From: Acidimicrobiales bacterium
GTDB lineage: Bacteria > Actinomycetota > Acidimicrobiia > Acidimicrobiales > Aldehydirespiratoraceae
Direction of reading: 5' to 3'
DNA length: 64,000 nucleotides
Assembly: GCA_029263215.1 (NCBI GenBank)
Contig: JAJCXY010000051.1
Coordinates: 1-64,000, forward strand
The notes under the pieces were generated by a model. The model searched no databases. It worked only from the letters and a program-made list of their open reading frames with translations, and was not told where the DNA came from. Shown piece after piece: positions 1 to 64,000 of the stretch. Each line of letters starts with the position of its first letter. Within the stretch, counting starts at the first letter, position 1. The position numbers and the translations under genes are program-made.

Positions 1-7
1 TAGGTGT

Positions 8-211
8 ATGGCACGTACCAATATTGATATAGACGAAGACGCCTGCCGCAAGGTGATGGATCGTTATCAGCTCGCCACCAAACGCGAGGCCGTCAACCTG
101 GCGCTGAGACGTCTCGTTGGCGAAGCGCTTGACCTCGACGACGCCCGCGCGCTTCGCGGCTCAGGCTGGGACGGCGACCTGGCCGACATGCGCGCAAGCC
201 GCGCCGAATGA
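8..211 (+). CDS. vapB: VapB-type antitoxin
   Basis: A 67-residue protein whose N-terminal half (MARTNIDIDEDACRKVMDRY...TKREAVNLALRRLV) is the ribbon-helix-helix DNA-binding pattern of VapB antitoxins. The acidic C-terminal tail (GWDGDLADMRASR) is the part that in this family wraps the partner toxin. Its stop overlaps the start of the PIN-domain gene behind it by four bases (ATGA), the usual translational coupling of a type II toxin-antitoxin pair. In known systems the antitoxin, or the complex, represses its own promoter, which here would lie at or beyond the window edge. Confidence 0.88.
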   Translation: MARTNIDIDEDACRKVMDRYQLATKREAVNLALRRLVGEALDLDDARALRGSGWDGDLADMRASRAE

Positions 212-603
212 TCGTCGTCGACTCCTCAGCGTGGATCGAGTTCCTACGCGACACCGGCTCTCCAGTGTGCAACGCCGTCGACCGCCTACTCGACGCAGAC
301 CTGGCGGTGTGCGACGCGATCTCGATGGAGATTTTGGCTGGCGCCAGAGACGATCACCACCTGTCCCAACTGCGGGGGCTGATCAACCGGGCGACGATGC
401 TGCCGACGACCCCAGCTGATTTCGACGAAGCAGCTGCCCTCTATCGAATCTGCCGCAGGCGAGGAGAGACGGTCCGCAAACTGATCGACTGTCTCATTGC
501 AGCGGTAGCGATTCGGGCGGGAGCGGAAATCCTCCATGCCGATGTGGACTTCGCTGCCCTCGAGCGACACACCGAACTGCGAAGCCACGCAAGGTCAGTT
601 TAG
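208..603 (+). CDS. vapC: VapC-type PIN-domain ribonuclease toxin
   Basis: A 131-residue PIN-domain protein. It opens with MIVVDSSAWIEFLRD, carrying the first acidic metal-binding residue. It then has a conserved glutamate in the ISMEILAGA helix, and the D-x-L-I-A-A helix (KLIDCLIAAVAIRAGAEIL) followed by HADVDF near residues 110-120 supplies the remaining acidic residues. VapC toxins are Mg-dependent RNases that cut tRNA or rRNA. All expected acidic positions seem present, so the toxin looks active. It is coupled to the antitoxin by ATGA overlap. Confidence 0.9.
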   Translation: MIVVDSSAWIEFLRDTGSPVCNAVDRLLDADLAVCDAISMEILAGARDDHHLSQLRGLINRATMLPTTPADFDEAAALYRICRRRGETVRKLIDCLIAAVAIRAGAEILHADVDFAALERHTELRSHARSV

Positions 604-629
604 GGTCTCTGACCAGTGCTTTCGTATCG

Positions 630-700
630 AGCGGGTGACGAGAATCGAACTCGCGTATTCAGCTTGGGAAGCTGATGTTCTACCATTGAACTACACCCGC
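630..700 (-). tRNA. tRNA-Gly (anticodon CCC)
   Basis: Read on the minus strand the sequence folds into a full cloverleaf: acceptor GCGGGTG pairs with CACCCGC, the D arm is GTTC...GAAC, the anticodon stem is TCAGC/GCTGA around loop TTCCCAA, and the T arm contains TTCGATT. The loop places CCC at the anticodon, reading glycine codon GGG. The discriminator base is T, as is usual for bacterial tRNA-Gly. CCA is not encoded. Confidence 0.95.
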
Positions 701-750
701 GTTGGCCGCTGATCGTAGCGCCGTTGGCCGGGTCCCCCAAGGCGGCAGTG

Positions 751-1692
751 TCAGCCCACACAGCTGCGCACGAACGTGTCGCACCTGGCGTTGGCGATAT
801 CTGCCATCGGGCTTGGAAGGCTCGTGAACCCGTGGACCTCTTCGGGATACACCGCGAGGTCGGCCTCGTTGCCGGCTACCTGCCACCGTGCGGCCATGAA
901 GAGGGAGTCGTCGAGCAGGGGATCGCGGGTGCCCACCGTGAACAGGGCCGGGGGCAGGCCGGACAGGTCGGCGTAGAGGGGGGAGACCGTCGCGTCGCGA
1001 CGTTCCTCCATCGACCGATCTCCGAGGAAGCAGTCGACGAACCAGCGCAGATTGCCCGGTGTGAGCACGAGCTGTTCGTCCCAGCGGACAGCGCTCGGAG
1101 TGAGGGAGAGATCGAAGAGGCCATACATGAGGTTCGCCCCGCAGTAGGCACCGGCTGCGTCGTGCTTGTCGCGCAATCGGAGCAGGGTTATCGCCGCCAG
1201 GTGGGCCCCGGCCGATTCACCGCCGATCACCAGGTTCGAAGTAGTGAACTCCGCCTCCGCACTTTCGGCCAGCCAGAGGGCGGCCCCTTCACAGACATCG
1301 GGTCCGGCCGGGTAGGGGTCCTCCGGGGCAAGGGGATACTCCACCGATACCACCGCCACACTCGCGGTGCGGGCGATGCGGTCGAGCATCAAGTCGTGGC
1401 TCAACCGGTTGCCGATCACCCAGCCGCCGCCATGGATGTGCAGGTACACGCCATTGACCGTGTCGGGGAGGAACACCCGCGCCCCGATGTCGCCATCAGG
1501 CCCGATCATTCGTTCCTCGCCATGATCGAGGAAAATCGGTGCGGGAAACGCCCCCTCGCCGCTCATGCGGAGATCACGACTCACCTGGGGTGGGGTCGAT
1601 TCCAGTGGAGGGACCCCGGCGAACTGCTCTTTCAGGGCGTCGCCGAACGCACGAGTATCGGATCGAAGCCCCTCGAGCTCCTTGCTCCACAT
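751..1692 (-). CDS. alpha/beta hydrolase, HSL-like esterase
   Basis: A 313-residue esterase of the hormone-sensitive-lipase (type IV) family. It shows the oxyanion motif HIHGGGW, the nucleophile elbow GGESAGAHLA and a C-terminal catalytic His in EEVHGFTSL. I chose ATG at 1692 because GAGGAG lies just upstream on the minus strand and the start falls right after the kinase stop at 1703; the frame is open further upstream but overlaps the kinase. Physiological substrate is unknown; the family hydrolyses short acyl esters. It is the last gene of the stress-sensor operon. Confidence 0.85.
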   Translation of the reverse strand: MWSKELEGLRSDTRAFGDALKEQFAGVPPLESTPPQVSRDLRMSGEGAFPAPIFLDHGEERMIGPDGDIGARVFLPDTVNGVYLHIHGGGWVIGNRLSHDLMLDRIARTASVAVVSVEYPLAPEDPYPAGPDVCEGAALWLAESAEAEFTTSNLVIGGESAGAHLAAITLLRLRDKHDAAGAYCGANLMYGLFDLSLTPSAVRWDEQLVLTPGNLRWFVDCFLGDRSMEERRDATVSPLYADLSGLPPALFTVGTRDPLLDDSLFMAARWQVAGNEADLAVYPEEVHGFTSLPSPMADIANARCDTFVRSCVG

Positions 1693-1702
1693 GACAATCT
1701 CC

Positions 1703-2722
1703 TCAGCGAGTGGTGAGGGGCGCCGCCCAACGAAGCAGGGTGCCGCCCTCGGGATCTCCGGCCACCTCACAGTTGCCGCCGACCGAGAGGGCCCGGTCGA
1801 GCAGGTTGGCGAGTCCGCTGCGGCGACCCCCGGAGTCGGGGATGCCCTTCCCATCGTCGTTCACCCTCACGGTGACGTGATGATCGGCGATGGTGACCGT
1901 GACCGACGCCGCGGTGGCATCGGCGTGGCGGGCCACATTGGCCAGACCCTCGCGGATGACCGCCACGAGGTGGTCGTGCATCTCATCGGGCACAGCGGTG
2001 TCGATCGGTCCCCGAAACGAAACCGCAGGTTCGAACCCGAGAGAGGGGGTGAGGTTGGCGGCGATCCTCACCAGCTTGCCCCTCAGGCCGCTCTCTGTGT
2101 CGTGAGAAGTATTTCCGATGTCGAAGATCAGCGCCCTTATCGAACGGATTACGTCGTCGAGGGTGGAAACCGATCCATCGATGCGTCGGGCAACCTCCGG
2201 ATTGGAGATCTGGCTCATCGTGGCCTGAAGAGTCATTCCGAGCGCAAACAGTTCCTGGATCACGGTGTCGTGCAGATCGCGGGCGATGCGCTCGTGATCT
2301 TCGGCGAGGAGGCGGCGCCGGGTCGACTCGATCAAGCGCTCTTCGAAGGCGACATGGTCGGACATGTCACGCACAGCCGCGATGGTGAGACCGCTTTCGC
2401 CGAGCGGCGACAAGGCGATGTGGACCGGAAACGTCGTGGAGTCGGATCTCACTCCCACCAGGCCCTGACCACTACCCATCGATCGCCGCCGGGGATTCGC
2501 AATGAATCCTCGCCTCAGCGCGGCGTGGGCGTCGGCCTGCTCGGCCGGCACGAGGTTTTCGATGCTTTGGCCGACGAGGGTTCCGTCGTTGCCACAGAAC
2601 AGTCGATCGGCCTCGGCGTTGGCGGCTCGGATGACGCCACTCGCATCGACGAGCAACATGCCATCGGGCGCGGCCGTCCATACCTCGGCGGACGTGATGC
2701 TCTGAAGGACTTCATCGGTCAC
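1703..2722 (-). CDS. PAS-domain sensor histidine kinase, NarL/DevS family
   Basis: A 339-residue cytoplasmic histidine kinase. An N-terminal PAS domain spans about residues 10-125 (GMLLVDASGVIRAANAEADR). A HisKA_3 dimerisation motif follows, ERIARDLHDTVIQELFALG with the phospho-acceptor His151. An HATPase domain holds N (EGLANVARHA) and G boxes (DDGKGIP, SGLANLLDRA). There are no membrane segments. Unlike mycobacterial DevS it has PAS rather than GAF domains, so heme sensing cannot be assumed. Its start overlaps the end of the small upstream gene by four bases, and the NarL-type regulator two genes upstream is the obvious partner. Confidence 0.9.
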   Translation of the reverse strand: MTDEVLQSITSAEVWTAAPDGMLLVDASGVIRAANAEADRLFCGNDGTLVGQSIENLVPAEQADAHAALRRGFIANPRRRSMGSGQGLVGVRSDSTTFPVHIALSPLGESGLTIAAVRDMSDHVAFEERLIESTRRRLLAEDHERIARDLHDTVIQELFALGMTLQATMSQISNPEVARRIDGSVSTLDDVIRSIRALIFDIGNTSHDTESGLRGKLVRIAANLTPSLGFEPAVSFRGPIDTAVPDEMHDHLVAVIREGLANVARHADATAASVTVTIADHHVTVRVNDDGKGIPDSGGRRSGLANLLDRALSVGGNCEVAGDPEGGTLLRWAAPLTTR

Positions 2723-3216
2723 GGACCTACCCTATGGCCACCACCCCCTCCTGCGCCGAAGCCGGGACCCACCATCGATGCGTCGGCAACCGATGTGAGG
2801 AAGCGACGAACGGCGGAGACGACAGCTCGGTGAGCGAGGCTGGTCTCGTTGGGGGTGCGCGGCGGGTCGGCTTCGAAACGGTAGCGACCCAGCAATTGAA
2901 GATCGGAGAGCTCGGTGCCCCGTGCGGCAAGCTCGAGATCGGCATCGAGGGAGGGGATGAGTCGGGCACCGGTGACCGTCCAGCTGAAATCGAGGACTGC
3001 CGCGTCCAACCGAACCCTCGGCGGACCGACCTCCACATGGAACTCCGCAGCGGGGTCGAGGTCCTCGGGGGAGAGACCCGCAGCGGTCCACACGGCAGTG
3101 TCGGCGGCCCACGCCTGGCGCACGAGAAGCTCGCTCTGATGCTGCAGCACCTGGCCCACCGCAGACAGCGCGGACGCCATCGGCAGGGGGATAGTCACAA
3201 AATCATGAACGAACAC
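2719..3216 (-). CDS. conserved-looking protein of unknown function in the two-component operon
   Basis: A 165-residue protein I do not recognise. It has an amphipathic N-terminal part (MASALSAVGQVLQHQSELL), a beta-rich middle (VGPPRVRLDAAVLDFSWTV...LELAARGTELSDLQLLGRYRF) and a Gly-rich tail (FGAGGGGG). It is soluble by eye. The frame begins at a GTG (3216); an ATG at 3180 is an alternative and neither has a clear ribosome site. It lies between regulator and kinase and overlaps the kinase start by four bases, so it is probably co-translated. An opposite-strand open frame exists here but breaks the operon and has a poor composition. Confidence 0.6.
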   Translation of the reverse strand: MFVHDFVTIPLPMASALSAVGQVLQHQSELLVRQAWAADTAVWTAAGLSPEDLDPAAEFHVEVGPPRVRLDAAVLDFSWTVTGARLIPSLDADLELAARGTELSDLQLLGRYRFEADPPRTPNETSLAHRAVVSAVRRFLTSVADASMVGPGFGAGGGGGHRVGP

Positions 3217-3272
3217 ACAGGCACATTGCTTGCTATGAGGTGTTACCCGGAAGGGTCGTTGGTCCCGACAGT

Positions 3273-3932
3273 TCAGGTGTCGCGTGCGCTCTGACGTTCA
3301 TCGAGGCGGGCGGCGAGTGCCGCGACCTCTGTTCGACGGGTCATCCCGAGCTTGGCCAGAAGGGTGGAAACGTAGTTTTTCACCGTCTTTTCGGCGAGAT
3401 ACAGCTCATCTGCGATCTGTCGATTGCTGTAGCCATCGCCGATCAGTACAAAGAGCCGCTTCTCCTGGGGGCTCAGATCTTCGATCAACAACTCACCACT
3501 CGCTCGTAGGCGCTCGGTGGCGTGACGAATGGTGGCCGGGTCGAGCAGCTGGCGTCCTCCCGCCACCGCGCGGATGGTGTCGGCGAGTTCATCGCCGCGC
3601 ACCTGCTTGAGCACGTAGGCCGACGCACCGGCGACGCCGGCATCGACCATGGCGCGATCATCGGCGAACGATGTGAGCATTATGCACCGGATATCGGGAT
3701 GAGCTTCTCGAATCTCACGGCACACCTCTATGCCGTTGCCTTCCTCGAGACGTACATCGAGCACGGCCACGTGGGGCTCCGATTCGGCGATGCCGGTGAG
3801 CGCGTTCTCGGCGTTTCCCGCGTGCCCCACGACCTCGATATCAGGTTCGGAATCGAGCATCGTGGCGAGACCGACACGCACCACTTCATGGTCGTCGAGA
3901 AGAAATACGCGAGTAGTCATGGGGTCCACCAT
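3273..3932 (-). CDS. response regulator, NarL/FixJ (DevR-like)
   Basis: A 219-residue response regulator. The receiver domain has the acidic pair D13-D14, the phospho-acceptor D59 in VAVLDVRL and the conserved Lys near VLKQVRGDE. A LuxR-type helix-turn-helix follows (LSPQEKRLFVLIGDGYSNRQ through ELYLAEKTVKNYVSTLLAKL). The kinase at 1703-2722 is the likely partner. ATG at 3920 (MTTRVFLLDD) is an alternative start. A universal stress protein upstream and a kinase downstream give the same order as the Rv3134c-devR-devS operon of mycobacteria, where the regulator controls the hypoxia response; equivalence here is inference. Confidence 0.9.
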   Translation of the reverse strand: MVDPMTTRVFLLDDHEVVRVGLATMLDSEPDIEVVGHAGNAENALTGIAESEPHVAVLDVRLEEGNGIEVCREIREAHPDIRCIMLTSFADDRAMVDAGVAGASAYVLKQVRGDELADTIRAVAGGRQLLDPATIRHATERLRASGELLIEDLSPQEKRLFVLIGDGYSNRQIADELYLAEKTVKNYVSTLLAKLGMTRRTEVAALAARLDERQSARDT

Positions 3933-3967
3933 GCCCGCTCAACTCGCGTTGTGCCACGACCCGTGGA

Positions 3968-4837
3968 TCAGGGAACCACCGCAACCACACAGTTTGGTGA
4001 GTGGATCAGCGATGTGGTGGTGGACCCGAGGACGAGATGAGAGAGGCCCTTGTGGCCGCGGGCCCCCAGAACGAGAAGCCCGGCCTCCTTCTCCATCTCC
4101 TTGAACACCCAGCGAGGATCGCCCTCCGCCACATGGCGAATGACCCGTCCGGGATCGACTCCCAAGTCCTCACAGGCCGCATCGGCGGTCTGGTCGACGG
4201 TGTTTTGAGCCTCGGCCTGCAACGCGACGACATCGAAGCGGGGGACGTCGATCCCGATTGGAATGGGGGTCGTCCAGGCGGTGACCGCGACGAGTTCATC
4301 GTCGGGTCCGGCGATCTGGATGGCCCAGCGCAAGGCTGCCTGGGAATGGTCAGATCCATCGACCCCCACCACGATCCGCTCGGGGAGGGGCGTCTCCGGC
4401 GGTGCCTCGCGGTGGGGGACGATGACCAGGGGGATCGTGGTCTTGTCGGCGCAGCGCCGACCGACAGATCCGAGAAGGGCGTCGGCGATCGGACCGTGGC
4501 CTCGGGTGCCGACGATGAGCAGCTCCGCGACTCTCGATTCGTCGAGGAGGACGGTTGATGCTTCACCCCGACGGACGATCGTTGGATGGTGGGGCACAGT
4601 GAGCGTGGATGTGCAGGCGAGGGCCGCTTCTTCGGCTGCGGCCTGCATCTCCTCCGCGGGCGGCACCGCGGTGGCGGCGAAAGGAGCGGGAAGCCAGACG
4701 GCGGCGGGGTACTCCCACGCGTAGACGGGTCGGATGGGTCCGACACGATCGATGCGGGCCACCGCCCAGTCCATTGCAGAACTGGATCCCGGTGAACCGT
4801 CGATGCCCACGATGGCGCCAAGACGGTCCTGGTTCAT
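3968..4837 (-). CDS. tandem universal stress protein (UspA family)
   Basis: A 289-residue protein made of two Usp domains. Each begins with the DGS motif (IVGIDGSPGSSSAMDWA; VVGVDGSDHSQAALRWA) and each carries the ATP-binding signature G-x2-G-x9-G-S/T (GTRGHGPIADALLGS and GARGHKGLSHLVLGSTTTS). Both domains therefore look able to bind nucleotide. The start at 4837 is chosen because the frame further upstream is a shadow of the preceding gene, whose stop is at 4840. Tandem Usp proteins next to DevR/DevS-type regulators are typical of actinobacterial dormancy regulons. Confidence 0.9.
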   Translation of the reverse strand: MNQDRLGAIVGIDGSPGSSSAMDWAVARIDRVGPIRPVYAWEYPAAVWLPAPFAATAVPPAEEMQAAAEEAALACTSTLTVPHHPTIVRRGEASTVLLDESRVAELLIVGTRGHGPIADALLGSVGRRCADKTTIPLVIVPHREAPPETPLPERIVVGVDGSDHSQAALRWAIQIAGPDDELVAVTAWTTPIPIGIDVPRFDVVALQAEAQNTVDQTADAACEDLGVDPGRVIRHVAEGDPRWVFKEMEKEAGLLVLGARGHKGLSHLVLGSTTTSLIHSPNCVVAVVP

Positions 4838-4839
4838 TC

Positions 4840-5289
4840 CTATTCCTCCTCCACCGGTTGGGGCAGAGGCGGAAGGCGTCGGCCCGTGATGGTGCTGGGC
4901 TGTATGTGGATGTAGCGGCTCTTGGTGCCGTCGGCCCATGGCTCGAGGTCGAGACTCTCGTCGCGCATGGTGCCGGGCAGGCTGCGGTCCTCGGTGGCGG
5001 TGCCGTGGACCACCACGCTCCAACCCGCGTGATAGGTGGAGTCGAACGCGTCGATTTCGAAGGCCACCAGCTGGCCCATGAGAGCGGCTGCCAGCTTCGT
5101 GCCTTCCGCACTACGAATGACGATTCTCTGATCGTCGACCAGGTAGTTCACGGGGAACACGTCGGGTTGATGGCCCACCACCACGGCCAACCGGCCGATT
5201 CCGGATTCGCCCAGAAGCTGCCAGCACTCTGCCTCGGAGAGGGGTACAAGCGAGTGGGCCGTGGGGGTGGGCTCGGTGCTCACAACCAA
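4840..5289 (-). CDS. pyridoxamine 5'-phosphate oxidase-like flavin/F420-binding protein
   Basis: A 149-residue split-barrel protein with the family pattern: a short N-terminal helix (LSEAECWQLLGESGIGRLAV), the strand pair VFPVNYLVDDQRIVIRSAEG with a TKLAAAL segment, then VAFEIDAFDSTYHAGWSVVVHGTA. Small actinobacterial members bind FMN, FAD, heme or F420, and the cofactor cannot be assigned by reading. It is the first gene of the Usp/two-component operon, with only two bases to the Usp start. Homologues of this type also occur in the mycobacterial DosR regulon. Confidence 0.8.
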   Translation of the reverse strand: MVVSTEPTPTAHSLVPLSEAECWQLLGESGIGRLAVVVGHQPDVFPVNYLVDDQRIVIRSAEGTKLAAALMGQLVAFEIDAFDSTYHAGWSVVVHGTATEDRSLPGTMRDESLDLEPWADGTKSRYIHIQPSTITGRRLPPLPQPVEEE

Positions 5290-5361
5290 ACCTTATGTCG
5301 GGGCCGAGAACCCTGGTTAGGGCACTAGGTCCCCGGCGCGCTTCGGTGTAGGGTCGCCGCC

Positions 5362-6117
5362 GTGGCCACCCTGCGTTTCACTTTCGGCACCATGGGATCA
5401 GGGAAGTCCACCCAGGTCCTGCAGATCCATCACAACCTGAGGGCGAGGGGTCTCACCACGGTGCTCACCACCCAACTCGACCGTTCTGAGGGTCGAGTAT
5501 CGAGCCGCTTGGGCGTGTCTGCCGAAGCAGAACTCGTGGAGGCCTCGACCGACCTCTTCGAGCTGGTACGCCAGCGCGCGGCCACGCTCGGCTCGGTAGA
5601 TGCGGTGATCTGTGATGAGGCCCAGTTCTACGACTCGGTCCAGTGCGAACAACTCGCCCGGGTCGTCGACGAACTTCGTATCGATGTCTTCGCGTTCGGC
5701 CTGCTCACCACATTCCAGGGGCGGATGTTCCCGGGGTCGGCTCGCCTGATGGAACTCGCCGACGAACGCACCGAGATCCAGGTGGAAGCCAGGTGCTGGT
5801 GTGGGGAGCGGGCCACCCAAAACGCCCGGTTCGTCGACGGCGTGCAGGTTGTGTCGGGCCAGTTGAAGGTGGTGGGCGATACCGGCGGTCCGGTGGCCGG
5901 CGAAGTCACCTACGACCTGCTGTGCCGGTCGCACTGGATGGAGGGCGCCAACGCCGCTCGAGGCGACCAGCTCGAACTTCTCGACGATGATGTAGCCCGA
6001 CCCGGCGATCATCCCGATCGCAGTGGTCCTGTCGAAGTTGATCCCGACGCAGTGCCGAATCCCCTTCACGTCACGCCGCCCGTCGAGGCGGCCTCGCATT
6101 CCGGAGTTTCCTCGTGA
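5362..6117 (+). CDS. tdk: thymidine kinase
   Basis: Phosphorylates thymidine with ATP for nucleotide salvage. This 251-residue type II thymidine kinase has the P-loop GTMGSGKST at residues 9-17, the DEAQFYD motif, the lasso-region pattern [17 protein letters not shown], and zinc ligands in [12 protein letters not shown] and the late CRSHW. The C-terminus runs about 45 residues beyond the usual end with no clear domain. The start is GTG. It overlaps the following dCTP deaminase by four bases, making a two-gene pyrimidine deoxynucleotide unit, divergent from the stress operon. Confidence 0.93.
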
Positions 6118-6677
6118 TCCTGTCCGACCGCACCATTCGAGAACAGATCGCGGCGGGGCGCATCGTCATCGACCCCCTCGACCCGGTGGGACTGCAACCC
6201 TCGTCGGTCGATCTCCGTCTCGATCGGTGGTTTCGGGTGTTCAAGAACCACACGATGGGCCACATCGACGTCAAGTCGAACCTCGAGGAGCTCACCGAAC
6301 TGGTCGAGGTGGGCGAGGAGGAGCCCTTCATGCTTCACCCTGGTGAGTTTGTGCTCGGGTCGACACTCGAGCGGGTGGCGGTTCCCGATGACCTCGTGGC
6401 GCGGCTCGAGGGGAAGTCGAGTCTCGGCCGGCTGGGCTTGCTGATCCATTCGACCGCGGGCTTCGTCGATGCCGGCTTCGACGGCCAACTCACCCTGGAG
6501 TTGAGCAATGTCGCGAATCTGCCCATCACGCTCTATCCCGACATGAAGATCGGGCAAATCTCGTTTCAGCAGATGACCACGGCCGCCGACGTCCCTTACG
6601 GATCGGGCGCGCTGAGATCGAAGTACAAGCACCAGAAGGGCCCGATGCCGAGCCGTTACTGGGAGAATTTCGACTGA
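6114..6677 (+). CDS. dcd: dCTP deaminase (possibly bifunctional with dUTPase)
   Basis: Deaminates dCTP to dUTP on the route to dTMP. The 187-residue protein opens [21 protein letters not shown], and holds [11 protein letters not shown] and the signature [24 protein letters not shown] with the catalytic glutamate in [10 protein letters not shown]. It ends in the nucleotide-closing tail [20 protein letters not shown]. Actinobacterial homologues often carry out both deamination and dUTP hydrolysis; which applies here cannot be decided by reading. It starts at GTG, coupled to tdk. Confidence 0.93.
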
Positions 6678-6684
6678 GTGGGCG

Positions 6685-6969
6685 TCAGCGGTATTGGGTG
6701 GCGGTGATGATGCCGCCGAGGATCATGGCCAGACCCACCAGCAGGATTCCGTTGCTGGTGTCCCAGGCCGATCCCACATAGTTGAGCAGGATCACCACGA
6801 CGCCTCCGCCCAGGAGGCCGAACATGAGCGCCGGAACCCAGCGCGGGCTCGGCGGCAGGTCCTGGTGGCCGGTGTGGCTGACTGTGTCGTGGTGGAATCC
6901 GTCGGGGCGCGTTCCCTTGGGGGTGACCCTGCCTCCGGATACACGACGTTTCGCTGGCTTCTGCGACAT
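6685..6969 (-). CDS. crgA: cell division protein CrgA
   Basis: A 94-residue membrane protein of the CrgA family, an actinobacterial septation regulator that helps recruit divisome proteins. A basic N-terminus (MSQKPAKRRVSGGRVTPKG) is followed by two hydrophobic segments (WVPALMFGLLGGGVVVILLNYVG and NGILLVGLAMILGGIITATQY, partly quoted by their ends) separated by a short loop, the expected topology. ATG at 6969 gives the family length; the frame is open about 25 codons further upstream without homology. Presence of this gene supports an actinobacterial source. Confidence 0.88.
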   Translation of the reverse strand: MSQKPAKRRVSGGRVTPKGTRPDGFHHDTVSHTGHQDLPPSPRWVPALMFGLLGGGVVVILLNYVGSAWDTSNGILLVGLAMILGGIITATQYR

Positions 6970-7067
6970 TGATGAAGAGGATAGGCGAGTGGAACCCGGA
7001 TCGACAGGAATCACATCGATGTGATTATCCAGAGGTCTCTCCACAGCCTGGGGATAACTTCTTCCGG

Positions 7068-7328
7068 CTACTCGACGGGGGCGACCAGATCCATGTCTTC
7101 GAGGCAGTGGCGGGGCGCTGTCGGGTCCTCATCGGGAGCGATGGTCATCCTCACCTCGGTGCCGCACAAGCTGCACCGGTAGGTGATCTTCACCTTGCGA
7201 AGCTCGCCTGCCGGTGGCGGCTCAGGGACCGGCCGGGCCAGGCCTCTCAGCATGGCTACGCCTATCCGAAGGATCGCGGCACCGGCTGCGAAGGCGACGA
7301 AAAGGTTGAACGCAGTGCCGAAGCTCAC
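7068..7328 (-). CDS. small membrane-anchored zinc-ribbon-like protein
   Basis: An 86-residue protein with one N-terminal hydrophobic segment (MSFGTAFNLFVAFAAGAAIL) and a cytosolic tail holding CSLCGTEV and a later RHCLEDM. Three cysteines and a histidine could bind zinc. I do not recognise a named family. It stands between CrgA and the diguanylate cyclase gene, starting nine bases from the latter's stop, and may be transcribed with it. Confidence 0.65.
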   Translation of the reverse strand: MSFGTAFNLFVAFAAGAAILRIGVAMLRGLARPVPEPPPAGELRKVKITYRCSLCGTEVRMTIAPDEDPTAPRHCLEDMDLVAPVE

Positions 7329-7337
7329 CCGATCAGA

Positions 7338-9137
7338 CTAGGGGCCTGAGTCTCCACATCCGGGGTCGATACACACCTTGTTGCGGCCGGTCTCCTTGGC
7401 CCTGTACAAAGCCATGTCGGCCTTCTTTATGGTGTCGGCGAGGGGTTCTGCCGGACAATGCGATGCCACACCGATGCTGATGGTGACATCGACGGTCCCA
7501 TCGGTGGTGTCGGTGTGCAGGTCCTCGATCGACGATCGCAGCCTCTCGCCGAGTTCGGCCGCGTCGTCGCGAGAAGTCAGCGGCATCAGCACCGCGAACT
7601 CCTCACCACCGAAGCGCACGGCGAAGTCGGCCTTGCGACACATCTCCAGGAGCACTCCGCCGACCGCGACCAGAATCTCGTCGCCGACGACGTGGCCATG
7701 GGTGTCGTTGACCGCCTTGAAGTGATCGATGTCGACCATGAGGAGGGCGAAGCCGGCATCCTCGTTGCGCTGGTGGACCTCGATGAGCCGAGCCGCCGAC
7801 TCGTCGAGATAGCGCCGGGTGTAGAGATTGGTGAGCGGATCTCGGATCGAACGCTCGTACATCGCGTTGCGTTCGGAGTCGAGCATTCGGTTCACCAGCT
7901 CGCGCTCGATCGCGATGCTGATCGGCTGCGAGATTCGATGAAGGGCATCGTCGAGTTCGGCGCTGGTCTTGAAGTCGTCGGCGACTCGCAGGATCGCGAC
8001 CCCCAGAAACTCTGCCCGTTCGGCACTGAACAGGGGAAGGACAGAATCGTTTTCGCCAACCTCCACGGGGAAGCCGACCGAGGTGACGTCGTTGGCGATG
8101 CCTTCGGTCCAACCCTCGGCATCGACGGTGAGGCCGCGGATGCCGGCCGGGAGCTTGATGTCGGTGCCGCGGAATCGATCCAACGACGACAGCCACAGGG
8201 CCGCGTCGTCGCTCATCCGGCAGACGATATCGGTCGACTTCATCGGCATCACCTCACCGATCTCTTCGAAGATGTGACCGATGATCACGCGGAAGTCCCG
8301 CTCGGTGGCCATGGTCTCTACAGCTTCACGCAGGAGGCGGTTGAGCGCCTGTAGGTGGCGGATGTCGGTGTCGGTCTTGGCCAACAGATAGAGGCCACAA
8401 TCGAGGTTCTTGAGCCGGGTTATGTAGGTGGTGACATCGTCGTCGCGAATCAGCTTGCCGTGCTGGGGCGCGATCATCTCGATGGGCCGCTTCTCTAGCT
8501 TGAGCATGGCGTTGAGCAGGATGTCGCGGTCGGGCATGTAGTGCTCGTGAAAGGCGCGCACCCCTTCGAAATCGACCATCCCAGCCGAGAAGATCCTGTT
8601 GTCGCCGGTGAAACCACCGAACAGATCGCTCGACAGCAGGGTGCCCGTCGCCTTGTCGAACGACACGAACGCACCCGGGAAGTGGAGGTAGGGAGTGAAG
8701 ATGAACTCGAGCGCCCGGGCGCCGAGATCGAGCTTCCAGTCGTGTTCGTCGACCAGCCAGAAGGGAACCTTCGGGTCGTAGTGCTTGAGTAGTACGGCCA
8801 CCCGCCAGTGCGTGACCCAGCGGGCGTCGTCGCGAGTGATCATCGCGTCGATCTCGGGCATCGCGCCGCACACGTCGGGATCCTGATGGTGCACCACGAA
8901 CCAGCGGATGTCATCGAAAGAGATGATCTTCTCGATCTTCTCGAGGGTGTCTGACCAGGTGAGCACCGAGCCCGGGTCGAACAGCACCGACTGATCGCCC
9001 TGCTCGAGCAGGTAGACGTGGCACTGGAACGGGTCGCCCTCGATACGTGATCCCACCCACCACAGACGAGGCGCCACCTCGATGGGTTCGAGACCGAACT
9101 CCGCATCGGCGTCGAGGGTGAGTGTCTGTGGATGCAT
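7338..9137 (-). CDS. ODP-type metallo-beta-lactamase domain fused to GGDEF diguanylate cyclase
   Basis: A 599-residue fusion. Residues 1 to about 245 form the beta-lactamase fold of flavodiiron/ODP proteins: H84-x-D86-x-D88, a later His in PYLHFPGAF, Asp in LLSSDLFGG and His in APQHGKLI match the diiron ligands, but the His after D88 is Val. A linker or GAF-like region follows, then a GGDEF domain with GGEEF at 510-514 and an RxxD inhibitory site at 501-504, so it should make c-di-GMP and be product-inhibited. ATG at 9137 is preferred over GTG at 9152 because GGAG precedes it. Likely an oxygen- or redox-responsive cyclase (inference). Confidence 0.87.
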   Translation of the reverse strand: MHPQTLTLDADAEFGLEPIEVAPRLWWVGSRIEGDPFQCHVYLLEQGDQSVLFDPGSVLTWSDTLEKIEKIISFDDIRWFVVHHQDPDVCGAMPEIDAMITRDDARWVTHWRVAVLLKHYDPKVPFWLVDEHDWKLDLGARALEFIFTPYLHFPGAFVSFDKATGTLLSSDLFGGFTGDNRIFSAGMVDFEGVRAFHEHYMPDRDILLNAMLKLEKRPIEMIAPQHGKLIRDDDVTTYITRLKNLDCGLYLLAKTDTDIRHLQALNRLLREAVETMATERDFRVIIGHIFEEIGEVMPMKSTDIVCRMSDDAALWLSSLDRFRGTDIKLPAGIRGLTVDAEGWTEGIANDVTSVGFPVEVGENDSVLPLFSAERAEFLGVAILRVADDFKTSAELDDALHRISQPISIAIERELVNRMLDSERNAMYERSIRDPLTNLYTRRYLDESAARLIEVHQRNEDAGFALLMVDIDHFKAVNDTHGHVVGDEILVAVGGVLLEMCRKADFAVRFGGEEFAVLMPLTSRDDAAELGERLRSSIEDLHTDTTDGTVDVTISIGVASHCPAEPLADTIKKADMALYRAKETGRNKVCIDPGCGDSGP

Positions 9138-9236
9138 GCCAGCTCCGGGCACTAGATGTGAGCGTCGCCGGAGCCAGTGGCACCGGCACTACTCGTCAGC
9201 CTCACCTGTCGGCAGGACAGAGCAGGTTTGAAGGCT

Positions 9237-10370
9237 TCAGGTCCCCCGCCAGATGGTGGTTGCGGCGCCGGTTGGACCGGTCGACACGACAGCGAGATGG
9301 CTATCGGGTGCGCAGGCCGCGACCCCGTCCACCGACAGGCGGAGATCCTCCGCGGCGCCCGCATCGCCGACGGCCAGGGCACCCCCCTGTCGGTTGACTT
9401 GCTCCGGCCTGACGCCCAGGTTCTTGCAGGCCAGGAGGGCGCTAGCGGCAGTGGATTCCGATACCTCCCAGCCATCGATGTCGCTGCTCGTCATCTCGGC
9501 GATTTCGAGGGCCCGAGTGAGGCTTGCCTCCACGCCGCCGGCCGGGTCGAGTGGATCGCCGGCCGATCGTACTCCGGCTAGAAGTACGGCACCGGGAGAC
9601 GCTGTGTCGCGCGTAAGGATGATCACCGAGACGCCGTCGGCTGCGGGAGCGAAGGAGGCACTGGTCACCGTGCCGTCGTCGTCGAACACGGGAGGAAGGC
9701 CGGACAGGTCGAGCGGCAGTTCTCGCATCACGTCGTCGTCGATCGGGGTGCCGCGCTGTACCGCAATCGAGTCGCCGGGGCGGGCATCGACGGTGAAGAT
9801 CGAAGCCGCCGGAGAAGCCGCGCTCCGTCGCTGACCAGACCGTCGGGCCCAGTCGTCCTGATCCGACCGGGAGATGTCGAGGCGGGCCGCGGCGAGTTCC
9901 GCCGCCCGGGGCGCGGGAAACAACCCGCCACGATCGGCCACCCGCTCGGCTGGTCCCTCACCCCATGGTCGCCCGTAGGTACGGCCCAACGCCGACGCTC
10001 CGGGCTGCACGATCGAGGCGCTGCTCACCCCGGCGACAGCCACGGTTCGCGCCGAGCCCGACGCGATCAGGGCGGCAGCCAGATGCAGGGCAGCACTTCC
10101 GCTCGTCTCCCCACCGTCGACGACCAGCCCACCGATCGAGTCGGGCCAACCGGCCGCGAGCACCGCGGCGCGGGCCATATCGGCCCCCTGGGCACCGACC
10201 GGCTCATTGCAACCGACGATCACCTCATCGATCTGGCTTGCTCCCATCCGCGCTCGAGCGATTGCGGCGTTGAGGGTGAGGGCGGTCAGGTCGACCGGAT
10301 GCCACCCGGCGAGCACACCGTCGGCCAGGGCGAACGGTGTTCTGACGGCGACAGCGAGGGCGACGGGCAC
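9237..10370 (-). CDS. thiolase-fold protein lacking catalytic residues
   Basis: A 377-residue protein with the overall thiolase plan (VRTPFALADG..., two related halves, SDQDDWARRS, C-terminal GGALAVGDAGAAE). The nucleophilic cysteine region reads VVDGGETSGSAAL, placing Glu88 where thiolases have Cys. The C-terminal GHP motif is GDA, the N-E-A-F motif is replaced by VSESTAA, and the final CxG is STG. It should not perform Claisen condensation or cleavage. It may be a structural or ligand-binding homologue; no DUF35/OB partner gene lies beside it. It is divergent from the DoxX gene. Confidence 0.75.
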   Translation of the reverse strand: MPVALAVAVRTPFALADGVLAGWHPVDLTALTLNAAIARARMGASQIDEVIVGCNEPVGAQGADMARAAVLAAGWPDSIGGLVVDGGETSGSAALHLAAALIASGSARTVAVAGVSSASIVQPGASALGRTYGRPWGEGPAERVADRGGLFPAPRAAELAAARLDISRSDQDDWARRSGQRRSAASPAASIFTVDARPGDSIAVQRGTPIDDDVMRELPLDLSGLPPVFDDDGTVTSASFAPAADGVSVIILTRDTASPGAVLLAGVRSAGDPLDPAGGVEASLTRALEIAEMTSSDIDGWEVSESTAASALLACKNLGVRPEQVNRQGGALAVGDAGAAEDLRLSVDGVAACAPDSHLAVVSTGPTGAATTIWRGT

Positions 10371-10415
10371 GGGGGGAGTCTTCTACAATGCCGGCCACGA
10401 AGGGAGATCGTGACC

Positions 10416-10958
10416 GTGCCCTCCATCCTTGCCGATATGTACGTAGCCGGACCCGATGAACTGAGTCTCGGACTGCTGGTGCTTCGGGTTGCGGTGGGCC
10501 TCACCATGGCCTCCCACGGTTACGTGAAGTACTTCAAAGGGGGCCGCATCGCCGGCACCGGGCGCTGGTTCGACTCGATGGGCATGCGACCGGGCCGCAT
10601 CCACGCCCATCTCGCCGCCTCCACCGAGATCGGCTCGGGCCTGCTGCTCGCCCTCGGCCTGCTCACCCCGTTGGCTGCACTGGCCATGGTGGCCGTCATG
10701 TTTGTAGCCGGCTACACCGTGCACCTGAAGAACGGGTTCTTCAGCGTGAGCGATGGCTACGAGTACAACTTCATCCTCGCCATCGCCGCCATCGCGGTCG
10801 CCACTACCGGCCCCGGAAAGTACTCCCTCGACTACCCGCTGGAAATCATCGACGATTTCGACGGTTGGGTCGGCCTGCTCATCGCGGCAGGGGGAGGCGT
10901 GGTCGCGGCCGCAGGCCAGTTGGCGATGTTCTACCGACCACCAGCCTCCACCGAGTAG
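10416..10958 (+). CDS. DoxX-family membrane protein
   Basis: A 180-residue membrane protein with four hydrophobic helices and the DoxX pattern: LRVAVGLTMASHGYVKYF, then the GMRPGRIHAHLAASTEIGSG segment, LLTPLAALAMVAVMFVAGYT and a last membrane helix near the C-terminus. DoxX proteins are linked with quinone or thiol redox chemistry, though the activity is not settled. GTG at 10416 is chosen because GGGAG stands nine bases upstream; GTG 10410 and ATG 10437 are alternatives. Confidence 0.8.
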   Translation: MPSILADMYVAGPDELSLGLLVLRVAVGLTMASHGYVKYFKGGRIAGTGRWFDSMGMRPGRIHAHLAASTEIGSGLLLALGLLTPLAALAMVAVMFVAGYTVHLKNGFFSVSDGYEYNFILAIAAIAVATTGPGKYSLDYPLEIIDDFDGWVGLLIAAGGGVVAAAGQLAMFYRPPASTE

Positions 10959-10959
10959 C

Positions 10960-11571
10960 TCAGCCCAGCTCCTCGAAGCACTCGAGGCCCACCGAGTCGG
11001 GGAGAGCCCCGGCGCAGGTGCGCCCGTATTCCTCGTAGTTGCTCCCGATCGGAGCATCCCGGTACAGCTCGTCGCAGGTCTGGGCATTGCCCGACTCACA
11101 CTGGTCCCACAGCAGGTCGAGCACCGGGTCGTCGCCGTATCGGTCGGCCGAGCCGACCCGTTCGCCGAGGCAATCGAGTATCGCGGCGTCGACATCATCG
11201 AGGTCGAGGGCTTGAATCGCGCAGCGAGCCTCCTCGTGGGACAGGACCGTGCCGCTCTCGGCCGCACCAGCGATGAAGGAATCGACGAAGGCATCGATCT
11301 GGGAAAGGTCGTCGACACACTCGAGGGCTGCCGCCATCAGCTCTCCGTCCTGGTCCGGGGTGAGGGTGTCGCTGATGATGTCGGTCGGCTCGATCCCGGT
11401 GTCGACCAGGCCCTGCAGGACACACCGTTGCTCATCGAGACTGAGCTCGGTGTCGACGATCGCCGCGATCGCAGCGGCCTCCTCAGCGGTGGGTGCCGTC
11501 TGGGAATCGTCGCCACACGACGCTGTGAGCAATGCCATCGCCGCGAGCAGGACGGTTGTGCGAAGCCGCAT
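10960..11571 (-). CDS. cysteine-rich secreted lipoprotein, unknown function
   Basis: A 203-residue predicted lipoprotein: signal peptide MRLRTTVLLAAMALLTASCG with the lipidated Cys at position 19. The mature part is acidic and helical with paired cysteines about 25-40 residues apart (RCVLQ..ALEC, RCAIQ..LDC, CESGNAQTC, TCAGA..LEC), suggesting several disulfides and repeated units. The start at 11571 overlaps the MOSC stop (ATGA). It is the last of three coupled genes with a PPIase lipoprotein and MOSC protein. No named family recognised. Confidence 0.75.
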   Translation of the reverse strand: MRLRTTVLLAAMALLTASCGDDSQTAPTAEEAAAIAAIVDTELSLDEQRCVLQGLVDTGIEPTDIISDTLTPDQDGELMAAALECVDDLSQIDAFVDSFIAGAAESGTVLSHEEARCAIQALDLDDVDAAILDCLGERVGSADRYGDDPVLDLLWDQCESGNAQTCDELYRDAPIGSNYEEYGRTCAGALPDSVGLECFEELG

Positions 11572-12278
11572 CAGGCCGGCGGATCGACGCCGTCGCCCAC
11601 TGAGATCGTGCCGGGCTCGTCGACCGTGGCGCCGACGCTGAGCGTGCCCCCGAGTTCGCGTTGGATCGAGCGGAACACAGCGAGTTCGCGCTCCAGCCCC
11701 GGCTGGGGTCGGGTGACCATGACGCAACGGGCGATCTGCTTCACAACTTCGAGGCGGGTCGTGCCGAGCACGACCGTGGTGCCTACCAGGGCATCTTCAC
11801 CGGAACCATCGAGGATCACGTTGGCGCGAAAGCGGCGCTGATCCCAGTGCCGTAGCGAGGCGGTGGTCACCAGCGACAACCGCGAGCGTCCGCTGTCGTG
11901 CCAAGCGCCACTGGGTCCCTGCCAACTCATCCAGTCGGCGTCGTTTTCGACATCGCCGGGGTTTTCGTAGGTTCCACCTTCGCTGCCGGCTCGTGCGAGA
12001 GTCACCGGACGGTCGAGCCACTCGGCGTAATCGGCTCCGGTGCGAAGCTCGGCCCCTTCGGCGGTGGTGGTGAGCGGCTCGCCTTCGACCAAACGGGTCG
12101 AGGCCATCAGCAGCTTCGGTTCTCGCCTCGCGGTGAGGACATTGCCGGTGAGATCGTCGACGAGCCCCCACCCGCGATCACCGGCGATGCCGAGCTTGCC
12201 GACCTCCGCCGTGGTGAGCTGCTCGCCGCCTATCGACTTGATCGGGTAGCGCCACAGCTCGATGACCCGCATGATCAT
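11571..12278 (-). CDS. MOSC-domain protein
   Basis: A 235-residue protein with the N-terminal MOSC beta-barrel motif (VIELWRYPIKSIGGEQL, GDRGWGLVDDLTGNVLTARREPKLL) and a MOSC domain with LRHWDQRRFRANVILDG and TRLEVVKQIARCVMVTRPQ, including the conserved Cys used to carry sulfur. MOSC proteins bind molybdenum cofactor or act in sulfur transfer and N-oxide reduction, and the exact reaction is unknown here. The ATG at 12278 overlaps the stop of the upstream PPIase gene. Confidence 0.87.
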   Translation of the reverse strand: MIMRVIELWRYPIKSIGGEQLTTAEVGKLGIAGDRGWGLVDDLTGNVLTARREPKLLMASTRLVEGEPLTTTAEGAELRTGADYAEWLDRPVTLARAGSEGGTYENPGDVENDADWMSWQGPSGAWHDSGRSRLSLVTTASLRHWDQRRFRANVILDGSGEDALVGTTVVLGTTRLEVVKQIARCVMVTRPQPGLERELAVFRSIQRELGGTLSVGATVDEPGTISVGDGVDPPA

Positions 12279-13159
12279 GGGGCGGTGATCGTGAAGTCGT
12301 CGGCATTGAAGGTACCGATCGAAGCGTCGACGCTCACCGTGTCGGCGTAGGCCGCCTTGGCTCCGTTCTCGAGCTCGAGAACGAGGATGCCGAGCAAAGT
12401 TTGGGTGTTTTGGTTGGCGATGTTCTGCAGTTCGGCCGGATCGGCATCAGGATGGATTTCGGCGCTGGCCGGCCCCACCGACTCGATCTGGATCACGTGG
12501 AAGCCGAAGTCGGTCTGCACCGGTCCGATCACATCGCCGGCCGAGGCTGCGTAGGCGGCCTCCTCGTACTCGGGCACGAACTGGCCCCGCACGACGCACC
12601 CGAGATCGCCCCCACCGGGCCCACTGGGGCCGGTGGACAACTCGATCGCCAAGGCCGCGAAATCCTCCCCGGCCTCGAACCTTTCGAGCGTGGCTGCGGC
12701 GTCGTCCTCGGTCTCCAGGAGGATGTGGTTGCTGCAGAGCATGTCCGGCAAGCCGGGATCGGGTCTTGCTTCGGCCTCGGCTTCGGCCCAGCGGCCGACG
12801 GCGAGACTCAGAGCGTAGGTGTGGGTGAGGGTGGCCTCGTCGTCGGTTCGTGAATCGGATGCCACCGTCTCGAAGAAATCGTCGGCGTCGGCGAGATCCT
12901 GGTCGGTGATCGGTTCCCCCTGCTCGTGAACCTCGAAGTCGATGGCGTGGGTGATCAGCCAGGACTCGACGATCTCGGCGATCCGGGTCGGGACCGTGGC
13001 ATCACCGGACGGGAGCAGGCGGTCGAGGTCGGCGCTGGTGAGGATGCGGCCGTTGATCGACGCGACCTCCGTGCTGCTGTCCGATCCGCCACACGCTGTG
13101 GCGAGAAGGGCAACCGAGACCATGGTGATGAGGATGATGCGTATGCGTTTGAGCTTCAC
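12275..13159 (-). CDS. parvulin-type peptidyl-prolyl isomerase lipoprotein (SurA/PrsA-like)
   Basis: A 294-residue lipoprotein: signal peptide ending in LLATAC-GG. An N-terminal helical chaperone region (VASINGRILTSADLDRLLP...) is followed by a parvulin domain at about residues 160-260 (SNHILLETEDDAAATLERFE, LSTGPSGPGGGDLGCVVRGQ, FVPEYEEAAY, TDFGFHVIQIESVG). It should assist folding of exported proteins at the outer face of the membrane. It heads a minus-strand trio with MOSC and the cysteine-rich lipoprotein, which may be a folding client, although that is only inference. Confidence 0.87.
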   Translation of the reverse strand: MKLKRIRIILITMVSVALLATACGGSDSSTEVASINGRILTSADLDRLLPSGDATVPTRIAEIVESWLITHAIDFEVHEQGEPITDQDLADADDFFETVASDSRTDDEATLTHTYALSLAVGRWAEAEAEARPDPGLPDMLCSNHILLETEDDAAATLERFEAGEDFAALAIELSTGPSGPGGGDLGCVVRGQFVPEYEEAAYAASAGDVIGPVQTDFGFHVIQIESVGPASAEIHPDADPAELQNIANQNTQTLLGILVLELENGAKAAYADTVSVDASIGTFNADDFTITAP

Positions 13160-13243
13160 GAGCAGTGGAGGTTATCGGCACCCGGTGCCCGGTCGAAGTC
13201 GCCCCGGGAGTTGGTCCCCGACGTCGGGCTCTAAGGTGGCCCC

Positions 13244-13810
13244 GTGGAACTTACAACTTGGATCGACGACGACCTGGCGTCCCTTCGCAACCGTCTCGCC
13301 AACGGGGTTTTCTCGGTCATTCCGAGTGATCGCATGGGCGAGCGAATCGACGAGGGGGGGATCGCCGCCGTCTATGTCGCGTGGCACATGGCTCGCCACC
13401 ATGATGTGGCCGTCAACGGTGTGCTGCGGCGGGTCGACGAGGTGCTCGATGAGTGGGCCCCACGTGTAGGCATCGAGGGCGATACCTGGCGAGGTTTGGC
13501 CGAGAACGAAGATCACGAGTTGGTTACCCAACTGGATCCCGAAGCCGTGACCCAGTATCTGCTCGCGGTGATCGACCACAGCCGCGGCTGGGTGGCCGAT
13601 CTCGATCCGGCAGTGCTGGATCAAGCGCCCGACCCGGACGGGGCGCTGCGAAGAATCGGTACGCCCGAAGATCGCTTCGACTGGCTCTACTCGATGTGGG
13701 CCGGCAAGCCTGCTTCGTTCTTCTTGTCATGGGAAGCGATCGGTCACGGCTACAACCACCTGGGTGAGCTCATCGCGACTCGCAACCGGATGGGGCTGAG
13801 CCCCTTCTAA
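13244..13810 (+). CDS. DinB-superfamily protein
   Basis: A 188-residue all-helical protein. His residues in VAWHMARHHD, VIDHSRGW and the closing GHGYNHLGELIATRNRMGL fit the metal-binding DinB/YfiT four-helix fold. Many actinobacterial members are thiol (mycothiol)-dependent transferases or maleylpyruvate isomerases, but no substrate is evident. The start is GTG. It converges on the oxidase gene on the other strand, with the two stop regions overlapping by four bases. Confidence 0.65.
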   Translation: MELTTWIDDDLASLRNRLANGVFSVIPSDRMGERIDEGGIAAVYVAWHMARHHDVAVNGVLRRVDEVLDEWAPRVGIEGDTWRGLAENEDHELVTQLDPEAVTQYLLAVIDHSRGWVADLDPAVLDQAPDPDGALRRIGTPEDRFDWLYSMWAGKPASFFLSWEAIGHGYNHLGELIATRNRMGLSPF

Positions 13811-15372
13811 CCCCTGACCCGCCGACGCACCACCTCGGCGGCGTTTCGTCCCGATGCACCGAACACACCGGCGCCGGGGAAGGTGCCCGCTCCGGTGAAG
13901 TAGAGCCCGTCTATCGGCGATCGGTAGCGGGTGGTCTCCTTGTTGCGCCCCAGAAGCGCGGCGAGCGGCGAGCCGGAGTAGCTGGGGGTGTGGCCGCGGT
14001 GCAACGAGAAATCCTGCTCGTAGCGATCGGGGGTCATCACCCGCCACCTCTCGATGTCGAGGGAGTCGGGTTCGACCAGGGTGCTCCACTGATCGATCCA
14101 ACGCTGGGGCTCACCAGAAGAGGGCCATCCCCCTTCGAGCGCATAGGGGGTGAACAAGGCTTCGAGGCTGAGGACGTGCTGGCTGGGAGACGGAGCGACT
14201 GACTCGTCAAGTACCGAAGGAAGATTCACGAGCATCGTGGGTCGGTCGGCAACCTGGCCGGTGGGACGGCGGGCGTGGGCCTGGGCCAGATCGGCGACGG
14301 AGGGGCACACCAATGCGGTTGCCCCCATGAGCTCGATGTCGGGGTGGCGCTCGGCCAGGGGAGCGAACGCCTTGTAACGCGGTCGACCATTGAGGATCGC
14401 ATCGACCTTGCTCTCGTAGCCATCGACGATCGGGCGGGCCCGGTAGCGCTCGATCAGTCGTCGAGCGCGAGGCGGCACCTCGTCGAGCCAGTCGAGCAGA
14501 ACCCGGTGAGGGTCGTACGCCGCTACCACCACATCGGCGCGGAGCTCGGTGCCGTCGTCGAGACGCACGCCGGTCACGGTGTTGCGCTCCACCACGAGGC
14601 GCTCGACACGCGTAGCGCATCTGATCCGGCCCCCCGCCGCAACGTGGCTGGCCGCGATGGCGTCGGTGAGGCCCCCACTGCCCCCGACCGGGCGCCCGGT
14701 CTTGATCAGGTGGCGCGAGGCATAGATGGCGGCGGCGAGGCCGGTTCCAGCGACGTCGGGCGGGACTCCCCACACGGTCGGGCCCGAGGACACTGCGGGC
14801 ATGATCAACTGCCAGTCGGGAAAGTAGCTACCGAGTATGTCGCTCACACTCGACCGGCTCCATCGCAGAAGCCGGGCGCCGCCCCGCCCACCTCGTCGCG
14901 CCGCGGCTGAGAGCATGGCGCCGGCGTTGGGTCGAGTCCGAGCCATGTCGATCACGAGCTGGGCCACCGGTAGCGCATCGCTAACGTAACGCCGGTAGCC
15001 GTCGGCCGACCGGGGGTAGGTGTCGACCAAGCCGTCGATGGTCTGCTCGATGTCGTCGAAATGCACCCAGGCCGGGCTGCCGTCGTGGAACATCGAGATC
15101 TGACCGGTGTCGGCCTCCAGGTACTCGAGGCCATGACTGGCGAGATCGAGCTCGTCGATCACCGGCAGGGCCCTGATCATGGTGTGGTCGCAGTTGCAGA
15201 TGTTGAAGCGGGCATCCCACATTTCGACGGTGGAGGCACATCCGCCGACCCGCTCACGAGCTTCCACCACCAAGGTGTCGACCCCCGCTCGAGCGAGATA
15301 CGCGGCACAGATGAGGCCGTTGTGGCCGCCGCCGACGACGATCACCTCGGCATCCCTCGTCTTGGAAACCAT
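13807..15372 (-). CDS. FAD-dependent oxidoreductase, CrtI/PYROXD2-like
   Basis: A 521-residue flavoprotein with an N-terminal dinucleotide-binding motif (VIVVGGGHNGLICAAYLARAG) and E-R-V-G-G (ARERVGGCAST), and the C-terminal FAD loop (SPIDGLYFTGAGTFPGAGVFG) of phytoene-desaturase-like enzymes. The middle matches the PYROXD2 subgroup more than carotenoid desaturases, and there are no carotenoid genes nearby. It probably oxidises a hydrophobic or isoprenoid-like compound, though the substrate is unknown. It stands alone and is divergent from the SDR operon. Confidence 0.82.
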   Translation of the reverse strand: MVSKTRDAEVIVVGGGHNGLICAAYLARAGVDTLVVEARERVGGCASTVEMWDARFNICNCDHTMIRALPVIDELDLASHGLEYLEADTGQISMFHDGSPAWVHFDDIEQTIDGLVDTYPRSADGYRRYVSDALPVAQLVIDMARTRPNAGAMLSAAARRGGRGGARLLRWSRSSVSDILGSYFPDWQLIMPAVSSGPTVWGVPPDVAGTGLAAAIYASRHLIKTGRPVGGSGGLTDAIAASHVAAGGRIRCATRVERLVVERNTVTGVRLDDGTELRADVVVAAYDPHRVLLDWLDEVPPRARRLIERYRARPIVDGYESKVDAILNGRPRYKAFAPLAERHPDIELMGATALVCPSVADLAQAHARRPTGQVADRPTMLVNLPSVLDESVAPSPSQHVLSLEALFTPYALEGGWPSSGEPQRWIDQWSTLVEPDSLDIERWRVMTPDRYEQDFSLHRGHTPSYSGSPLAALLGRNKETTRYRSPIDGLYFTGAGTFPGAGVFGASGRNAAEVVRRRVRG

Positions 15373-15466
15373 GTCCGATGTCCTCCGTTCGGGTCCGCGC
15401 GTGGCGGTGTCGTACGTATCTTGGCCGTCGTCGCCGCGAGGGAGGTGGAACGGCTAGAACTACGCA

Positions 15467-16219
15467 ATGGAAATTGCCGGAAAAACCGCCCTCGTCACCG
15501 GAGGCGCAAAGCGCGTCGGCCGCGTGATGTCGCTCATGCTCGCCGAGGCGGGTGCCAACGTGGTGATCAACTACAACACCTCGACCGACGATGCCGAGGC
15601 CACGGCCGGCGAAGCGGAAGCCTTCGGAGTGCAGGCCCTGCCGGTCGCTGCCGACGTAGCCGACTACGCCCAGGTCGAGGCAATGGTCGAGGCGGCGAAG
15701 AGTCGGTTCGGAGGGATCGACATCCTGGTCAACAATGCCTCCACGTTCAGCGCCGAACCGTTCCCCACCACTGACCTCACCGTGTGGAACAAATCCATCG
15801 GCACTCTCGTGAACGGGCCCTTCTTCTGCACCAACCTGGTGGCCCCGTCGATGCTCGAGCGCGGCGGCGGGGCGGTGGTGAGTGTGAGCGACCTCTCGGC
15901 CTTCGAGGCTTGGCCCGGCTATATCGGTCATGCCGTCGGCAAGTCGGCGATTCTGGCCATGACCCGTCAGTTCGCCCTCGAACTGGCCCCGACGATCAGA
16001 GCCAACGCGATCGTCCCCGGTCCGGCGCTGCGCCCCCACGACTACGACGACGGCCGATACCAACGCACAGCCGACAAGACGCTGGTGGGCCGTTGGGGCA
16101 CGCCCGAGGAGATGGCTCACGGGGTCAAATACCTGGTGGAGGCCGACTACGTCACCGGTGAATACATCATCATCGACGGCGGCCAGCGCTACGGCCACCG
16201 CAAGACAGAAGCGGGCTGA
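15467..16219 (+). CDS. SDR-family protein, pteridine-reductase-like, with Tyr-to-His change
   Basis: A 250-residue short-chain dehydrogenase. The nucleotide loop TGGAKRVGR resembles the TGxxxRxG of pteridine reductases (PTR1/FolM), NNAS is kept (residues 89-92), and D142 stands where PTR1 has its catalytic Asp. The catalytic Tyr is replaced: the Y-x-x-x-K motif reads H155-A-V-G-K159. The C-terminus (TGEYIIIDGGQRYGH) is normal. NADPH binding is likely, while catalysis is uncertain or altered. It heads an operon with LLM oxidoreductase, aldolase, kinase and dehydrogenase genes. Confidence 0.82.
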   Translation: MEIAGKTALVTGGAKRVGRVMSLMLAEAGANVVINYNTSTDDAEATAGEAEAFGVQALPVAADVADYAQVEAMVEAAKSRFGGIDILVNNASTFSAEPFPTTDLTVWNKSIGTLVNGPFFCTNLVAPSMLERGGGAVVSVSDLSAFEAWPGYIGHAVGKSAILAMTRQFALELAPTIRANAIVPGPALRPHDYDDGRYQRTADKTLVGRWGTPEEMAHGVKYLVEADYVTGEYIIIDGGQRYGHRKTEAG

Positions 16220-16224
16220 GCTGA

Positions 16225-17199
16225 GTGACGAGGTTCGGCATCCACATCGTTCCCCTGATGCCGGCCGATGCGGTGGTGGAGATCGCGGTGGCCGCAGAGA
16301 AGATCGGCTACGACTACTGCCTCGTGGCCGACGAGGGATTCCATCCCGATGTCTACGCATGTCTCGGTGCCGTCGCCCGTGAAACCGAACGGATCCGGAT
16401 CGGACCCGCCACCAACGGCTATACCCGCCACCCTGCGGTCACCGCCGCGGCAGTGGCCACCCTCGACCAGCTGAGCGGTGGACGGGCCTTCGTCACCCTC
16501 CTGGCCGGTGGCTCCATGGTGCTGAATCCCATGGGCATACCGCGAGATCGGCCCTACCGGGTGGTCCGCGACACCTTGGAAGTGCTTCGGGCCCTGTGGT
16601 CGGGCGAAACGATCGACTGGGAAGGTGAGCGGCACAGCCTGAGGGGGGCCCAACTGGGGACGGGCAGCCACGACATTCCGGTATGGATCACCAGCCGTGG
16701 ACCCCTTCTGCTCGGTCTGGCCGGTCGCTCGGCCGACGGCGCCTTGATGACGGTCAAGCCTGATCTCGAAGCTGCTCTCGGGATCGTCGAGGAGGCGGCC
16801 GACAAGGCGGGGGGCCGAAGCCCAGAGCGGATCTATCTCGGGCGGGTGTCGTACACACCTGAGATGGTCGATGAGCAGAGGCGCACGATCGCCTATGTGC
16901 TCATGGACTCCCCGGAGCGGGTTCTGCACTCTCTGGGGTTCGATGCCGACGCGGTCAGGCGGGTGGCGGAGGCTGCTGTCAGCCACGATCCCGAGAGCCT
17001 CACCGACCTGATAACCGACGATGTACTCCACCAGTATCAGATCAACGGAACGCCGGCCGAATGTACCGATCAGGTAGCGGCACTGGTATCGGAGCACCGA
17101 CTCGATACATTGTTCGTCGACGTGTTGTCGCCCGATCTCGAAGAGAATCTCGAGCTGCTGCACGTCACTCACCAAATTCTCTCGGATAGTCGGCCATGA
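16225..17199 (+). CDS. LLM-class (F420- or flavin-dependent) oxidoreductase
   Basis: A 324-residue TIM-barrel protein of the bacterial luciferase-like family. Landmarks are TRFGIHIVPLMPADAVVEIA, RIRIGPATNGYTRHPAVTAA, the LDQLSGGRAFVTLLAGGS loop and IPVWITSRGPLLLGLAGRSA. The pattern is close to methylene-tetrahydromethanopterin reductase-like F420 enzymes and to its paralogue at 20523-21491. It begins at GTG five bases after the SDR gene and continues the same operon. The substrate is unknown, though the operon suggests a sugar-like or hydroxyacid compound. Confidence 0.85.
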   Translation: MTRFGIHIVPLMPADAVVEIAVAAEKIGYDYCLVADEGFHPDVYACLGAVARETERIRIGPATNGYTRHPAVTAAAVATLDQLSGGRAFVTLLAGGSMVLNPMGIPRDRPYRVVRDTLEVLRALWSGETIDWEGERHSLRGAQLGTGSHDIPVWITSRGPLLLGLAGRSADGALMTVKPDLEAALGIVEEAADKAGGRSPERIYLGRVSYTPEMVDEQRRTIAYVLMDSPERVLHSLGFDADAVRRVAEAAVSHDPESLTDLITDDVLHQYQINGTPAECTDQVAALVSEHRLDTLFVDVLSPDLEENLELLHVTHQILSDSRP

Positions 17200-17239
17200 C
17201 GCCGGCCGGCGCGCCGACCGGACCCGATGGAGAATCAAA

Positions 17240-18025
17240 ATGTCAACCACTCGTCGTTTGAACCGAATTTTCGCGGCCGATGGCCGTGCCGTGATCGTCG
17301 CCCTCGATCACGGCCTCATCGATGGACCCTGTGAAGGGTTCGAGGAGCCGGCCCGTGTCATCGACCAGGTCGTCGCCGGTGGCGCCGACGCCATCCTCAC
17401 CTCGTACGGCATCGCCCAACGCTACGAAGCCGAGCTCAGCCGGGTCGGCCTGATCCTGCGCGGTGATGGTGCGGCCACCAATCTCGGTACACCGAGTGAC
17501 GGCTCGGCTTCATCGTTGTTCTTCACCGTGGAAGAAGCTCTGCGTGTCGGCGCCGACGCCCTCGTGGTCACTGCCCTTCCGGGTTGTGAGAAGGAAGAAT
17601 CCACCCTCACCAACCTCGCCCGCATGACCCGCGAGGCTCATCGTTGGGGCGTGCCGGTGCTCGGCGAAATGGTGCCGGGGGGCTTCAACAGCGGCCCGGA
17701 GCTCCGTGGCCCCAAAGCAGTCGCACTAGCGGCCCGCCTCGGTGCTGAACTGGGCGCCGACTTCATCAAGGCCCCCTACACCGACAACTACTCCATGGTC
17801 ACCGAAGGCACGTTCGCCCCGGTGGTGATCCTGGGCGGGTCGAAGGGCACCGAGCGCGACACCCTCACCAACATCGCCGATGCCATCTCAGCCGGCGCGG
17901 CGGGGGTTGCCATTGGTCGCAATGTCTTCCAGTGCGAGGATCCCCAAGCCATGACAGCAGCGATCGTCGCGGTCGTTCACGGCGGTGCCAGCGCCGACGA
18001 GGCAATGTCGCTCCTGCCCTCGTGA
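17240..18025 (+). CDS. class I aldolase of the DhnA/LsrF type
   Basis: A 261-residue TIM-barrel protein. [20 protein letters not shown] is the DhnA N-terminal signature, and [12 protein letters not shown] supplies the Schiff-base lysine expected of class I archaeal-type aldolases and of LsrF. The phosphate site appears as VVILGGSKG and [11 protein letters not shown] good ribosome site (GGAG, nine bases before ATG) marks the start. It overlaps the kinase gene by four bases. A phosphorylated sugar made by that kinase is the likely substrate. Aldolase and LsrF-like thiolase activities are both possible. Confidence 0.85.
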
Positions 18026-19503
18026 AAGCGGCGTTGGGCCTCGACATCGGCACCACCTCGGTGAAGGCGGTTGCCCTGTCACCGACCGGAGAGATCGTTG
18101 CGCAGGCATCGTCGGCCCCCCTTTCGCTCACCGCTCCTGAATCGGGTTGGGCCGTCCAATCCACCGGCGAACTCAGCGAGGCGGTCTTCGCCTGCCTCCG
18201 CGAGGCCTGCGGCGCCCTGCCCGACGGCACCGAGCTGGTCGCCCTGAGCGCAGCGGTGCAGAGCGGCTCGCTGGTGGTGGTCGGCATCGGTGGCGTCCCG
18301 CTGGCTCACATGACGACCTGGATGGACACCCGCACCGCAGAGCTGGTGAGCGGCTGGAACCAGGGGTCGACCGGGGCGATGATTCGCCGGGTCAGCGGAT
18401 GGTCGGCCCAGCCCGGCCTCGGCCTGGCCCAGCTCGCCTGGCTCCGCGAGAACGATCCCGAAGCGTTTCGCCGGGCCGCCAGATTCGGGTCGGCCGACGA
18501 TTTCGCCGGTTCGCTGCTCACCGGCGAGTGGGTGACCAACCCGTCCAACGCCGCAGGGATGCAGTTGATCGACATCGGAACCGGAGGGTGGAGCGCTGCG
18601 TTGTGCGAGCTCGCCGAGGTATCCACCGACCAGCTGTCGCGGCTCGAGCCCAGCGGCGAGCACGTCGGGTCGATCACCGAGCAAGCGGCGGCTGCCACGG
18701 GCCTGCCCGAAGGTTTGGCGGTCATCAACGGAGGCCACGATCAGACCTGTACCGCCCTCGCCCTCGGTGTCGATGAGCCGGGCCGGGCCCTGCTCGCGGT
18801 GGGAACGGCGTGGGTACTCACCACCGTCGCCGCGGCCGACGACCTTGCGTCGGTACCCGAAGCGATGAACATCAGCTTCCATGTGGTCGACGGTCTGCGT
18901 ACCACCTCGCGCTATCTCGGTGGGCTCGGGGCGAGCATGGAGTGGTGGATGACCGAAGCCGGCTACGGGGCGGCAGTGGCCGACGATGCCGCCCGATACT
19001 CAGAGCTCGATGCCGAACTGGCCACTACGAGCATCACCAGCGCCAGCCCCTACTTCCTGCGCACCAGCGATACCGACGACGCTGCGGCCCGGCCCGGGGC
19101 GGGACAATTCTGGCCCATCGGTGAAGCAACCGACCGCACCCAGAACGCGATGGCGATCATGGAGTTTGCCGCGTTCGAGGTGCGCACTGCGCTCGCTGCG
19201 CTACCGCCGTCGCATCGACCCCGAGCCTTGACCGCGGTGGGAGGCGCTACAAGTTCGCCGGGATGGGCCCAGCTCATCGCCGATGTTTGTGCGGTGCCGG
19301 TGAGGGTCGTTCCCGCCCACTCGTGGCCGGCGGTGGGCGCAGCCCTACTCGCCGGTCGCTCCCATTCGATGTTCGCCGCCCTCGCACCGGACGACCTCTC
19401 CAACCGTGCCGGAGGTGAGGTACTCGAACCGAGACCCGCTTCGGTCTCGCTCCACAACGATCGCTACCCGACCCACCTCGAACTCAGCCAGGAGAACCGC
19501 TGA
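18022..19503 (+). CDS. FGGY-family carbohydrate kinase
   Basis: A 493-residue sugar kinase: phosphate-1 loop LGLDIGTTSVKAVAL, the TTWMDTR strand (substrate side), catalytic Asp in INGGHDQTCTALALG, and the ATP-site RALTAVGGATSSPGW. FGGY members phosphorylate xylulose, fuculose, erythritol or AI-2 (LsrK). No sequence feature decides among them. GTG at 18022 is chosen since it overlaps the aldolase stop (GTGA). It acts between the aldolase and hydroxyacid dehydrogenase of one operon. Confidence 0.86.
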   Translation: MKAALGLDIGTTSVKAVALSPTGEIVAQASSAPLSLTAPESGWAVQSTGELSEAVFACLREACGALPDGTELVALSAAVQSGSLVVVGIGGVPLAHMTTWMDTRTAELVSGWNQGSTGAMIRRVSGWSAQPGLGLAQLAWLRENDPEAFRRAARFGSADDFAGSLLTGEWVTNPSNAAGMQLIDIGTGGWSAALCELAEVSTDQLSRLEPSGEHVGSITEQAAAATGLPEGLAVINGGHDQTCTALALGVDEPGRALLAVGTAWVLTTVAAADDLASVPEAMNISFHVVDGLRTTSRYLGGLGASMEWWMTEAGYGAAVADDAARYSELDAELATTSITSASPYFLRTSDTDDAAARPGAGQFWPIGEATDRTQNAMAIMEFAAFEVRTALAALPPSHRPRALTAVGGATSSPGWAQLIADVCAVPVRVVPAHSWPAVGAALLAGRSHSMFAALAPDDLSNRAGGEVLEPRPASVSLHNDRYPTHLELSQENR

Positions 19504-20507
19504 TGACCCGCCCAACAGTTGCAATCACGATCGGCACCGAGAATTACTCAAGGATGTTCTCGGCTGCTGCGCTCGACGCGCTCGAGAGCTTTGCCGACGT
19601 AATCCACGCCGGCGCACAGCCCGCAGGACGAGACGAACTCACCCGACTCCTTACCGACGCGGACGGGTGCATCACGTCGTGGGGTGTGCACCAGCTCGAT
19701 GCCGACGTGCTGGCCGGCGCCACCCGGCTGAAGGCAATGGCCCACATGGGCAGCAGCGTCAAGCGGTTCACATCACCAGAATTCTGGCAGCGGGGTATCC
19801 AACTCACCAGCGCCGGGGTGACCCTCGCTCGAGATGTGGCCGAAACCACCCTGGGTCTGATGATTGTGGGTCGCAAGCGAGTGATCCCCCTGGGCCGTCA
19901 TCTTCAGCAGGGCGGATGGCGTGACAGCCCGGCGTGGGACCGCTGGGACGCCCGCGAGTTGAGTCGATCGACCGTTGGCCTTATCGGAGCTTCCAACGTG
20001 GGCCGCCATGTGATCTCCCTTCTGGCGCCGTTCGAGGCGGACATTCTGGTGGCCGATCCCTTCCTCGATGAGGCCAGCGCTCGCGAGCTGGGTGTCGCCA
20101 AGGTGGAGTTGCCCGAGTTGCTTCGTCGCTCCGATGTGGTGTCGCTGCACTGTCCGGCCAACGCGGATACCCACCACATACTCGATCGCGATGGTCTCGC
20201 CCTCATGGCCGACGATGCCCTACTGATCAACACCGCGCGAGGTGAGCTGATCGACGAGGAGGCCCTGATCGAAGAGCTGTCGCGAGGCCGCTTCTTCGCC
20301 TTCCTCGATGTCACCGACCCGGAGCCCTGTGCCGTCGACAGCCCCTTGCGGAGCCTCGACAACGTGGTGCTCACCCCTCACACCGCGGGATGCATCAAAA
20401 ACTGCAATCGCATGGGTGAGTTGGCGGTTGAAGAGTTGCGCCGCTTCTTTTCCGAAGAACCCGCGGTGTATCAGATCACCACCGACATGCTTGACCGCAT
20501 CGCCTGA
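19503..20507 (+). CDS. D-isomer-specific 2-hydroxyacid dehydrogenase
   Basis: A 334-residue NAD-dependent dehydrogenase. The nucleotide motif is VGLIGASNVGRHV, where the usual middle glycine of GxGxxG is Ser. The catalytic Arg is in NTARGELID, Glu in VTDPEP and His in LTPHTAG. It should interconvert a 2-hydroxyacid and 2-ketoacid. Its ATG shares one base with the kinase stop, so it ends the SDR-LLM-aldolase-kinase operon. Together they read like a sugar- or polyol-acid catabolic route without a visible transporter or regulator. Confidence 0.88.
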   Translation: MTRPTVAITIGTENYSRMFSAAALDALESFADVIHAGAQPAGRDELTRLLTDADGCITSWGVHQLDADVLAGATRLKAMAHMGSSVKRFTSPEFWQRGIQLTSAGVTLARDVAETTLGLMIVGRKRVIPLGRHLQQGGWRDSPAWDRWDARELSRSTVGLIGASNVGRHVISLLAPFEADILVADPFLDEASARELGVAKVELPELLRRSDVVSLHCPANADTHHILDRDGLALMADDALLINTARGELIDEEALIEELSRGRFFAFLDVTDPEPCAVDSPLRSLDNVVLTPHTAGCIKNCNRMGELAVEELRRFFSEEPAVYQITTDMLDRIA

Positions 20508-20522
20508 GCGAGCCCGACCAAC

Positions 20523-21491
20523 TCAGACCTTCGCCAGCACCTCAGCAACCTCGGCCATCAGGGTGCCTGCGTCGTCCATGTCGGCCACGACGAGCATGAA
20601 TTCGTCGAACCGGTGCTCGGCGCGCATGGCGGCCAGTTCATCGGCGCACTCATCGACCGACCCCATGATCACGAACGGTTCGACCCATTCATCGGGGATC
20701 AGCTTCGCGGCCTCGTCGAGCCCGTGGGCCATCGCCGACCGGATCGCCGCGGTGTGCTCCTCGGTGATCCCGAGAGACTCCTTCACCGAGAGGGGGGAGT
20801 CGACGAGTCGATAGGTCATGTGGGGTCGGACCTGCTCGATCCGATCCGGATTGGTGATGACCATCGTGGAGTAGCAGATGGTGGGTTGATTGCCGGTGGT
20901 GCCGGCCCCTTCCCTGACGGTGGCGATGAAATCACCCAACGAAGGCTTGTGAAGAAACTCGAGCAGGACTCCGTCGGTGATTGCGCCCGCCTGATGCAGC
21001 ATCTTCGGGCCCCGGCCCGCGAACCAGATCTCGATGTCGGGTCGGCCGTAGTGGATGGCAGCCTTGGCGAGGGTCAGAGTTTCGCCTTCGAGGTCGACCA
21101 CCTCACCCGAAAACAGGGCTCGCGCTGCCTCGATGGCTTCACGAACGTGGGTGAGAGGTCGGGGCCTGTCGACGCCCAGCGGGTCGAGGGTGAGGCTGCC
21201 TCCGGCACCGAAGCCCAGAAAGGCGCGACCGTCCGACATTTCGTCGATGGTGGCGATTGCCGAGGCAGTGAGGGCGGGGTGGCGGCTGTAGGGGTTGACG
21301 ATGCCGGTGCCGATCCGGATCTTGTCGGTTGCTGCCGCGATGGCGGCCAATGTGACCATCACGTCGCGTGTGGCCAGTCCCTCATCGGGCACCCACACTC
21401 TCTGGTAGCCGAGTGCCTCGGCTTCACGGGCAAGTTCGATCACAACGGAAATCGGAACTTCAGGGACCAACATCACCGAGCCAGCAATCAC
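20523..21491 (-). CDS. LLM-class (F420- or flavin-dependent) oxidoreductase
   Basis: A 322-residue luciferase-like protein, clearly paralogous to the one at 16225-17199: SVMLVPEVPISVVIELAREA, KIRIGTGIVNPYSRHPALTA, MSDGRAFLGFGAGGSLTLDP and PDIEIWFAGRGPKMLHQAG. It is close to methylene-tetrahydromethanopterin reductase-like F420 enzymes. The start is GTG, on the opposite strand and convergent with the preceding operon. The substrate is not known. Confidence 0.85.
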   Translation of the reverse strand: MIAGSVMLVPEVPISVVIELAREAEALGYQRVWVPDEGLATRDVMVTLAAIAAATDKIRIGTGIVNPYSRHPALTASAIATIDEMSDGRAFLGFGAGGSLTLDPLGVDRPRPLTHVREAIEAARALFSGEVVDLEGETLTLAKAAIHYGRPDIEIWFAGRGPKMLHQAGAITDGVLLEFLHKPSLGDFIATVREGAGTTGNQPTICYSTMVITNPDRIEQVRPHMTYRLVDSPLSVKESLGITEEHTAAIRSAMAHGLDEAAKLIPDEWVEPFVIMGSVDECADELAAMRAEHRFDEFMLVVADMDDAGTLMAEVAEVLAKV

Positions 21492-21576
21492 GTCCGAGAC
21501 CGTAGCGGGCGGCCCGTCGTGGGGCGATCACCGACAGGATGGCCCGGCCCAGCGTGCCCTCTTCTATGGTGTCGGA

Positions 21577-22728
21577 ATGCGAGTTGGAACCTTCCTGTTT
21601 GGTGGCGTCGAGATGGACGATGTGGGCGCGGGCCCGCCCGCTCCGATGGATCGGCGCTACGACAACGCTGCGATATGGGCAGCCACAGAACGAATCATCG
21701 AGATGGGCGTGCTGTCCGACCAGCTCGGCTACGACTCCTTCTGGCTCACCGAGCACCACTTCCAGTACGAGGGCTACGAAGTGATCCCCAACGGGATCCT
21801 GCTCGGGGCGATCCTGGCCGAGCGCACCGAGAACCTGCGCATCGGCATGGCGTTCAACATCGTTCCCCAGTGGCATCCACTGAAACTTGCCGAGGATTTC
21901 GCAACCCTGCACAACATCTCCGGAGGGCGAGGCATCCTCGGAGTGGGGAGGGGAACGGTGCCCCGCGAGTCGGAAGTGCTCGGTTCGAAGATCGGCAGTT
22001 TCGACAATCCCGACCAGAGGGCCGCCGACGAGTACAACCGCAAGCAGTTCGACGAGGCCATGTCGGTCATACGGATGGCGCTCGACCAGGAGACCTTCTC
22101 CTTCCACGGCGAGATCTACGATTTCCCTCCCCCCGGTATCCCCGATCGAGGAGGGTTCGTGGAAGAACTCACCCTCGTTCCTCGTCCCCTCTATCCCTAC
22201 GAGACGTGGCAGGCCATCACTTCGCCGCCCACTCTCGAGGCGGTCCCGCGGTCGGGCTGGGGTGGCGTTTTCTGGAACAACCACCACTCGTTCGTGAAGA
22301 CGCGGTGGGAGCATTTCGCGGACATCTACGAGGAGGCCCACGGCCGATCCCTCGAGCGAGGCGAACACCGTGCGCTCGCCTTGTGTGTGAGAGTCGACGA
22401 CACCCACGAGGCCGCGGTCGAGTCGGTTCGGCCCGGCCACGACGAGTTCTGGAAGTTCCTCGGTCCCTACGGATGGAGTAAGGGCTACATGGGCCCCGAC
22501 GGCAAGCCTGCGGCTCCCGGGCTCATCCCCACCCTCGAGGAATCGATCGATCACCGCACCTGGGTCGTCGGCACCGCCGACGAGGTCGCCGAGCAGATCA
22601 ACTGGTTCGATGAACAGTTGGGACTCGAGAATCTGATGCTGTTTCCGGCGATGCCGGGCGACTCCTACGACGGCGTCGGTGAGCAGTTGCACAGGATCGC
22701 CGAGGACGTTTTGCCCCAGCTCGGCTGA
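21577..22728 (+). CDS. LLM-class flavin-dependent monooxygenase
   Basis: A 383-residue luciferase-like protein of the longer type. It has GVLSDQLGYDSFWLTEHHFQ, the alkanal-monooxygenase style TEHH motif, RIGMAFNIVPQWHPLKLAED and ISGGRGILGVGRGTVPRE. The TEHHF segment makes an FMNH2-dependent oxygenase more likely than an F420 reductase. It begins a plus-strand group with an EamA exporter seven bases behind it, another LLM enzyme and an amidohydrolase. Substrate unknown. Confidence 0.84.
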   Translation: MRVGTFLFGGVEMDDVGAGPPAPMDRRYDNAAIWAATERIIEMGVLSDQLGYDSFWLTEHHFQYEGYEVIPNGILLGAILAERTENLRIGMAFNIVPQWHPLKLAEDFATLHNISGGRGILGVGRGTVPRESEVLGSKIGSFDNPDQRAADEYNRKQFDEAMSVIRMALDQETFSFHGEIYDFPPPGIPDRGGFVEELTLVPRPLYPYETWQAITSPPTLEAVPRSGWGGVFWNNHHSFVKTRWEHFADIYEEAHGRSLERGEHRALALCVRVDDTHEAAVESVRPGHDEFWKFLGPYGWSKGYMGPDGKPAAPGLIPTLEESIDHRTWVVGTADEVAEQINWFDEQLGLENLMLFPAMPGDSYDGVGEQLHRIAEDVLPQLG

Positions 22729-22734
22729 GCATCC

Positions 22735-23598
22735 ATGGACATCGCGATCGTTCTGTCGCTCATCGCGGGCGTTGCGTGGGCCGTCAACATCGTGGTCGTG
22801 CGATGGGCGCTCGACCGGAGCTCCGCTCCTCCGATGGCGGGGGCATTCATAGGAGTGGCGGTTGCCGCCGCATGTGCTCTCGCGGTGGCGGTCGTAGCTG
22901 GTGGCGATCCTCCGTCGGGTGGACTGATATGGCGTTTCGCGCTGGTTGGAGCGATAGCCCCCGGGAGTTCACAGGGATTCTTCGTCTCCTCGATCAAGGC
23001 GATCGGCCCGGCCCGCAGCTCCGTTCTGGTCAGTACCAACCCGATCTGGTCGGTCCTGCTCGCCATCTTGTTTCTCGATGAGGGGTGGCGGGTACCCATC
23101 CTGATCGGCACGGCGCTCGTGGTTGCCGGTGGGGTGCTGATCAGCTGGGAGCCCGGCCTCGGGTTCCGCCACCTGGGTGTGATCCTTGCGCTTATCGTGG
23201 CGGTCACCTTCGGAGTTCGCGACGTGGTGGCGCGGGAATTCACCAGCGAAACCGATCTCTCGATCTGGTGGGCGGCATCGGTGGTACTGGTCACCGCGGC
23301 GCTGGTCGTGGCTCTGATCGGCGGGGTGCAGCACCGCGGCGAATTCGCCTCGGGCGTGGTGAGAGCCGCACCCTCGTTCGTATGGTCGGGACTCGCCATC
23401 GGCGTGGCCCTACCGGCGTTGTTCGCGGCCCTCGATCGCAGCCGCGTGGGCGTGGTGGCCCCGCTCACCAACGCGGCCCAGAGCGTCATGGTGGTGATCC
23501 TCGGAGCGGCCGTCTTCGGGGCGCGTGAACGTACCCCCAGGATCCTGGTGGCCCTCGTGTTCGTGGTTGCGGGCGGCACCCTCATCACCGCCACGTGA
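22735..23598 (+). CDS. EamA/DMT-superfamily permease
   Basis: A 287-residue integral membrane protein with about ten hydrophobic segments in two EamA repeats (MDIAIVLSLIAGVAWAVNIV and later FRHLGVILALIVAVTFGVRD). The loop IGPARSSVLVSTNPIWSVLL and the matching second-half VGVVAPLTNAAQSVMVVILG are characteristic of drug/metabolite transporters. It probably exports or imports a small metabolite used by the adjoining oxidoreductases and amidohydrolase; no substrate can be named. Confidence 0.85.
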   Translation: MDIAIVLSLIAGVAWAVNIVVVRWALDRSSAPPMAGAFIGVAVAAACALAVAVVAGGDPPSGGLIWRFALVGAIAPGSSQGFFVSSIKAIGPARSSVLVSTNPIWSVLLAILFLDEGWRVPILIGTALVVAGGVLISWEPGLGFRHLGVILALIVAVTFGVRDVVAREFTSETDLSIWWAASVVLVTAALVVALIGGVQHRGEFASGVVRAAPSFVWSGLAIGVALPALFAALDRSRVGVVAPLTNAAQSVMVVILGAAVFGARERTPRILVALVFVVAGGTLITAT

Positions 23599-23637
23599 GC
23601 GCGGCCGCCCCTCTCAGGTGCGCATATGCTCGCAGCC

Positions 23638-24663
23638 ATGACACAGCGCATGGCCCTCTACCTCCAGGACAAGCACCCGATCTCCTACGAGATCGAGATG
23701 GTGAAATACGCCGAGGAAAAGGGATTCTCGGAAATCTGGCAGGCCGACACCCGCCTCGCCCGCGATTGTGTGGTGATGATGAGCGCCTTTCTGGCCGAGA
23801 CCGACACGATGCGTTTCGGGAGTGGTGTGCTGCCCATCTATACCCGCAATCCGGCGGTGATCGCCGCAACATGGAGCACGATGTGGGAGCTCGGGGGACT
23901 CACCCCGGAAGGCGAGAGCCGGGTGATGCTGGGCCTCGGTGCCTGGTGGGAACCCATTGCCAGTCGAGTGGGAGCAGACCGCCGCAAGCCGCTCACGGCC
24001 ATGCGCGAAAATGTGGAGGCGATCAGGCAGCTCTTCACGATGGAGGAAGTCACCTATCAGGGCGAGTTCGTCAGCCTCGACCGTGTGAAGCTCGACGTGG
24101 CTTTCGGGGAAACCGGTCCTCGCGACATCCCGATCTATATCGGGGCGACCGGGCCAAAGATGCTCGAGCTCACCGGCGAGATCTGTGACGGGATCGTGCT
24201 CAACTATGTGGTGTCCACCGACTACATCGCCGACGCGGTCGGCCGGGTGGCCGATGGTGCGGCCAAGGCCGGCAAGTCCATTGCCGATATCGACAGGCCC
24301 GAACTCCTCGTCTGTTCCCTGTCCGATGACGATCCCGAGGAGGCCTTGACCACCGGCAAGGCCTTGGTGGCCTACTACCTGGGTACCGAACCCCACATCA
24401 TGAAGGCATCGGGGGCAGATCCGGAGCTGGTCGAACGTGTCCAGGAGATTGTCGGCTGGCCAGCCACCGAGGAGGACTACCGCAAGGCCGCTCACCTGAT
24501 CCCCGACGACCTCGTGCGCAACCTCATGGCGGTGGGTACCGCCGACCAATGCCGGGAGAAGGTGGCGGAGTACATCGAGGCGGGTGTGACCTGCCCGATC
24601 CTGTTCCCGATGATGGACAACATCAAACCGGTGATCGACGCCTTCGCCGACTGGACGCCGTGA
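23638..24663 (+). CDS. LLM-class (F420-dependent-like) oxidoreductase
   Basis: A 341-residue luciferase-like protein: [59 protein letters not shown] and [20 protein letters not shown], similar to F420-dependent methylene-tetrahydromethanopterin reductase-like enzymes. ATG at 23638 (MTQRMAL) is preferred; ATG 23626 is possible. Its stop overlaps the GTG of the amidohydrolase gene, which suggests both act on one heterocyclic compound (oxidation or reduction and then hydrolysis). Confidence 0.84.
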
Positions 24664-26051
24664 TCACTCCTCCAGCCCGCCCGGCCGGCGGTCTGCTGAT
24701 CGAGGGTGGCGCGGTGGTCACCGTCGACGATGAATTCACCATCCACGATCCTGGGTGGGTCCATGTGATCGATGATCGGATCGTGGCGGTCGGTGCCGGG
24801 GAGGCACCCCAAGAGGTCCGCCAATCGGTCGGTCGGCTGATCGATGGCTCAGGCTCAGCGGTCATGCCGGGCATGACCAACGGTCACACCCACCTCTTCC
24901 AGACCTTCTTTCGGGGCCAGGCCGACGACAAACCGCTTCTCGACTGGCTAAGGGAGTGCATCTGGCCCGGAGCCGTACACCTCGATCGGGAGTCGGCCCG
25001 TTTGGCTGCCCTCGTGGGACTGGTCGAGAACCTGAGGGCCGGTGCCACGTCGGTGATCGATCACCAGTACGTGCACATAGATGAGGGAATCGACGACGGT
25101 GTGTGTTCGGCAGCCGATGAGCTCGGCATCCGTTTCCTGCTCGCCCGCGGGTGGGCCGACCGCAACTATCTACCCGCCCTCACCGAATCGGCCGACACCG
25201 TTCTGCAGCGTTCTCGCGAGGTGCGAGATCGGTGGCACGGCCACGACGACGACCGCATCAGGATCGAGCTCGCGCCCCTGATCCCGTGGGGTTGCTCCGA
25301 TGAAGCGATGATTGCAACTGTCGAAGAGGCCAGGTCGTGGGGAGCGGGCACCCATATCCATTGCGCAGAAACCTCCACGGAGGTCGACATGAGTCTCGAT
25401 GAGCGCGGCGTCCGTCACGTCGAATGGCTCGAGGATCTCGGGCTACTCGGCCCCGACTTCCAGCTCGCCCATTCGGTCTGGCTCGATGACGACGAACTCG
25501 ATCTGATCGCTGCGCGCGGCGCCACAGTCGTGCATTGTCCGGTGAGCAATATGTACCTCGCGTCCGGCGTTCCGAGGATCCTCGCCATGCGCGAGAGGGG
25601 CATCCCGGTGGCCCTTGCCTCCGATGGCCCGGGATCCAACAACCGCCAGGACATGTTCGAAGTGCTGAAGTCCACGGTGCTGCTACAGAAGATCCACCAT
25701 CTCGATGCCATGGCACTCCAGCCCGAGGACGCGATCGCGATGGCGTGTCGCGGTGGCGCCCAGGCATTCGGCATGTCCACCACCACCGGCTCGCTCGAAG
25801 CCGGTCGGAAGGCCGACCTCGTTGTGGTCGATCTCCGATCGGTGTTCGTGGCTCCCGTGCACCGGGTGCCGAGCGCCCTGGTGTTCTGCTCCGCTCCCGC
25901 CGATGTGAGTCATGTTGTCGTCGACGGGCGTGTTCTCATCGACGAAGGCGAGCTGGTGATGCTCGATGAGAGGGCCCTGCTGGAGGAGGCCGAGGCATCA
26001 GCTCGTTCTGTGTTTCTCCGTGCCGGGGTGGAGAGTCGGCTCACCCGCTGA
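24660..26051 (+). CDS. amidohydrolase, TRZ/ATZ-type aminohydrolase
   Basis: A 463-residue metal-dependent hydrolase with H76-x-H78 in [14 protein letters not shown], a metal His in [13 protein letters not shown], a second in [13 protein letters not shown], and the metal Asp in [11 protein letters not shown]. The family includes atrazine chlorohydrolase, 8-oxoguanine deaminase and S-adenosylhomocysteine deaminase, so deamination of a purine- or triazine-like ring is likely. GTG at 24660 overlaps the LLM stop. It is a different subgroup from the SsnA-like protein at 31285-32604. Confidence 0.85.
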
Positions 26052-26076
26052 CGCCGTCGGCCGCAGTGGACAAGGC

Positions 26077-26463
26077 TCAGATGGCGGCGATCACCGCGAT
26101 CTCCATCAGCCACTCGGGGCGGGCGAGTTCGGCCACCACGATCAGGGTCGACGCAGCCAGGCGGTGGTCGAGGGCACGGTCGCGGATCGCCATCACCGGC
26201 CCGAGATCATGACCAGGTGTGACATAGGTGGTGACCGACACCACGTCGGCGCTTGTCATCTGGGCCTCAGCCAGCATGGCGGCGATGTTGTCCCAGATCA
26301 CCTCCGCCTGCGCCAGAAGACCCGATGGAACCGATCCGTCGGGTGAGATCGGCACGACCCCCGACGTGTGAAGCCAGCGGGTGGCGTCCTCGGTGAGTCG
26401 GGCATGTGCGTAGGTGGCCGCCGGTGTCGCGATCGAGGCCGGGTTGACGGGGATGTGCTTCAC
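26077..26463 (-). CDS. RidA/YjgF-family protein
   Basis: A 128-residue RidA-fold protein. The family hydrolyses reactive enamine or imine intermediates. LARPEWLMEIAVIAAI at the C-terminus, VVSVTTYVTPGHDLGPVMAI in the middle and LLAQAEVIWDNIAAMLAEA are typical. The usual catalytic Arg of the C-terminal motif (R-x-x-V-E) appears as RPEWLMEI, with the E kept. It is coupled by a four-base overlap to the Rieske oxygenase upstream on the same strand, which may generate an imine-like product. Confidence 0.83.
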   Translation of the reverse strand: MKHIPVNPASIATPAATYAHARLTEDATRWLHTSGVVPISPDGSVPSGLLAQAEVIWDNIAAMLAEAQMTSADVVSVTTYVTPGHDLGPVMAIRDRALDHRLAASTLIVVAELARPEWLMEIAVIAAI

Positions 26464-27476
26464 GCTTCCTCCTCGGTGAGGGCTGCAACATCAGCAAGTA
26501 CTCGCCGAAGTTCCACGGTGATGCGGTCGGAGCGGGTGTGGGTCTCGATGCCGGGATCGATCGGCACGGCCTTCACGACCAGCTGCTCGAGGAGCTCCCG
26601 ATCCTCTCGGCCCACCTCCAGCTGGAAATCGAGGTGTTGCTGCGCCGTCATCCGCCCATCGGCGATGTTCTCGGCGAGGATCAGTGAGAACAGCCTCGTC
26701 GTGTCGGCATCGACCGGTTGGTGCAGAAACATCAGGACCAGCACGCCGGCCGTGCCATATTCGATCTGGAGCCGCACGTGATGGGGTGCATCGCAGCGAA
26801 AGCTCATGGTGCGGTCGAATGTCTCGAAATCGGTGGCACCCGACGCGGCATCCGCCAACACCTTGCTGGAATGGTGGTGCACTGCGCTGAAGGACCATCC
26901 GTCGCGCTCCACCTCGTAGTAACCGACGGTCGTGTCGGCAGGGTCGCCGATCGTGCCGATGTGGGTGAACGGGAAGTGGGCCACGTCGAGGAAGTTGTCG
27001 GCCATCTGCGCCGCGCTGGCGTTCCAGCTCTGGGTGGGAACGTCGGAGCGTCCGAAACGATCCATGTCCCATTCGGGCACCTCGGGGATGGCCGCAAGGG
27101 GCTCGTCGAGGGCGACCCAGACGAGGCCGTAGCGTTCGGCCACCTCAGCAGCCGGTTCGAGGTGGGCGGTGGGCGGGATTGTGGCGCCGTCGCCGATGGC
27201 GGGAATGTCGACACACTGCCCATCGGCGTCGAAACTCCAGCCGTGGTAGGCGCAGCGGATGCAGTTTCCGTCGACCGCTCCGGCATTGAGCGGTGCCAGA
27301 CGGTGGGGACACGCCGCCGGGAGCACGGTCCAACCCGAGTCGAGTCGGGCGAGGGCGTAGTCGTCACCCAGCAACCGAATCGGGTGGGGGCCATCACCAT
27401 CGAGCTCCCGGATGGTCGCCACCGGATGCCAGAATCGGCGTAGCCCCGGGTGAAGATTGTCGAACCACCTGGTCAT
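26460..27476 (-). CDS. Rieske non-heme iron oxygenase, alpha-subunit type
   Basis: A 338-residue oxygenase. The Rieske [2Fe-2S] ligands are C56-x-H58 and C75-x-x-H78 (CPHRLAPL, CIRCAYHGW). The catalytic iron site is in ADNFLDVAHFPFTH, with N161, D164, H167 and H172. The layout resembles vanillate O-demethylase or caffeine N-demethylase-type oxygenases, so O- or N-demethylation of an aromatic or purine-like compound is a reasonable guess. No ferredoxin or reductase gene is beside it. Confidence 0.88.
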   Translation of the reverse strand: MTRWFDNLHPGLRRFWHPVATIRELDGDGPHPIRLLGDDYALARLDSGWTVLPAACPHRLAPLNAGAVDGNCIRCAYHGWSFDADGQCVDIPAIGDGATIPPTAHLEPAAEVAERYGLVWVALDEPLAAIPEVPEWDMDRFGRSDVPTQSWNASAAQMADNFLDVAHFPFTHIGTIGDPADTTVGYYEVERDGWSFSAVHHHSSKVLADAASGATDFETFDRTMSFRCDAPHHVRLQIEYGTAGVLVLMFLHQPVDADTTRLFSLILAENIADGRMTAQQHLDFQLEVGREDRELLEQLVVKAVPIDPGIETHTRSDRITVELRRVLADVAALTEEEA

Positions 27477-27641
27477 GGAATTTCTCCTCGAACGTGGCGT
27501 GAGACTATCGTCGCCGTCGGTGCCGGCTCTAGCTGTCTCAGCCGGATGGCTCGGCTAGGTTGGCACCGAAATCGAAAATGAGATCAGCGACTCGACCGGC
27601 GGCGTATCCCCGGAAGGGCGGATCAGAGATGGAGAGAAGCC

Positions 27642-28361
27642 ATGCCGCTCGCGGCTGCATACCATCGGCCCGGAACTGTCGACGAAGCGTTGGCCCTGCT
27701 GGCCGACGCCAAACGGGTGCCCCTCGCGGGGGGAACTGTCCTCAACGCCAGCCGAGACGCCTCTCAGATCGAACTAGTCGATCTCCAGGCGCTCGGGCTC
27801 GACCAGATCACAATGGCCGGCGATCGGCTCGCAATCGGGGCCACCGCAACGCTCGGGTCGCTTGCCGAGAGCGACGACGTTCCGCGCTGGATTCGTGAGC
27901 TCGCTCGGGCCGAGCAACCGTCCACCTTGAGAACTCTGGCCACCGTGGGCGGCACGATCGCGGCGCCCACGCCCGACAGTGTGTTGATCGCGGCTCTGCT
28001 CGTGTCCGACGCCCAGGTGGATCTGGCCGGAGCCGACAGCCGTCCGCTTGGCGCCCTGCTGAGCGACGGAGTGCCGAATGGTGCCATCATCACCTCTATC
28101 TCGATAGCGGTCGACGGAGACGGAGCCTCCGCTTGCACGGGTCGCACCCCGGCCGATGTGCCGATCGTGAGCGCCGTGGCCCGCTCGAGCGCGACCGGCA
28201 TGGTGATGGCACTCACCGGCGTGGCGGCCACACCGGTGTTGGTGGCGCCCACCGACCCGACAGCAGGACTGGAGCCGTCCGGAGACTTCCGGGGCTCGGC
28301 TGAGTATCGGAGCGAGTTGGCCCGGGTCTTGGCGTCACGCGTAGAGGGAGCCCTGCGATGA
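27642..28361 (+). CDS. ygfM: FAD-binding subunit of a molybdenum hydroxylase (YgfM-like)
   Basis: A 239-residue protein of the CO-dehydrogenase/xanthine-dehydrogenase medium-subunit family. It has AYHRPGTVDEALALLADAKR, the FAD motif VPLAGGTVLNASRD, and LRTLATVGGTIAAPTPDSVL, which replaces the usual TIGGN...PAGD. The short length fits YgfM rather than a full CoxM. A clear GGAG ribosome site precedes ATG. It overlaps the fused XdhD gene by four bases, so the enzyme is probably a two-chain YgfM-XdhD complex. Confidence 0.83.
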   Translation: MPLAAAYHRPGTVDEALALLADAKRVPLAGGTVLNASRDASQIELVDLQALGLDQITMAGDRLAIGATATLGSLAESDDVPRWIRELARAEQPSTLRTLATVGGTIAAPTPDSVLIAALLVSDAQVDLAGADSRPLGALLSDGVPNGAIITSISIAVDGDGASACTGRTPADVPIVSAVARSSATGMVMALTGVAATPVLVAPTDPTAGLEPSGDFRGSAEYRSELARVLASRVEGALR

Positions 28362-31288
28362 GCGAGCTCACTATTTCCATCGAACTCAACGGCCAGATGC
28401 TGGCCACCACCGTCGAGCCCAACGAGAATCTCCGCGACGTGCTGCGCCGTGAAGGCATGTTCAGCGTGAAGTTCGGATCGTCGAGTGGCGAGACCGGCGC
28501 CGCAGCGATCCTGTTCGACGGTCGCCTCGCCAGCGCCGACGTGATCCTCGCGGCTCAGGCCGACGGTCACTCCATAACCACGGTCGAGGCACTCAACACC
28601 GAGCGTGAACTCCACCCGATCCAGGCCGCGTTTGCTGCGGTGGGAGCACTGCAGAGTGGCTATTCGGCCGGGGCCATGGTTCTCGGCACCATGGCCCTGC
28701 TCGAGAGCAGCCCCGATCCGAGCGAGGCGGAGATCCGCGACATGTTGTCGGGGATCCTCGACCGCGAGACGGCCTATGTGAAGCCGGTCGAGGCGGTGAA
28801 GCGGGCTGCGGCGATGATGCGCGGAACTCAACCAGAACCCTTCGCCCCGTTGATTCTTGCGCCCCTGACCGAGGGCGGAAAGGCCAGCGCCTACGACCCC
28901 AACGATGAGGCGCCGGTGGCTTCTCAGGCCGTCCCTCGACTCATTCCGTCGCGCGACGTACCCGAGATGGCGGTGGTGGGAAAGCCGGAGATAAAGGTCG
29001 ACGCGGTGAAGCTCGCCAAGGGCAACCCGGCGTTCACCGACGACATCGACCTGAGGGGGATGCTCTACGCCAAGCTCCTCACCAGCCCCCATGCCCACGC
29101 CAACATCCTCGAAATCGACGATGCGAAGGCCGTGGCCTTGCCGGGCGTCCACGCCGTTCTCTCCTACAAGAACACCGAGCGGATCAAGTATGCGTCGGGT
29201 GGCCAAAGCTGGCCCAATCCCCATCCCCACGATCAAGTGAGCTTCGACACCAAGGTGCGTCACGTAGGCGATCGTGTGGCGGTTGTAGCTGCGGAGACCG
29301 TCGAGATTGCCGAGCAGGCGGTGAGCCTGATCGAGGTCACCTACGAACCCCTGCCCGCTATCTTCGACGAACGCCAGGCCATGGAGCCCGACGCACCGAA
29401 GATCCACGACGAGCCCGACACCGAGGAGATCTTCGACGCCGAGCGCAACATCGTCCACGAGATCAAGGCCCATCGCGGCGACGTCGAAGCCGCGCTCGCG
29501 AGCGCGGATCATGTTTTCGAGCAGACATTCCGTGTTCATCAGGTCCAGCAGTGTCCGATCGAGACCCACACCTCGATCGCCTGGCTCGACGCCGACGAAC
29601 GAATGGTGATTCGCACCGGCACCCAGGTGCCGTTCCATGCCCGCCGCATGGTCGCCCCCCTGCTCGGGATGGATATCAAGGATGTGCGGGTGATCAAGCC
29701 TCGTATCGGTGGAGGCTTCGGCGCCAAGCAGGAAATGCTGCTGGAGGACATCGTGGGCCTGCTCGCCAAGGTGACCCGGCGTCCGGTTCGTATCGAACTC
29801 ACCCGCGAGGAAGAGTTCATCTCTAGCCGCACCAGGCATCCCCAGACCATCACCTATCGCACCGGCGTAGACCGCGACGGCAAGCTCGTCGCCCAGGATC
29901 TCTACATCATCGGCAACACCGGCGCCTACGGCACCCACGGCTACACGGTGCAGACGGTTTCGGGCCTACGCGGACTGAGCCAGTACGTGTGCCCCAACAA
30001 GCGGTTCCACTGCGATGTCGTCTACACCAACATCCCGGTGCCGGGTGCCTACCGGGGCTACGGCGCCCCTCAGGCCGAGTTCGCACTCGAGGCCCACATG
30101 GAAGACATCGCCCGCGAACTCGGGATCGACGTGATCGACTTCAAGAGGGCCAACTGGGTCACGGCCGGCTCCGAGATGGATATCGCCCCCCACCTCGGCG
30201 AACGAGCAGTGGAAGACGAGGAGCTCGACGAGTACCCGAAGATCATGTCGGAGGGAATCGAGGAATGCGTGGCCAACGCACTCCGCGAGATCGGCTGGCA
30301 TCGCCGCGACGATCCCGAATGGGTAGCGCCAGCCGACCAACCCCACATCCGCAGGGGTATCGGCTTCGCGTTCTGCATGCACGGCACGGCCATCCCGTTC
30401 CTCGACATGGGGGGCTGCTCGATCAAGATCAACGACGACGGCTCGTTCAACATGCTCGTAGGGGCCACCGACCTCGGTACCGGTGCCGACACCGTCCTCG
30501 GCCAGATCGCAGCCGAGGTTCTCGGCGTTCGCCTCGAAGACATCAAGGTGTATTCGAGCGACACCGATATGACCCCCTTCGATACGGGTGCCTACGCCAG
30601 CTCCACCACCTACATCTCGGGAACCGCGGCGATGCAGGCGGCCGAAAACGTGCGCAAGCGCCTCAAGGAACGCGCCGCGATGCTGCTCGACGTCGATGAG
30701 CCGTGCACGATCGAGCTGCGCGATCGCAGGGCCTTCGCCCCCGACGGCCGTTCGGTGAGCATGGAAGACATTGCTCTGGACTCCCTCCACACCCAGGAGC
30801 AGGAACAGATCATGGGCACGTCGTCGTATGTGTCGCCCGATTGCCCGCCACCGTTCGCGGCCCAGATGGCCGAGATCGAGGTCGACACCGAGACCGGCCA
30901 AGTCACCGTCAAGAAGCTGGTGATGGCCGTCGACTGCGGCGTTGCGATCAATCCGATCACGGCCAGCGGGCAGGTCGAGGGCGGCATGCTGCAGGCCCTC
31001 GGCTACGCCCACTGCGAGGAGTTCGCCTACAACGACGACGGCCGGATGCTCAATACCTCGTTCGGCCCCTACAAGATCTATCGAGCCGACGAGATGCCCG
31101 AGACGGTGGTCTACCTCGTCCAGACGATGGAGGACTCCGGGCCTTTCGGTGCCAAAGCGGTGGCCGAGATTCCCAAGGACGGTGTTGCTCCCGCGCTGCG
31201 TAACGCGATCCTCAACGCCACCGGGGTTGCCATCAATGATCTCCCGTTCACCCCCGAACGCGTCTGGTCTGCGCTGCAGAACTCATGA
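28358..31288 (+). CDS. xdhD: XdhD-type molybdenum hydroxylase with fused, cysteine-less [2Fe-2S] domain
   Basis: A 976-residue fusion of a [2Fe-2S]-subunit fold (1 to about 155) with a molybdopterin subunit (about 180-976). All eight cluster cysteines are gone: S41, T46, A49 and D61 stand in the plant-ferredoxin site; S100, S103, D135 and E137 in the second site. The molybdenum part keeps RIGGGFGAKQEMLLED, GAYRGYGAPQAEFALE, GATDLGTGADTVLGQIAAE and the active-site glutamate E937 (AKAVAEIP). E. coli XdhD has the same fused, Cys-poor design. Probably hydroxylates a purine; selenium at the molybdenum site is inferred from yqeB/yqeC downstream. Confidence 0.88.
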   Translation: MSELTISIELNGQMLATTVEPNENLRDVLRREGMFSVKFGSSSGETGAAAILFDGRLASADVILAAQADGHSITTVEALNTERELHPIQAAFAAVGALQSGYSAGAMVLGTMALLESSPDPSEAEIRDMLSGILDRETAYVKPVEAVKRAAAMMRGTQPEPFAPLILAPLTEGGKASAYDPNDEAPVASQAVPRLIPSRDVPEMAVVGKPEIKVDAVKLAKGNPAFTDDIDLRGMLYAKLLTSPHAHANILEIDDAKAVALPGVHAVLSYKNTERIKYASGGQSWPNPHPHDQVSFDTKVRHVGDRVAVVAAETVEIAEQAVSLIEVTYEPLPAIFDERQAMEPDAPKIHDEPDTEEIFDAERNIVHEIKAHRGDVEAALASADHVFEQTFRVHQVQQCPIETHTSIAWLDADERMVIRTGTQVPFHARRMVAPLLGMDIKDVRVIKPRIGGGFGAKQEMLLEDIVGLLAKVTRRPVRIELTREEEFISSRTRHPQTITYRTGVDRDGKLVAQDLYIIGNTGAYGTHGYTVQTVSGLRGLSQYVCPNKRFHCDVVYTNIPVPGAYRGYGAPQAEFALEAHMEDIARELGIDVIDFKRANWVTAGSEMDIAPHLGERAVEDEELDEYPKIMSEGIEECVANALREIGWHRRDDPEWVAPADQPHIRRGIGFAFCMHGTAIPFLDMGGCSIKINDDGSFNMLVGATDLGTGADTVLGQIAAEVLGVRLEDIKVYSSDTDMTPFDTGAYASSTTYISGTAAMQAAENVRKRLKERAAMLLDVDEPCTIELRDRRAFAPDGRSVSMEDIALDSLHTQEQEQIMGTSSYVSPDCPPPFAAQMAEIEVDTETGQVTVKKLVMAVDCGVAINPITASGQVEGGMLQALGYAHCEEFAYNDDGRMLNTSFGPYKIYRADEMPETVVYLVQTMEDSGPFGAKAVAEIPKDGVAPALRNAILNATGVAINDLPFTPERVWSALQNS

Positions 31289-32604
31289 CACTTGTTCTTC
31301 CCGAGTGGCTCCTGATCGCGGCCGATCGGCCGGCCCAGCGATCGTGGGGGGTCAGGGTGGTCGGCGACGTCATCGATGAGGTCGGCCCCCGAGATCAGTT
31401 GTTGGCGAGCTACCCCGACGACGACGTGGTGGATGCTGTCGGCCACATCGTGATGCCGGGCTTTGTCAACGCTCACGTGCATCTGTACGGCACCCTCGCC
31501 CACGGAATCCCACCGGTTGCCGGTGACGGTCCCGACGACTTCTGGAGCTTTCTCGAGGATTACTGGTGGCCCAAGGTCGAGGACGCCCTCGATCTCGACA
31601 TGATCGTGGCCGCCACCGACTATGTATGCGCGGAGATGCTCCGATCGGGTGTCACCACGTTCTACGACATCTTGGAGGCGCCCAACGCTCTCCCCGATGC
31701 CCTCCTCGCTCAGAAGGAGGTGGTCGAGCGACGAGGTATGAGAGGCCTGCTGAGTTTCGAGGCCACCGAACGTGCCGGTCCCGGAATAGCCCGCCTCGGG
31801 CTGGAGGAGAATCTCCGCCTGATCGATGCCTGTGATCCCGCCGGTTTGGTGGGAGGGATCATGTGTTGGCACACCACGTTCACGTGCTCGGCCGACTACA
31901 TCACCGAGGCCTTCGCCCTTGCCGGCGACCGCGGCGTGATGAGCCATGCCCACGTCAACGAAGGAGTTCACGAGGGTCGATGGGCAGAGGAGCGACTTGG
32001 TGCCCGCACGGTCGAGTTCTACGCCGATCTCGGCGTTGCCGGCCCGCGTTTCCTGGCCAGCCAATGTGTCCAACTCTCACAACGCGAAAGGGAACTGCTG
32101 GCCGAGCTCGAGGTGAGAGTCAGCCACATGCCGCTGGCCAACTGCGAGGTCGGCGGCGGGATCGCCCTGATGCCGGAGCTGATCGACGCCGGGGTGGTCG
32201 TCGGGCTCGGCAGCGATGGCTACGTCAACGACTTCTACGAGGTCATGCGAGGGGCCTTCCTCCTGCACAAAGCCCGCCTCCAGGATCCCGGCGCGATGCC
32301 GGCGGAAACCGTTCTGCACATGGCCACCGAGGCAGGCGCCCAGGCGCTCGGGCTGGAACACATCGGTCGTCTCGAACCCGGTTGGTCCGCTGATCTTCAG
32401 GTCGTCGACGCCAGCTTCCCCACTCCCGTCACCGCTCACAACATCGCCGACCAGGTCGTGTTGTGGCGCAACCACTCCGACGTTCGCGATGTGATGGTGG
32501 CCGGCAACTGGCGGGTACTCGGCGGCGAAGTGCTCGATGCCGACCTCGATCAGCTCAGGGCGCGCACCCGCGAACAGGCCACTCGACTCTGGAAGGCCGG
32601 CTGA
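31285..32604 (+). CDS. ssnA: SsnA-like amidohydrolase
   Basis: A 439-residue amidohydrolase with H64-x-H66 (NAHVHLYGTL), later ligands in MCWHTTFT, MSHAHVNEG and the metal Asp in LGSDGYVNDF. Stretches such as DYWWPKVEDALDLD, LSFEATERAGPG and the C-terminal FPTPVTAHNIADQV match the SsnA protein of the E. coli purine island. SsnA is linked there to purine-derived ring opening or deamination. The ATG overlaps the xdhD stop (ATGA), and xdhC follows with one shared base. Confidence 0.78.
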   Translation: MTLVLPEWLLIAADRPAQRSWGVRVVGDVIDEVGPRDQLLASYPDDDVVDAVGHIVMPGFVNAHVHLYGTLAHGIPPVAGDGPDDFWSFLEDYWWPKVEDALDLDMIVAATDYVCAEMLRSGVTTFYDILEAPNALPDALLAQKEVVERRGMRGLLSFEATERAGPGIARLGLEENLRLIDACDPAGLVGGIMCWHTTFTCSADYITEAFALAGDRGVMSHAHVNEGVHEGRWAEERLGARTVEFYADLGVAGPRFLASQCVQLSQRERELLAELEVRVSHMPLANCEVGGGIALMPELIDAGVVVGLGSDGYVNDFYEVMRGAFLLHKARLQDPGAMPAETVLHMATEAGAQALGLEHIGRLEPGWSADLQVVDASFPTPVTAHNIADQVVLWRNHSDVRDVMVAGNWRVLGGEVLDADLDQLRARTREQATRLWKAG

Positions 32605-33359
32605 TGATCTCCGAACTCGCCGCAGCAATCGAAGGCGGCCAAGCCGTTGTGCTGGCCACCGTTATCCGCACCGAGCGCTCCGTCCCGCGGCGGCCCGGTT
32701 CGAAGATGCTCGTCTTCGCCGACGGCCGCACCGAGGGCACCATCGGCGGTGGCGAGATGGAGCATCGAGTCACCATCGAGGCCGCAGCGGCACTGGCCGA
32801 CGGTCGGCCCCGTGTCATCACCTACACCCTCGTCGACCCCGCTACCGGCGATGCCGGAGTATGTGGCGGCGAAGCCGAGATCTATCTGGAGCCCTACATG
32901 CCCACACCAAAACTCTTGATCGTCGGGGCGGGTCATGTCGGCCGAGCCGTGAGCGACCTCGCCCAGTGGCTCGACTTTCGCACGATGGTGTGGGACGACC
33001 GCACCGCGATTCTCGACGATGCCTCTCACGTTGATGTCGCGCTCACCGGTTCGATGGCTGATGCGCTCGCCGAGCATCCTCTCACCAGCAACGACTCGGT
33101 GGTGATGGTCACCCGCAACGTCAAGCTCGATCTTGAAATCCTGCCCCTCCTGTTGGCGACCCCCACCCGCTACATCGGACTGATGGGTAGCCAGCGACGC
33201 TGGGATACCACTCGCGGAGGCCTGGTCGAGCAGGGGATCCCCGACACCGATCTCGCTCGTGTTCATGCCCCGATCGGCGTCGAGATCAACGCCGAGACTC
33301 CGGAGGAGATCGCGGTGAGCATCCTCGCTGAGGTGATCGGCGACCGGCGTGCCCCCTGA
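32604..33359 (+). CDS. XdhC/CoxF-family molybdenum-cofactor insertion protein
   Basis: A 251-residue XdhC-family chaperone that in known systems binds the molybdenum cofactor and promotes its sulfuration and insertion into the hydroxylase. The N-terminal part holds VVLATVIRTERSVPRRPGSK and GTIGGGEMEH. The C-terminal Rossmann domain has LLIVGAGHVGRAVSDLAQWL and YIGLMGSQRRWDTTRGGL. ATG at 32604 shares one base with the ssnA stop. Likely client: the XdhD protein two genes upstream. Confidence 0.86.
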   Translation: MISELAAAIEGGQAVVLATVIRTERSVPRRPGSKMLVFADGRTEGTIGGGEMEHRVTIEAAAALADGRPRVITYTLVDPATGDAGVCGGEAEIYLEPYMPTPKLLIVGAGHVGRAVSDLAQWLDFRTMVWDDRTAILDDASHVDVALTGSMADALAEHPLTSNDSVVMVTRNVKLDLEILPLLLATPTRYIGLMGSQRRWDTTRGGLVEQGIPDTDLARVHAPIGVEINAETPEEIAVSILAEVIGDRRAP

Positions 33360-34134
33360 TCTCTGCTTGTTGAGGGGAGGCGGGGATCTCGCCACGGGAA
33401 TCGTCTGGCGCCTCACTCGGGCGGGCTGGCCGGTGGTGGTTTGCGAACTCCCCGAGCCGCTCACCGTTCGCCGGTCGGTTGCCGTGTCGAGCGCGGTGAG
33501 AGAAGGCGCCTTCGAAGTGGAGGGCATGCGGGCCGAACTCGCCGCTTCGGCCGATGAGGCGGCGACGCTCGCACGCGCCGGGGTGGTGGGCGTGCTCGTC
33601 TCCCCCGAACTTCCACCGATTGGCGCCGACGTCGTGATCGACGCCCGTGTGGCCAAGCGCAACATCGACACCTCGCTCCACGACGCCGACCTGGTGATCG
33701 GTGTGGGACCGGGTTTCACTGCCGGGATCGACTGCGATGCGGTGGTGGAAACCGAACGCGGTCACCACCTTGGCCGTGTTTTTTGGAATGGTGCCGCGGC
33801 CGCCGATACCGGCACGCCGGGAATCGTCGCCGGTAAGGGAGCGGAGCGAGTGCTCCGAGCGGAAGCGGGAGGGCTCGTGGCCTGGCAGGCGGCCATCGGC
33901 GACCTCGTCGACAAGGGACAAATGCTCGGTGCAGTCGGGGGCATGGGCATCACCGCCCCGTTCGAGGGGCTCGTACGCGGACTGATCGCCGACGGAGTTG
34001 AGGTGGGCCGAGGAATGAAGATCGGAGACATCGACCCGCGGCCCGACCCGGCGGCGTGCTTCGAGATCTCAGACAAGGCACTGTCGGTCGGCGGGGGAGT
34101 GTTGGAGGCGGTGCTCACATGGTCGAACCGATAG
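33349..34134 (+). CDS. yqeB: YqeB (EF2563-family) selenium-dependent molybdenum hydroxylase accessory protein
   Basis: A 261-residue protein of the YqeB family. Family marks are LLRGGGDLATGIVWRLTRAG, EPLTVRRSVAVSSAV, VIDARVAKRN, VIGVGPGFTAGIDCDAVVET, HHLGRVFWNG and KIGDIDPR...ISDKALSVGGGVLEA. YqeB occurs with yqeC and SelD in genomes that have selenium-dependent molybdenum hydroxylases, and its biochemical role is not settled. GTG at 33349 overlaps the xdhC stop by 11 bases. This gene is the main marker for selenium at the XdhD active site. Confidence 0.88.
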   Translation: MPPDLCLLRGGGDLATGIVWRLTRAGWPVVVCELPEPLTVRRSVAVSSAVREGAFEVEGMRAELAASADEAATLARAGVVGVLVSPELPPIGADVVIDARVAKRNIDTSLHDADLVIGVGPGFTAGIDCDAVVETERGHHLGRVFWNGAAAADTGTPGIVAGKGAERVLRAEAGGLVAWQAAIGDLVDKGQMLGAVGGMGITAPFEGLVRGLIADGVEVGRGMKIGDIDPRPDPAACFEISDKALSVGGGVLEAVLTWSNR

Positions 34135-34856
34135 GTCTCGCCCAGCTCTCCGAGACCCTCGTTCTCGGCTCCCACGAACACATCTCTCTCGTCGGTGGCG
34201 GCGGAAAGACCACCGCCTTGTTTGCCTTCGCGGATCAACTCGGCGGCACGGTCGTGCTCACCACCACCACCAAGATGGGCCGCGACCGTACCGATGGAAG
34301 GCCGGTGCTGTTCTCGCCCTCAGACGCGGAGTTGGCCACCGCACTCGATGCCGACCGGACCGTGCTCGCCTGGGGGGCCGACGGTGGGCACAAGGCGGTA
34401 GGCGTCGAACCCGAAGTCTGCGACCGGTGGTTCACGATTGCCGACAATGTGGTGGTCGAGGCCGACGGATCGCGACGACGACCGTTCAAGGCGCCCCGGC
34501 CCTACGAACCGGTCGTCCCCTCCACCACCACCGTGCTCGTCGCCTGTGTCGGGGCCGACGCCCTGGGCCGGGTGATAGCCGACCAGTGTCAACGGCCCTT
34601 GCGGGTGGCCGCGGTAGCCGGCTGCTCGCCTTATGTTCGGCTCACTCCAGAGCGCCTGGCGACCGTGTTGGAGAGCGACCGCGGATCGCGTAAGGACTGC
34701 CCGCCCTCGGCTCGCTTTGCGGTGATGATCAATAGGGTTACGGTTCGACAACGGGGCTACGTCGATGAACTCGCCGACCTGTTGAGGCCCGACACCTTGT
34801 TGGCCTCGGTCGAGGAATTCTCATCCGCCGACGACGGTGGCAGATTCGATGAGTGA
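34119..34856 (+). CDS. yqeC: YqeC, putative selenium-dependent hydroxylase accessory ATPase
   Basis: A 245-residue protein with a P-loop (HISLVGGGGKTTALFAFADQ) and the YqeC marks VVLTTTTKMG, VVVEADGSRRRPFKAP and EPVVPSTTTVLVACVGADAL. By family knowledge it goes with YqeB in maturation of selenium-dependent molybdenum enzymes, perhaps handling nucleotide-activated selenium or cofactor. ATG at 34119 overlaps the yqeB end by 16 bases. It closes the hydroxylase maturation part of the operon. Confidence 0.87.
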   Translation: MVEPIGLAQLSETLVLGSHEHISLVGGGGKTTALFAFADQLGGTVVLTTTTKMGRDRTDGRPVLFSPSDAELATALDADRTVLAWGADGGHKAVGVEPEVCDRWFTIADNVVVEADGSRRRPFKAPRPYEPVVPSTTTVLVACVGADALGRVIADQCQRPLRVAAVAGCSPYVRLTPERLATVLESDRGSRKDCPPSARFAVMINRVTVRQRGYVDELADLLRPDTLLASVEEFSSADDGGRFDE

Positions 34857-34863
34857 GGTGATC

Positions 34864-35601
34864 ATGCGTTCTTTCGACGAGCCGACGTTCACCGTGCCCG
34901 TCGGTGAAGTTCTCGGAGCCACCTTGGGAGGTGTCGACGAGCAAGAGCCGATTCCTGACCTGATCGACGGCGCCGGCCCCCCGGTGGAGTTTCCCAGCGA
35001 TGAGGTCCTGGTGAGGGTGGCTCATCGACGAGTCCGAAGCCTTTCCAACTATTGGCACGGGGGCTGGCAGCACGCCATCCCCGACACATGGCTGCGCGGC
35101 ACCGTCGCCGACCGGCTGTACGCCGTCGCCGAACATCTCCCGGAGCGGTGGGGGCTGGCGGTCTTCGATGCATGGCGTCCCCTTGCTCTTCAAGCGGAGC
35201 TCTACGACTTCGCCGCCGCCGACCCCCGCATCGATGAGGGGTTCATGACGAAGGTTTCCCACGATCCTCGTACCCCACCCCCTCACCTCACCGGCGGTGC
35301 GGTAGACCTCACCCTCACCTTCGATGGCGTACCACTCGCCCCGGGCTGCGGGTTCGATGACATCACGCCATTGGCCTACACCGCGAGCTTCGAGCGCGAG
35401 CCGGGACCCGACCGTGAGTTGCGCCGCTTCCTCTACTGGTCGATGAGGGCCGAAGGGTTCGCCGTGATCGGATTCGAGTGGTGGCACTTCGAACTCGGCA
35501 CCAGTCGTTGGGCCCTGGCCACGGGTGGTTCGCCGAGGTTCGGCCCGGCGAGTCCGTGTCGGTCGGGGTCAGACGAGAACGTCGCTCAAGTCGCGCCGTA
35601 G
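34864..35601 (+). CDS. D-Ala-D-Ala dipeptidase (VanX/DdpX-like)
   Basis: A 245-residue zinc dipeptidase-fold protein. It has RWGLAVFDAWRPLALQAELY, the zinc/catalytic motif HLTGGAVDLTL and the later EWWHFELGT with Glu and His. VanX/DdpX enzymes hydrolyse D-Ala-D-Ala. ATG at 34864 is preferred, with GAGG five bases upstream and the yqeC stop just before; longer frames start at 34837 and 34849. It is coupled to the yqeC gene, so a role on a ring-opened amide or dipeptide-like product of purine breakdown is a tempting alternative (inference). Confidence 0.83.
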   Translation: MRSFDEPTFTVPVGEVLGATLGGVDEQEPIPDLIDGAGPPVEFPSDEVLVRVAHRRVRSLSNYWHGGWQHAIPDTWLRGTVADRLYAVAEHLPERWGLAVFDAWRPLALQAELYDFAAADPRIDEGFMTKVSHDPRTPPPHLTGGAVDLTLTFDGVPLAPGCGFDDITPLAYTASFEREPGPDRELRRFLYWSMRAEGFAVIGFEWWHFELGTSRWALATGGSPRFGPASPCRSGSDENVAQVAP

Positions 35602-36975
35602 GAAACGTCCGTGGCCGGCGCGGCCCACGAAGGTGAGATCGTCGATCACGAAGGTTCCGCGCGACAGCACGGTGCGTACCTGACCGGTGACCTCCACCCC
35701 TTCCCAAGCGGAGTGGTCGATGCGCATGTGGTGCGAATCGACTCCAAGCACGTGGGTGGCGGTGGGATCGTAGACCACGATGTCGGCGTCGGAACCAGGA
35801 GCGATGAGGCCCTTCTGGGGGTAGAGACCGAACAGCCGGGCCGGAGTCGTGGAGCAGGTCTCCACCCAACGGGCGACGGCGAGTTCACCGGCGACGACGC
35901 CGGTATGAAGCAGGTCCATGCGATGTTCGATCGATCCCAGCCCGTTGGGGGTCACCCGGAAGTCGTCGACGCCGAGCAGTTTCTCGTTGTCGCAGAACGG
36001 GCAATGGTCGGTGGACACCACCGCGAGATCGTCGCGCCGCAATCCCTGCCAGAGAGATGCATGGTTGTGGCCCTCACGAAGAGGTGGTGAGCAGATCGAG
36101 CGCAGTCCGTCGAGGCCGGGCCGGTCGAGGTGGTCCTCGATGGTGAGATAGAGGTATTGGGGGCAGGTTTCGGCAAACACGTTCTGGCCCCGATCGCGGG
36201 CCCACTTCACCTGCTCGAGTGCGTCTGCGGAGGTGAGGTGGACTATGTACAGCGGCGCGTTGGCAACCTCGGCGAGGGCCGCGGCGCGATGTACGGCCTC
36301 GCTTTCGAGTCGGCTGGGCCTGGTGCGACCATGCCAAACCGGTTCGGTGTCGCCCCTCTCGGCCGCCCAGTCGCGCAGCACATCGATGGCGATGCCGTTC
36401 TCGGCGTGCATCATCACCAGAGCGCCGAGATCGGCAGCGCGGCGCATGGCCCGCAGCAACTTCCCATCATCGGAGTAGTAGGCGCCCGGATAGGCCATGA
36501 AGTATTTGAAGCTGGTGATGCCTTCGTCGACCAGGGATCCCATCTCCTTCAGGGCAAGTTCATTCACATCGCCCATCGACAGGTGGAAGCCATAGTCGAT
36601 CGCACACTGGCCGTCGGCCTCGGCGAGGCGCTCCTCCATCGCGTCACGCACATGCATGCCCACCATCTGGCCCGCGAAGTCGATGATGCTCGTGGTGCCG
36701 CCCCAAGCAGCCGCGGCGGTGCCGGTGGCGAAGCTGTCGGACGATGTGGCCTCCGGGCTCATCGGAAGCTGGAGGTGGGTGTGAACATCGACTCCCCCCG
36801 GCACGACATAACAGCCGGTGGCATCGACGACGCGATCTGCGCCCGCGGCGGCGCCGAGGGCCAGATCGGTGCCTGGCTCGAGTACGGCGAGGATGCATTC
36901 GCCATCGATCACCACATCGGCGGGGGTGGCCCCGCTGGTGGATACGACGTCGCCGCCGCTCACGACGATGGTCAT
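35569..36975 (-). CDS. hyuA: dihydropyrimidinase / D-hydantoinase
   Basis: A 468-residue cyclic amidase. Metal ligands H65-x-H67 (GVDVHTHLQL), the lysine to be carbamylated in GITSFKYFMAYPG, His in MMHAENG, IVHLTSADAL and Asp in STDHCPF are all present. The C-terminal strand is VVYDPTATHVLG. It opens hydantoin or dihydropyrimidine rings. ATG at 36975 gives the family length; the open frame continues upstream as a shadow of the PKD gene. A hyuA gene is also part of the E. coli yqeB/yqeC/ssnA/xdhD island. The C-terminus overlaps the dipeptidase gene by 33 bases. Confidence 0.88.
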   Translation of the reverse strand: MTIVVSGGDVVSTSGATPADVVIDGECILAVLEPGTDLALGAAAGADRVVDATGCYVVPGGVDVHTHLQLPMSPEATSSDSFATGTAAAAWGGTTSIIDFAGQMVGMHVRDAMEERLAEADGQCAIDYGFHLSMGDVNELALKEMGSLVDEGITSFKYFMAYPGAYYSDDGKLLRAMRRAADLGALVMMHAENGIAIDVLRDWAAERGDTEPVWHGRTRPSRLESEAVHRAAALAEVANAPLYIVHLTSADALEQVKWARDRGQNVFAETCPQYLYLTIEDHLDRPGLDGLRSICSPPLREGHNHASLWQGLRRDDLAVVSTDHCPFCDNEKLLGVDDFRVTPNGLGSIEHRMDLLHTGVVAGELAVARWVETCSTTPARLFGLYPQKGLIAPGSDADIVVYDPTATHVLGVDSHHMRIDHSAWEGVEVTGQVRTVLSRGTFVIDDLTFVGRAGHGRFLRRDLSDVLV

Positions 36976-37141
36976 GATCAGGACCCTCTTCCTGCGGAGA
37001 TATGGGCCAACCCTAGCTTTGAATGATTCGACCGATCGGGTCAACCAGGGCCATCGGAAGCAGACTGAAACTACTCTGAGTGGCGACTCGGACGGCTTGA
37101 CCGCTCTAGGTGGTATCAGCTGAGCGCGATAGTCTCTTGCT

Positions 37142-40100
37142 GTGCGAATGCGGTGGAATCGGGCGCTGGGAGCGGTGGTGGTTGTCGCCACGGTGGGGAC
37201 GGGTGCCGCCGCGTTCCAGATCGACCCCGAGGTGATCACGAGGGTCGCCACAGCCACCAACGGGATCTGGATCCCTGCGACCTTGTCGGGCGAGATCATC
37301 CATGTCGATGCCGCCACGGGTGAGGTCACGGCAAGAGTCGACGTAGCCAGGCCGGGGGCGGAGCTGGAACTCGCCGAGACCGGGAGCGAGGTGGTGGTGG
37401 TCGACCGCACCGCCGGACGGGTGTCGCTCGTCGATCCCGCACTCCACGAGGTGGTGCGTGAAGTCGGTGCGGTTCCAGCTGGCCTCGATTTGGTCGATAT
37501 CGGGCCGGACGGGATCGTCGCGGCCGCGGGCTCCGAAGTGAGCATGATCGATCTCGAAGTCACCCGCTCCACCTCGATCAATGTCGGCACCGAGATCGGA
37601 TCGATCGTGGCGTCTGGCCCCGGAGGGCTTGCAGCCGGTGGTGAGATGGTTCGGTCCTTCGACACCACCGGTTCCGAAGAGGTAGACGGCAGTGCCGGCG
37701 CCGATGCCAGAGTGGTTCGCGCCGGCGAGTTAGTGATGGTGATCGACGGCACCTCTCTCGATCAGCACGAAGGGAGCCGCCGCAGCTGTCTCAATGAGCC
37801 TCTCGGCCCCGATGCCCGGGTGATCGGTCACGAGTCCGGGATGGTGATCAGTGTCGATCATGGCCTGGTGCAGATGTCTGATCTAGACACCGGCACGTGT
37901 GAGCGCCTGCGTATCGCCGACACCGACACCGTTCTCGGCCGTCCGGCGATGGCCGGTGGGTTCGTATTCGTTCCTGAGCCCGAAGCGAGTTCGGTCCACA
38001 TCATCGACCTGCTCAGGCGCCGATCAACGGTGCACCGGGTGGCCTTCGGTTCTTCTGATCTTCGCATCCGCAGTCGGGGTGAGATCGTGGTGGCCTATGC
38101 GGTCGACACCTCGTTCGCGGCCCTTCTGGATGCTCAGGGCGTGGTGAGCACCATCAACACCCTTCGCACTGATCAGCCCTTGGTGGCGGTGATCGGTGAT
38201 GCCGGCTCATCGGCGGTGGTGGGCGGCGACGTCGACGCGCCGGGCGTGGGGCTCAACGGGATCGACGGCACCACTCAGGCGAGCAACGAACTCGAGGTCC
38301 AGGCGGCGGTGCTGGCGGCCACTATCCGCAATGAGGAAGAACCCGAACCTATCGCCGAGGCACCCTCCGATGAGCTGGTGGCCAACTTCGCCTTCAGTGC
38401 CGACACCGTTGCTGTGGGCACCGAGGTCCGCTTTGTCGACGAGTCGACCGGCTCGCCTCGCTCCTGGATCTGGGATTTCGGCGACGGTGATGGTGCGGAA
38501 GGCCCCGAGGTCTCCCATGCCTGGCAGGAAGCCGGCACCTACGCGGTCACCCTCCACGTCGCCCGCGACGATCTCTCGGCCCAGGTCAGTCTCGCCATCG
38601 TGGTGATCCCGGCCGAAGTCGAGCTGCCACCATCGGCCGACTTCACGGTCAGCGCCGGGGTGGTCAGCGTGGGAGATGCGGTCGCTTTCGCAGACAGGAG
38701 CGCGGGCGACATCAATCGTTGGCACTGGGACTTCGGCGATGGCACCCAATCTTCGTTCCCGAACCCCAGCAAGTCCTGGGACCGTTCCGGTCGCTACACG
38801 GTGGTGCTCACCGTGGCCAACGAGCAGGGCTCCGACTCGGCCACGCTCGTGGTCGAGGTGATCGACGAACTGAGACCGCCGCTGGCGGTGATCGGCGCAT
38901 CCTCCCAATTGGTCGAGGTGGGTGAGCCCGTCGTATTCACTGCGGTATCCACGACGGATCCGGCTCTCTTCGGCTGGGACTTCGGAGATGGTCAGAGTTC
39001 CACCGGCGAATCGGTCACTCACGTGTTCACCGAGGAAGGCACATTCACCGTCACCGTGCTCGCCACCAACGACGCCGGCAGCTCCACAGCCCAGATTGAG
39101 ATCTCGGTGGTGCCGGCCACGGTCGTTCCCGTTGCCCACATCGCCAACCTTCCCTTGATCATCGAGGTGGGCGATGTCGTCGCCCTCACCAGCTTGTCGA
39201 GCAATGGTCCCGACACCGAGGTGTGGTCGTTCGGCGACGGCGAGACGGCGAGTGGCACCACCGTCACCCACACGTGGGCTTCGGAGGGGATGTTTCTCGT
39301 CAGCCTCACCGCCACCAATGGCGCAGGCTCGTCCACCAGCACCGTGATGGTGGACGTGTTGGCCGACCTACCGCCACCCGTGGCGGTGATTGCCGGCTTC
39401 GATCGCTCACCCTGGGTTGGTGAGGCCACCCTCTTCACCGAGGCTTCCCTCGACGCCACCGCGTGGAGCTGGGACTTCGGTGACGGCGTCATCTCGGGGG
39501 CACGCACCCCGCTCCATACCTTCTCCACACCGGGGCCCCACACCGTCACGCTCACCGTCACCAATCGAAATGGGTCGGATTCCACATTCGTCGCGGTCGA
39601 CGCAAGGCTCCGGCCAACCGCCGCCTTCGCCGTCTCGCCGGTCGCGCCACGCGTGGGCCAACTCGTCAACTTCACCGACCTGTCGGTCAACGCCACGACC
39701 TGGTCGTGGGATTTTGGCGACGGATCCACCTCGGTACTCAAGAATCCCACCCACACCTACGCCGCCCAGGGCAGCTATTCGGTGCAGCTCACCATCTCGA
39801 GCCCAACCGGCGATTTCGACACCACCCTTCCCACCTTGGTTGTAGTGAATCCTGCGCCTCCTGCACTGTCGGGTATCAGCACGATCGACCCGGCCACAAC
39901 CCTCGACCGCAACACCTTCACTGCGGTGGTTGGTGCATCATCAGGTCCGATCGACACCTACGAGATCGACTACGGCGACGGGAGCGCGATCGAGGGCAGC
40001 CCACTCTCGACCTTCCAGCACCCCTTCGCGGCCGCCGGTGTCTACACAGTCCGGATGCGCGCCCGCGGTCCGCTGGCCGACTGGTCTCCCTGGATCAGCC

Positions 40101-40918
40101 GGACGCTCAATGTCGTTGACCCGGCCCCACCCCTTGTCGCCATCGCGGCAGCCGTCCCGCTTTCGGCACCGCTGGGGTTCGTCACCCTCACTGGTGAGGC
40201 ACTCCCGGGGACGGGTCCGATCAATACGTGGGCGTGGGAGATCACCGGCACCGCGGGCACCGTCTCGTTGGGTGGGCGAGAGGTCATCCACAACTTCACC
40301 GCCACCGGCACGTATCAGCTCACCGTTCGCGCCGCTGGCCCGGTGGCGGTCGCGTCGGCGACCCGGAGTATCACGATCACCCTCCCGCCGGCCCCGGCGA
40401 TCACCGCTCTCATCGCCTCGCCGTCGCCGGCCACCACCGGCAGCACGGTCCAGTTCTTCCCCACCGTCACGGGCTCGGTGGTGGAATGGGCGTGGGACTA
40501 CACGAACAGCGGCACCTACGTGCCCGGCCTAAACCCGGGCGCAACCATCTTCAACGCCGCCGGATCACACACAGTGTCGCTTCGCGTAACCGGCCCCCAC
40601 GGTCAGACCGCGTTCGCTTCGGTGGTGGTGATCGTGAACGGTCCGCCGCCGGTGGTCGATTCGATTTCGCCGATTGTTGGCACTACGGGTGTGCCTGTCT
40701 CGTTCACTGCTGGGGTGACTGGTTCGGTTGTGGGATGGGCTTGGGACTTTGGTGATCTGGCTAGTGCTACTGATGTGAGCAGCTTGGTGAGCCCGAGTTA
40801 TGCGTATCCGGCGGCGGGTTCTTACACGGTGACGCTCACAGTTACCGCGGTAGACGGTCAGACCGCGTTCGCTTCGGTGGTGGTCATCGTGAGCGATCCT
40901 CCGCCGACTGTTCCGTAA
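37142..40918 (+). CDS. secreted multi-PKD-repeat surface protein
   Basis: A 1258-residue exported protein. A signal segment (MRMRWNRALGAVVVVATVGT) leads into a repeat-rich region, about 37-400, with the look of a beta-propeller (IWIPATLSGEIIHVDAATGE). Ten PKD or PKD-like units then fill about residues 410-1255, most carrying the core WDFGDG (for example SWIWDFGDGDGAEG, WHWDFGDGTQSS). There is no C-terminal anchor. The last unit uses many T-ending codons unlike its neighbours and lies between two identical 31-base repeats. Likely adhesion or carbohydrate contact; ligand unknown. GTG start. Confidence 0.83.
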   Translation: MRMRWNRALGAVVVVATVGTGAAAFQIDPEVITRVATATNGIWIPATLSGEIIHVDAATGEVTARVDVARPGAELELAETGSEVVVVDRTAGRVSLVDPALHEVVREVGAVPAGLDLVDIGPDGIVAAAGSEVSMIDLEVTRSTSINVGTEIGSIVASGPGGLAAGGEMVRSFDTTGSEEVDGSAGADARVVRAGELVMVIDGTSLDQHEGSRRSCLNEPLGPDARVIGHESGMVISVDHGLVQMSDLDTGTCERLRIADTDTVLGRPAMAGGFVFVPEPEASSVHIIDLLRRRSTVHRVAFGSSDLRIRSRGEIVVAYAVDTSFAALLDAQGVVSTINTLRTDQPLVAVIGDAGSSAVVGGDVDAPGVGLNGIDGTTQASNELEVQAAVLAATIRNEEEPEPIAEAPSDELVANFAFSADTVAVGTEVRFVDESTGSPRSWIWDFGDGDGAEGPEVSHAWQEAGTYAVTLHVARDDLSAQVSLAIVVIPAEVELPPSADFTVSAGVVSVGDAVAFADRSAGDINRWHWDFGDGTQSSFPNPSKSWDRSGRYTVVLTVANEQGSDSATLVVEVIDELRPPLAVIGASSQLVEVGEPVVFTAVSTTDPALFGWDFGDGQSSTGESVTHVFTEEGTFTVTVLATNDAGSSTAQIEISVVPATVVPVAHIANLPLIIEVGDVVALTSLSSNGPDTEVWSFGDGETASGTTVTHTWASEGMFLVSLTATNGAGSSTSTVMVDVLADLPPPVAVIAGFDRSPWVGEATLFTEASLDATAWSWDFGDGVISGARTPLHTFSTPGPHTVTLTVTNRNGSDSTFVAVDARLRPTAAFAVSPVAPRVGQLVNFTDLSVNATTWSWDFGDGSTSVLKNPTHTYAAQGSYSVQLTISSPTGDFDTTLPTLVVVNPAPPALSGISTIDPATTLDRNTFTAVVGASSGPIDTYEIDYGDGSAIEGSPLSTFQHPFAAAGVYTVRMRARGPLADWSPWISRTLNVVDPAPPLVAIAAAVPLSAPLGFVTLTGEALPGTGPINTWAWEITGTAGTVSLGGREVIHNFTATGTYQLTVRAAGPVAVASATRSITITLPPAPAITALIASPSPATTGSTVQFFPTVTGSVVEWAWDYTNSGTYVPGLNPGATIFNAAGSHTVSLRVTGPHGQTAFASVVVIVNGPPPVVDSISPIVGTTGVPVSFTAGVTGSVVGWAWDFGDLASATDVSSLVSPSYAYPAAGSYTVTLTVTAVDGQTAFASVVVIVSDPPPTVP
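40599..40629 (+). repeat. 31-base direct repeat, copy 1, in the PKD gene
   Basis: Begins ACGGTCAGACCGCGTTCGCT and is identical over 31 bases to the copy at 40854-40884. The two are 255 bases (85 codons, one PKD unit) apart and enclose the codon-shifted last unit, as expected from a recent unit duplication or recombination. Confidence 0.9.
40854..40884 (+). repeat. 31-base direct repeat, copy 2, in the PKD gene
   Basis: Exact second copy of the repeat at 40599-40629. It ends at the base where the convergent transglutaminase-like gene's stop begins, so the repeat, the PKD 3' end and the neighbour's 3' end all meet here. Confidence 0.9.
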
Positions 40919-43073
40919 AGACCGACGGCCGGGCGCTCCAGCCGCGAGCCCGCGGCGCCACCGGAGCCCGATGGCGCAATACGCGGGGGTCTACGAGCCG
41001 GCCGAGGGTGGCCCGTCGGCCGCGGACGCTCACCAGGATGCGTTCGGCGCGTTTGAGAGTTTCCCAGGCATCGGAGGCCTGCTCGGGGGTGCAGTGTCGA
41101 GGCCCGTGCAGAGCAAGAGACGCGATGGCTCCGAGTGCTTCGGCCTCTTCGCCGAGCTCAGGATCCATTTCGGCGGCCATGTAGACGATGTCGTTGACCG
41201 TGGTGGTCCGGGCCACCGGTGCGCCCGCCTCACGCATCCGATCGACCAGTTCGGCCCAGGCCCCGAGGATGCGGGGCTGGATGTCGCGATGCGACCGCCT
41301 CACCCGACGGCGGATCACCCGAATCGACAGCATGGTCAGCAGCGAAACGACGAGCAGGGTGAGCAGGATCGTGGTGGGATCATTCCAGGGCTGATCGTCG
41401 TCTTGGGCGAAGTCGGACTCACCTGAGCTGCCGTCGGGTTCGAGCTGGCGGGGCAGGGCCCGAGCCTGCACGACGGTGTCCTCCGGAACCGTGGTGCTGG
41501 TGACGTTGGTGTCGAGGCTGGTCTCCGACGGGCCCTCGTTCTGTCGGGGCACGGGGTCGAATGCGACCCAACCGACTTCGGGAAACGCCAGCTCGGTCCA
41601 GACATGAAGATCGGAGGCCACCACCTGGTTGTCGTTGGCGATGTAGCCCACCACCACCCGGGCCGGGATGCCGAGCGACCTGGCCATGAGGGCATGGATG
41701 GACGCCAACTGTTCGACGCCGGTGGGTTCGAGCTTCTCGAGGTCGTCGCGTAGGCGACCGAGCGAGTGGCCCGGCACCACGCTGTCGTCACGGCCGAGTT
41801 CGCGAACCAGGTTGGTGAGGGCGTCGCCGGCAGTGATCGCGTCGGGCGCGGTCCCGGCGACACGTTGGGCGTTGACTCTTATCGAGTCGGGTAGGGCGGC
41901 AGGGACCTCGGCGTAGACGGGATCGACCTCTTCTCGGGCCCCGTCGAGACCCTCGAGCCCGCTGCGGCCAACCACCGTGCCGGTCACGAGATAGCGCCTG
42001 AGGGGGTTGCTTCTGAGAGCGGTCTGGGTGGATTCGTTCCAGCGAATGTCGGTGAGGTCTGTTCCGACGACGCGGTCGGGAAGTGGGATCCACGGTCCCG
42101 CCAATGCGCTGACGGAGATCTCCAGGCGCACTACTTCCCCCGGTGGCAGCGCACTCGCCTGGGGAAACGCGGCCACGTCCCGAAAATCGGTGGAGGGCAG
42201 CCAGCGCTCCCCGTCGTGCACGTCGTACACCTGGAGGCGGAGGCGTAGTTCGGGAAGTTGCCCGCCTGTGCTCGACACCACGCTGAGTACCGGCGAATCG
42301 TCGCCGATACTGGCAGAGAACTCGGCGAGGATGTCCGGAACCTCGGTGGCGACGATAGTGATGTCGCGGCTCGCCCTCGGATCGGATGGGTCGGCACCCA
42401 CCCTGGTGACCGTCTGCCCCACCACGGCTGCGACAAGGCCCGCCGTGCCGATCACGAGCATCAGTGATACGACGCGACCGGACCGCCAGCGATTGTCGGT
42501 CGCCCTCGTGGTGGTGGCGATCATCGCCAGCGCCGCGCATCCGACCGTGGCGCCCACCGCAGCATGGGCGAGCCCGCTCGGCAGCGCGGCGGCGACCGCC
42601 AGCCACAGCAGCACTGATGCCCCACCGATGGCGGCGAGGGCGGTGTTGTGGCGTGCCGCGAGGTGAACGGCGAGAGCGGTGACGACCCAGGCAACGATGG
42701 CTACGAAGATCCCGGCACTGGGAGCATCACGAAGTGGCACCTGATCATCGAGGAGGGCGCTCCATCCGTGGAACAAGCCGCTCCAAACGTCGCCCCAGGG
42801 TTCGGTCGACAGGGGGGCGCGCCGGAAACTCTCGGCCATCACCACCAACGACCACAGAAGGGCACCGATCGCGGTGATCGCGGCGAGCGCTGGAACCGAT
42901 GCTCGCCAGCGGATCGACTCCAGCAGGGTGGCGATGGCGGCCGCGATGAGGGTTCCTAGGACTATCCGGTAAGCCCAACCCGTTCCCTGAAATACATCAC
43001 GAAAAGGTACGAGGGCGAGACTCACGACGGTGACCGCCGCGATCACCGTGGTGGGAGCAGGGTGGAGCCTCAT
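40884..43073 (-). CDS. transglutaminase-like membrane protein (DUF3488/TgpA type) lacking the catalytic cysteine
   Basis: A 729-residue membrane protein. Several N-terminal helices (about 1-225), an extracytoplasmic region with a transglutaminase core, one late membrane helix (ILLTLLVVSLLTMLSIRVI) and a cytosolic DUF4129-like tail. The core keeps the His (LHVWTELAFP) and Asp (GWVAFDPVP), but the normal G-x-C-E-Q-F-A reads T-G-V453-E-Q-L-A, so Cys is Val (codon GTC). It is predicted inactive as transglutaminase or protease. It ends the MoxR-DUF58-TgpA operon. Its 3' end overlaps the convergent PKD gene by 35 bases. Confidence 0.85.
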   Translation of the reverse strand: MRLHPAPTTVIAAVTVVSLALVPFRDVFQGTGWAYRIVLGTLIAAAIATLLESIRWRASVPALAAITAIGALLWSLVVMAESFRRAPLSTEPWGDVWSGLFHGWSALLDDQVPLRDAPSAGIFVAIVAWVVTALAVHLAARHNTALAAIGGASVLLWLAVAAALPSGLAHAAVGATVGCAALAMIATTTRATDNRWRSGRVVSLMLVIGTAGLVAAVVGQTVTRVGADPSDPRASRDITIVATEVPDILAEFSASIGDDSPVLSVVSSTGGQLPELRLRLQVYDVHDGERWLPSTDFRDVAAFPQASALPPGEVVRLEISVSALAGPWIPLPDRVVGTDLTDIRWNESTQTALRSNPLRRYLVTGTVVGRSGLEGLDGAREEVDPVYAEVPAALPDSIRVNAQRVAGTAPDAITAGDALTNLVRELGRDDSVVPGHSLGRLRDDLEKLEPTGVEQLASIHALMARSLGIPARVVVGYIANDNQVVASDLHVWTELAFPEVGWVAFDPVPRQNEGPSETSLDTNVTSTTVPEDTVVQARALPRQLEPDGSSGESDFAQDDDQPWNDPTTILLTLLVVSLLTMLSIRVIRRRVRRSHRDIQPRILGAWAELVDRMREAGAPVARTTTVNDIVYMAAEMDPELGEEAEALGAIASLALHGPRHCTPEQASDAWETLKRAERILVSVRGRRATLGRLVDPRVLRHRAPVAPRARGWSARPSVFTEQSAEDRSR

Positions 43074-43095
43074 GACCTCACCCGCCGGTTCTGTC

Positions 43096-44235
43096 TCATG
43101 ATCTCACCCGCCGGTTCCAGGCCTCCGCGAAGTCGAGGCTTGTGGCTGCGTTGATCAGCACCGCACCACCCACCTCGTACACCCGCGAACTCTCGCCACT
43201 ACCCATTCGCACCATGGTGAGCTGATCGAAGCGGTGGCGCAGCGGCCCCAGACTCTCGAGCGCATCGGCGCCGGCTCGGCCGGTGACGGTGGCACAGGAC
43301 AGGCCCGTGGGGCCGCGGCTTGCTTCGAGTGCGGCGCGCCCGATGCTGGAGCCGGGCTGGGGTTTGGGTCGCACCGAAGCCAGGAAATCCATCACCGCGA
43401 GCTGGGACGACCGGTCGTCGACCACACCGCCGTCGGTGGTGTGGAGGGTGAACGGGAAGCGGCGAGTGATTGCAGCCAGCACGATGCTCGCTGCGGCGCG
43501 GACCGCATCCTCGAACGACTCCTCGGTATAGACGTCTTCGCTCACATCGAGGATGACGCTGGTGCGCGGCCGGTGCACATCGATGTTGCGGCGCACCATG
43601 AGCTCACCGATGCGGGCCGAGGAGCGCCAGTGCACGAGCCTCAGGTCGTCGCCGGGCACGTACTCGCGGAGGCTGGAGAAGGTGACGCCTCCCTCCACGC
43701 CCTCGCCGGAGGGAATGCCGTCCATGTCGCGGCGGAGCCCCACCGGGAAAGGTGAGACGGCATGGCTGAGGGGATGGACGATGAGTCGGCCCTGTTCCGA
43801 CGACTCGTCGCCGCGACGGGCGAAGCCCATTGGATCACCCCGGTTGACGATCAGGGGCCCGATGGCGAATACGCCTCGGCGATCGGTGGGGAGCGCATGA
43901 TCGATCACCACGGACTCACCGGGTTCGAGCGGGGGCAGTTCGATTGGCACCTGCCGGTCGCCGATCCGTTCTTGCATGATTCCGGTGCCAGAGGTGTGGC
44001 GACCACGATTGGTGACCGTGAGCTCGGTCCTGGCCTCATCACCGGTCACCACCCGCTCGGGACGGACCCTTCGGGTGCTGGTGATGTCGGCGCGCCGGGT
44101 GACCACGATCAGGGCGATTGCCACCGCGATCACGAAGGAGGCCCCCATCGATGTGAGAGCCGGGTAGCCGGTGAAGAGTCCCCCGATGATTATGAGCAGG
44201 CCGGCCGCGAGGGTTGAGCGCCCGGCGGGGGTCAT
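43096..44235 (-). CDS. DUF58-domain protein
   Basis: A 379-residue protein with two N-terminal membrane segments (AAGLLIIIGGLFTGYPALTS and the following helix). The DUF58 signature, which resembles a von Willebrand A fold, reads FSSLREYVPGDDLRLVHWRS followed by SARIGELMVRRN and TSVILDVSEDVYTEE. DUF58 proteins pair with MoxR ATPases and transglutaminase-like proteins in chaperone-like or envelope-related operons. It begins two bases after the MoxR stop on the same strand. No catalytic role is assigned. Confidence 0.87.
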   Translation of the reverse strand: MTPAGRSTLAAGLLIIIGGLFTGYPALTSMGASFVIAVAIALIVVTRRADITSTRRVRPERVVTGDEARTELTVTNRGRHTSGTGIMQERIGDRQVPIELPPLEPGESVVIDHALPTDRRGVFAIGPLIVNRGDPMGFARRGDESSEQGRLIVHPLSHAVSPFPVGLRRDMDGIPSGEGVEGGVTFSSLREYVPGDDLRLVHWRSSARIGELMVRRNIDVHRPRTSVILDVSEDVYTEESFEDAVRAAASIVLAAITRRFPFTLHTTDGGVVDDRSSQLAVMDFLASVRPKPQPGSSIGRAALEASRGPTGLSCATVTGRAGADALESLGPLRHRFDQLTMVRMGSGESSRVYEVGGAVLINAATSLDFAEAWNRRVRS

Positions 44236-44236
44236 G

Positions 44237-45226
44237 TCAGCTTCGCTCGGTTTCGTTCACCGGTATCTCGGTGAGCACCTCGTTGACGACCTCGGTGCTC
44301 GTCATGCCCCGCAGCTCTGCTTCAGGACTGACGATTATCCGGTGGGGGAGCACGTGAGGCGCCAGCAGGCGAACATCATCGGGAGTGACGAAGTGGCGAC
44401 TGTTGGCGGCGGCCCAGGCCCGAGCGGAGCTCGCCAGTGCTATCGACCCGCGGGGGCTCACACCGATGCGAACGGCCGGGTGGGCGCGGGTGGCGCCGGT
44501 GACGGCGATGAGATACTCCTTCACGGCCGAGCCGACGTGAACGCTGTCGGCGATGCGGGTCATGCGATTGAACCGGGCGGTATCGATGACGGGCATGAGT
44601 TCGGAGCGGTCCCAACGCTTCTCGTGCTGGTCGAGGATGGCCATCTCGGACTGAGCATCGGGGTAACCGATGTGGAGTCGCATCAAGAACCGGTCGAGCT
44701 GAGCCTCGGGCAGTTCGTAGGTGCCGTCGAGTTCGATCGGGTTCTGGGTTGCGATCACGACGAAAGGCTCGGGTACGAGGCGGGGAGTTCCGTCCACCGT
44801 GACCTGGTGCTCCTCCATCACCTCCAACAGTGCGGACTGGGTCTTCGGGGAGGCGCGATTGATCTCGTCGGCCACCACCACGTTGGCGAACACCGCGCCC
44901 TCGTGGAACTCGAACGTGTCGGTGGATCGGTTCCAGATCTGCACTCCGGTGACGTCGGTGGGCAAGAGGTCGGGGGTGAACTGGATTCGTTGGAGAGTTC
45001 CGTCGATCGTCTCGGCGAGGGCCCGCGCCAGTGATGTCTTTCCAACCCCGGGCACGTCTTCGATGAGGAGGTGTCCGTCGGCGAGGATGCAGGTGACCGC
45101 GAGTTCGACGATCTCGGGTTTGCCTTTCATCACCTGTTCGATGCTGGAGACGATCTTGTCGAAGTCGGTCGCGAAACCTCCAACCCGCCTCTTCACCGCC
45201 TTGTCATCGGTCTCCGCCATTGTCAT
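44237..45226 (-). CDS. MoxR-family AAA ATPase
   Basis: A 329-residue AAA+ ATPase. Walker A is HLLIEDVPGVGKTSLARAL, Walker B is NVVVADEINRASPKTQSALL with the VMEEHQV segment, sensor 1 is VIATQNPIE and sensor 2 lies in IGVSPRGSIALASSAR. MoxR ATPases act as chaperones that assemble or insert metal and cofactors in partner complexes. It is the first gene of the DUF58-transglutaminase operon and divergent from the enoyl-CoA hydratase gene. The 140-base gap before it should hold both promoters; I see no clear motif. Confidence 0.92.
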   Translation of the reverse strand: MTMAETDDKAVKRRVGGFATDFDKIVSSIEQVMKGKPEIVELAVTCILADGHLLIEDVPGVGKTSLARALAETIDGTLQRIQFTPDLLPTDVTGVQIWNRSTDTFEFHEGAVFANVVVADEINRASPKTQSALLEVMEEHQVTVDGTPRLVPEPFVVIATQNPIELDGTYELPEAQLDRFLMRLHIGYPDAQSEMAILDQHEKRWDRSELMPVIDTARFNRMTRIADSVHVGSAVKEYLIAVTGATRAHPAVRIGVSPRGSIALASSARAWAAANSRHFVTPDDVRLLAPHVLPHRIIVSPEAELRGMTSTEVVNEVLTEIPVNETERS

Positions 45227-45366
45227 CTTTTCCTCCCCACAGGGCGGTCAATTGTGCCTCTCCCTGAGCAATTTGCCTACTGTCGAGCCTGCGACGCCGA
45301 TTCACCTCCTCGATTGGGTGCTTGTAGGCGTGGCACCGAGGCCACGAGACCGTAGGAGCCGTCATC

Positions 45367-46179
45367 ATGATCGACAGATATATCGAGGTCTTCCCGGGCC
45401 TCACATTCTCGAACCCCGCCGAAGGGGTCCTTCAGCTCACGATGGAGGGTCCCGGGCTCAACTCGGTCGATTCTGAGACTCATCGAGAGCTCGCCGATGT
45501 CTGGCTGACCATCGACCGTGATCCCGAGGTTCGTGTTGCCCTGCTCGCCGGCGCGGGCAAAGGGTTCTCTTCTGGCGGGAGCTTCGATCTGATCGAGTCG
45601 ATGAGAAACGACTACGCCACCAAGTTGAGGGTGCTGCGAGAGGCGCGCGACATCGTGCTCAATGTCATCAACTGCTCCAAGCCGATTGTTTCCGCTATGT
45701 GGGGTCCAGCCGTCGGTGCCGGTCTGGTCGCCGGCCTGCTGGCCGATGTCTCGGTCGTGGGTCGCAATGCTCGCATCATCGACGGTCATACCCGGTTGGG
45801 TGTCGCCGCCGGCGACCATGCCGCCATCTGCTGGCCGATGCTGTGCGGCATGGCCAAGGCGAAGTACTACCTGCTCACGTGCCGCGATCTTTCGGGTGAA
45901 GAAGCCGAGCGGATCGGCCTCGTGTCTCTCTGCGTGGACGACGATCAGGTGCTGGATGAGGCTCTCGCGGTGAGCCGTGAGCTGGCCGACGGCGCGCAGC
46001 AGGCGATCCGATGGACCAAGAGGACTCTCAACCATGCCTACCGCATGTTCGAGCCGGCGTTCGATGCCTCGCTCGCCTATGAGTTCATCGGGTTCGAGGG
46101 ACCCGACGTGGCTGAGGGTCTGGCCAGCCATCGCGAGAAGCGTGCGCCGGATTTTGGTGGCTCGCCGACCAGCGAATAG
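45367..46179 (+). CDS. enoyl-CoA hydratase/isomerase family protein
   Basis: A 270-residue crotonase-fold protein. The first oxyanion-hole loop is [20 protein letters not shown] and the second is [41 protein letters not shown] segment follows, where hydratases often carry a catalytic acidic residue; the exact reaction cannot be read. A CoA thioester from lipid or aromatic degradation is the expected substrate. It is followed 21 bases later by a metallo-beta-lactamase gene. Confidence 0.85.
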
Positions 46180-46200
46180 GACCTGGAGCACAACGACATT

Positions 46201-47064
46201 ATGACCACCACCATCACCATCACCGGAACGGGTTGCCCTGTTCCCGACGCCGATCGTGCCGGGCCGGGAGTCCTGGTTCAGTACGACGAGATCGCCATGC
46301 AATTCGATGCCGGCCGCTCCACCGTGCAACGGCTGGCGGGAGCGGGACTTTGGCCCACCGACCTCGACGCGGTCTTCGTCAGCCACCACCACAGCGATCA
46401 TCTCACCGGCCTCCAGGACGTCGTCCTCACCCGCTGGGTGATGGACCGAACCCTGTCGGCGCCGCCTCTTCCGATCGTCGCCCCCGCCGGTCCGGCAGTG
46501 ACGTTTCTAGGCGAGATGCTCGATGCCTGGCGAGACGATATCGAAGTGCGTCTCGCCCACTCGGGTCGCACGCAAGGACCCGAGGTCGAGATCATCGGCT
46601 TCGACCTCCCAGCGACTCCCGCCGAGGTGTGGCGGAGCGGCCGCGAGGGCAGCGGCGTGGTGGTGAGCGCGGGAAGGGTGCGCCACGAGCCCGTGCATCC
46701 TGCGGTCGGATTCCGTGTGGAGACCCCCGACGGTGTGGTGGCGATCAGTGGCGACACCATCGTGTGCGACGAGGTCGCCGAATTGGCGTCCGGAGCCGAC
46801 GTGCTGATCTACGAGGCGATGCGTTTCGAGGAGATCGAGGCCCTGCCCCAACCCCGGCGATTCATCCTCGACTACCACGCCGACACAAGACTGATCGGTG
46901 CTCAGGCACGCGAGCTCGGCGTGGCCGAGCTCGTACTCACCCACCTGATTCCGGCCCCCGCCACCGACGAAGAGCGCCAGGTCTTCGTCGACGACATTCG
47001 CTCCGGAGGCTTCGAAGGCAAGGTGGTGGTAGCCGACGACCTCTACACCGTCACGCTGGAGTGA
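46201..47064 (+). CDS. metallo-beta-lactamase-fold hydrolase (RNase Z-like)
   Basis: A 287-residue hydrolase. GTGCPVPDADRAGPGVLVQY and FVSHHHSDHLTGLQDVVLTR carry the HxHxDH zinc motif. ISGDTIVCDEV supplies the metal Asp and VLTHLIP the last His. The layout matches RNase Z/arylsulfatase-like proteins that lack the tRNA-binding exosite, so a small-molecule ester or lactone is more likely than tRNA. It probably forms one unit with the enoyl-CoA hydratase. Confidence 0.85.
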   Translation: MTTTITITGTGCPVPDADRAGPGVLVQYDEIAMQFDAGRSTVQRLAGAGLWPTDLDAVFVSHHHSDHLTGLQDVVLTRWVMDRTLSAPPLPIVAPAGPAVTFLGEMLDAWRDDIEVRLAHSGRTQGPEVEIIGFDLPATPAEVWRSGREGSGVVVSAGRVRHEPVHPAVGFRVETPDGVVAISGDTIVCDEVAELASGADVLIYEAMRFEEIEALPQPRRFILDYHADTRLIGAQARELGVAELVLTHLIPAPATDEERQVFVDDIRSGGFEGKVVVADDLYTVTLE

Positions 47065-47093
47065 TCTCCCCAAGCCGAGACCACACCGATGGG

Positions 47094-47789
47094 TCAGATC
47101 AGCTGGCGCACCACGAGGGCAACGCCGCCGGCGAAGGCCATGACGAGCACCGCGCTACGAAACCAGCTGCGGTCGACATAACCCCGAACGGTACGGGCCG
47201 CCAGCAGGCCCAGCGCCACACCCGGGAGGAGCCAGCCGGTGAGCTCCAGCTCATCGGTGCCGAAATTGTTGGTGAGTATGAGTCCGGCGAAGGCGACGAT
47301 CGCCTGGGTCATGACGAAGGCTGCGGTGGTGCCCCGCATCCTCCCCGGCTCCATGTCGCTGAACGCGATCGCCATGGCGGGGCCAGGAAGACCCGCGGTG
47401 ACGCTGGCCAGACTCGTCGCGGCCCCGGCGGTGACATCGGTACTCGGGTGGCGGCGGACTCGCACACCAGCCAGAAGCGACAGGGCGGCGACCGCAGTGA
47501 TCGACCCGATGATGATAGCGAGGGTGCCTTCATCGACTGCGATGAGGATCGCCAACCCTCCGGCCAACCCGAACGGGAGTCCGAACAGGCACCTTCGGTA
47601 GATGGCCCGGTCGATGTGATGGCGCTCCGCCACGACGTGGCGCAGCCCGATGGCCTGCCCCGCCAGCAGCAGGGGACCGGGGGCGAAACCGGAGTCGATT
47701 GAGATGAGGGCCGGCCCCGCGACCATCGCCAACCCGATCCCGAGTGAGCCCTGCACCGACGCACCGATGGTGGACATCACCATGATCAC
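47094..47789 (-). CDS. TauE/SafE (TSUP) family membrane transporter
   Basis: A 231-residue membrane protein with about seven to eight hydrophobic helices in two repeats. MSTIGASVQGSLGIGLAMVA and the later PGPAMAIAFSDMEPGRMRGT are typical of TSUP transporters, which move sulfonates, sulfite or small organic anions. It is the last gene of the minus-strand ligA-ligB-VOC group, so it may carry an aromatic acid or a product in or out; this is inference. Confidence 0.82.
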   Translation of the reverse strand: MIMVMSTIGASVQGSLGIGLAMVAGPALISIDSGFAPGPLLLAGQAIGLRHVVAERHHIDRAIYRRCLFGLPFGLAGGLAILIAVDEGTLAIIIGSITAVAALSLLAGVRVRRHPSTDVTAGAATSLASVTAGLPGPAMAIAFSDMEPGRMRGTTAAFVMTQAIVAFAGLILTNNFGTDELELTGWLLPGVALGLLAARTVRGYVDRSWFRSAVLVMAFAGGVALVVRQLI

Positions 47790-47806
47790 GACGATCTCGG
47801 TGGTGC

Positions 47807-48325
47807 TCAGGAAACGCCCCGTCCCGGCGTATCAGGGCCGAAGAGTTGGAAGTCGGACCCGAAATCGAGCGGCGTGTTGGTGGCGCTCTCGGGGTCGAGG
47901 AGGTCTTCGGGCACTTCCCACATGACCTCGAACTCGATGCCGTCGGGGTCTTGGCAGTAGAGGCTGCGGCTGACCCCGTGATTGTTTTCACCCACGAGAG
48001 CTCCCATGGCGGAGAGCCGGGTCTTGGCGGCCTGCAGGTCGGCGAGGGTGCCGACTTCCCAGGCGAGATGGTAGAGACCGATCTGGCGAGGATCGGGAAG
48101 CTGCTGCACCGGGGTTTTGAAGAGGCCGAGGTCGTGATCGGTGGCGGAGCCGGGGGAGGTCATGAAGACGGCGGTGTCGCTATCGCTCATGACCACCAGC
48201 CCCAGGGCTTCGGCATAGAAGGCGGCCGACTTTCTGGGATCGGTCACCCACAGCACTGCGTGCCTCAGACCAAGCGTCGGAGGAGTGGCTGGGGTTGGAG
48301 GATCGGTTGGCACAGGGTCTCTCAA
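47807..48325 (-). CDS. VOC-family protein (glyoxalase/extradiol dioxygenase fold)
   Basis: A 172-residue vicinal-oxygen-chelate protein. The metal ligands are likely H25 in LRHAVLWVTD, a second His in IGLYHLAWEVG and Glu in DGIEFEVMW. It fits type I extradiol dioxygenase-like or glyoxalase-like single-module members. It sits 20 bases behind the class II dioxygenase gene ligB, so it could act on ring-cleavage intermediates, or on a second catechol-type substrate. Confidence 0.8.
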   Translation of the reverse strand: MRDPVPTDPPTPATPPTLGLRHAVLWVTDPRKSAAFYAEALGLVVMSDSDTAVFMTSPGSATDHDLGLFKTPVQQLPDPRQIGLYHLAWEVGTLADLQAAKTRLSAMGALVGENNHGVSRSLYCQDPDGIEFEVMWEVPEDLLDPESATNTPLDFGSDFQLFGPDTPGRGVS

Positions 48326-48344
48326 TTCATTACCGACCGGACCG

Positions 48345-49184
48345 TCAGCGGGTGTTCTCCAAGAGCATCAGGCCGGCACCGGTGTTGGAGATGGGGATGT
48401 GATAGTTGCGGTGGAGTTCGGTGACGGTACCGAGAAGGGCGCCGCGCATCATCAGCCATTGGATCACCTCGACACCCTGGGCGCCGGCCTTCTCGACGAG
48501 GTCGAGGATCGAGTGGTTCGCTATCCATTCCGGGTCGTCGACGATCGCGTCCATACACAGGGCATCGAACTCACGGTTGATGAAGCCGGCTCGTTCGCCG
48601 TCGAGCTGGTGCGACATGCCCCCGGTGCCGAGCACCACCACTTTCTCGTCGCCCGGAAAGCTCTCCACCGCCTTTCCGATGGCTCGACCGAGGGCGAGGC
48701 AACGATCGGGTCGGGGCAAGGGATGAAGCACGGTGTTGACGCAGACGGGCACGATCTTCACCGGACGGTCGTTGCCGGGCCAGAGGAGCAGGTGAGGGAC
48801 GACGAAGCCGTGATCAACCACCATATCCTGACACATCGTGACGTCGAATCCGTCGTCGATGACCGACTCGATCAGATGCCAGGAGAGGTCGGGATGTCCG
48901 GGGAATGGGGGGACAGGGCGAAGGCCCCAGCCTTCGTCTTCGTTGTGGTACTCCTCCGCAGCGCCGATCGAGAAGGTGGGGACTGCATCGAGGAAGAAGT
49001 TGAGCCCGTGGTCGTTGTAGATCAGGATCGCCACATCGGGCTGGTGCTCGTCGAGCCAGTCGTGAACGGGCGGGTAACCATCGAAGAATGGTTGCCAGTA
49101 GGGCTCCTGCTCGAGTTCCTTGGCGATGGCCGCTCCGATGGCGGGAATGTGGGAGGTGGTGATGCCGCCGAGGATGGTTGCCAT
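48345..49184 (-). CDS. ligB: protocatechuate 4,5-dioxygenase, beta (catalytic) subunit
   Basis: A 279-residue class III extradiol dioxygenase. Iron ligands are expected from ITTSHIPAIG and IYNDHGLNFF, and the following catalytic region is DMVVDHGFVVPHLLLW. It opens protocatechuate between C4 and C5 to 4-carboxy-2-hydroxymuconate-6-semialdehyde, the substrate of LigC. ATG at 49184 is the family start; the frame is open further upstream over ligA. It lies two bases behind the ligA stop. Confidence 0.9.
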   Translation of the reverse strand: MATILGGITTSHIPAIGAAIAKELEQEPYWQPFFDGYPPVHDWLDEHQPDVAILIYNDHGLNFFLDAVPTFSIGAAEEYHNEDEGWGLRPVPPFPGHPDLSWHLIESVIDDGFDVTMCQDMVVDHGFVVPHLLLWPGNDRPVKIVPVCVNTVLHPLPRPDRCLALGRAIGKAVESFPGDEKVVVLGTGGMSHQLDGERAGFINREFDALCMDAIVDDPEWIANHSILDLVEKAGAQGVEVIQWLMMRGALLGTVTELHRNYHIPISNTGAGLMLLENTR

Positions 49185-49186
49185 GG

Positions 49187-49543
49187 TCAGCCCCTTGCCG
49201 CGTAGAGACGGGCTTCGAACTCTTCGCGGGTGATTCCCGATTGGCGAGCCCCGACGTCTTGCATGTCCCATCCGAGGATGCCGGTGAGTTTTGCCAGGTA
49301 GTAGATGCTGCCGCCGGCCTCGATGAGGGCCAACACATCGGCATCGAGCACAGCTGCGGTGAGTTCGTTGTCGAGGCCGTACTTCTTGCAGTAGGCATCT
49401 GGGTCGGCGTGGAACTCGTTGCGGCTCGACTCCTTATTGAAGGAATAGCACATCGTGTTGAGCGCGAGGCCTCGCCTCGAGGCGGCACCGTCGAAGATCG
49501 GCGTGCCCGGGATCTCCCGTCGTGAGGATGCTGTGTCGGCCAT
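49187..49543 (-). CDS. ligA: protocatechuate 4,5-dioxygenase, alpha subunit
   Basis: A 118-residue LigA-family protein: LALNTMCYSFNKESSRNEFH, AVLDADVLALIEAGGSIYYL and LTGILGWDMQDVGARQSGIT. It covers the active site of LigB in the known enzyme. The start at 49543 gives the family length and the frame upstream is not conserved. It is preceded at 49657-49668 by the shared palindrome ATTGTCAACAAT, which lies between it and the divergent hydrolase gene, so both may be controlled by the GntR regulator at 52943-53584. Confidence 0.9.
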   Translation of the reverse strand: MADTASSRREIPGTPIFDGAASRRGLALNTMCYSFNKESSRNEFHADPDAYCKKYGLDNELTAAVLDADVLALIEAGGSIYYLAKLTGILGWDMQDVGARQSGITREEFEARLYAARG

Positions 49544-49656
49544 TTGCCTTGCCTTTCTGAGCCTGTCCCCCGAATGATGTCCCCGAAGAGTAATCGGGCA
49601 CCTCGACGGCATCAGGTTGACATGTTCACGGCTCAACGTGCCAGAATGTGTACAAG

Positions 49657-49668
49657 ATTGTCAACAAT
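49657..49668. promoter_or_regulatory. candidate operator ATTGTCAACAAT
   Basis: Inverted repeat ATTGT-CA-ACAAT in the 163-base gap between divergent ligA and the dienelactone hydrolase gene, 39 bases before the latter's ATG. The same ATTGTnnACAAT pattern precedes the GntR/ligC pair and galD. Confidence 0.7.
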
Positions 49669-49706
49669 CCGTGTCGACGGTTCGGTGACCAAAGAGGGGA
49701 TTCACG

Positions 49707-50381
49707 ATGGCGACGCTGCTAACGGTCGACGGCCACGAGCTCGACGCCTACGAGGTCCACCCCGAGGGTGCGGTTGCCTCGGTCGTGATCATTCAGGAGA
49801 TCTTCGGCGTCAACGCTCACATTCGATCCGTCGTCGACCGCTACGCCGCTCTCGGGTTTCGAGCCATCGCACCTGCCCTGTTCGACCGGACCGAGCGCGG
49901 AGTCGAACTCGACTACGACTCAGAGGGAGTCGAACGAGGTCGAGACCTGAGGGCTGCACTCGAGTGGGACCACTCCGTGAGCGACATGGCCGCGGCAGTA
50001 GCCCACGTCGGCGCCACGGGCCCGGTCGCAGCGATCGGATATTGCTACGGAGGGAGCCTCGCCTGGCTGGCCGCCCACTCCCTGCCCATCGCTGCAGCAG
50101 TCGGCTACTACGGCGGCCAGGTGCGCGAGTTCATCGACAAGGCGCCTCAGGTGCCGACCATGTTGCACTTTGGTGCTCTCGATCAGGCCATCCCGCTCGA
50201 CGGTGTGCAGGAAGTGGCCGATCGCCATCTCGATGTCCCGGTTCATGTCTACGAGCAGGCCGGCCACGGTTTCAGCTGCGACGTGCGCGGCTCCTTCCAC
50301 CCCGACTCCGCCGACCTCGCCCTGCAACGGACCCTGGCCTTTCTCGCCAGTGCCGATACAGCGTTCGCCGTAGCCGGCTGA
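49707..50381 (+). CDS. dienelactone hydrolase family protein
   Basis: A 224-residue alpha/beta hydrolase of the carboxymethylenebutenolidase family. The nucleophile elbow is AAIGYCYGGSLAWLAA with a Cys, and HVYEQAGHGFSCD gives the catalytic His. EIFGVNAHIRSVVDRYAALG is the family's front segment. Such enzymes open lactones in chlorocatechol pathways. In a 4,5-cleavage cluster it may act on 2-pyrone-type lactones or a side product. It starts 11 bases before the TTG of ligJ. Confidence 0.87.
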   Translation: MATLLTVDGHELDAYEVHPEGAVASVVIIQEIFGVNAHIRSVVDRYAALGFRAIAPALFDRTERGVELDYDSEGVERGRDLRAALEWDHSVSDMAAAVAHVGATGPVAAIGYCYGGSLAWLAAHSLPIAAAVGYYGGQVREFIDKAPQVPTMLHFGALDQAIPLDGVQEVADRHLDVPVHVYEQAGHGFSCDVRGSFHPDSADLALQRTLAFLASADTAFAVAG

Positions 50382-50391
50382 GGAGCGCCTC

Positions 50392-51399
50392 TTGATCATC
50401 GACTGTCATGGGCACTACACCACGACCCCCCCGGCGGTGGGTGAGTGGCGCGACACCCAGAAGGCGGCGGTCACAGCCGACCCGGCTCATGTCGGCGGGA
50501 AGGGCACTATCGACGTCTCCGACGATGCCCTTCGCGAAAGCGTCGAAGGGGCCCAGCTCAAGTTCCAACGCGAGCGAGGTACCGACATCACGATCTTCTC
50601 GCCGAGGGCGAGCTGGATGGGTCATCACATAGGCAACGAGCACACTTCCCGGTTCTGGACCGAACACCAAAACGAGCTGGTCCGTCGGGTCTGTGATCTC
50701 TACCCACACAACTTCGTGCCCGTCGCCCAGCTTCCCCAATCGCCGGGGGTCTCGATCAACAGCTCGGTTCGCGAGCTGCAACGCTGTGTCGAGGAGATGG
50801 ACTTCATCGGCTGCAACGTCAACCCCGATCCCACGGGTGGATTCTGGACCGGCCCGCCGCTCTACGATCGCTACTGGTGGCCCCTGTGGGAGAAAATGCA
50901 GGAGCTCGACGTGCCGGGGATGATCCACGTATCGACCTCGTGCAACGACAACTTCTGGACCACCGGGTCGCATTATCTCGGCGCCGACACCACCGCTTTC
51001 GTTCAGGCGCTCACATCGGGCTTCATGAAGGACTTCCCCGGCTTGAGATGGGTCATCCCCCACGGAGGCGGCGCGGTTCCCTACCACTGGGGCCGCTTCA
51101 AGGGCATGGCTCAAGACCAGGGCTGGGATTTCGACGGGCTCCTAGACCACATCTGGTTCGACACGTGCGTCTATCACCAGCCCGGTATCGACCTACTCAC
51201 CGCTGTCGTTCCCGTCGACAACATCCTCTTCGCGTCGGAGATGGTGGGAGCGGTACGCGGTGTCGATCCCGACACCGGCAACCACTACGACGACACCCTG
51301 ATCTATGTCGACGGCGCCGGTCTCACCGATCGCCAACGAAGCCAGATCTGCGACGACAACATCCGACGCGTCTACCCCCGACTCGGAGACGGTTCATGA
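50392..51399 (+). CDS. ligJ: 4-oxalomesaconate hydratase (amidohydrolase family)
   Basis: A 335-residue amidohydrolase-fold protein that hydrates 4-oxalomesaconate to 4-carboxy-4-hydroxy-2-oxoadipate. Metal His residues are in MIIDCHGHYTTTP. The middle has FSPRASWMGHHIGNEHTSRF and the C-terminal GRFKGMAQDQGWDFDGLLDH and FASEMVGAVRGVDPDTG. The start is TTG at 50392. The stop overlaps the next gene (ATGA), whose product consumes its product. Confidence 0.88.
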   Translation: MIIDCHGHYTTTPPAVGEWRDTQKAAVTADPAHVGGKGTIDVSDDALRESVEGAQLKFQRERGTDITIFSPRASWMGHHIGNEHTSRFWTEHQNELVRRVCDLYPHNFVPVAQLPQSPGVSINSSVRELQRCVEEMDFIGCNVNPDPTGGFWTGPPLYDRYWWPLWEKMQELDVPGMIHVSTSCNDNFWTTGSHYLGADTTAFVQALTSGFMKDFPGLRWVIPHGGGAVPYHWGRFKGMAQDQGWDFDGLLDHIWFDTCVYHQPGIDLLTAVVPVDNILFASEMVGAVRGVDPDTGNHYDDTLIYVDGAGLTDRQRSQICDDNIRRVYPRLGDGS

Positions 51400-52103
51400 C
51401 CAACGCCCACGGACCTCGTCATGTGGTGGTCCGCAACATCGAGAGAGCTCCCCTCACGGTGCTCGATCAGCTCGCCACCGTCGGCACCGCCACCGTGCAC
51501 GAAGCCATCGGCCGGCGTGGCTACGTCGGCCCCCACATCACCCCCATCCAGCAGGGCACGAAGATCGCGGGCTCCGCGATAACCGTGCTCACCCACCCCG
51601 GCGACAACGGCATGATCCATGCCGCAGTGGAGCAGTGCACCGCCGGCGACATCCTCGTCGTGGCGAGCACTGCCCCTTCCACCCACGGCATGTTCGGCGA
51701 CCTATTGGCCGCATCGCTGATGACGCGCGGGGTTCGGGGCCTGGTGATAGATGCCGGAGTGCGCGATACCGCCGACCTGCGTGAGATGGGATTCCCGGTC
51801 TGGTCACAGCACGTTTCGTGTCAGGGCACGGTGAAGAACACACCCGGCTCGGTCAACGTGCCGATCCGACTCGGTGAGCAGATGGTCGACCCCGGCGATG
51901 TGGTTTGTGCCGACGATGACGGGGTCGTCGTGGTGGCGCGCCGGGAAGCCGACTGGGCCCTTGAAGAGTCCAACGAGCGGCTGGCCAACGAAGAGCAGAT
52001 GAGGTCGAGACTCGGTGCCGGTGAGCTGGGCCTCGACATCTACGGACTGCGCGACAAGCTCGCCGCGCTGGGGGTCGAGTGGGTCGACACGCTCGACGGC
52101 TGA
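51396..52103 (+). CDS. ligK: 4-carboxy-4-hydroxy-2-oxoadipate aldolase
   Basis: A 235-residue RraA-like/HMG aldolase-family protein. LATVGTATVHEAIGRRGYVG, THGMFGDLLAASLMTRGVRG and VIDAGVRDTADLREMGFPVW, followed by VDPGDVVCADDDGVVVVARR, match the class II pyruvate aldolase (metal and pyruvate site in D and R of DAGVRDT). It cleaves the last intermediate to pyruvate and oxaloacetate. ATG at 51396 overlaps ligJ. Confidence 0.9.
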   Translation: MTNAHGPRHVVVRNIERAPLTVLDQLATVGTATVHEAIGRRGYVGPHITPIQQGTKIAGSAITVLTHPGDNGMIHAAVEQCTAGDILVVASTAPSTHGMFGDLLAASLMTRGVRGLVIDAGVRDTADLREMGFPVWSQHVSCQGTVKNTPGSVNVPIRLGEQMVDPGDVVCADDDGVVVVARREADWALEESNERLANEEQMRSRLGAGELGLDIYGLRDKLAALGVEWVDTLDG

Positions 52104-52127
52104 CGACAGAAGCAGGGTTGGCTTCGC

Positions 52128-52922
52128 TCAGCCGGCGAGGAGAAGACCGATCTGGCGGCTCTGAGCCACGAGGTCTCCACTGGAGTCCCACAGGCGTCCC
52201 GATTCGATGAGCCGACCGTCGTGGAGATCGTCGCACTCGAACCGGGCACACAACCATCCCGGTGCCGGTCGGCGGCGAACGTGAACCGTGAGTTCCACTG
52301 TGGGGACCCAGCCGACCCGACCCATGAGAGAGAACACCGATGGGGGAAAGGCGTCGGCGAAAAAGGGTAGAGCCATTGCGGTGGGCTCGGTGCCGTCGGC
52401 GAAGCGGATCCAACCTTCGAGTTCGGCCAGGTGGTGAGTGCCCGCGCCGGCGTGTTCCGGCCTGATCCTCACATCGGTGCGTTCCATGATCGGGAGATCG
52501 ACCCCCTGTTCCATCCCGGATCGGATCAGGCATTCGTCGGGTGGCGGTAGATCAGGGGGAGGCGACGTGATGTCGTGCGCAGACACCGTGGCGCTCCCCA
52601 GATCGCCGAACGCGGCGAGCACGGTGAGGCGACTCTTGCCCTCTTGGCTGAGGGATCCGCTGGCACTGGTGAGGGTGCGCCCGGCCCGGAGCACTTCGGC
52701 CCGCACCTCACCGTCGAGGTCGCCCTTGCTGGGCCGAAAGAAGTGGGTTGTCACGGTGACCGGGTCGGGCTGGCTGGCCAGCTCCTGCACCGCTCGAAGC
52801 ACCGGCGACAGGGCGTAGCCGCCGTTGCTGTTCTCGCCGATGTTCCAATGCCTCGAGAGTCGCGTCGACCAGCGTCCGGGTTCGACGCGCTCGATGCTGG
52901 TCTCGTCGTAGAAGTGGGACAT
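52128..52922 (-). CDS. TesB-like acyl-CoA thioesterase
   Basis: A 264-residue double-hotdog thioesterase. The N-terminal half has WRLSRHWNIGENSNGGYALSP-like sequence (residues RHWNIGENSNGGYAL) and TTHFFRPSKGDLDGEV; the C-terminal half has VPTVELTVHVRRRPAPGWL and RLWDSSGDLVAQSRQIGLLL. It hydrolyses an acyl-CoA of unknown chain. It lies behind the GntR regulator on the same strand, 20 bases after its stop, an odd companion for the protocatechuate pathway. Confidence 0.83.
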   Translation of the reverse strand: MSHFYDETSIERVEPGRWSTRLSRHWNIGENSNGGYALSPVLRAVQELASQPDPVTVTTHFFRPSKGDLDGEVRAEVLRAGRTLTSASGSLSQEGKSRLTVLAAFGDLGSATVSAHDITSPPPDLPPPDECLIRSGMEQGVDLPIMERTDVRIRPEHAGAGTHHLAELEGWIRFADGTEPTAMALPFFADAFPPSVFSLMGRVGWVPTVELTVHVRRRPAPGWLCARFECDDLHDGRLIESGRLWDSSGDLVAQSRQIGLLLAG

Positions 52923-52942
52923 GCCGGGCAGTATGGCGCGAG

Positions 52943-53584
52943 TCAGGTCGGGCCGGCGTCGCCCCAGCGGCGCAGCACCTCGATCACCGAACGAAGATGG
53001 GCGTCCATTGCGGCCGCGGCGCCGGGCTCGTCGTGGTTTTCGATGGCTGAAGCGATTGCCGCGTGCTGCTCGACTGAGTGGGCGGCACGCCCGGGCATTA
53101 TCGCGAGCCGGTATTGGTGGTGGGCGGCACGGTCGCGCAGGTTGGCCACCAGCTCGGCCGCCACGGAATGGCCGCTCATCTCGCGGAGCCTGCGATGGAA
53201 CTGCTGGTTGAGTTCGGCGTAAGTGCTGTTGCTCTCTCCCGCCACGGCTTTACGCATGTCGGCCACGACCCGGTTGAGTGCCACCCGTTCCTCGGCGTTC
53301 GCGTTGCGGGCGGCGTGGGCGGCTATCAGGCTCTCGAGGGCACCGCGGGCCTCGGTGATCTGGATTGCCTCGGCCACTGAGATCCGTCGCACTGTTGCGC
53401 CGCGGTTGGCCTCGCGGTCGACCAGCCCCTCGCTGCTGAGCTCCACCAGGGCAGCTCGAACGGTGGCCCGTCCGCAGTCGTAGCGCTGGGTGAGCTGGAG
53501 TTCGACCAGGCGATCACCGGGAGGGAAGGCGCCATTGAGGATGTCGTGGCGAAGGTCGTCGGTGATTGTGTCGGTACGCGTCAT
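52943..53584 (-). CDS. GntR-family regulator, FadR/FCD type
   Basis: A 213-residue regulator: winged helix at the N-terminus (DLRHDILNGAFPPGDRLVEL, YDCGRATVRAALVELSSEGL) and a helical FCD effector domain (ITEARGALESLIAAHAARNA...NQQFHRRLREMSGHSVAAEL, and the metal-binding His in VEQHAAIASAI). ATG at 53584 is the family start. It is divergent from ligC. A palindrome ATTGTTGACAAT stands between the two, consistent with autoregulation and control of the pathway. Its effector is probably an aromatic-acid intermediate. Confidence 0.88.
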   Translation of the reverse strand: MTRTDTITDDLRHDILNGAFPPGDRLVELQLTQRYDCGRATVRAALVELSSEGLVDREANRGATVRRISVAEAIQITEARGALESLIAAHAARNANAEERVALNRVVADMRKAVAGESNSTYAELNQQFHRRLREMSGHSVAAELVANLRDRAAHHQYRLAIMPGRAAHSVEQHAAIASAIENHDEPGAAAAMDAHLRSVIEVLRRWGDAGPT

Positions 53585-53636
53585 TGTCTCTCTGGGTGGA
53601 CTGGAGCCGGCTCGCAGGCCGTGTAGATCCACGACT

Positions 53637-53648
53637 ATTGTTGACAAT
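53637..53648. promoter_or_regulatory. candidate operator ATTGTTGACAAT
   Basis: Inverted repeat ATTGT-TG-ACAAT in the 97-base gap between the GntR regulator gene and ligC, 33 bases before the ligC ATG and 52 bases before the regulator ATG. Same pattern as at 49657-49668 and 58546-58557. Confidence 0.75.
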
Positions 53649-53681
53649 CATGTCGCCAATCAAGCCACGTGAGGTGGACAG

Positions 53682-54620
53682 ATGAAAATCGTGATGGCCG
53701 GTGAGGGAGCGATCGCTCGCAAACACCTGGCCGGAATCGAGCGGATCGACGGTGTCGAGGTCGTCTCACTCGCCGGGGGCAACCCTGCCGATACCGAAGC
53801 CTTGGCCCAGGAGCTGGGAATCGAGCACTGGTCTCTCGATCTCGACGAATGTCTGAGCCGGTCCGGAGTCGAGGCCGCGATTCTCACGACCCCCACCCAG
53901 ATGCACGCCACCCAGGCGATCCAGGTGCTCGAGGCCGGAAAGCACGTGCTCGTCGAGATCCCGATGGCCGACAATCTCGCCGACTCCCAGCGACTCGTCG
54001 ATGTGGCCGACTCGTCATCGCTCACTGCGATGGCGTGCCACACCCGCCGCTTCAACCCATCTCACCAGTGGGTGCACAACCGAATCACTTCCGGTGAGCT
54101 GAAGCTCCAGCACCTTGTTGTCGAGACCTACTTCTTCCGCCGGGAAAACAAGAATGCGCTCGGTCAGGCCCGCACCTGGACCGATCACCTCCTCTGGCAT
54201 CATGCTTGTCACACCGTTGATCTGTTTCAGTACCAGACGGGCGAGGTGGCCGACCGGGTGGCGGCCTTGCAGGGGCCCGAGCATCCCGAACTCGGCATTG
54301 CCATGGACATGACCATCGGGCTCACCGTCGCGTCGGGGGCCGTGTGCTCGCTGGCCCTGTCGTTCAACAACGACGGGCCGCTCGGCACCTTCTTTCGCTA
54401 CATCTGCGACAACGGCACCTACATTGCCCGCTACGACGAGCTCATAGACGGCAGCGGTGAGTCGATCGACGTGTCGAAGGTGGATGTGTCGATGGATGGG
54501 ATCGAACTCCAGGATCGCGAGTTCTTCGCGGCGATCGATGAGGGGCGCGAGCCCAACGGCTCGGTGCGGCAGTGCCTAGACGCCATGACCACGCTCGACC
54601 GACTGGAACAGACCTTATGA
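53682..54620 (+). CDS. ligC: 4-carboxy-2-hydroxymuconate-6-semialdehyde dehydrogenase
   Basis: A 312-residue Gfo/Idh/MocA-family dehydrogenase. The Rossmann start KIVMAGEGAIARKHLAGIER, the segment ILTTPTQMHATQAIQVLEAG with HVLVEIPMADNLADS, MACHTRRFNPSHQWVHNRI and TWTDHLLWHHACHTVDLFQY match LigC closely. It oxidises the ring-cleavage product of LigAB (as cyclic hemiacetal) to 2-pyrone-4,6-dicarboxylate using NADP. Its stop overlaps the LLM gene. Confidence 0.92.
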   Translation: MKIVMAGEGAIARKHLAGIERIDGVEVVSLAGGNPADTEALAQELGIEHWSLDLDECLSRSGVEAAILTTPTQMHATQAIQVLEAGKHVLVEIPMADNLADSQRLVDVADSSSLTAMACHTRRFNPSHQWVHNRITSGELKLQHLVVETYFFRRENKNALGQARTWTDHLLWHHACHTVDLFQYQTGEVADRVAALQGPEHPELGIAMDMTIGLTVASGAVCSLALSFNNDGPLGTFFRYICDNGTYIARYDELIDGSGESIDVSKVDVSMDGIELQDREFFAAIDEGREPNGSVRQCLDAMTTLDRLEQTL

Positions 54621-55456
54621 CCGGACGCCACGCCATCAAGACCCCACCCCATCACGCCACCTGGAACGAGTTCCTCGACATCTGGCGGACCGCCGACGAC
54701 ATCGAGGTATTCGAGTCGGCGTGGAACTGGGACCACTTCTACCCCTTGGCACCGCCCTACGACGGACCCAACCTCGAGGGCTGGACAATGCTCGCCGCTC
54801 TGGCCCAAGCCACCTCACGTATCCGCATCGGGGCCATGGTCAACGGCATGCATCACCGCCACCCCGCGGTCACCGCCAACATGGCCGCCACCCTCGACCA
54901 CATCTCCGACGGTCGTTTCGAGCTCGGTATGGGGGCGGGTTGGAACTTCATGGAGTCCGATGCCTACGGCATGCCCCTCGGCGAGCTCCGTGATCGCTCC
55001 GACCGGCTCGAGGAGGGCATGGAGGTGATCGTCTCCCTGCTCAAGAACACCACTACCACCCACAAGGGTCGTTTCTTCCAACTCACCGACGCCTGGTGCG
55101 AACCAAAGCCGATCCAGCAACACATCCCGATCGTGATCGGCGGCAAGGGCCGCCAACGCACCCTCCGTACCGTGGCCCGTCTTGCCGATCAGTGGGACAT
55201 CACCTTCCCCGAAGACCCGCCCGAGTGGCTCGAGCTCGACGAAGTGCTCCGCGACCACTGCGACAAGGTCGGTCGGGACCAGTCCGAGATCGCCCGTTCG
55301 GTGCATCTCGGCTTCGCCGCCGACGACGATCCGGCAGCCCTCGCCGACAAGGCCGCGTCCTTCTTCGAGGCCGGGGTCGACATAGTCGTCTGGTCGTGGC
55401 GAGGCGACCTCGATCTGGCCCGCCTCGAACCCCTGGCCACCGCACTGGCCAACTAG
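54617..55456 (+). CDS. LLM-class F420-dependent-like oxidoreductase in the protocatechuate cluster
   Basis: A 279-residue luciferase-like protein of the short F420 type: FESAWNWDHFYPLAPPYDGP, RIRIGAMVNGMHHRHPAVTA, ISDGRFELGMGAGWNFMESD and HIPIVIGGKGRQRTLRTVAR. ATG at 54617 overlaps the ligC stop. There is no counterpart in proteobacterial lig operons. It may prepare an aromatic substrate or act on a substituted pyrone. The inverted-repeat cassette begins directly after its stop codon. Confidence 0.86.
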   Translation: MTGRHAIKTPPHHATWNEFLDIWRTADDIEVFESAWNWDHFYPLAPPYDGPNLEGWTMLAALAQATSRIRIGAMVNGMHHRHPAVTANMAATLDHISDGRFELGMGAGWNFMESDAYGMPLGELRDRSDRLEEGMEVIVSLLKNTTTTHKGRFFQLTDAWCEPKPIQQHIPIVIGGKGRQRTLRTVARLADQWDITFPEDPPEWLELDEVLRDHCDKVGRDQSEIARSVHLGFAADDDPAALADKAASFFEAGVDIVVWSWRGDLDLARLEPLATALAN

Positions 55457-55494
55457 CCCCCAAATTGAGGCGACTTTCCCACCCTCACGGTGGG
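55457..55494 (+). repeat. inverted repeat, left end of AbiEi-like cassette
   Basis: Starts CCCCCAAATTGAGGCGACTT immediately after the LLM stop. It matches the reverse complement of 56516-56554 at 32 of 38 positions with one gap. Its inner part is a hairpin (CCCACC-CTCAC-GGTGGG). It could also serve as a transcription terminator. Confidence 0.85.
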
Positions 55495-55598
55495 AATTCG
55501 CGCCAAGAACGGTGGTCTCCGTTGCGGGGTGGATCCGGCTGCGGTCCACGGCAGGCTGAGCATCACCTCCCCTCCGGTATCTACCGCGCAGGGGAAAC

Positions 55599-56507
55599 AT
55601 GTCTGACGAGAAGATCGAGTCTCGATTTCGTGGCCAACATGGGGTCGTCAGTAGGGCGCAAGCTCTCGAAGCGGGCCTGACCGACCGCCAGATCGACCGC
55701 CGGGTTGCGTCCGGGCGATGGGTGCGGGTCCGGCGCGGTGTCTATCGACACGCTGCGGTGCGTCCGACATGGAAGGGCAACCTGCTCGGCGCTTGCCTCG
55801 CCACTGGCGGTCTGGCGAGTCATCGGGCCGCGGCCTATCTACATGGGATCGACGGGTTTCGAGCAGTCCAGCTCGAGGTGGTGGTCGCCCATGGCCGATG
55901 GCGCCAGCTCCCGGGTGTCCGGCTCCATCAGACAACCCAGATCGAACGCGCCGGTCCGATCGATCGCGACAAGATTCCCTGCACCGGACTGGCTCGAACC
56001 CTCATCGACCTCGGCGCCGTTGTGTCGATGCGCCGCATGGAGAGTGCCTTCGACTGTGTCCTGCGAGAAGGCAAACTCGAGATCCCGGCTCTCTACGCAA
56101 ACCTGATCAGCCATGCCCGTCGTGGCCGCGATGGTTGCGGACCGTATCGAGAGGTGCTCGAGGCCCGCGGTGGTGAAGAACGCGTGCCGCTCAGCGATTG
56201 GAGCCGGATGGTGTCCGAGCTCCTAGTCGACCATGGTTTGGCCGAGCCGGTGCTCGAGCATCGAATCCGCGACCGGAATGGCCGATTTCTTGGTCAGGCC
56301 GATCTCGCCTACCCGCATGACCGCGTTGTGATCGAGCTCGACAGCATTCGGTGGCATCTCAATCGTGAATCGTTCGAAGGCGACCGGCGTCGCTGGAATC
56401 GGTTCGTGATCGCGGGCTGGACTGCGCTTGCTTTCAGTTGGGCCGACTTCGTCGACCGGCCGCTTGACCTGGTGTCCGACGTAGCAACCGCACTCACCCG
56501 ATCTTGA
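55599..56507 (+). CDS. AbiEi-like winged-helix protein with nuclease-like C-terminus
   Basis: A 302-residue protein. The N-terminal half is the AbiEi antitoxin-like winged helix (GVVSRAQALEAGLTDRQIDR, RRVASGRWVRVRRGVYRHAA) and continues with CLATGGLASHRAAAYLHGID. The C-terminal part (GRFLGQADLAYPHDRVVIEL, RRRWNRFVIAGWTALAFSWA) looks like a DUF559/Vsr-type restriction endonuclease-like fold with acidic residues in QADLAY and VIELD. No AbiEii toxin gene is next to it. It is a foreign insert in the protocatechuate cluster, bounded by inverted repeats that abut the stop codons of both neighbours. Confidence 0.82.
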   Translation: MSDEKIESRFRGQHGVVSRAQALEAGLTDRQIDRRVASGRWVRVRRGVYRHAAVRPTWKGNLLGACLATGGLASHRAAAYLHGIDGFRAVQLEVVVAHGRWRQLPGVRLHQTTQIERAGPIDRDKIPCTGLARTLIDLGAVVSMRRMESAFDCVLREGKLEIPALYANLISHARRGRDGCGPYREVLEARGGEERVPLSDWSRMVSELLVDHGLAEPVLEHRIRDRNGRFLGQADLAYPHDRVVIELDSIRWHLNRESFEGDRRRWNRFVIAGWTALAFSWADFVDRPLDLVSDVATALTRS

Positions 56508-56515
56508 TGCCGAAA

Positions 56516-56554
56516 CCGACCGTCACGGTAGGAAACCCGCCTCAATTTCGGGGG
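56516..56554 (-). repeat. inverted repeat, right end of AbiEi-like cassette
   Basis: On the minus strand it begins CCCCCGAAATTGAGGCGGGT and mirrors the left end. It ends exactly at the stop codon of ligI (minus strand). It also holds an inner hairpin (CCTACC-GTGAC-GGTCGG, one mismatch). Confidence 0.85.
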
Positions 56555-57427
56555 TTAGCGGAAGGGGAAGAGATGGCTGGGGTTGTCGACGAGGATCTGA
56601 TGCCGGGTGGCTTCGTCGGGGGCGAAGGCGGCGAGTAGGTCGATGAGGTCTCCGTCGTCTGGCATGTGGCGCACATTGGGGTGGGGCCAGTCGGTACCCC
56701 AGAGAATCCGGTCCGGCGCGGCCTCGATGAGGACTCGGGCGTAGGGCACGACATCGTCGTAGGGAGGGGACCCCTCACCGGTCAGCCGCTCGGCGCCGGA
56801 GATCTTCACCCACGCCCGGTCGTCGTCGAGCAGCTTGAGCAGGGCCTGGAACGGGGCTTGCCCGACTCCGCCTTCGACGGGCACGCGGGCCATGTGATCG
56901 ATCACATACGGGCAGGGCATTTGATCGAGCAGATCGGCATATCGGGGTAGGTCGTGGGCATCGAAGTGCAACACGATGTGCCACCCGAGGGGAACGACCC
57001 GGTTGACGAGGCGCCAGTAGGTCTCGAGGTCGGGGGCGCCACCGAGGTGGGCCACGAAGTTGAACCGCGTACCGCGAACTCCGACCTCGTGGAGCTCCTC
57101 GATCTCGGCATCGGTGGTGTTGTCGTCGATCATCGCCACACCCGCGTAGCGGCCACCGCCTCGGCGAATGGCATCGACCATTGCCGCGTTGTCGGTGCCG
57201 TGGCAGCTTGCCTGCACGAAGACGGCGCGGGAAAGACCCAGTGTGGTCTGGAGCGTTTCGAACTTCTCCAGGCCTGAATCGGGTGGGGTGTAGGCCCGCT
57301 TGTCGGCGAAGGGGAACCGGTGGGCGGGGCCGAAGATGTGGCAGTGGGCGTCGCAGGCGTCGGCCGGTGGGGTGTAGGCGGTTGGCCGATGGGGGTTGGG
57401 GTGGGGTCCCGGAATTGGTTTTGTCAT
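56555..57427 (-). CDS. ligI: 2-pyrone-4,6-dicarboxylate hydrolase
   Basis: A 290-residue amidohydrolase. ADACDAHCHIFGPAHRFPFA holds the first metal His pair, FVQASCHGTDNAAMVDAIRR and VRGTRFNFVAHLGG lie in the middle, YVIDHMARVPVEGG gives another His, and DRILWGTDWPHPNVRHMPDD the catalytic Asp. It opens the pyrone lactone made by LigC to 4-oxalomesaconate. ATG at 57427 overlaps the galD stop. The opposite end touches the cassette repeat. Confidence 0.92.
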   Translation of the reverse strand: MTKPIPGPHPNPHRPTAYTPPADACDAHCHIFGPAHRFPFADKRAYTPPDSGLEKFETLQTTLGLSRAVFVQASCHGTDNAAMVDAIRRGGGRYAGVAMIDDNTTDAEIEELHEVGVRGTRFNFVAHLGGAPDLETYWRLVNRVVPLGWHIVLHFDAHDLPRYADLLDQMPCPYVIDHMARVPVEGGVGQAPFQALLKLLDDDRAWVKISGAERLTGEGSPPYDDVVPYARVLIEAAPDRILWGTDWPHPNVRHMPDDGDLIDLLAAFAPDEATRHQILVDNPSHLFPFR

Positions 57428-58518
57428 CGCGGCTGGGATTGGCTGGGATAGACAGTGCCGTCCATCAGCTTGCGGGTGGTGCGAATGATTCCGGCCCGTT
57501 CGATCGTGGGGAGCCCATCGGACCCGGTGCTCATGCCGACGGCCGCTTCGAACGTGCCGGTGGGATGTTCGATGGAGATGGTTTCGCGATCGTCGTCGGT
57601 GATGACTTGTGAGGCCGGTGAGCCCGTGAGAAGGGCGGCGGTGGCGACCGAGACCGCGCCGAGCACGCCTATGGCTTCGTGGCATCGGTGGGGGATGAAC
57701 GTTCGGGTCGAGAGGTGTCCGCCGTGGCGTGGTGGAGCGACCAGGGTGAGTTTCGGCACCGTGGTGTCGGCGACGTCGCCGAGGTTCATCAGGAATCCGG
57801 CCTGGTGGCGGATGTGCTCGAGCCGTTCTGTCAGCGAGGTGTTGGCTTCGAGGTCGGCGCAGGTCTCGTGTCCGCTGACCCCGAGTGCATCGGCCCGCAT
57901 GACCACGACGGGCATCCCGTTGTCGATCAGGGTGCACTGCACCCCGTCGAGCTCGTCGGTGATGTTGCCGGTGGGGAGCAAGGCCCCGCATGAACTGCCT
58001 GCGATCCCCTCGAAGTCGAGGCGGACGGGGCTGGCGGTGCCGGGCACTCCGGAGATGGCGACGTCGCCGGCGTAGACGGGGCGACCGTCGACGATGGCAA
58101 ACGAGGCGGTGGCGATCGAGTCGGTGTTGAGCATGTGTACACGTACGGCGGTGGTGGTTCCGGAGCCGGTCACGAGGCCTCGTTCAACGGAGAACGGGCC
58201 GACTCCGGCCAGCAGGTTGCCGCAGTTCTGACGATCGCTGACGGTGGTCTCCTCCACTCCGATCTGGAGGAAGAGGTACTCGACGTCGGCGTCGAGGTTG
58301 TTGCTCAGACCCACTATCGCGACCTTGCTGGTGAGGGGGTGGGCTCCGCCGATGCCGTCGATCTGGCGGGGGTCGGGTGTGCCCATGATCGCCAGGAGAA
58401 GGTTGTCGCGCTCTGAGGGGTCGGTGGGGAGTTGATCGCTGAGGAAGTAGGCGCCTTTGGAGGTGCCACCTCGCATGATCATGCACTCCACGCCGGTGGA
58501 GTCGGGGGCGCCGTTCAT
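57424..58518 (-). CDS. galD: 4-oxalomesaconate tautomerase (PrpF family)
   Basis: A 364-residue PrpF/GalD-family isomerase. CMIMRGGTSKGAYFLSDQLP, RQIDGIGGAHPLTSKVAIVG and SDRQNCGNLLAGVGPFSVER are family marks, with the catalytic Cys expected near NCGN. It tautomerises 4-oxalomesaconate between its enol and keto forms for LigJ. It is the first gene of the galD-ligI unit. The palindrome at 58542-58561 lies 23 bases upstream of its ATG. Confidence 0.9.
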   Translation of the reverse strand: MNGAPDSTGVECMIMRGGTSKGAYFLSDQLPTDPSERDNLLLAIMGTPDPRQIDGIGGAHPLTSKVAIVGLSNNLDADVEYLFLQIGVEETTVSDRQNCGNLLAGVGPFSVERGLVTGSGTTTAVRVHMLNTDSIATASFAIVDGRPVYAGDVAISGVPGTASPVRLDFEGIAGSSCGALLPTGNITDELDGVQCTLIDNGMPVVVMRADALGVSGHETCADLEANTSLTERLEHIRHQAGFLMNLGDVADTTVPKLTLVAPPRHGGHLSTRTFIPHRCHEAIGVLGAVSVATAALLTGSPASQVITDDDRETISIEHPTGTFEAAVGMSTGSDGLPTIERAGIIRTTRKLMDGTVYPSQSQPR

Positions 58519-58541
58519 GGCGACATTGTGGCGGATGTCGA

Positions 58542-58561
58542 CAGGATTGTCGACAATCCTG
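58542..58561. promoter_or_regulatory. candidate operator, 20-base perfect palindrome
   Basis: CAGGATTGTCGACAATCCTG is a perfect palindrome with the core ATTGTCGACAAT at 58546-58557. It lies upstream of galD and over the stop region of the PhnD-like gene. It shares ATTGTnnACAAT with the sites before ligA/hydrolase and GntR/ligC, suggesting a third site of one regulator. Confidence 0.78.
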
Positions 58562-58562
58562 G

Positions 58563-59357
58563 TCAGGCCAGAGTTGGGTAACCGAGCTCTGTGGCCCGGT
58601 CGAGTCGTTGCGCGATGATGTCGTAGTCGGCTCGTGTCCTGGGTCGGAAGCCGGCCAGGTGGAGGGTGCGGCGACTATCGGGGTGAAGGTGCTCGACACC
58701 GAGGGAGATCGCCTCGACCAGTGCCGGTCGGTCTGCGCTGTGGGCAAGGCTGGTGATCATGGGCAGGCCGGGTGTTCGTTCGGTGCGAGCGAGCACTCGC
58801 ACCAGTTGGGCGGCGGGTTCTTGGTCGAGCGCCAGTAGCCAGGAGACGGCATCGACAGCGGCCACGTCGGCGCGCCCTTCGCCGACCGCGGTGATCGATG
58901 CCCGATGCGATCCGCTCTCGATGCTCGGTCCGAAAAACTTCCCGTCGGCGGCCATCGGCGCGACCGCGTGTTGGAGGGCGGCGTGGCCCGACTGGGAGTC
59001 GCGGGCATTGAATGCCACCCGTGCGCCGGCGAGATCGGACAGCGATGCCGGGGGTGCGTCGGCGGCCACGATGACGACCGAGTGGTAGTCGCCGGGGTCG
59101 GTGTCGGGAAGATCGAAGGCGAAGGAACCGAGAACCACGACGCTCGCGTCGAGTCGCTGCACGAGGGGGAGTCCGCAGGTCTGGCCCACGAGCAATTCCG
59201 GGCTGAGCCACTGGCGAACGGGGTCGGTGGTGCGGGTGAGTTCCTCGGGGACCGCCAGTCCCAACTGCCGGGCCTCTTCGGCGATCGAGTGCCATAGCTG
59301 GTCGATCGAACCGTGTACCTCCGGCCAGTCGTACATGGGGAGAGAGGCGAATGTCAT
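58563..59357 (-). CDS. PhnD/SsuA-like substrate-binding-fold protein without signal peptide
   Basis: A 264-residue protein with the type 2 periplasmic-binding fold of PhnD: RQWLSPELLVGQTCGLPLVQ, GDYHSVVIVAADAPPASLSD, ARVAFNARDSQSGHAALQHA and GRADVAAVDAVSWLLALDQE. The N-terminus has no signal peptide, so it should stay in the cytosol, and no ABC transporter gene is present. It may be a sensor or a catalytic relative. It begins five bases after the P450 stop and so belongs to the selenoprotein operon. Confidence 0.8.
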   Translation of the reverse strand: MTFASLPMYDWPEVHGSIDQLWHSIAEEARQLGLAVPEELTRTTDPVRQWLSPELLVGQTCGLPLVQRLDASVVVLGSFAFDLPDTDPGDYHSVVIVAADAPPASLSDLAGARVAFNARDSQSGHAALQHAVAPMAADGKFFGPSIESGSHRASITAVGEGRADVAAVDAVSWLLALDQEPAAQLVRVLARTERTPGLPMITSLAHSADRPALVEAISLGVEHLHPDSRRTLHLAGFRPRTRADYDIIAQRLDRATELGYPTLA

Positions 59358-59361
59358 GGGG

Positions 59362-60516
59362 TCACCCTGGGTTCCAGTGGGCCTGTACGGCAACCGGTTT
59401 GCGAAAGACGAGTCCTCGGGGCCCGGCGCTGGCCGTGGCATCGATCTGAATGTCGGGGAGCAGATCGAGGACCGCGCTCAGCGCAGCGGATGTTTCGATG
59501 CGGGCGAGATGGATCCCGAGGCAGGCATGGGGCCCGTAGACGAAGGTCGTGTGCTGACGCAGATTCGGACGGGTGATGTCGAATCGGTCGGGTTCGGTGA
59601 ACACCTCAGGATCACGGTTGGCCGCGGCGAGCGAGATGCTCAGATAGTCGCGCTCGGCGATCTCGACATCGCCGAGGCCGACCGATCGAACGGCGTAGCG
59701 GTCGATCGATGCCGCGGCGGGTTCGAGGCGAAACGACTCTTCGATCGCGTTGGGAAGAAGGGTTCGATCAGTGCGTACGGCTTGGAGCTGGTCTGGGTGA
59801 GACAGGAGGTGAAGCAGGGCGCTGGCGGTCGCTGCTTCCGACGTCTCGATGGCGCCGAACATGATCACGGCTGCGTTCGACGCGACCTCTGCTTCGGAGA
59901 GATCGGCCCGTGCCGTCTCAGCGAGCAAGGAGCCTCCCTGGGCCGAGATGGTCTCGGCTACCGCCACCCTCAGCTCGGTGAAAGCCGCGCCACCGGCCCG
60001 AGTGTCGCTGGCGCCGGCGGCGATCGCCTGCACCGTCTCGACGATCACGGAATACCAGCGGAGGAGTCGCTCGGGGTCGACTTCGGTCAAGCCTAGGGAG
60101 CGGATGATCGTGGCCACGGCCAGAGGCGCAGCCAGTGTGGTCCGGAGTTCGGCCGTGCTGGCAGGTTGCAGGTCGATCACCAGTCGCCGGGCTTCCGCCT
60201 CCACCCAGGCTCCGAGATCGTGGTGGACCCGAGCGGCGCCGTAGGGATCCACGAACGGGGCTCGGTGGCGGCTGTGTACGGCCCCGTCGGTCGACAGCAT
60301 GCTCGGCCCGATCACCCGGGCGGTCGAGAAGCGCGGGTCGTCGACGGTGAACGTGGCTGAGTCGCGCATCGCCGCGACCGCGAGCTCTCGCGACGTCACC
60401 ATCCAGCCGTCGATGGCCGGCACCCAGGCGACCGGACTCTCTGCTCGAAGGCGATGAAGGGTTGGGTGTGGGTCGGCTTCGAGGGCGGCGAGGGTCACCG
60501 ACTCGGCGACGCTCAT
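59362..60516 (-). CDS. cytochrome P450
   Basis: A 384-residue bacterial P450. The heme motif FVYGPHACLGIHLARIE places the thiolate at C332. The K-helix E-x-x-R is EESFR, and the I-helix reads IMFGAIETSEA with Glu-Thr in place of the more usual Asp-Thr. No membrane anchor is seen. The partner ferredoxin is not in the operon. It starts two bases from the stop of the UGSC selenoprotein, so the two are likely co-translated. Confidence 0.9.
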   Translation of the reverse strand: MSVAESVTLAALEADPHPTLHRLRAESPVAWVPAIDGWMVTSRELAVAAMRDSATFTVDDPRFSTARVIGPSMLSTDGAVHSRHRAPFVDPYGAARVHHDLGAWVEAEARRLVIDLQPASTAELRTTLAAPLAVATIIRSLGLTEVDPERLLRWYSVIVETVQAIAAGASDTRAGGAAFTELRVAVAETISAQGGSLLAETARADLSEAEVASNAAVIMFGAIETSEAATASALLHLLSHPDQLQAVRTDRTLLPNAIEESFRLEPAAASIDRYAVRSVGLGDVEIAERDYLSISLAAANRDPEVFTEPDRFDITRPNLRQHTTFVYGPHACLGIHLARIETSAALSAVLDLLPDIQIDATASAGPRGLVFRKPVAVQAHWNPG

Positions 60517-60517
60517 C

Positions 60518-62272
60518 TCAGACCCCGGAGCTCGGCGGTGAAGGAAGTCGACAGGCCAGGTTGTCGGCCTTGGTTCGGTCGACGGGTCGGCTGGTCCAGT
60601 GGCCGTGGGGACCGTCGTTGCTCATGACGTAGGCGTTGGTGCGGTTGGGATCGCCGGCCACCGCGATCACAAAATGGTCTGGTGAGGTAACCAGGGGGAT
60701 CAGCCGGTGGGGATCGTCGGATGTGCCGAACACCGTGGGTATGTGGCCGTCGAGGGCGAGGTCGGCCATTCGCGGGTTGCCGGGGGTGAGCCTGCTCCAT
60801 TCGCCGATCAGCTTCTCGAACTTCCATGCAGGGAGTCTGGCCTGTTCGAAGAGAGCGGTGCCCACATCGGACTTCGACCAGCCCGAGGAGGCGAACACCC
60901 TGGCCAACACCGGCGCCAGGATCAGCAGTGGTCGGTAGTGGCCCTGGCCGAGGCCGTGGACGTGGGTGAGGTCCCAACCACTCACCCTGACGAGCCCGTC
61001 GGCGAGGTAGGGGAGGATTTCCTCAGGGGTGGAACCGACGACACTTCCGATGATCAATCCACTGTTCATCCGGGCCATGGTCACCGCGTCGTTGCCGACT
61101 GAGCCACCGAAGTCGGCGCTTACCGGCTCCCAGCCGATCTCGGTGAGAGTGTCCCAGTCTTCGGCCAGCACCACCCGTGCGGAGTTTCCGAAGGTGGCCT
61201 TGTCGTGTTCGTCGGCGGTGAAGCCGTAGACGTTGCGCAGATAGAGGCGTAGCCATCGACCGACTGCGGTGTTGGCGTGGGTGCCTTCTCGCAGGGCCCC
61301 CTGGCCGGAGTTGAGTCCGAATTCGCGGGCGGACGGTCCGCTGAAAATGACCAGAGCATCGGCGCCGGTGGTATTGCCGGAATGTTCCGCTCCGTAGCTG
61401 GGATCGGCGAGGATCTCGGTTAGCGCCAGCAGGATCGGCAGCTGATCGGGGTGACAGCCCGCCATGACCGCGTTCACCGCCACGGACCAAACCGTGAGAT
61501 CTCGGCCCGAGGACTTGGCAGTGCCGAGGGTCTTCCACGGATCATGACCGGAGTCGCCGATCAACTTCTCGACACGATCGCGGGTGGGGGGAATGATCGG
61601 TAGGCCGTCGCTCCAACCCTCCTCGACGAATCGCCGGTTGATCTCGTCGATGGTGCCCGACGCTACGACGTCGAGGGCGGTGGGCTCGATGGGTCCGCCC
61701 GCCCCGGGCGAACCGTCGATGGCTCGATGGGTGAGGCCCGCGACGATCTCATCCATGGTGTGAGCCAGGAGATCGGCAACATTGTCGACGTGTGTCCGTG
61801 CGTCGACGTGGCCCCGGAGCACGGCGAGAGCAAGCCCGTCGAAGCCGTGACCCCGGCCGGTGGCGCGGGCCTGTTTATCGAACCCCTCACAGACGATCGA
61901 TACCGACGGGATCCCTGCTCTTTCGGCGGCGATGGATGCCCGCATCACGGCGGGCGTGCAGCTACCTCAACAACCCATCCCGGAGACGACGGCATCGATG
62001 CGCCTTGTCCGGAGCCTGTCGGGGAGCCGGGAAATCACTTCCGCCTCGTCCCCGCCATGGGTGTTTCCGAACTCCTCGTAGCCGACGACTTCGACCCCTC
62101 CGAAGCGCTCGGTGAGCTCTGCCTCGATGACGGGGAAGAGCTCGTCGCCGCGAAAGAGGTCGTCCCAGAGGAACGCCACTCGCTTGTCGTCCAACTCGTC
62201 GAGCCGATCGGCGAGGCGATGAACCTGCACTCCCAAGGGGGAGCGGGGCCAGATGGCTTCGTAGGATTCCAT
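60518..62272 (-). CDS. UGSC-family selenoprotein with large C-terminal domain (in-frame TGA = Sec)
   Basis: One 584-residue frame interrupted only by TGA at 61967-61969. Reading TGA as selenocysteine gives GMGC-U102-GSC105-TPAVMRASIAAER, the UGSC motif. The N-terminal domain (to about 170: DKRVAFLWDDLFRG, SVSIVCEGFD) is that of the UGSC family. A second domain, about 185-584, begins INRRFVEEGWSDGLPIIPPT and has no function known to me. A SECIS-like hairpin sits 11 bases after the TGA. A redox role for Cys101/Sec102/Cys105 is likely. ATG at 62272 is preferred; the frame is open to 62395. Read normally, it would look like two broken genes. Confidence 0.87.
61938..61969 (-). promoter_or_regulatory. 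bacterial SECIS-like element with its UGA codon
   Basis: On the minus strand the TGA (61969-61967) is followed by 11 bases and a hairpin GCCCGC-CGTGAT-GCGGGC (61955-61938). The stem is six perfect G/C pairs and the six-base loop has a G in its second position. This agrees with the bacterial SECIS rules of a small stem-loop shortly after the UGA with an early G in the apical loop. Confidence 0.82.
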
Positions 62273-62723
62273 GACGACATGGTGCCAGATCAAGGGAGAT
62301 GGGCGACTGGCCAACAACGAGCTGGCGGCCCGGGTCGGACTCAGCCCCTCGCCGCGCCTGCGTCGGGTGCGAAACCTGGAGGCTTCCGGAGCCATCGCCG
62401 GCTACACCGCGGTGCTCGATCGCACCTCGATCGGGTGCTCGTACGAACCCCTGGTGTGGGTGACCCTGTCCGCGGTCAACCGAGGCTCCATGGATGAGTT
62501 CGAGGCGGCGGTGAACGAGGTTCCCGAGGTGGTCGAGTCGCTGCGCATGATGGGCCAGCCCGACTATCTGCTCAGGGTGGTGGCAGCCGATCCGCAGGCA
62601 TTCGAAACCCTCTACATCGACAGGCTTGCCAACCTGCCATGGGTCCAAACCCTCACGTCGCAGCTCGCGATGAAGGTGGTGAAGCGCACCCACGTTCTGC
62701 CGGTACACCCATCGGCGCCGTGA
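62271..62723 (+). CDS. Lrp/AsnC-family regulator with abnormal N-terminus
   Basis: A 150-residue Lrp-type protein. The HTH reads DGRLANNELAARVGLSPSPR with LRRVRNLEASGAIAGYTAVL, followed by the RAM ligand domain (VVESLRMMGQPDYLLRVVAA, LPWVQTLTSQLAMKVVKRTH). The usual first helix (L-D-x-x-D-x-x-I-L) is absent: only MTTWCQIKG precedes DGRL, and an in-frame stop lies at 62262-62264. Its ATG shares the CATG with the divergent selenoprotein start. It is probably functional or slightly truncated, and it may control the selenoprotein operon. Confidence 0.82.
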   Translation: MTTWCQIKGDGRLANNELAARVGLSPSPRLRRVRNLEASGAIAGYTAVLDRTSIGCSYEPLVWVTLSAVNRGSMDEFEAAVNEVPEVVESLRMMGQPDYLLRVVAADPQAFETLYIDRLANLPWVQTLTSQLAMKVVKRTHVLPVHPSAP

Positions 62724-62733
62724 TCGTCCGGGA

Positions 62734-63489
62734 TCAACGCGCTCGAAGCCAAGGGGTGGTGGCGGCACCGATCGTCATGCCGGAGGCGTCGAAACTGATG
62801 CTGCGACTCCATTGGGTGTCGTCGAATACGACGGTGAGTTGGGGTTGGATGGCTGCTCCGCCGAACGCGGCGAGACCCCGGCGAGCTGACCATGTTCCAT
62901 CCAGTGGACCGCACGAGAGCGTCAGGTCGCGAGCGAACGTGCACCTGGCCCCGAGTTGATCGTCGGCTTCGGTGGTGGTCCAGGTCCCGGCCGTCAGGGA
63001 CTCGACCGTATTCAGTGATCGCTCAGTGGGACGCTTGTGTCTCGGGGGACGATCGACGCGGTGCCAGAGTGTGTCGGTCCGAGCTACCGGCGCGATGACG
63101 TCGCCGTTGAGCACGATCTCCACCGAACCGCCCCGAGCATCGTCGGTGATGACGTAGGTGATCCAGCCTCGTGCGGGATCGGTGTTGTCGACATCGGCCA
63201 ACCACCAGCCCAAGCCGCCGTGCTCGCCGGATGCATCGCCACACGTGAGGCGGTGGTTGTCGGCGAGTTCACAGGTGTCACCGATAGATCCGAGTACGCC
63301 GTAGCGATCCGACGTGTCGGTCGAGACCGCGGTCCACGTACCGATCAGGTCCCACTCGAACGCGGTGAGCGGACCGATCTGGTCGATGTCTGAAGCGATT
63401 CGTTCGACGCCCAAAGCGGTCTCGGCCGGCTGATGGCCGCAGGCGCCGATCGCCAAGACGAGCGCGAGAACGAGGGGCGAATGAGACAT
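62734..63489 (-). CDS. predicted lipoprotein with two related halves
   Basis: A 251-residue exported lipoprotein: MSHSPLVLALVLAIGACGHQ with lipobox IGAC. The mature protein has two similar beta-rich blocks, each with T-W-T, a Cys pair around strands (DTCELADNHRLTCGD; ARCTFARDLTLSCGP) and a Gly-rich turn. I do not recognise the family. ATG at 63489 is chosen for the signal peptide. It is divergent from the adenosine deaminase gene and converges on the Lrp gene. Confidence 0.72.
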   Translation of the reverse strand: MSHSPLVLALVLAIGACGHQPAETALGVERIASDIDQIGPLTAFEWDLIGTWTAVSTDTSDRYGVLGSIGDTCELADNHRLTCGDASGEHGGLGWWLADVDNTDPARGWITYVITDDARGGSVEIVLNGDVIAPVARTDTLWHRVDRPPRHKRPTERSLNTVESLTAGTWTTTEADDQLGARCTFARDLTLSCGPLDGTWSARRGLAAFGGAAIQPQLTVVFDDTQWSRSISFDASGMTIGAATTPWLRAR

Positions 63490-63559
63490 CAGGCTGTGGT
63501 GTCGACGGAATGATGGTGTCGACTTGAGCGCGGGTGTCGACCTCGGGGAGTCTGGGGCC

Positions 63560-64000
63560 ATGAGAGATTTCATTGCCGGTCTCCCCAAGGCGGAGCTCCA
63601 TCTCCACATCGAGGGGACGCTTCGCCCCGAGGCTGTCGTGCGGCTCGGTCAGCGCAACGGCGTCGACCTACCGTTCGACAGCGCGTCTGGAGTTGTGAGA
63701 GCGCTCGCCGACCGGCCGGCCGGGCTCGAGGGCTTCCTCGATCATCACTATCTGGTGGGCGACACCATCTGCACCGGAGAGGACTTCTTCGAGGTCACCC
63801 ATGAGTTGCTCGAGACGTGCCGGCTCAACAACATCGTCTATGTCGAACTTTTCTTCGACCCCCAGGCCCATACCAGTCGAGGGATCCCCTTCGACGCTGT
63901 GGTCGATGGCATCCAGCGCGGGCTCGAGCAAGGGCGAGCCGACTTCGCGGTGGATGCGAACCTCATCATGTGTATCAATCGCGAGCGCACGGTCGAGAGT
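63560..64000 (+). CDS. add: adenosine deaminase, 5' part (runs off the window)
   Basis: The first 147 codons of an adenosine/adenine deaminase-family amidohydrolase. MRDFIAGLPKAELHLHIEGT has the metal HxH and the E-G-T substrate loop, and NNIVYVELFFDPQAHTSRGI is the family's next strand with the R and D. It converts adenosine to inosine or adenine to hypoxanthine, which would feed a purine-degrading hydroxylase such as the XdhD system. The frame is open to the window edge. Confidence 0.88.
   Translation, partial: MRDFIAGLPKAELHLHIEGTLRPEAVVRLGQRNGVDLPFDSASGVVRALADRPAGLEGFLDHHYLVGDTICTGEDFFEVTHELLETCRLNNIVYVELFFDPQAHTSRGIPFDAVVDGIQRGLEQGRADFAVDANLIMCINRERTVES

Follow-up and report, generated by a model that had tools for sequence, protein, structure and literature searches.

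Two open frames on the minus strand of a 64,000-nucleotide stretch from an Acidimicrobiales bacterium (contig JAJCXY010000051.1, positions 1 to 64,000; hereafter the window) raise the question of whether they represent two genes or one. The frames (62395-61967 and 61948-60518) lie in the same phase, and between them stand a TGA (61969-61967) and six sense codons, this TGA being the single interruption of the minus-strand frame 62395-60518. Reading through it yields GMGC-U-GSC-TPAV and, from the ATG at 62272, a protein of 584 residues that contains the U/C-G-S-C motif of the UGSC family. The initial annotation had described one gene split by a TGA and had predicted that automatic annotation would break it in two, and the data bear out both statements, as the frames are in phase and both are open, so that an automatic caller would list each of them. 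The ATG at 62272 is the likely start of the gene, since the alignment of its homologues can begin at about this point; in the alignment of 22 fusion sequences, the homologue starts were set nearest to the point matching this ATG. The features of the locus are collected in Table 1.

Table 1. Features of the fusion gene and its surroundings in the window
Feature	Position	Strand	Evidence or remark
UGSC-partner fusion selenoprotein gene (very probable)	60518..62272	-	584 codons plus stop TGA 60520-60518; read-through translation, 22-sequence alignment
UGSC domain (PF24696), residues 16-181	61730..62227	-	E 4.4e-29, 102.2 bits versus cut-off 25
TGA, very probably read as selenocysteine (Sec102)	61967..61969	-	homologue codon comparison
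Cys105 of U-G-S-C, presumed resolving cysteine	61958..61960	-	invariant in 22/22 fusions
Predicted bacterial-type SECIS hairpin, GCCCGC-CGTGAT-GCGGGC	61938..61955	-	11 bases after TGA; homologue pairing, synonymous-site freeze
Partner (C-terminal) domain, about residues 205-584	60521..61660	-	~380 residues; homologue comparison
Cys273 (MAGC)	61454..61456	-	sole Cys invariant in fused and stand-alone partners aligned (alignments of 22 and 18 rows)
Divergent Lrp/AsnC-type regulator	62271..62723	+	same cluster beside 6/24 homologous loci from genome-collection scan

Conservation of the in-frame TGA

Homologues were taken from 198 related genomes and from one scan of a genome collection, the records of which are named Acidimicrobiales or Acidimicrobiaceae, other Actinomycetota, Binatia or Binatota, and, in one case, Desulfurellaceae. 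Codon 102 is covered by 50 loci, 48 of them at 48.6% identity or more and two remote (<30% identity). All 48 closer loci, own copy counted, have TGA at this codon; they correspond to 38 distinct 48-base windows, several genomes being apparently present in both collections. Because the same TGA recurs in independent assemblies (47 other loci), it is very probably not the sequencing error at 61967-61969 that would have undone the initial annotation. Nor do the homologues end there: codons 103-105 (G-S-C), which lead from the TGA to the first possible restart GTG, show synonymous variation only among the 22 fusions, and codon 106 encodes Thr in 21 of them. Since G-S-C is kept as protein while varying as DNA, translation most probably passes through the TGA.

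The two remote loci, L046 and L047, are distant UGSC-partner relatives; the former has TGC at the codon in question and the latter TGA with a different hairpin. Cysteine (TGC/TGT) occupies the Sec codon in five homologues (L046, L075, L091, L095, and L096), all remote, and no Sec-Cys exchange was found within the close fusions. The residue preceding Sec is Cys in 21 fusions and Ala in one, unlike the stand-alone members of the family, in which 50 distinct TGA windows have Asp (47), Asn (2), or Gly (1), so a Cys in front of U-G-S-C is not a general trait of the family. The UGSC profile was built without five of the 30 loci obtained by the UGSC search (L099-L103): L099 and L100 are UGSC-family matches with TGA in the variant motifs U-G-G-C and U-D-G-C, respectively, no TGA motif was obtained for L101 and L103, and L102, earlier counted as a Cys homologue, looks like an unrelated flavoprotein.

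A hairpin downstream of the TGA

A hairpin fitting a bacterial SECIS had been proposed 11 bases after the TGA, and this held on both counts: the stem begins at 61955, making the spacing exactly 11, and it is kept in homologues and frozen at synonymous sites. The stem GCCCGC/GCGGGC pairs 6/6 in all 38 distinct windows, one of which has a G-U wobble. Among 158 invariant codon columns for degenerate amino acids in the 22 fusions, with a mean third-base entropy of 1.13 bits, only six are devoid of third-base variation, namely the TGA, CCC107, GCC108, GTG109, CGG111, and F515. Four of the five frozen sense columns lie in the hairpin (hypergeometric chance about 2e-7, computed by hand and with relatedness ignored). 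The comparison supports the view that the fusion hairpin is under selection at the nucleotide level. According to the accessible text of PMC1088965, a bacterial SECIS is a stem-loop immediately downstream of the UGA with a small apical loop containing G, and the fusion hairpin has this form. An Rfam scan of 61880-62020 returned no SECIS family and two chance-level matches only. Presumably, the fusion stem-loop is similar to the SECIS of E. coli fdhF.

Stand-alone UGSC genes carry a different hairpin (GTCGTGC-AGTGT-GCACGAC) at the same distance from the TGA. In 50 distinct windows, comprising matches with the motif U/C-G-S/A-x only, the three varying inner pairs of this hairpin are paired in all cells, a level that none of 2000 shuffles (79% on average) reached. 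The whole stem is paired in 94.6% of cells, as against 12-51% for slid versions, with less regularity in the two outer pairs. Covariation links the final base of the 5' arm to the third position of the codon facing it (Fisher 2.7e-11, relatedness ignored): C or U goes with a codon ending in G in 39/39 windows, and G with a codon ending in C in 11/11, meaning that a Cys-to-Trp change in the protein accompanies a third-base change in the codon opposite, which specifies Val, Ile, or Leu. In four stand-alone Cys homologues only 43% of cells are paired, and a matching hairpin is absent.

Selenocysteine machinery and decoding of the TGA

The genome (4.05 Mb in 131 contigs, 94.8% complete) was searched for selA, selB, selC, and selD, and all four were found with scores exceeding the curated cut-offs. 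The tRNA-Sec (anticodon tca, 64 bits) lies on contig 78, where the genes for SelA (378.8 bits) and SelB (273.4 bits) stand side by side, while SelD (359.8 bits), the gene of which has one in-frame TGA, is encoded on contig 18.

The single selenoprotein suggested by the initial annotation is thus backed by the TGA in 48/48 loci at 48.6% identity or more, by the Sec machinery, and by the conserved hairpin. We consider it very probable that the locus is one selenoprotein gene, in which UGA102 is decoded as selenocysteine with the help of the hairpin and translation runs on into the partner domain. The arrangement that an automatic caller would report, both frames being open, is a 101-residue UGSC stub ending at the TGA and a second protein starting from GTG 61948. 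However, such a stub would be deprived of roughly half the UGSC domain, the GTG of the restart sits in the hairpin loop, the intervening G-S-C shows nothing but synonymous variation across 22 sequences, and remote homologues have Cys in place of the TGA, all of which makes two genes highly improbable. A pseudogene or a sequencing error at the TGA might be suspected in so fragmented an assembly (131 contigs), but the same TGA is found in 47 other loci (38 distinct windows including own) and the protein is conserved on both sides of it, leaving this explanation with an almost negligible probability. Read-through of one TGA would also be expected if this genome had assigned the codon to a different amino acid. 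Against this stand the TGA that terminates the fusion gene itself, the tRNA with anticodon tca that the search revealed, which is tRNA-Sec, and the five non-TGA homologues, which all have Cys at the codon and no other residue, so that reassignment is hardly credible.

The partner domain

The initial annotation had also noted a C-terminal domain of about 400 residues and concluded that the family is a large multidomain enzyme. The domain is there (about 380 residues), but it does not extend the family; elsewhere it is encoded separately, as a partner. Searched against Pfam and NCBIfam at a maximum E of 10, residues 205-584 had no match; in such a search the HMMER filters remove most matches with an E beyond about 0.1. 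The same domain is also encoded alone, at about 26-37% identity. In 20 fetched UGSC loci, six of them chosen with a partner match already visible and 14 taken blind from the UGSC list, a partner gene was directly adjacent on the same strand in every case; it came first in 19 and after UGSC in one (L122), and in three of the 20 it was found by profiles where simple gene picking had not revealed it. Viewed from the partner side, 150 listed rows minus 29 left out as fusions or as spanning the UGSC motif gave 121 stand-alone partner rows, at least 84 of which have a same-strand UGSC row no more than 2.5 kb away among the matches listed (partner first in 81, UGSC first in 3). Twenty of the other 37 were fetched, and UGSC was found beside the partner in 14, a contig end in 2, and no UGSC nearby in 4. 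Similarly, 66 of the 150 listed UGSC rows had no listed partner; 20 of these were fetched, and 18 had a partner within about 2 kb, one being a fragment at a contig end, while the remaining two were without a partner. Across the 198 related genomes, both proteins occur in 108 and neither in 85, with partner only in two (G104 and, weakly, G058) and UGSC only in three (G075, G112, and, weakly, G068).

The genome under study has a separate partner and UGSC pair besides the fusion. This pair (L105, contig 57:34000-46000, at 5518-7517 on the minus strand) consists of a thioredoxin-partner gene and a stand-alone UGSC selenoprotein gene, and an acyl-CoA dehydrogenase-cluster gene lies directly downstream of it. 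The comparison supports the C-terminal domain being a regular partner of UGSC that is fused to it here, and since the partner is elsewhere a separate neighbor of UGSC, the fusion gene represents the single-chain form of a two-protein system.

An extra N-terminal part is present in nine of 17 aligned stand-alone partners, eight times with CxTC and once with CPTS, and the other eight have no such thioredoxin part. A profile of the eight CxTC parts matches solved thioredoxins with values down to 3.6e-6, and the best 60 of 118 matches are all named thioredoxin. Single-sequence Pfam matches of the N-terminal part were weak, the best of them (4.1e-4) being TraF, which we take to be itself thioredoxin-like.

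Predicted fold and remote relatives

In the thioredoxin fold, the order of strands and helices differs from plain alternation. An AlphaFold model of the fusion, built with 22 sequences (pLDDT 82.8, pTM 0.85), presents the UGSC domain as an alternation of strand and helix in five units and places Sec102 between one strand and one helix. Section 9 of PMC2398784 states a Trx-like fold as likely for UGSC; the five strand-helix units, a prediction only, do not fit it. A whole-chain fold search gave weak matches without aligned ranges, for which reason the B12 domains of MetH and other weak fold matches were assigned to no domain. Leishmania fumarase, the best Foldseek match of both the full model and the partner alone, was dismissed as meaningless (query-normalized TM 0.17-0.26). 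No credible solved relative of the partner domain was found, the query-normalized TM being at most 0.26 among the matches listed. Sequence searches of solved structures with the fusion protein and with the profiles of that protein and of the partner gave no match, and such a search with a GrdB-type protein gave no credible solved relative either.

Profile comparison pointed to another relationship. A UGSC profile of 47 sequences matched 12 PrdB-like proteins (same phylum, with U-P-x-C or similar, one from the same genome) at P 2.8e-6, Sec aligned on Sec, and at P 2.8e-5 once the motif had been masked on both sides, while the best of 19 decoy families from the neighborhoods reached P 0.008. The hhalign probability was 88% over about 88 columns, as for a remote match. 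Against 14 GrdB-type proteins, the mixed UGSC profile gave P 0.0015, the stand-alone UGSC profile P 8.6e-5, and the fusion profile alone P 0.0017, the last aligned outside the Sec region. Moreover, a UGSC relative with Cys (L113) matched TIGR04483 (PrdB) at E 0.0022, with 17.5 of 300 bits; the fusion protein itself had no match to PF07355 or TIGR04483 in the Pfam and NCBIfam searches. As far as a profile match can indicate, the UGSC domain appears remotely related to PrdB-type reductase selenoproteins. It resembles PrdB and GrdB (PF07355, TIGR04483) in having Sec followed by xxC and in the remote PrdB-like match, Sec on Sec, and the fusion differs from the PrdB and GrdB of D-proline and glycine reductase in its partner domain; the partner subunits of those reductases, PrdA and GrdE, are pyruvoyl proteins.

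Out of many PrdB-like matches in the phylum, 12 loci were inspected, and in all 12 the TGA-interrupted frame reads on. In the locus from the genome under study (L144, contig 108:5049-5492), reading the PrdB-like frame beyond a TGA gives U-P-V-C, and on this ground L144 is probably another selenoprotein.

Neighboring genes

The N-terminal residues VDDIDRAIL...LQ, present in its relatives, are missing from the divergent Lrp/AsnC regulator, the first ATG of which overlaps the beginning of the fusion gene, where L055, L064, and L066 have 80-100 bases between the two genes. The shortened regulator and the overlap may be explained by a deletion, either real or of the assembly. Raw counts over 45 neighborhoods (44 loci and the window) gave the Lrp cluster 7 times, acyl-CoA dehydrogenase 8 times, and CoA-transferase III 6 times. 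Acyl-CoA dehydrogenase genes are common in genomes, and their presence in 8/45 neighborhoods, a raw count, was set aside as functional evidence.

Downstream of the fusion gene and on the same strand, the region 56555-60516 encodes a cytochrome P450, a phosphonate-type binding protein, an amidohydrolase, and a 4-oxalomesaconate tautomerase, the latter scoring over its cut-off. These neighbors hint at peripheral catabolism without identifying the substrate. In four other loci (L052, L053, L057, and L071; three Binatia/Binatota and one titled Desulfurellaceae), an amidase-cluster gene precedes the fusion, and in three of them a sodium:solute symporter-cluster gene follows it, the fourth stretch ending there. 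Amidase, fusion, and symporter may possibly form a cassette for uptake and breakdown.

Relation to the known UGSC family

The read-through protein matches UGSC, as expected, since its 102.2 bits lie well over the PF24696 gathering score of 25, but it stays below the equivalog cut-off of NCBIfam NF041046 (57.8 versus 125 bits) and is therefore a UGSC-domain protein that is not an NF041046 equivalog. The fusion gene is hence a new member of a known family, with which it shares the U-G-S-C motif, the TGA, and a downstream hairpin; its subfamily is divergent and, unlike NF041046, joined to a partner domain. U-G-S-C does mark the UGSC family, as the initial annotation stated, but the tie to marine metagenomes needs correcting, as UGSC genes are reported to be relatively more frequent in the non-marine samples of the GOS survey (excerpts of PMC2398784). 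The same survey has had a UGSC/Unknown_1 fusion in print since 2008, which, judged by its description, resembles the present protein in joining UGSC to a conserved domain of unknown function. As far as excerpts of the respective papers go, UGSC accounts for 8.2% of selenoprotein genes (PMC9402790), a 2026 review places it among families with largely uncharacterized functions (PMC13188914), and PMC5330540 refers to a report that describes UGSC-motif selenoproteins from three genomes with a tRNA-Sec of anticodon CUA. Section 9 of PMC2398784 is silent on adjacent partner genes, on a thioredoxin part of the partner, and on PrdB, and no mention of any of these was found in the accessible passages of the UGSC selenoprotein literature available without subscription.

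Proposed mechanism and significance

The fusion is probably a thiol-fed selenol enzyme. In the mechanism that we propose, Sec102 and Cys105 would constitute an active site on the UGSC domain that is completed by the partner domain. Sec102 would attack or reduce a small substrate bound between the two domains, Cys105 and perhaps also Cys273 of the partner would resolve the selenenyl intermediate, and a thioredoxin would supply the electrons for re-reduction. This thioredoxin is seemingly built into the partner in many relatives, while the present fusion would need an external source. The scheme as a whole, including the chemistry of Sec102, its resolution by Cys, and re-reduction by thioredoxin, is plausible but tentative.

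As to the reaction, the fusion might instead be a selenoenzyme detoxifying peroxides or disulfides, like peroxiredoxin or thioredoxin, rather than a PrdB-like substrate reductase. The UxxC motif, the Trx-like fold held to be likely for UGSC in the section consulted of PMC2398784, and the thioredoxin-like part in 9/17 aligned partner relatives speak for detoxification, whereas the modeled UGSC domain, alternating strand and helix five times unlike the thioredoxin order, the profile relation of UGSC to PrdB-like proteins, and the conserved partner domain, about 380 residues long, speak against it, and we regard it as fairly unlikely. Reductive cleavage, as catalyzed by proline or glycine reductase, is only slightly favored over peroxide or disulfide reduction.

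The fusion gene exemplifies how a caller that treats TGA as a stop cuts one selenoprotein gene in two, and it offers a handle on the function of the common but unexplained UGSC family: the partner gene, the built-in thioredoxin, and the link to PrdB indicate which complex, electron donor, and reaction class to examine. It is conceivable, though rather doubtful at present, that UGSC is the selenol subunit of a widespread and unrecognized reductase of free-living bacteria, usually of two components and sometimes of one chain. If so, a PrdB-type catalytic domain together with a new partner, often equipped with its own thioredoxin, would cleave a small organic substrate reductively, and the UGSC reductase would be an analog of the proline and glycine reductases of fermenting clostridia.
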